From contig CAIKWV010000583.1 of the NCBI GenBank assembly GCA_903831165.1, positions 1-10,346 on the forward strand: a stretch of 10,346 nt of DNA. The letters run 5' to 3'. A program made the position numbers and the translations under genes. Positions 1-10,346 of this stretch are shown here, piece after piece; position 1 is the first letter of the stretch, and every line of letters begins with the position of its first letter. This DNA is from an uncultured cyanobacterium. GTDB taxonomy: Bacteria > Cyanobacteriota > Cyanobacteriia > PCC-6307 > Cyanobiaceae. The notes under the pieces are model-generated. The model was not told the origin of the DNA. It was given only the letters and a program-made list of their open reading frames with translations, and searched no databases.

Positions 1-921
1 CCGCAACACCCGCGCCTGTTCGCCCCATTTGAGATTGGTCTGGAAGCCCACCAGGTTCCAGAGGCGGCCGTCCTTGTCCTCCTGGCGCAGTTGCACCACG
101 GCATAGGCGCGCTTGGCGCGGCGCACGTCGCGGTCGTTGACATCACCCCAGCGGGGATCCCCGAGGCCGATCGGCTTGAGCGGGCCGTAGCGCATCGTGT
201 CTTCGCCGCGACGGGCCAGCTCCTCGATCGGTAAGCAGCCCTCGAAGAAGCTGGCGCTTTCTTTCTCGAAGTCCTTGAGTTCGGCCTGTTCGGCCTGCAG
301 CAAGGCCTCCCGGAAGGCCAGGAACTGCTCCCGGTCCATCGGGCAGTTGATGTAGTCGGCGTCGCCCTTGTCGTAGCGGCTGGCCCGGAAGGCCCGCGAG
401 AGGTCGATGCTCTCGCCGGAGACGATCGGACTGGCGGCATCGAAGAAGTGACAGTCGCCCAGGCCGGTGAAGGCGCGCAGGTCTTCGGCCAGGCTGTCGC
501 TGGTCAAAGGGCCTGTGGCCAGCACGGCAATCTGATCGGCCTCAGGCAGCTGCAGCTGTTCGCGTCGCTCAATCGTGACCAGGGGATGGGACGCCAGCAG
601 GGCCGTCAGGGCGGCGCTGTACCGGCCCCGGTCCACCGCCAAGGCTCCACCGGCCGGCACCGCATGGATATCAGCCGTTCGGATCACCACAGACCCCAGG
701 CGCCTCAGTTCTTCCTGCAACAGGCCCGCGGCCCGATCGGCCGAGAGGGCACCGAAGCTATTGCTGCACACCAATTCAGCGAACTCGGCGCTGTGATGGG
801 CCGGGGAGCGCCGCACAGGGCGCATCTCGACCAGCCGGACAGCCAAGCCAGCAGAGGCGATCTGCCAGGCCGCTTCGGTGCCCGCCAGACCGGCGCCGAT
901 GACCAGGAGCTCAGCGGTCAC
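1..921 (-). CDS. trmFO: TrmFO, folate/FAD-dependent tRNA (uracil-54-C5)-methyltransferase, N-terminal 307 residues (3' end outside window)
   Basis: The protein methylates U54 in the T-loop of tRNAs in the cytoplasm, using methylenetetrahydrofolate as carbon donor and FAD as cofactor. The visible 307 residues open with a dinucleotide-binding GAGLAGTEA loop (residues 9-17) and a VEMRP segment at 31-35. They also carry CSNSFGA (52-58), the [13 protein letters not shown] block (183-195) and [17 protein letters not shown] (226-242); C229 aligns with the family's catalytic cysteine. The visible part ends in the [13 protein letters not shown] block (290-302), typical of the family. The start is taken as GTG at 919-921, directly before the FAD motif; an ATG just upstream (927-925) is out of frame. 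The gene lies 56 nt downstream of psbY on the same strand, so co-transcription is possible. The reading frame is intact up to the window edge, and the identification is firm from several independent family motifs. Confidence 0.95.
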
Positions 922-977
922 CGGGCATCAGCGAAGCGGACAAGGTCTGGGAACCAAGGGGAAACAGGCGGACGGAA

Positions 978-1100
978 TCAGGCCCGGGCGCGCTTGAGCA
1001 TCAGCTGCAGCTGGCCGACGGCGGCCCGACCGATGTTGAAGCCAGCCCAGCCCACAGCCAGGAGGATCGGGGCAGCGACCAGGATCAGCCGAAGGTCCAT
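978..1100 (-). CDS. psbY: Photosystem II protein PsbY
   Basis: This 40-residue protein is a small single-span subunit at the periphery of photosystem II in the thylakoid membrane, near cytochrome b559. The translation starts [18 protein letters not shown], has one hydrophobic helix at about residues 4-20, then the conserved [12 protein letters not shown] stretch and a basic tail (KRARA). Length and sequence pattern match cyanobacterial PsbY. The frame is open further upstream to 1202, but the family begins at the ATG at 1100; the 34 extra codons are proline- and arginine-rich and overlap the end of the gamma-carbonic-anhydrase gene. No strong Shine-Dalgarno sequence is visible, which is common in cyanobacteria. 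It sits between the carbonic-anhydrase-like gene (34 nt upstream) and trmFO. It is also the best evidence in the window for an oxygenic phototroph. Confidence 0.93.
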
Positions 1101-1134
1101 GGGGACTGGGGGGAGAAAAGGGAGTGAGCGGATC

Positions 1135-1677
1135 TTAGGGGAATCCCGGCGTGTTGCTCCGGCCGGCATGGGCCATGGCCAGGCGTCTGTAATGGCGGGC
1201 ATGGTCGTGTTGTGCCTGCACCGCCTCGGGGCTCAGTTCCCGTTTCAGCTGGGCCGGGGCCCCCATCACCAGGCTGGCGGGCGGCACATCCCGGGTCACC
1301 ACCGAGCCGGCGGCCACCAGGGAGCCGGCGCCGACGGTGACGCCGTTGAGCACGATGGCGCCGATGCCGATCAGGCAGCCATCCTCGATCGTGGCCCCAT
1401 GGATCACGGCCCGGTGGCCGATGGTCACGAGGGCGCCGATGCACACCGGTTGGCCCGGATCGCCATGCAGGATCGCGCCGTCCTGCACGTTGCTGCACTC
1501 GCCGATCAGGATCGGACAGACATCGCCCCGGGCCACCGCCGTCGGCCAGAGGCTCGATCCGGCCGCCATGCGCACGTCACCGATCAACACGGCCGAATCG
1601 GCCACCCAGGCCTCGGCATCGACCTGGGGATCAGGCCAGGGGGCGTCGGACACGGAACCAGCAGCGGCTGCGACCAT
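1135..1677 (-). CDS. Gamma-class carbonic anhydrase-like protein (left-handed beta-helix, YrdA/PaaY/CcmM-N relatives)
   Basis: This 180-residue protein belongs to the gamma carbonic anhydrase-like hexapeptide-repeat family, which forms trimeric left-handed beta-helices with zinc sites at the subunit interfaces. Using the ATG at 1677 as residue 1, the sequence shows the ARGD motif (R50, D52), NVQDG (N63, Q65), ILHGD (H71) and IGHRAVIHG (H88, H93). Those three histidines are the expected metal ligands. Hexapeptide turns ([37 protein letters not shown]) run through the middle, and the C-terminal [11 protein letters not shown] segment is also typical. A TTG two codons upstream (1683) is an alternative start. 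All zinc ligands are present, so activity is possible, but many family members have no demonstrated anhydrase activity or act on other substrates. It lacks the RuBisCO-like repeats of CcmM and is too short to be the carboxysome protein. It lies upstream of psbY on the same strand. Confidence 0.9.
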
Positions 1678-1847
1678 TCTCAATCGGCCCGGACGCCCAC
1701 GGCTGCGGCGGGCATGGCTGTCAGGGGCCGCTCAGGTCCCTTGCCGAAGGGGCATGGCCGGGTGATACGTTCACTGGGTGCTTGTTGCTGGGCAGCCCTC
1801 TGGGGCGACAACAACGGCGCAGCCCCACTCTCGGGGCCCCATCCAAC

Positions 1848-1919
1848 GGGTCGCTAGCTCAGCGGTAGAGCACTCGGCTTTTAACCGATTGGTCCTGAGT
1901 TCGAATCTCAGGCGACCCA
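1848..1919 (+). tRNA. tRNA-Lys (anticodon TTT)
   Basis: A 72-nt cloverleaf can be drawn by eye. The acceptor stem is GGGTCGC (1848-1854) with GCGACCC (1912-1918), and the discriminator base is A. The D-arm is GCTCAGCGGTAGAGC and the anticodon loop is CTTTTAA with anticodon TTT. The T-arm is CCTGAGTTCGAATCTCAGG. The outermost anticodon-stem pair appears mismatched (C/T). CCA is not encoded. The gene lies at the junction between core genes and an integrase remnant, as expected for a tRNA used as an integration target. I found no second copy of its 3' end in the window that would mark the other end of an element. Confidence 0.95.
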
Positions 1920-2166
1920 TTTTCTGAAACGCCTTGGAACGACTGCCTAATCGCTTGCAGGGCAAGGGATTTGGGGGTGTTGGCGCCCTCCCCCTAACGC
2001 GGAAGAAGTTCGGGAAGGGTCGCCGAATTGCGCAGCTGGGTCATTGGATTCGGCCTATGTCCCAAGCGGAAATTTTCGGTTGATGACATCAAGAATCCAG
2101 CAGGCGGATTTCAGAACCCTCCTCACCGTTACTGATCCGATGTCAACTCCCCTATCCCCTCTGTAG
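1920..2166. other. Gene-free spacer between tRNA-Lys and the integrase remnant
   Basis: No convincing gene is seen here. A GC-rich imperfect inverted repeat at 1973-1994 (GGGGG and CCCCC arms around GGCGCC) lies about 55 nt after the tRNA. It could fold in RNA but has no following T-run. The lost 5' half of the neighbouring integrase is not recognisable in the plus-strand frame I read, which meets a stop at 2164-2166. Confidence 0.4.
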
Positions 2167-2670
2167 CGCTCGAACGGGATTCTGCGGGCCTTCGGGGCCC
2201 CGTTGCGCCTGCACCGCCGCAGCCGCTGGGTGACGCTCGACGAGATCCTCCCCAATTGCAAGCCGACGTTCGTCAAGGAGGGCGGCCAGCCGTTTGATCC
2301 GCAGCAGGACCAGGTGAAGCGCTGCGACAACAACGAGCGCCTCGGGGCGGTCTGTTGCCACAAGCTGCGCAGCAGCGACGCCAAGGCCGAGTTCGAGCTG
2401 CAGCACAAGCTCTACGCCTGGGTGGAGCGCGCATCCGCGGACGGAAAAAAGAAGGTCCAGAAATGCAAGGAGCGCTGCGTTCCCTACGACCTGCGCCACG
2501 CCTACGCCATTCGCGCCCGTGAAACCACCAGCTGGAGCTACGCCGATGTGGCAGCGGTGATGGGCCACAGCCCGGAGGTGCACCGCCGCACCTACCTCAG
2601 CGAGATCAGCGGCGAACAGACCAAAGCGGCCGTCGTCCGCCGCCTGCTGGGCAACGAACAGGTCGCCTGA
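2167..2670 (+). pseudogene. Tyrosine recombinase (phage-type integrase), C-terminal catalytic remnant
   Basis: The frame is open from just after the stop at 2164-2166 to TGA at 2668-2670. The only early candidate start is a TTG at 2203, giving 155 residues. With that numbering, the C-terminal part carries VPYDLRHAYAIRA (R98, with Y95 where His or Lys is usual), then VMGHSPEVHRRTYL with H122 and the probable nucleophile Y131. These are the second arginine, histidine and tyrosine boxes of tyrosine recombinases. The N-terminal DNA-binding domain and the box with the first catalytic arginine are missing, since complete enzymes are typically 300-400 residues. I therefore read it as a 5'-truncated, inactive remnant. 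Its place about 250 nt from tRNA-Lys fits an element that integrated at that tRNA and then decayed. A small intact protein made from this frame cannot be excluded but would lack the full active site. Confidence 0.8.
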
Positions 2671-2696
2671 GGGGGGGCAAAGGCCCCGGGTGCTGG

Positions 2697-2724
2697 GGGG
2701 TGAGGGGGAATATTCCGTCACCCC
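2697..2724. repeat. Inverted repeat between convergent genes, possible bidirectional terminator
   Basis: The arms GGGGTGA (2697-2703) and TCACCCC (2718-2724) are perfect complements. They enclose a second, self-complementary 10-mer, GGAATATTCC (2707-2716). It lies in the short gap between the plus-strand integrase remnant (ends 2670) and the minus-strand small gene (ends 2731). A transcription-ending role for both is plausible by position, but there is no clear T-run on either side. Confidence 0.4.
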
Positions 2725-2730
2725 TCGACT

Positions 2731-2937
2731 TCAACTCTGTTGATCCCCCCGCCCCTCCGGCAGGTGCCTCGCCGACACATACCGATTGCGATTGCCGGAT
2801 CGATTGAGGTTGAGGTTCGCCCTGTGGATCTCCGCCTCAGTGGCGCGGGTGGCGTAGAGGGCGGTGCCGGTGTCGCGATGGAGGAGCACGTAATCCCCAG
2901 TTGGCTCACTGCCTTGAACGGGGGAAGACTCCGCCAC
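2731..2937 (-). CDS. Small protein of unknown function, third gene of the helix-turn-helix operon
   Basis: I do not recognise this 68-residue protein. It begins at a GTG (2937-2935) inside the 3' end of the upstream helix-turn-helix gene, overlapping it by 32 nt in another frame. The frame stays open far upstream (to 3147), but that part is a proline/arginine-rich shadow of the neighbouring gene. The protein-like section starts at about residue 14: GDYVLLHRDTGTALYATRAT, followed by a polar stretch (EAEIHRANLNLNRSG) and a basic end. It looks like a compact, soluble two- to three-strand domain with a helix. No membrane span or signal peptide is seen. The start codon is uncertain, since a GAGG lies about 14 nt upstream rather than at the ideal distance. 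Its position at the end of a tightly packed minus-strand run suggests co-expression with the two DNA-binding proteins. Confidence 0.5.
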   Translation of the reverse strand: MAESSPVQGSEPTGDYVLLHRDTGTALYATRATEAEIHRANLNLNRSGNRNRYVSARHLPEGRGDQQS

Positions 2938-3166
2938 GGCGCCGCAACGGCCTCGGATGCTCGCCAGCAAAGCGGTACAGCGCAGCTGGTACCAGCAGAT
3001 CAGAGCGGGGCGCCGCCGGGTTCTTCTTGACCCAGTGATGGCCATGGCGCAGCAACTTCTGCCGCCGCCAGCGGCCCAGGGTGGAGCGGCTGATCGGGAG
3101 GCTGCGGCAGAGGGCGGGGGGTTCCACCCAGGAGGGGCCCTGGGCATCGAGCTCGTGATCGTTCAT
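2906..3166 (-). CDS. Helix-turn-helix DNA-binding protein, excisionase-like (second tandem paralogue)
   Basis: This 86-residue protein is probably a small DNA-binding regulator or recombination directionality factor. Residues 13-65 resemble a winged-helix/excisionase fold: WVEPPALCRSLPISRSTLGR includes the recognition helix, followed by KLLRHGHHWVKKNP and RSDLL. It is clearly related to the adjacent gene; ISRSTL, LL..G.H.V.KNP and RSDLL occur in both in the same order and spacing. Its ATG (3166-3164) overlaps the TGA of the upstream gene in an ATGA junction, which points to translational coupling. The C-terminus is basic (PRPLRRRGG). The order tRNA, integrase, then small helix-turn-helix genes matches integrated elements, where such proteins often steer excision. 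The DNA-binding call is fairly secure; the excisionase role is inference. Confidence 0.7.
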   Translation of the reverse strand: MNDHELDAQGPSWVEPPALCRSLPISRSTLGRWRRQKLLRHGHHWVKKNPAAPRSDLLVPAALYRFAGEHPRPLRRRGGVFPRSRQ

Positions 3167-3363
3167 GGCTGCCTCCCGAGCGCCAGTTCACAGCGATGCA
3201 GGTGCCAGAGCAGGTCAGAGCGGCGGCAGCCGGGGTTCTTGGGCACCAGATGGCGGCCGGGCTTGAGCAGACCGCTGCGCTTGAGCGCAAACAGCGTGGA
3301 GCGGCTGATCGCCAGCTGGGCGCAGAGCTCCTCAGTGGTGAGCCAGGGGTTTGAGGGGGACAT
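3163..3363 (-). CDS. Helix-turn-helix DNA-binding protein, excisionase-like (first tandem paralogue)
   Basis: This 66-residue protein reads WLTTEELCAQLAISRSTLFA near its start (residues 7-26), a MerR/excisionase-type helix-turn-helix in which ISRSTL is the start of the recognition helix. It continues with RSGLLKPGRHLVPKNPG, which fits the wing, and RSDLLWHLHRCELAL as a closing helix. ATG at 3363 is the only sensible start; no good Shine-Dalgarno sequence precedes it. It is the first gene of a three-gene minus-strand run with overlapping junctions. It may bind DNA at the element's own ends or promoter, acting as an excisionase or repressor. The family assignment is by motif, and the specific role is inferred from the integrase remnant nearby. 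Confidence 0.75.
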   Translation of the reverse strand: MSPSNPWLTTEELCAQLAISRSTLFALKRSGLLKPGRHLVPKNPGCRRSDLLWHLHRCELALGRQP

Positions 3364-3744
3364 GGCAGCAGGGGCTGCCGGGGTGGAGGCAGAGGGGGCT
3401 ACCCAGGGGGGGCAGACCTATACCCGTGCGATCCATGGAGGGTCTGTGGGGTAAGCAAGCCCTGCCGATGACTTGGAACGCGGGGTACAGGTGGTTCTCG
3501 GACCCGTGAACCACGTTGTCGGTGGCCAGCATGAGCGGCTGAGGCTAGTCTTGGAAAGGGTTTTCAACCAAGGCCAGGATGGTGCTGGCTTGGTTCTCGG
3601 AAAGGAAGAGCCAGGAGCGGGTGGATCGCGGAACCTGCCAATAAAGAGTTAGCCGAATACCTGTCGTAGAAGCTGAGCCAGGCAACTGGGGATGGCGCTT
3701 ATGCCCTGTGTTGTTGCTACGGTAGAGGCAGTGGTGGATAGGAC
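3364..3744. other. Gene-free region between divergent units (helix-turn-helix operon and hicBA)
   Basis: No convincing gene is seen in these 381 nt. The region must hold the promoters of both the minus-strand operon and plus-strand hicBA, but no clear consensus boxes stand out. It contains a strong hairpin at 3566-3595 and a lone GTTAG at 3648-3652, the same pentamer that ends both attC-like palindromes further right. Confidence 0.4.
3566..3595. repeat. Hairpin-forming inverted repeat with one bulged G
   Basis: The left arm AACCAAG-G-CCAG (3566-3577) pairs with CTGGCTTGGTT (3585-3595) around a 7-nt loop, giving 11 base pairs with a single unpaired G. There is no T-run after it, so it is not a standard intrinsic terminator. 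It lies about 150 nt before hicB and could be a protein-binding site or a mobile-element relic. Confidence 0.5.
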
Positions 3745-3954
3745 ATGAATTTCACATTGGAGTGCGAGCAAGAGGTTGATGGACGCTGGATCGCAGAGGT
3801 TCCTGAACTGCCTGGCGTTCTCTCTTATGGCGACTCGGCTGCAGATGCAATGTCAAAGGCTGAGATATTGGCTCTTCGTGTTATTGCCGACAGGCTTGAG
3901 AATGGCGACTCCGAGCCCGTGAGTATCAGCTTATCGCTCCCCATCAGCGCATGA
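3745..3954 (+). CDS. hicB: HicB-type antitoxin (type II toxin-antitoxin system)
   Basis: This 69-residue protein matches the partial RNase H-like fold of HicB antitoxins, which bind and neutralise the HicA ribonuclease. The pattern is typical: a strand with acidic residues (FTLECEQEVDGRWIAEVPEL), then PGVLSYGDSAADAMSKAEIL with the PG..SYG turn and the following helix, and a final strand (SEPVSISLSLPIS). No C-terminal ribbon-helix-helix or helix-turn-helix domain is present, so this is the minimal HicB form and self-repression by HicB alone is doubtful. Its TGA overlaps the ATG of hicA (ATGA), so the pair is translationally coupled, with antitoxin first. Together with hicA it forms the coding part of a possible integron-style cassette that ends in the palindrome at 4181-4266. 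Confidence 0.88.
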   Translation: MNFTLECEQEVDGRWIAEVPELPGVLSYGDSAADAMSKAEILALRVIADRLENGDSEPVSISLSLPISA

Positions 3955-4163
3955 GTCCCTGGCCCTCAGTAAAAGCCAAAAAGGTGCTGGCTGCTCTCCA
4001 GTCCATCGGATGGCATGTAAAGCGTCAGTCAGGCTCACACAAGACTCTTGCTCGCGATGGCTTTCCAGATTTTGTTTTTGCATTCCACGATGGTGAGGAG
4101 ATTGGCCCCAGAATGTTGGCTCGCGTTGCAAAGAACACCGGTCTACAGCCGAGTGACCTGTGA
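3951..4163 (+). CDS. hicA: HicA-type toxin, mRNA interferase
   Basis: HicA toxins are small double-stranded-RNA-binding-domain ribonucleases that cut mRNAs and stop growth when not held by HicB. This 70-residue protein has the expected layout: helix (KAKKVLAALQSIGWHVKRQ), the SGSHKTL motif with the catalytic His at residue 30, the strand PDFVFAFHDGEEI, and a final helix that starts RMLARVAKNTGL. The full domain is intact and length is normal for the family. It overlaps hicB by 4 nt. The order hicB-hicA is the reverse of the classical hicA-hicB arrangement of E. coli. Downstream, 17 nt after the stop codon, begins an 86-nt attC-like palindrome, consistent with carriage on a gene cassette. Identification is strong; activity is likely but not shown by sequence alone. 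Confidence 0.88.
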   Translation: MSPWPSVKAKKVLAALQSIGWHVKRQSGSHKTLARDGFPDFVFAFHDGEEIGPRMLARVAKNTGLQPSDL

Positions 4164-4180
4164 GAAGCGTGTGAAATCGG

Positions 4181-4266
4181 CTAACTCACCCCTTGAGTGG
4201 ACAGGCCGCCGACCTGTTCTCGTAAGGAGCGATAGCTTTTTGCCTGCCACTCAAGGGCAGCGTTAG
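4181..4266 (+). repeat. attC-like imperfect palindrome 1 (after hicBA)
   Basis: The element runs CTAAC (4181-4185), a 4-nt spacer, CCCTTGAGTGG (4190-4200), a single unpaired A (4201), CAGGC (4202-4206), a 35-nt loop, GCCTG (4242-4246), CCACTCAAGGG (4247-4257), a 4-nt spacer and GTTAG (4262-4266). Outer arms pair 5/5, inner arms 11/11 plus 5/5, with one extrahelical base. This matches the R-spacer-L box layout and the length range of integron attC sites, which end in the GTT core where the integron integrase cuts. The 7-nt R' box GTTAGTG only partly fits the GTTRRRY consensus. A nonautonomous transposon relic is the main alternative. Confidence 0.6.
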
Positions 4267-4307
4267 TGGACACACACACCATGCACTTCTAGGAAAGGAA
4301 TAGCCCC

Positions 4308-5864
4308 ATGACCCTGATCGCCATCAACATCCTCCTGGATCCAGATGCAGTCACCGTTGAGAGGGCACAGGCGACGAACACTCGCCTACGCACAGATTAT
4401 CCAGGCGGTTTCGCCCTCGATGCCAACCACGCGCCGCACATCACCCTCCTCCAGCGGTTTGTGCACACGGCGGACCTCGATGAGGTCGCGAAGGCCGTGG
4501 TCGACGTGCTGCGAACGGAGCAGTCGCTGCATTGGCAAAGCAAGGCGACTGGCTTGTATGACCTTGCCCACAAGAATCTCGCCTTGGTGGGAATCGTGAT
4601 CGAACCAACCCAGGATCTGATTCGACTGCAGCAACGGATGATCGACGCGATCGCCCCGTTCGCTGTGGAGAAGGGCACAGGCGAGGCCTTTGCGCCCCGG
4701 CCCGACGGCGGGGCGATCAGCCAGCCGACAGTGGACTATGTGAACAACTTTGTCGGACCTCGCACCGGCCAGAACTACCACCCTCATCTGACCGTGGGTA
4801 TTGGTACTCGCGGCTTCGTGGACGCTCTCAAGGCGGAGCCCTTCGAGGCCTTCAGCTTCCGGGCCGTATCCGTAAGCCTCTACCAGGTTGGGGATTACGG
4901 CGTCGCCCAGAACAAGCTCTATGACCTCTCCACCGTTGCCGATCCTCTTCCCTCCTGGAATGATGGCGCCGCTAAACGGGAGATCCTCGCCTTCATCGCC
5001 AGGGTGACAACGGCTGGATCCCCCGACTTCTTGCCACAGGCAGAACGCATCGCCGTGTTTGATAACGACGGCTGTCTCTGGCCGGAGAATCCGATGCCGT
5101 TTCAGGCAGCCTTTGCCATCGATGAACTTAACCGGCGCATCCTTGCTGAGCCCACGCTTGCTTCCGATCCAATGGTGCAAGCCGCCCTGGCCGGCGATCT
5201 TGCCAAACTCCTGGAAGGCGACCACTTCGATGGCCTGATGCAGATCCTGGCGCTCACCCATGCCGGGATGACGAGCGACGAGTTTCGTGACGCCGTGGAG
5301 GCCTGGCTCGCCTCGGCCAAACATCCGCGCTATGGCAGGCCCTATGACGAACTCACCTACCTACCGATGCAGGAACTGCTGAGCTATCTGCGGGCCAATG
5401 ACTTTAAAAACTTCATCGTTTCCGGTGGTGGCGTCGACTTCATGCGCGTCTGGGTGGAGCGTGTTTACGGCATCCCACCGGAGCAGGTTGTCGGCTCGAC
5501 AGCCCGGACCACCTTCGAGCTACGGGACAGCGGCCCAGTGCTCACAAAAACTCTCGACTACTTGTTCGTGAATGACAAGGCGGGCAAGCCAGTGGGGATT
5601 CATCAGTTCATCGGCCGGCGACCGATTATCTGTTGTGGAAATAGTGACGGCGACCACGCCATGTTGCAGTACACCACGATCAACAACCCGCGCCCTAGTT
5701 TCGGTCTGATCGTCCACCATACCGACGATGAACGTGAATATGCCTACGACGCCAACACGAAGAGCACCGGCAAGCTTGTCGAAGCCCTCCGGGAGGCCCC
5801 CACTCGCGGCTGGCTCGTTGTGGATATGAAGCAGGACTGGAATGCTCTCTTCCGTCCCGAGTAG
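4308..5864 (+). CDS. Fusion protein: 2H phosphoesterase (2'-5' RNA ligase/cyclic phosphodiesterase family) + HAD-superfamily phosphatase
   Basis: This 518-residue protein joins two phosphate-handling enzymes. Residues 1 to about 212 form a 2H phosphoesterase, with motifs HAPHITLLQRF (H44, T46) and HPHLTV (H160, T162). Enzymes of this class open 2',3'-cyclic or ADP-ribose cyclic phosphates, or act on 2'-5' bonds in RNA. Residues from about 222 to 518 form a HAD phosphatase: FDNDGCLW (D252 nucleophile, D254), VSGGGVDFMR (S372), NDKAGKP (K424 or K427) and CGNSDGD (D447). Between motifs I and II is a helical cap. Both active sites appear complete. There is no signal peptide or membrane span, so a cytoplasmic location is likely. 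The ATG at 4308 has an AGGAAAGGAA purine tract 8-17 nt upstream. A two-step reaction, cyclic phosphate opening and then removal of the phosphate, is a reasonable inference; the substrate is unknown. It lies between two attC-like palindromes. Confidence 0.85.
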   Translation: MTLIAINILLDPDAVTVERAQATNTRLRTDYPGGFALDANHAPHITLLQRFVHTADLDEVAKAVVDVLRTEQSLHWQSKATGLYDLAHKNLALVGIVIEPTQDLIRLQQRMIDAIAPFAVEKGTGEAFAPRPDGGAISQPTVDYVNNFVGPRTGQNYHPHLTVGIGTRGFVDALKAEPFEAFSFRAVSVSLYQVGDYGVAQNKLYDLSTVADPLPSWNDGAAKREILAFIARVTTAGSPDFLPQAERIAVFDNDGCLWPENPMPFQAAFAIDELNRRILAEPTLASDPMVQAALAGDLAKLLEGDHFDGLMQILALTHAGMTSDEFRDAVEAWLASAKHPRYGRPYDELTYLPMQELLSYLRANDFKNFIVSGGGVDFMRVWVERVYGIPPEQVVGSTARTTFELRDSGPVLTKTLDYLFVNDKAGKPVGIHQFIGRRPIICCGNSDGDHAMLQYTTINNPRPSFGLIVHHTDDEREYAYDANTKSTGKLVEALREAPTRGWLVVDMKQDWNALFRPE

Positions 5865-5900
5865 AGGTAATTCGTTAACGGCCAATGTTGGTTTTGCTAG

Positions 5901-5984
5901 CTAATAATCCCGCTGCGTGCGGACCGAACATTAGTTGTCGATCAGACCGAGAAGTTGTCTGAGGTGGGTGAGCGGGAACGTTAG
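5901..5984 (+). repeat. attC-like imperfect palindrome 2 (after the 2H-HAD fusion gene)
   Basis: CTAAT (5901-5905), spacer AAT, CCCGCT (5909-5914), a central region, AGCGGG (5971-5976), spacer AAC and GTTAG (5980-5984). Outer and inner arms pair with equal 3-nt spacers, and a separate hairpin TCAGAC/GTCTGA (5942-5947 and 5957-5962) sits in the centre. Length is 84 nt, against 86 for the first element, and both end CGTTAGT. The inner arm is shorter and one outer pair is G-T, so it is weaker than the first. A competing stem (AATGTT at 5884-5889 with AACATT at 5927-5932) partly overlaps it. Confidence 0.4.
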
Positions 5985-6000
5985 TCATCCCATCATCCCT

Positions 6001-6267
6001 CTAAACAACCACCGGCTCCAACACATCCAGAATCGCCATCATCTCCCCCTCCGGTTGCCGGAAGAGTGTGTCCCTTACTCCTAGATCAAGGCTGCAGAGT
6101 CTTTCGAGCAGCTGGGCGAGATGGGGTTCAAGCTGCGGGCAGATCGCCAGGACTGATCGGGGCAATGGGTCCTCCTGGGCGCTGGCGATCGGGCCGGTGA
6201 TGCGTTGATGGACCTGCACCAGGCATTGCTGGGCGCGGCGGTAGAGGTCATGGCGGATGACGAGCAC
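6001..6267 (-). CDS. Unrecognised open frame, possibly the 3' remnant of a gene
   Basis: This 88-codon frame starts at a GTG (6267) and stays open upstream to a TGA just before position 6328, without an ATG. I do not recognise the product. It is rich in Leu and charged residues, with likely helices at VIRHDLYRRAQQCLVQVHQR and LEPHLAQLLERLCSL, and ends EMMAILDVLEPVVV. There is no membrane span or signal peptide. Composition looks more protein-like than the other frames here. Its 5' end runs into the truncated transposase frame, so it may be the surviving end of a gene cut by recombination or insertion. It begins (on its own strand) downstream of that remnant and ends only 16 nt from the second attC-like palindrome. 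Whether it is expressed is uncertain. Confidence 0.35.
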   Translation of the reverse strand: MLVIRHDLYRRAQQCLVQVHQRITGPIASAQEDPLPRSVLAICPQLEPHLAQLLERLCSLDLGVRDTLFRQPEGEMMAILDVLEPVVV

Positions 6268-6436
6268 CGCCAGGGGATCGCGGCTGTCCGGGCTGCAGCC
6301 GCCAGGCCTTGCGCCACTTGTAGAGGGTGATCACGTGGATGCCCGACTCCTGGGCGATCTGAGCCACGCTCTGGCGATGGGGAGGCCCCATTCGCCGGCG
6401 GACATCAGCCTTGACTGCCTCGCTGTAAGGACGCAT
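6248..6436 (-). pseudogene. Truncated transposase N-terminus (helix-turn-helix of an IS3-like OrfA type)
   Basis: The 62-codon frame begins at ATG 6436 with MRPYSEAVKADVRRRMGPPH, then SVAQIAQESGIHVITLYKWR and KAWRLQ. This is the conserved start of a transposase family with an N-terminal helix-turn-helix (similar to IS3-type OrfA proteins), where such proteins normally continue for 100 residues or more. After WRLQ, at about 6299, the sequence turns into an unrelated proline-rich tail (PGQPRSPGGARHPP) and stops. The DDE catalytic part is absent, so this is an inactive fragment. I did not find clear terminal inverted repeats or a target duplication. It marks past insertion-sequence activity in this accessory region. 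Confidence 0.65.
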
Positions 6437-6620
6437 CGATCGGTTCCATCAGGCCCCCTGGTGGTTGAAATGTTCGGACTGGAGAGGCGTCATCTTTCCT
6501 GGCAGAGGGGGGGCTCTACACCCGAGTGAGAACTTCATTGCGGTGGGGGAAAGTGAACGTCTCCACTCTGCATTTATCCATGCATTTTTTACTTCGCGCC
6601 GTGGATCATGTTTGGCGATG

Positions 6621-9600
6621 CTACGATTTATTTAGAGCCGGTAATGCTTGGATTAAGCAGCACAGCCGATTGATCTGTTCAGCCTCCTCAACCGTATTGG
6701 CAACACCGCTTGCCAGCCCTGGCGATCCCACGACGATCGAGAGGCACTGGGCGCGGCTGATCGCCACGTTGAGCCTGTTGGGCTCTAGGAGGAAACCGAG
6801 ACCCCGCGGTGCCTCATCTCCGTTACTGGCGGTGAGCGAGTGGATGGCCACCGGGGCTTCTTGCCCCTGAAATTTGTCGACCGTGCCGACCCGTGCCTTG
6901 CCTCCAAGCCGCTGCTGCAGCCGGTTGACCTGCGCGTTGTAGGGAGCAGTCACCAAGATCTGTTCTGGGCCCAAAACACCTCGTTGGTCTTCTCCTGCAT
7001 TGGCATGGCAGTAGCGACTGCCAAGCAAGGCGTCGATGATCTGCTCGATCCGATCGATCTCGGCCTCGCTGACTACGCTGCAGCCGCTGTGCGCGACTGG
7101 CTCGAACACCAGGCCTTGATCGGGTAGTGGTTTGGACGACGCACCCAGAAAGGGTTGCCGCCACTGGATCGCATTGACGGCATTGGCGGGATTGGCGTGG
7201 AGACGGCCGTCGTAGAAGAGTTGGGACACCATCGCTGTGAGCGAGGGCTCCATCCGCCAGCTCGTCGCCAGAAACACACCCCGATCGGCTGGCACGACAT
7301 GGGCGCCTTGCATCAGGTACTCCAGGCACGACAGCCCTGAGTCGCCCGGGTGATCGGCCTGCGAGGGCTGGGCGAGTTGCTGCTGATCACCGACCAACAG
7401 GATCGATCGGGCGCAGCGGGCGATCACCAACAGATTGGCCAGCGACATCTGGCCGGCCTCATCGATCACCAGGAGGTCGAACTGACCATCCATCTCATCA
7501 CGACAGAACATCCAGGTGGTCCCGCCCACCACGGCCATATCGCCTGTGATGGCAGCTGGTGGGACCAGCTCAATGCCAGTGCCCTCCAGCTGGGCCTCCG
7601 CCTTGCTGCTGCTGCACTTCACCACTCCAGCATCAAGGCCTTCCCTCTGGCAGGTGTTCTGGACCTTGATCAGAAGGTTGTTGATGGCGGCGTGGCTGTT
7701 TGAGCTGATCGCCACTCGCTTGCCTTTGGCCACCAGCTGGGCGATCAGCTGGCCTGTCACCGTGGTCTTTCCTGTGCCGGGTGGTCCCTGCAGGGCAAGG
7801 GTGCAGTCGCTTCCTGCAGCCAGAAACTGGCTCAGGCGTAAGGCGACGGAACCGGGCTCACCGCTAATGGCATGATTCAGCCCCTCTAACTCTTTGATGG
7901 GGCGGCGTTCCAGCAGTTGGACCATCGCCGGAGGCAGAGGCTTACCGCCATTGAGCCAGCCGTTGGCCTGGTCGAGCAGGCTGTCACGCAACTTCTCGCT
8001 GATGTCGGCAGGCACCTTGATGAGTGAGGTGAGGCTCTGCGGGATGCCATCGCCAAGGCCGTTGGCCTGGCGTTGATCCCGCTTGCGCCAAGGCAGCTTG
8101 AGAGTCACGCGGCCACGCTCAGGATCGAGTGAGTCGACGCCGACCTTCAACCCGGTTTCGGGGATTTCCAGCTGCAAGCCCCGATCACCGCTGCCGGCCG
8201 AGAGCTTCAGTGGCTGGGAGGGATCAAACGCGAAGGTGTGGTAGTCGGCTCCTGTGAGCTTGCTCTCCCTGGCTTCCACGCCGATCCAGCGGGCCAGTGC
8301 AATGGCCTCCCCATCGTCCATCAACTCAGCTGGGCTTTGCTCGGCTTTGGAACGGCGATCGAAATAGGTCCACCAGGCCACCTTGGCTTCCCGGTGGTGG
8401 AACGGAAGCAGCTGAGCAAGCAGTCTCTGCACCCGCCAGCTCATGCCCCGCTGGCCGTCCTCGTTCTGGAGAGCGAGTAGCTCATCAGTGGCATTCGCCG
8501 GTGGATCGCTCTGGAGAACCTCGGGGAGCTCAGACAGAAGCATGGCGCTGAGCTGCTCCAGGGGCCACGGCTCTTTGGCTTCCTTCGCCTCGGCTTCTGT
8601 TGCCAGCGGTTGATCCGGTAGCCCGACCTGACGACGAAGCGCGAGCAACCAGTCGTGGAGGAACACGGTGGACTCGCAGTCTTCCCGGTTGTAGTTCTCG
8701 ATCCCCTTCAGCAAGGGGCTGCCTTCGGGCAGATCGCCGGGCCGCAGCGGTTCACCGGAGTTCTGCCAGTTCAGGTAAGCCACCACCGAATCCCCGGCAT
8801 TGGTCACCTCGGCAGAGCGCGCCTCCATGTAGAGGTGCTCCACCTTCTTGATCGAGTAACTGGGCTCGCCAAGCACGATCGAACCCGTCACCACCGGTAG
8901 AAGATCCACCAACAGGCCTGAGCGCAGCCAGTCATCGATCACCGCCTCGCGGGTGCAGTGTTGCTGGGCCAGCCGGCGCATCGCCGTCTTCTCATAGCTG
9001 GCGTAGTGGTAAACCCGCAGGGCTGGGAAACGGTGGCGCCGCGCTTCCACCCAATCCACCCAGTCCTCAAAAGCCTTCCTCTCCTCAACGGGGCTGTGGG
9101 CCCACCAGGCCTTGAATTGCGGCTGGCCAGGGGCGTCGCGGTAGCAGGCCCCAAACAGGTATTCGAGCTTGGTGCCGGCCACCGAGTCCTGGATCCCCTC
9201 CATGTCGAACCAGATGTCCCCGTCATCGGCTGCAGGCAGTGCTGCCAAACCTTTTCCGGTGACGACGGGCCGCAGACGGTAGGCAGGCCTTCCATCAGGC
9301 CCCGCGGGGGTGAGTTGAAGTTCAGCCTGCTGCCTGAGTTCGTGCAGGGTCTCGGGACTCAAGCCCGGAATCGCAGTGCCAGCAGGCACGGCCGCCAGCG
9401 CGTCGATGGTGGTGACTCCGGCGGTGCGCAGCTTGAGGCGCTGGCTCTGGCGCATGTTGGCCACCAGCATCAGGTCGCGCTGCTCCGCCAGGCGCTGGTC
9501 GATAAAGGTGCTCCAGCCGCCGTGATCACCGGGCATGTCCTCAGGAACCACCTGCGGATCGAACGCTTCTCGAAAAGCGCGATAGCGCTGACGCAGCAGT

Positions 9601-10163
9601 TGGTACCAGGCCCAGAACTGATCCGTGCTGTAGCGCTGGAAGCGGCCACCACCGAGGTAGAGGTCAAAATGATCGGGCCGGTGGCCTAGAAGGGGTGTGA
9701 GCAGCTCGCAGTAGGCCGAGGCTTGCACCAAAAAGGTGGTCTTGGGCTTGGAGGCAAGCTTGCACTCGATCGGGATGTAACTCCATGCTCCAAGCAGGGA
9801 GGGCTGTTCGGTGCGGCGCAGGAGGTCTGCTGAGCCGCGCATCTCGTCGTTGCAGAGGGAGGCCTGGTGTATGAAATCGAACCCCTCGTGCATTGCTGCC
9901 TTGGTAGCGGCGTAATCGGGCTCGTCCTGCTTGCCGGGCAGCCTGGCCACACGATGACCCTTGGCTTCCAGCTTGGTGAGCAGTACCTGCTCATGGCGCA
10001 AGCCGTCGGCAAAGAGCTGCTGATCAAGAGCACTGTCTTCTGGCTTCTCTCCCAGAAACAGTCTGCGGGCTTGCAGCTCTTCCCACCAAGCCCCGATGAT
10101 GGGACTACGGGAAAAGAGTGCAAGTTTACTTGGGGTAATGGGATAGTTCACAACTGCCGTCAT
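6621..10163 (-). CDS. TM0106-type RecB-like nuclease / RNase H-like / superfamily 1 helicase multidomain protein
   Basis: This 1180-residue protein appears to combine three activities on nucleic acids. The N-terminal part is a RecB/Cas4-like PD-(D/E)XK nuclease: RHEQ with H57, GSAD (D113), IECK (E133, K135) and QASAY (Q147, Y151). Next, about 310-510, is a predicted RNase H-like domain with WFDMEG (D320, E322) and YNREDCEST (D495). The C-terminal part, about 760-1150, is a Dna2/Upf1-like SF1 helicase: Walker A QGPPGTGKTT (792-801, K799), DEAG (901-904), GDQQQL (925-930), VDKFQGQE (1095-1102) and NRLNVAISRAQ (1129-1139). All key residues are present and the frame is intact. ATG at 10163 is used; no strong Shine-Dalgarno sequence is seen. 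Proteins with this layout occur in cyanobacteria and others, but their role is not established; DNA repair or defence are the likely options. It stands alone, with only the transposase fragment downstream. Confidence 0.9.
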   Translation of the reverse strand: MTAVVNYPITPSKLALFSRSPIIGAWWEELQARRLFLGEKPEDSALDQQLFADGLRHEQVLLTKLEAKGHRVARLPGKQDEPDYAATKAAMHEGFDFIHQASLCNDEMRGSADLLRRTEQPSLLGAWSYIPIECKLASKPKTTFLVQASAYCELLTPLLGHRPDHFDLYLGGGRFQRYSTDQFWAWYQLLRQRYRAFREAFDPQVVPEDMPGDHGGWSTFIDQRLAEQRDLMLVANMRQSQRLKLRTAGVTTIDALAAVPAGTAIPGLSPETLHELRQQAELQLTPAGPDGRPAYRLRPVVTGKGLAALPAADDGDIWFDMEGIQDSVAGTKLEYLFGACYRDAPGQPQFKAWWAHSPVEERKAFEDWVDWVEARRHRFPALRVYHYASYEKTAMRRLAQQHCTREAVIDDWLRSGLLVDLLPVVTGSIVLGEPSYSIKKVEHLYMEARSAEVTNAGDSVVAYLNWQNSGEPLRPGDLPEGSPLLKGIENYNREDCESTVFLHDWLLALRRQVGLPDQPLATEAEAKEAKEPWPLEQLSAMLLSELPEVLQSDPPANATDELLALQNEDGQRGMSWRVQRLLAQLLPFHHREAKVAWWTYFDRRSKAEQSPAELMDDGEAIALARWIGVEARESKLTGADYHTFAFDPSQPLKLSAGSGDRGLQLEIPETGLKVGVDSLDPERGRVTLKLPWRKRDQRQANGLGDGIPQSLTSLIKVPADISEKLRDSLLDQANGWLNGGKPLPPAMVQLLERRPIKELEGLNHAISGEPGSVALRLSQFLAAGSDCTLALQGPPGTGKTTVTGQLIAQLVAKGKRVAISSNSHAAINNLLIKVQNTCQREGLDAGVVKCSSSKAEAQLEGTGIELVPPAAITGDMAVVGGTTWMFCRDEMDGQFDLLVIDEAGQMSLANLLVIARCARSILLVGDQQQLAQPSQADHPGDSGLSCLEYLMQGAHVVPADRGVFLATSWRMEPSLTAMVSQLFYDGRLHANPANAVNAIQWRQPFLGASSKPLPDQGLVFEPVAHSGCSVVSEAEIDRIEQIIDALLGSRYCHANAGEDQRGVLGPEQILVTAPYNAQVNRLQQRLGGKARVGTVDKFQGQEAPVAIHSLTASNGDEAPRGLGFLLEPNRLNVAISRAQCLSIVVGSPGLASGVANTVEEAEQINRLCCLIQALPALNKS

Positions 10164-10346
10164 CAGCTTTTAGAAATGATAATCGGATCCCAAATGGACG
10201 CTAAGGCGCTTGCCTCTAGCAGGGCGATTCTTTCTTTGCCTGTAGAGCCGAAAGTAGTCTCGACCCACAAGCACACACTGTCTTATTCACAAGATTTCCT
10301 TCTGGTAACGTTGCTCAGGGCGCAAGACCAAGCATGAAGAATGCAG
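10164..10346. other. Upstream region of the nuclease-helicase gene
   Basis: No gene is seen here. On the strand of the helicase gene this is its leader and promoter region, but no clear consensus promoter stands out. It contains an imperfect hairpin at 10214-10247: CTCTA-G-CAGG pairs with CCTGTAGAG around a 15-nt loop, with one bulged G. Confidence 0.35.

What the first reader, a model, noticed from the sequence alone, without database searches (positions are those of the whole stretch)
4308..5864. Two phosphate enzymes in one chain: 2H phosphoesterase fused to a HAD phosphatase
Both active sites look complete: H44-x-T46 and H160-x-T162 in the 2H part; D252/D254, S372, K424 or K427 and D447 in the HAD part. 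The fusion suggests a single pathway in which the 2H domain opens a cyclic phosphate (2',3'-cyclic RNA ends, a cyclic nucleotide, or ADP-ribose 1'',2''-cyclic phosphate) and the HAD domain removes the resulting monophosphate. Stand-alone versions of both halves are, to my knowledge, common families; the fusion is what stands out. Possible roles include RNA-end repair, tRNA-splicing by-product clearance, or degradation of a cyclic signalling molecule.
Basis: partly seen in the sequence, partly recalled or inferred. Interest (0 to 1): 0.72.

Follow-up and report, generated by a model that had tools for sequence, protein, structure and literature searches.

The report
Mobile cassette encoding a fused phosphodiesterase-phosphatase
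A Synechococcus-like cyanobacterium carries, on what looks like a mobile integron gene cassette, one protein made of two phosphate-cutting enzymes that in other bacteria are often neighbouring separate genes, which suggests (but does not prove) that they cut the same phosphate compound in two successive steps.

Summary
In detail: window 4308-5864 (+) encodes one 518-aa protein, an N-terminal 2H phosphoesterase and a C-terminal HAD phosphatase, both motif sets complete (the conserved HAD lysine is K427, not K424). It is not an assembly join: the fusion is in frame in five other genomes, plus one split by a contig break. Of 27 distinct loci found with this rare 2H subfamily, 22 have a phosphatase fused, linked or left as a remnant, 3 cannot be judged (contig ends) and 2 have none. 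In Ensifer sp. PDNC004 the same 2H domain is fused instead to an unrelated PhoC-like acid phosphatase. Four alphaproteobacterial pairs look exported on both sides; the cyanobacterial pairs do not. This supports two-step hydrolysis of one substrate, most likely a cyclic phosphate such as a 2',3'-cyclic nucleotide, as a functional analogue of CpdB. Activity, order and substrate are inferred, not shown. Novelty: new variant of known kinds.

The parts
4308..5864 (+). fused gene, 518 aa: 2H phosphoesterase + HAD phosphatase
4308..4931 (+). 2H half (residues 1-208), PF13563; modelled alone, best fold matches are the plant Appr>p cyclic phosphodiesterase and E. coli LigT
4437..4445 (+). 2H motif 1, H44-x-T46
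4785..4793 (+). 2H motif 2, H160-x-T162
4941..5861 (+). HAD half (residues 212-518), same family as PDB 4ovy; the conserved DPLPSWN start lies where many relatives begin after a signal-peptide-like stretch
5061..5069 (+). HAD motif I, D252-x-D254
5421..5423 (+). HAD motif II, S372
5586..5588 (+). HAD motif III lysine, K427
5646..5654 (+). HAD acidic motif, D447-x-D449
4179..4268 (+). attC recombination site at the end of the preceding HicBA cassette; crossover point about 4262
   Evidence: 67.3 bits, E 8.5e-16 (the site was one of the 14 used to build the model); own scan score 16.5 against at most 12.5 in three base shuffles
5899..5986 (+). weak attC of the fused gene's own cassette
   Evidence: 13.3 bits, E 0.049, third row for the window (not reported at E up to 1 with default filters over 21 sources); its counterpart in G176 scores 19.7 bits, E 0.003
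4263..5980 (+). inferred extent of the gene cassette
   Evidence: homology to L023 starts at window 4257, and the G176 contig carrying the end of the gene matches to 5982
3745..3954 (+). HicB-like antitoxin of the neighbouring cassette (PF15919, E 4e-4, below Pfam's cut-off)
3951..4163 (+). HicA toxin of the neighbouring cassette
   Evidence: PF07927, E 7.6e-12

Best explanation
The protein is a bifunctional phosphohydrolase that works in two steps on one substrate. The 2H half opens a cyclic phosphate (or cuts a short phosphodiester) and leaves a terminal phosphomonoester; the HAD half then removes that phosphate. The most likely substrates are 2',3'-cyclic nucleotides or 2',3'-cyclic ends from RNA breakdown, giving nucleoside plus phosphate. 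It would thus do what the periplasmic enzyme CpdB does, with two unrelated folds. In alphaproteobacteria the pair appears exported and would serve outside the cytoplasm; in cyanobacteria it appears cytosolic, is often fused, and in the window's genus spreads as an integron cassette. SHOWN here by sequence: the fusion, intact motifs, folds, linkage, partner swap, cassette structure. INFERRED: that both sites are active, that they act in sequence, and the substrate.
Against: No assay. The 2H model has only mean pLDDT 67.6, and in the full-length model the 2H half is poor, so the relation of the two sites cannot be judged. The HAD family usually lives without this 2H: of the 80 loci kept from 132 matches to the fused protein, 9 (8 genomes) hold a 2H match. 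Two Rhodococcus 2H genes have no phosphatase of these kinds within 6 kb. In Rhodococcus JCM 15477 the HAD gene is annotated in two pieces and may be broken, and in one Streptomyces plasmid it is cut short. Either half can be lost: L028 keeps the HAD with a clear 2H remnant and L071 with a doubtful one, G1045 and G1177 keep the 2H with a HAD remnant, and G052 has a stop. The HAD half resembles a choline-phosphate phosphatase more than any nucleotidase.
Confidence: 0.6

Rival explanations
1. Intracellular RNA-end healing or clearance of the tRNA-splicing by-product Appr>p: the 2H half opens the cyclic phosphate and the HAD half removes it, in the cytosol.
For: The cyanobacterial forms and the Streptomyces and Rhodococcus pairs show no signal peptide by hydropathy reading. 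The closest fold to the 2H half is the plant Appr>p cyclic phosphodiesterase.
Against: Four alphaproteobacterial pairs look exported on both sides. No ligase, kinase or macrodomain gene was seen among the neighbours that were named, but not every neighbour was named. The patchy, partly cassette-borne distribution is unlike a housekeeping role.
Confidence: 0.15
2. Scavenging of other organic phosphate or sulfate esters: the HAD half is a phosphorylcholine-phosphatase-like enzyme and the 2H half cuts a matching diester, in concert with the sulfatases found beside many HAD genes of the family.
Against: The four sulfatases that I scanned lie far below the curated cut-offs for choline sulfatase and arylsulfatase. 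Known 2H enzymes act on cyclic or 2'-5' ribose phosphates (passages). Among the fused cyanobacterial stretches surveyed only G184's holds a sulfatase-like match (28-31% identity); the window itself was not in that survey.
Confidence: 0.14
3. Degradation of a cyclic oligonucleotide signal, as cellular signal control or as counter-defence, with the HAD half finishing the product.
Against: No PADLOC match for the fused protein, none of 50,697 phage records matched, and no viral contig was confirmed. The neighbours named were hydrolases rather than defence genes, but neighbours were not scanned for defence genes.
Confidence: 0.07
4. The two halves are unrelated activities, or the 2H half only binds substrate, and the fusion is neutral.
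For: Either half survives alone in some genomes. Fusion or fission by a frame change between overlapping genes is easy.
Against: Repeated linkage in both gene orders, fusion to an unrelated phosphatase, and dN/dS well below 1 in both halves.
Confidence: 0.04

Closest known systems
CpdB (periplasmic 2',3'-cyclic phosphodiesterase / 3'-nucleotidase; PMC4905662, passages)
   Same: Proposed net reaction: cyclic nucleotide to nucleoside plus phosphate in one polypeptide.
   Different: CpdB uses a metallophosphoesterase domain plus a 5_nucleotid_C domain; here two unrelated folds, 2H and HAD. Reaction untested here.
E. coli LigT (PMC5283653, passages) and Arabidopsis Appr>p CPDase (2H phosphoesterases)
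   Same: Fold and two HxT motifs of the N-terminal half.
   Different: Solved as chains of about 170-185 residues without a phosphatase domain; 10-16% identity in the fold alignments.
PDB 4ovy, HAD hydrolase of Planctomyces limnophilus
   Same: Same family as the C-terminal half, 50% identical over 309 alignment columns.
   Different: No 2H domain in the chain; the entry title states no function.
Pseudomonas aeruginosa phosphorylcholine phosphatase PchP (PMC3170909, passages)
   Same: HAD fold and motif set; periplasmic, as many relatives of the HAD half seem to be.
   Different: About 20% identity; no 2H domain in the solved chain.
STS-1/STS-2 (PMC10252698, passages)
   Same: A phosphoesterase domain and a phosphatase domain in one protein; that the former is of the 2H type is recalled and rests on the paper's citation, not on a passage.
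   Different: Animal signalling proteins with UBA and SH3 domains; the phosphatase is of the phosphoglycerate-mutase type and acts on phosphotyrosine.
Chromosomal integron gene cassettes of cyanobacteria (PMC8352920, PMC9668308, one passage each)
   Same: attC sites, integron integrase in the same genus, cassette arrays.
   Different: I know of no report of this cassette content; the listings show none by title or start of abstract.

Membership tests
2H phosphoesterase superfamily | two H-x-[ST] motifs | tested here: met
   H44-x-T46 and H160-x-T162; 13-row alignment
2H phosphoesterase superfamily | 2H fold | tested here: met
2H phosphoesterase superfamily | phosphodiesterase activity | not testable with these tools
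   needs an assay
HAD superfamily phosphatases | DxD, S/T, K and acidic motifs | tested here: met
   D252/D254, S372, K427, D447/D449 at least 90% conserved in 34 rows, one of them 2H-only
HAD superfamily phosphatases | HAD fold | tested here: met
HAD superfamily phosphatases | phosphomonoesterase activity | not testable with these tools
   needs an assay
CpdB family | metallophosphoesterase plus 5_nucleotid_C domains | tested here: not met
   neither domain listed by Pfam at E up to 0.1; so at most a functional analogue
integron gene cassette | attC site before and after the gene | tested here: met
   4179-4268 strong (one of the sequences the model was built from); 5899-5986 weak, E 0.049, with a better counterpart in G176
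integron gene cassette | same cassette between different flanks | tested here: met
   window, G176, G184 and L023 share the gene next to attC sites; homology to L023 begins at the crossover point
integron gene cassette | integron integrase in the genome | tested here: inconclusive
   none found in the window's genome (64% complete, 640 contigs); over cut-off in 5 of 17 genomes searched (G176, G1177, G160, G207, G208); a fragment ends the G184 contig that holds the fused gene

The most novel reading that the evidence does not exclude
A second, independently built solution to the CpdB reaction: a rare 2H phosphodiesterase that depends on a phosphomonoesterase partner of whatever fold is at hand (HAD in most lineages, PhoC-type acid phosphatase in Ensifer), joined to it by operon, gene overlap or fusion, and in Synechococcus-like cyanobacteria turned into a mobile integron cassette that moves both steps at once.
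Probability: 0.4. Interest if true: 0.66.

Novelty: new variant of a known kind. Interest (0 to 1): 0.55.

Why it matters
If true, it gives a biochemical role to two enzyme groups without one that I could find (this 2H subfamily and the widespread 4ovy-type HAD family), shows partner swapping between unrelated phosphatases as evidence of a shared two-step reaction, and shows that an integron can spread a complete phosphate-releasing function in one cassette. The central claim can be tested with one purified protein and two active-site mutants.

Tried and rejected
Assembly artefact: rejected, since the fusion recurs in other genomes. Phage or viral origin: no match in 50,697 phage records; in viral contigs 6 stretches matched a pattern and none encoded a relative; the HAD half matches one PHROG of unknown function, E 3e-27. 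Defence system: no PADLOC match for the fused protein. DUF1254-DUF1214 as a third partner: found in 10 of 109 stretches, duplicates included, directly after the pair in Rhodococcus and in G184 in what looks like its own cassette, so a weak association only. A profile search for PDB relatives of the 2H half gave only chance-level hits; the fold search did find them. The full-length model could not place the two active sites relative to each other, because the 2H half was poorly modelled. A first alignment (A3) misplaced three 2H-only rows and was discarded. Whether overlap came before fusion or the reverse was not resolved by the trees. Searches of one further phylum (0 of 346) and one further class (0 of 229) were empty, and the tool warns that such empty answers show nothing without a positive control. 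No exact repeat of 12 to 30 bases of the tRNA-Lys region was found elsewhere in the window. Region G1208:C67 fetched was the wrong contig and was not used. My own attC scan is not free of chance: at score 13 or more it gave 1 site in 63,338 shuffled bases and 4 sites in 112,007 bases of other stretches, 3 of them in L130.

Full report
What is there. Window 4308-5864 (+) is one open frame of 518 aa. Residues 1-208 are a 2H phosphoesterase (PF13563, E 3e-8) and residues 212-518 a HAD phosphatase (PF12710, E 1e-7; PDB 4ovy, E 4e-101, 50% identity in the fold alignment). K427, not K424, is the conserved lysine. Relatives of the same genus are labelled Synechococcaceae bacterium and uncultured cyanobacterium.

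The fusion is real and selected. It is in frame in G184, G022, G043, G160 and G1208 as well as in the window's genome. G176 has the two ends on two contigs that share an identical 126-nt overlap. G052 has a TAA about a dozen codons into the HAD half. dN and dS between the window and L023, G184 and G043 are 0.10/0.59, 0.12/0.56 and 0.24/1.06 in the 2H half and 0.07/0.51, 0.08/0.52 and 0.13/1.12 in the HAD half; the least constrained pair is G043 against G022, 0.045/0.134 and 0.021/0.080.

Linked halves elsewhere. I collected 27 distinct loci with this 2H subfamily: 10 from 399 genomes of the window's order, 4 more from the scan of species genomes, 6 from genomes of the class of Aestuariivirga and 7 from plasmids. 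Fused in frame: 7, counting G176. Fused with a stop: 1 (G052). Fused to another phosphatase: 1 (Ensifer). Overlapping or abutting genes: 3. In G207 and G208 the start of the HAD gene and the stop of the 2H gene share the letters ATGCTGGCTGA; in Aestuariivirga the genes abut or overlap, depending on the start. Adjacent on one strand: 6 (G566, one G994 copy, G972, two Streptomyces plasmids, one of them with the HAD gene cut short, and Rhodococcus JCM 15477, where the HAD gene is annotated in two pieces). About 1.9 kb apart: 1 (Rhizobium jaguaris). With a remnant: 3 (G1045 and G1177 with a HAD remnant, G944 with both halves decayed). At contig ends and not to be judged: 3 (G1115, the other G994 copy, and G993, which has no HAD gene on its covered upstream side). 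Without a phosphatase of these kinds in the 12.6-kb stretch: 2 (Rhodococcus CS98 and TG-1). So 22 of 27 are linked. The reverse is not true: of the 80 loci kept from 132 matches to the fused protein only 9, from 8 genomes, hold a 2H match, so the HAD family mostly works without it.

Partner swap. On an Ensifer plasmid the 2H domain is the C-terminal part of a 503-aa protein whose N-terminal part is a PAP2/class A acid phosphatase (E 9e-19; NCBIfam PhoC, E 1.6e-46, below its cut-off); the 2H part there is below Pfam's cut-off but aligns well in A1. By eye its motifs K-x6-RP, PSGH and SR-x5-H-x3-D are complete; these motifs are recalled. This 2H domain groups with alphaproteobacterial 2H domains that have HAD partners (support 89/88).

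Export. By a simple hydropathy reading of N-termini, not a signal-peptide predictor, most HAD rows other than the close cyanobacterial kin and the plasmid actinobacteria show a hydrophobic stretch just before the conserved DPLPSWN start. In G566, G994, G972 and R. jaguaris both partners show one. In the cyanobacterial pairs, Streptomyces and Rhodococcus JCM 15477 neither does; in Aestuariivirga the 2H does not and the HAD start is unclear. The Ensifer fusion starts with one by eye. A sulfatase lies in 64 of 109 stretches, duplicates included, with the order sulfatase-HAD-2H in G566 and G994, followed in G566 by a DUF2490 protein.

Integron cassette. A site 40 bp before the start codon, 4179-4268, has the paired arms and the core sites of an integron attC (consensus recalled). 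It is of the same sort as sites some 3 to 6 kb from integron integrases in G176 and G207. A covariance model built from 14 sites including this one scores it 67.3 bits; in the window only one other forward-strand place, 5899-5986, comes near significance (13.3 bits, E 0.049), and its counterpart in G176 scores 19.7 bits. The model finds 52 sites in G176, 15 in G184, 11 in G1177, 1 in the window's genome, 1 in G1208 (on a contig other than that of L023) and none in G022, G160 or G200, with only the 150 best candidates scored per genome. G160 has an integron integrase but no such site. In G184 the fused gene lies among 10 such sites on one contig, which ends in an integrase fragment. DNA homology between the window and L023 starts at window 4257, at the crossover point, with different DNA before it; L023 has attC sites of its own there. 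G176 matches window 4241-5982 in two pieces. In G184 no attC is found between the fused gene and the HicBA-like pair behind it, and by eye the cassette's own site is decayed. No attC was found in the fetched stretches around the fused copies of G022, G043 and G160. L023 is labelled Chloroflexi; misbinning was not excluded.

Known and new. Integrons of cyanobacteria and Chloroflexota are in print (one passage each in PMC8352920 and PMC9668308). Searches for a 2H-HAD fusion listed no paper on it by title or start of abstract; the 2002 classification paper of the 2H superfamily is not held, so an earlier mention there cannot be excluded. Both parts are known families; the architecture, the partner swap and the cassette are the new elements.

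Mechanism. LigT turns 2',3'-cyclic nucleotides into 2'-nucleotides (passages of PMC5283653), and CpdB carries out the cyclic phosphodiesterase and nucleotidase steps in one exported protein (passages of PMC4905662). The simplest reading is that the fused protein does the same two steps with 2H and HAD. Confidence is 0.6 for two-step action on one substrate, with a 2',3'-cyclic ribose phosphate as the likeliest substrate; the substrate alone is less sure than that.

Noticed in passing
window 1848-1919 (+): tRNA-Lys (TTT); an ORF at 2203-2670 by eye looks like the end of a tyrosine recombinase, but Pfam found nothing in it.
   Followed up: partly
window 6621-10163 (-): 1180-aa TM0106-type RecB-like nuclease with a superfamily 1 helicase part (TIGR03491, over cut-off); PADLOC gives MkoA-like matches to the helicase part.
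   Followed up: partly
window 3745-4163 (+): HicBA toxin-antitoxin pair as the neighbouring cassette; in G184 a stretch 70% identical to it lies on the other side of the fused gene.
   Followed up: partly
L103 5119-6630: Ensifer PAP2/PhoC-like acid phosphatase fused to the 2H domain, between two sulfatase genes.
   Followed up: yes
L028 5909-5971 and L071 5906-5977: 2H remnants (clear in L028, doubtful in L071) just upstream of HAD-only genes, at the end of a UDP-glycosyltransferase gene.
   Followed up: partly
L023 1326-3699: Several attC sites in a contig labelled Chloroflexi whose genome shows no integron integrase over the cut-off; either transfer between phyla or misbinning.
   Followed up: partly
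L022 9621-11150 and L158 5835-7346: DUF1254-DUF1214 proteins beside the 2H/HAD genes in Rhodococcus and in G184.
   Followed up: partly
window 1-921 and 1135-1683 (-): ORFs that by eye resemble TrmFO (partial) and a gamma-carbonic-anhydrase-like protein; names recalled, not searched.
   Followed up: no
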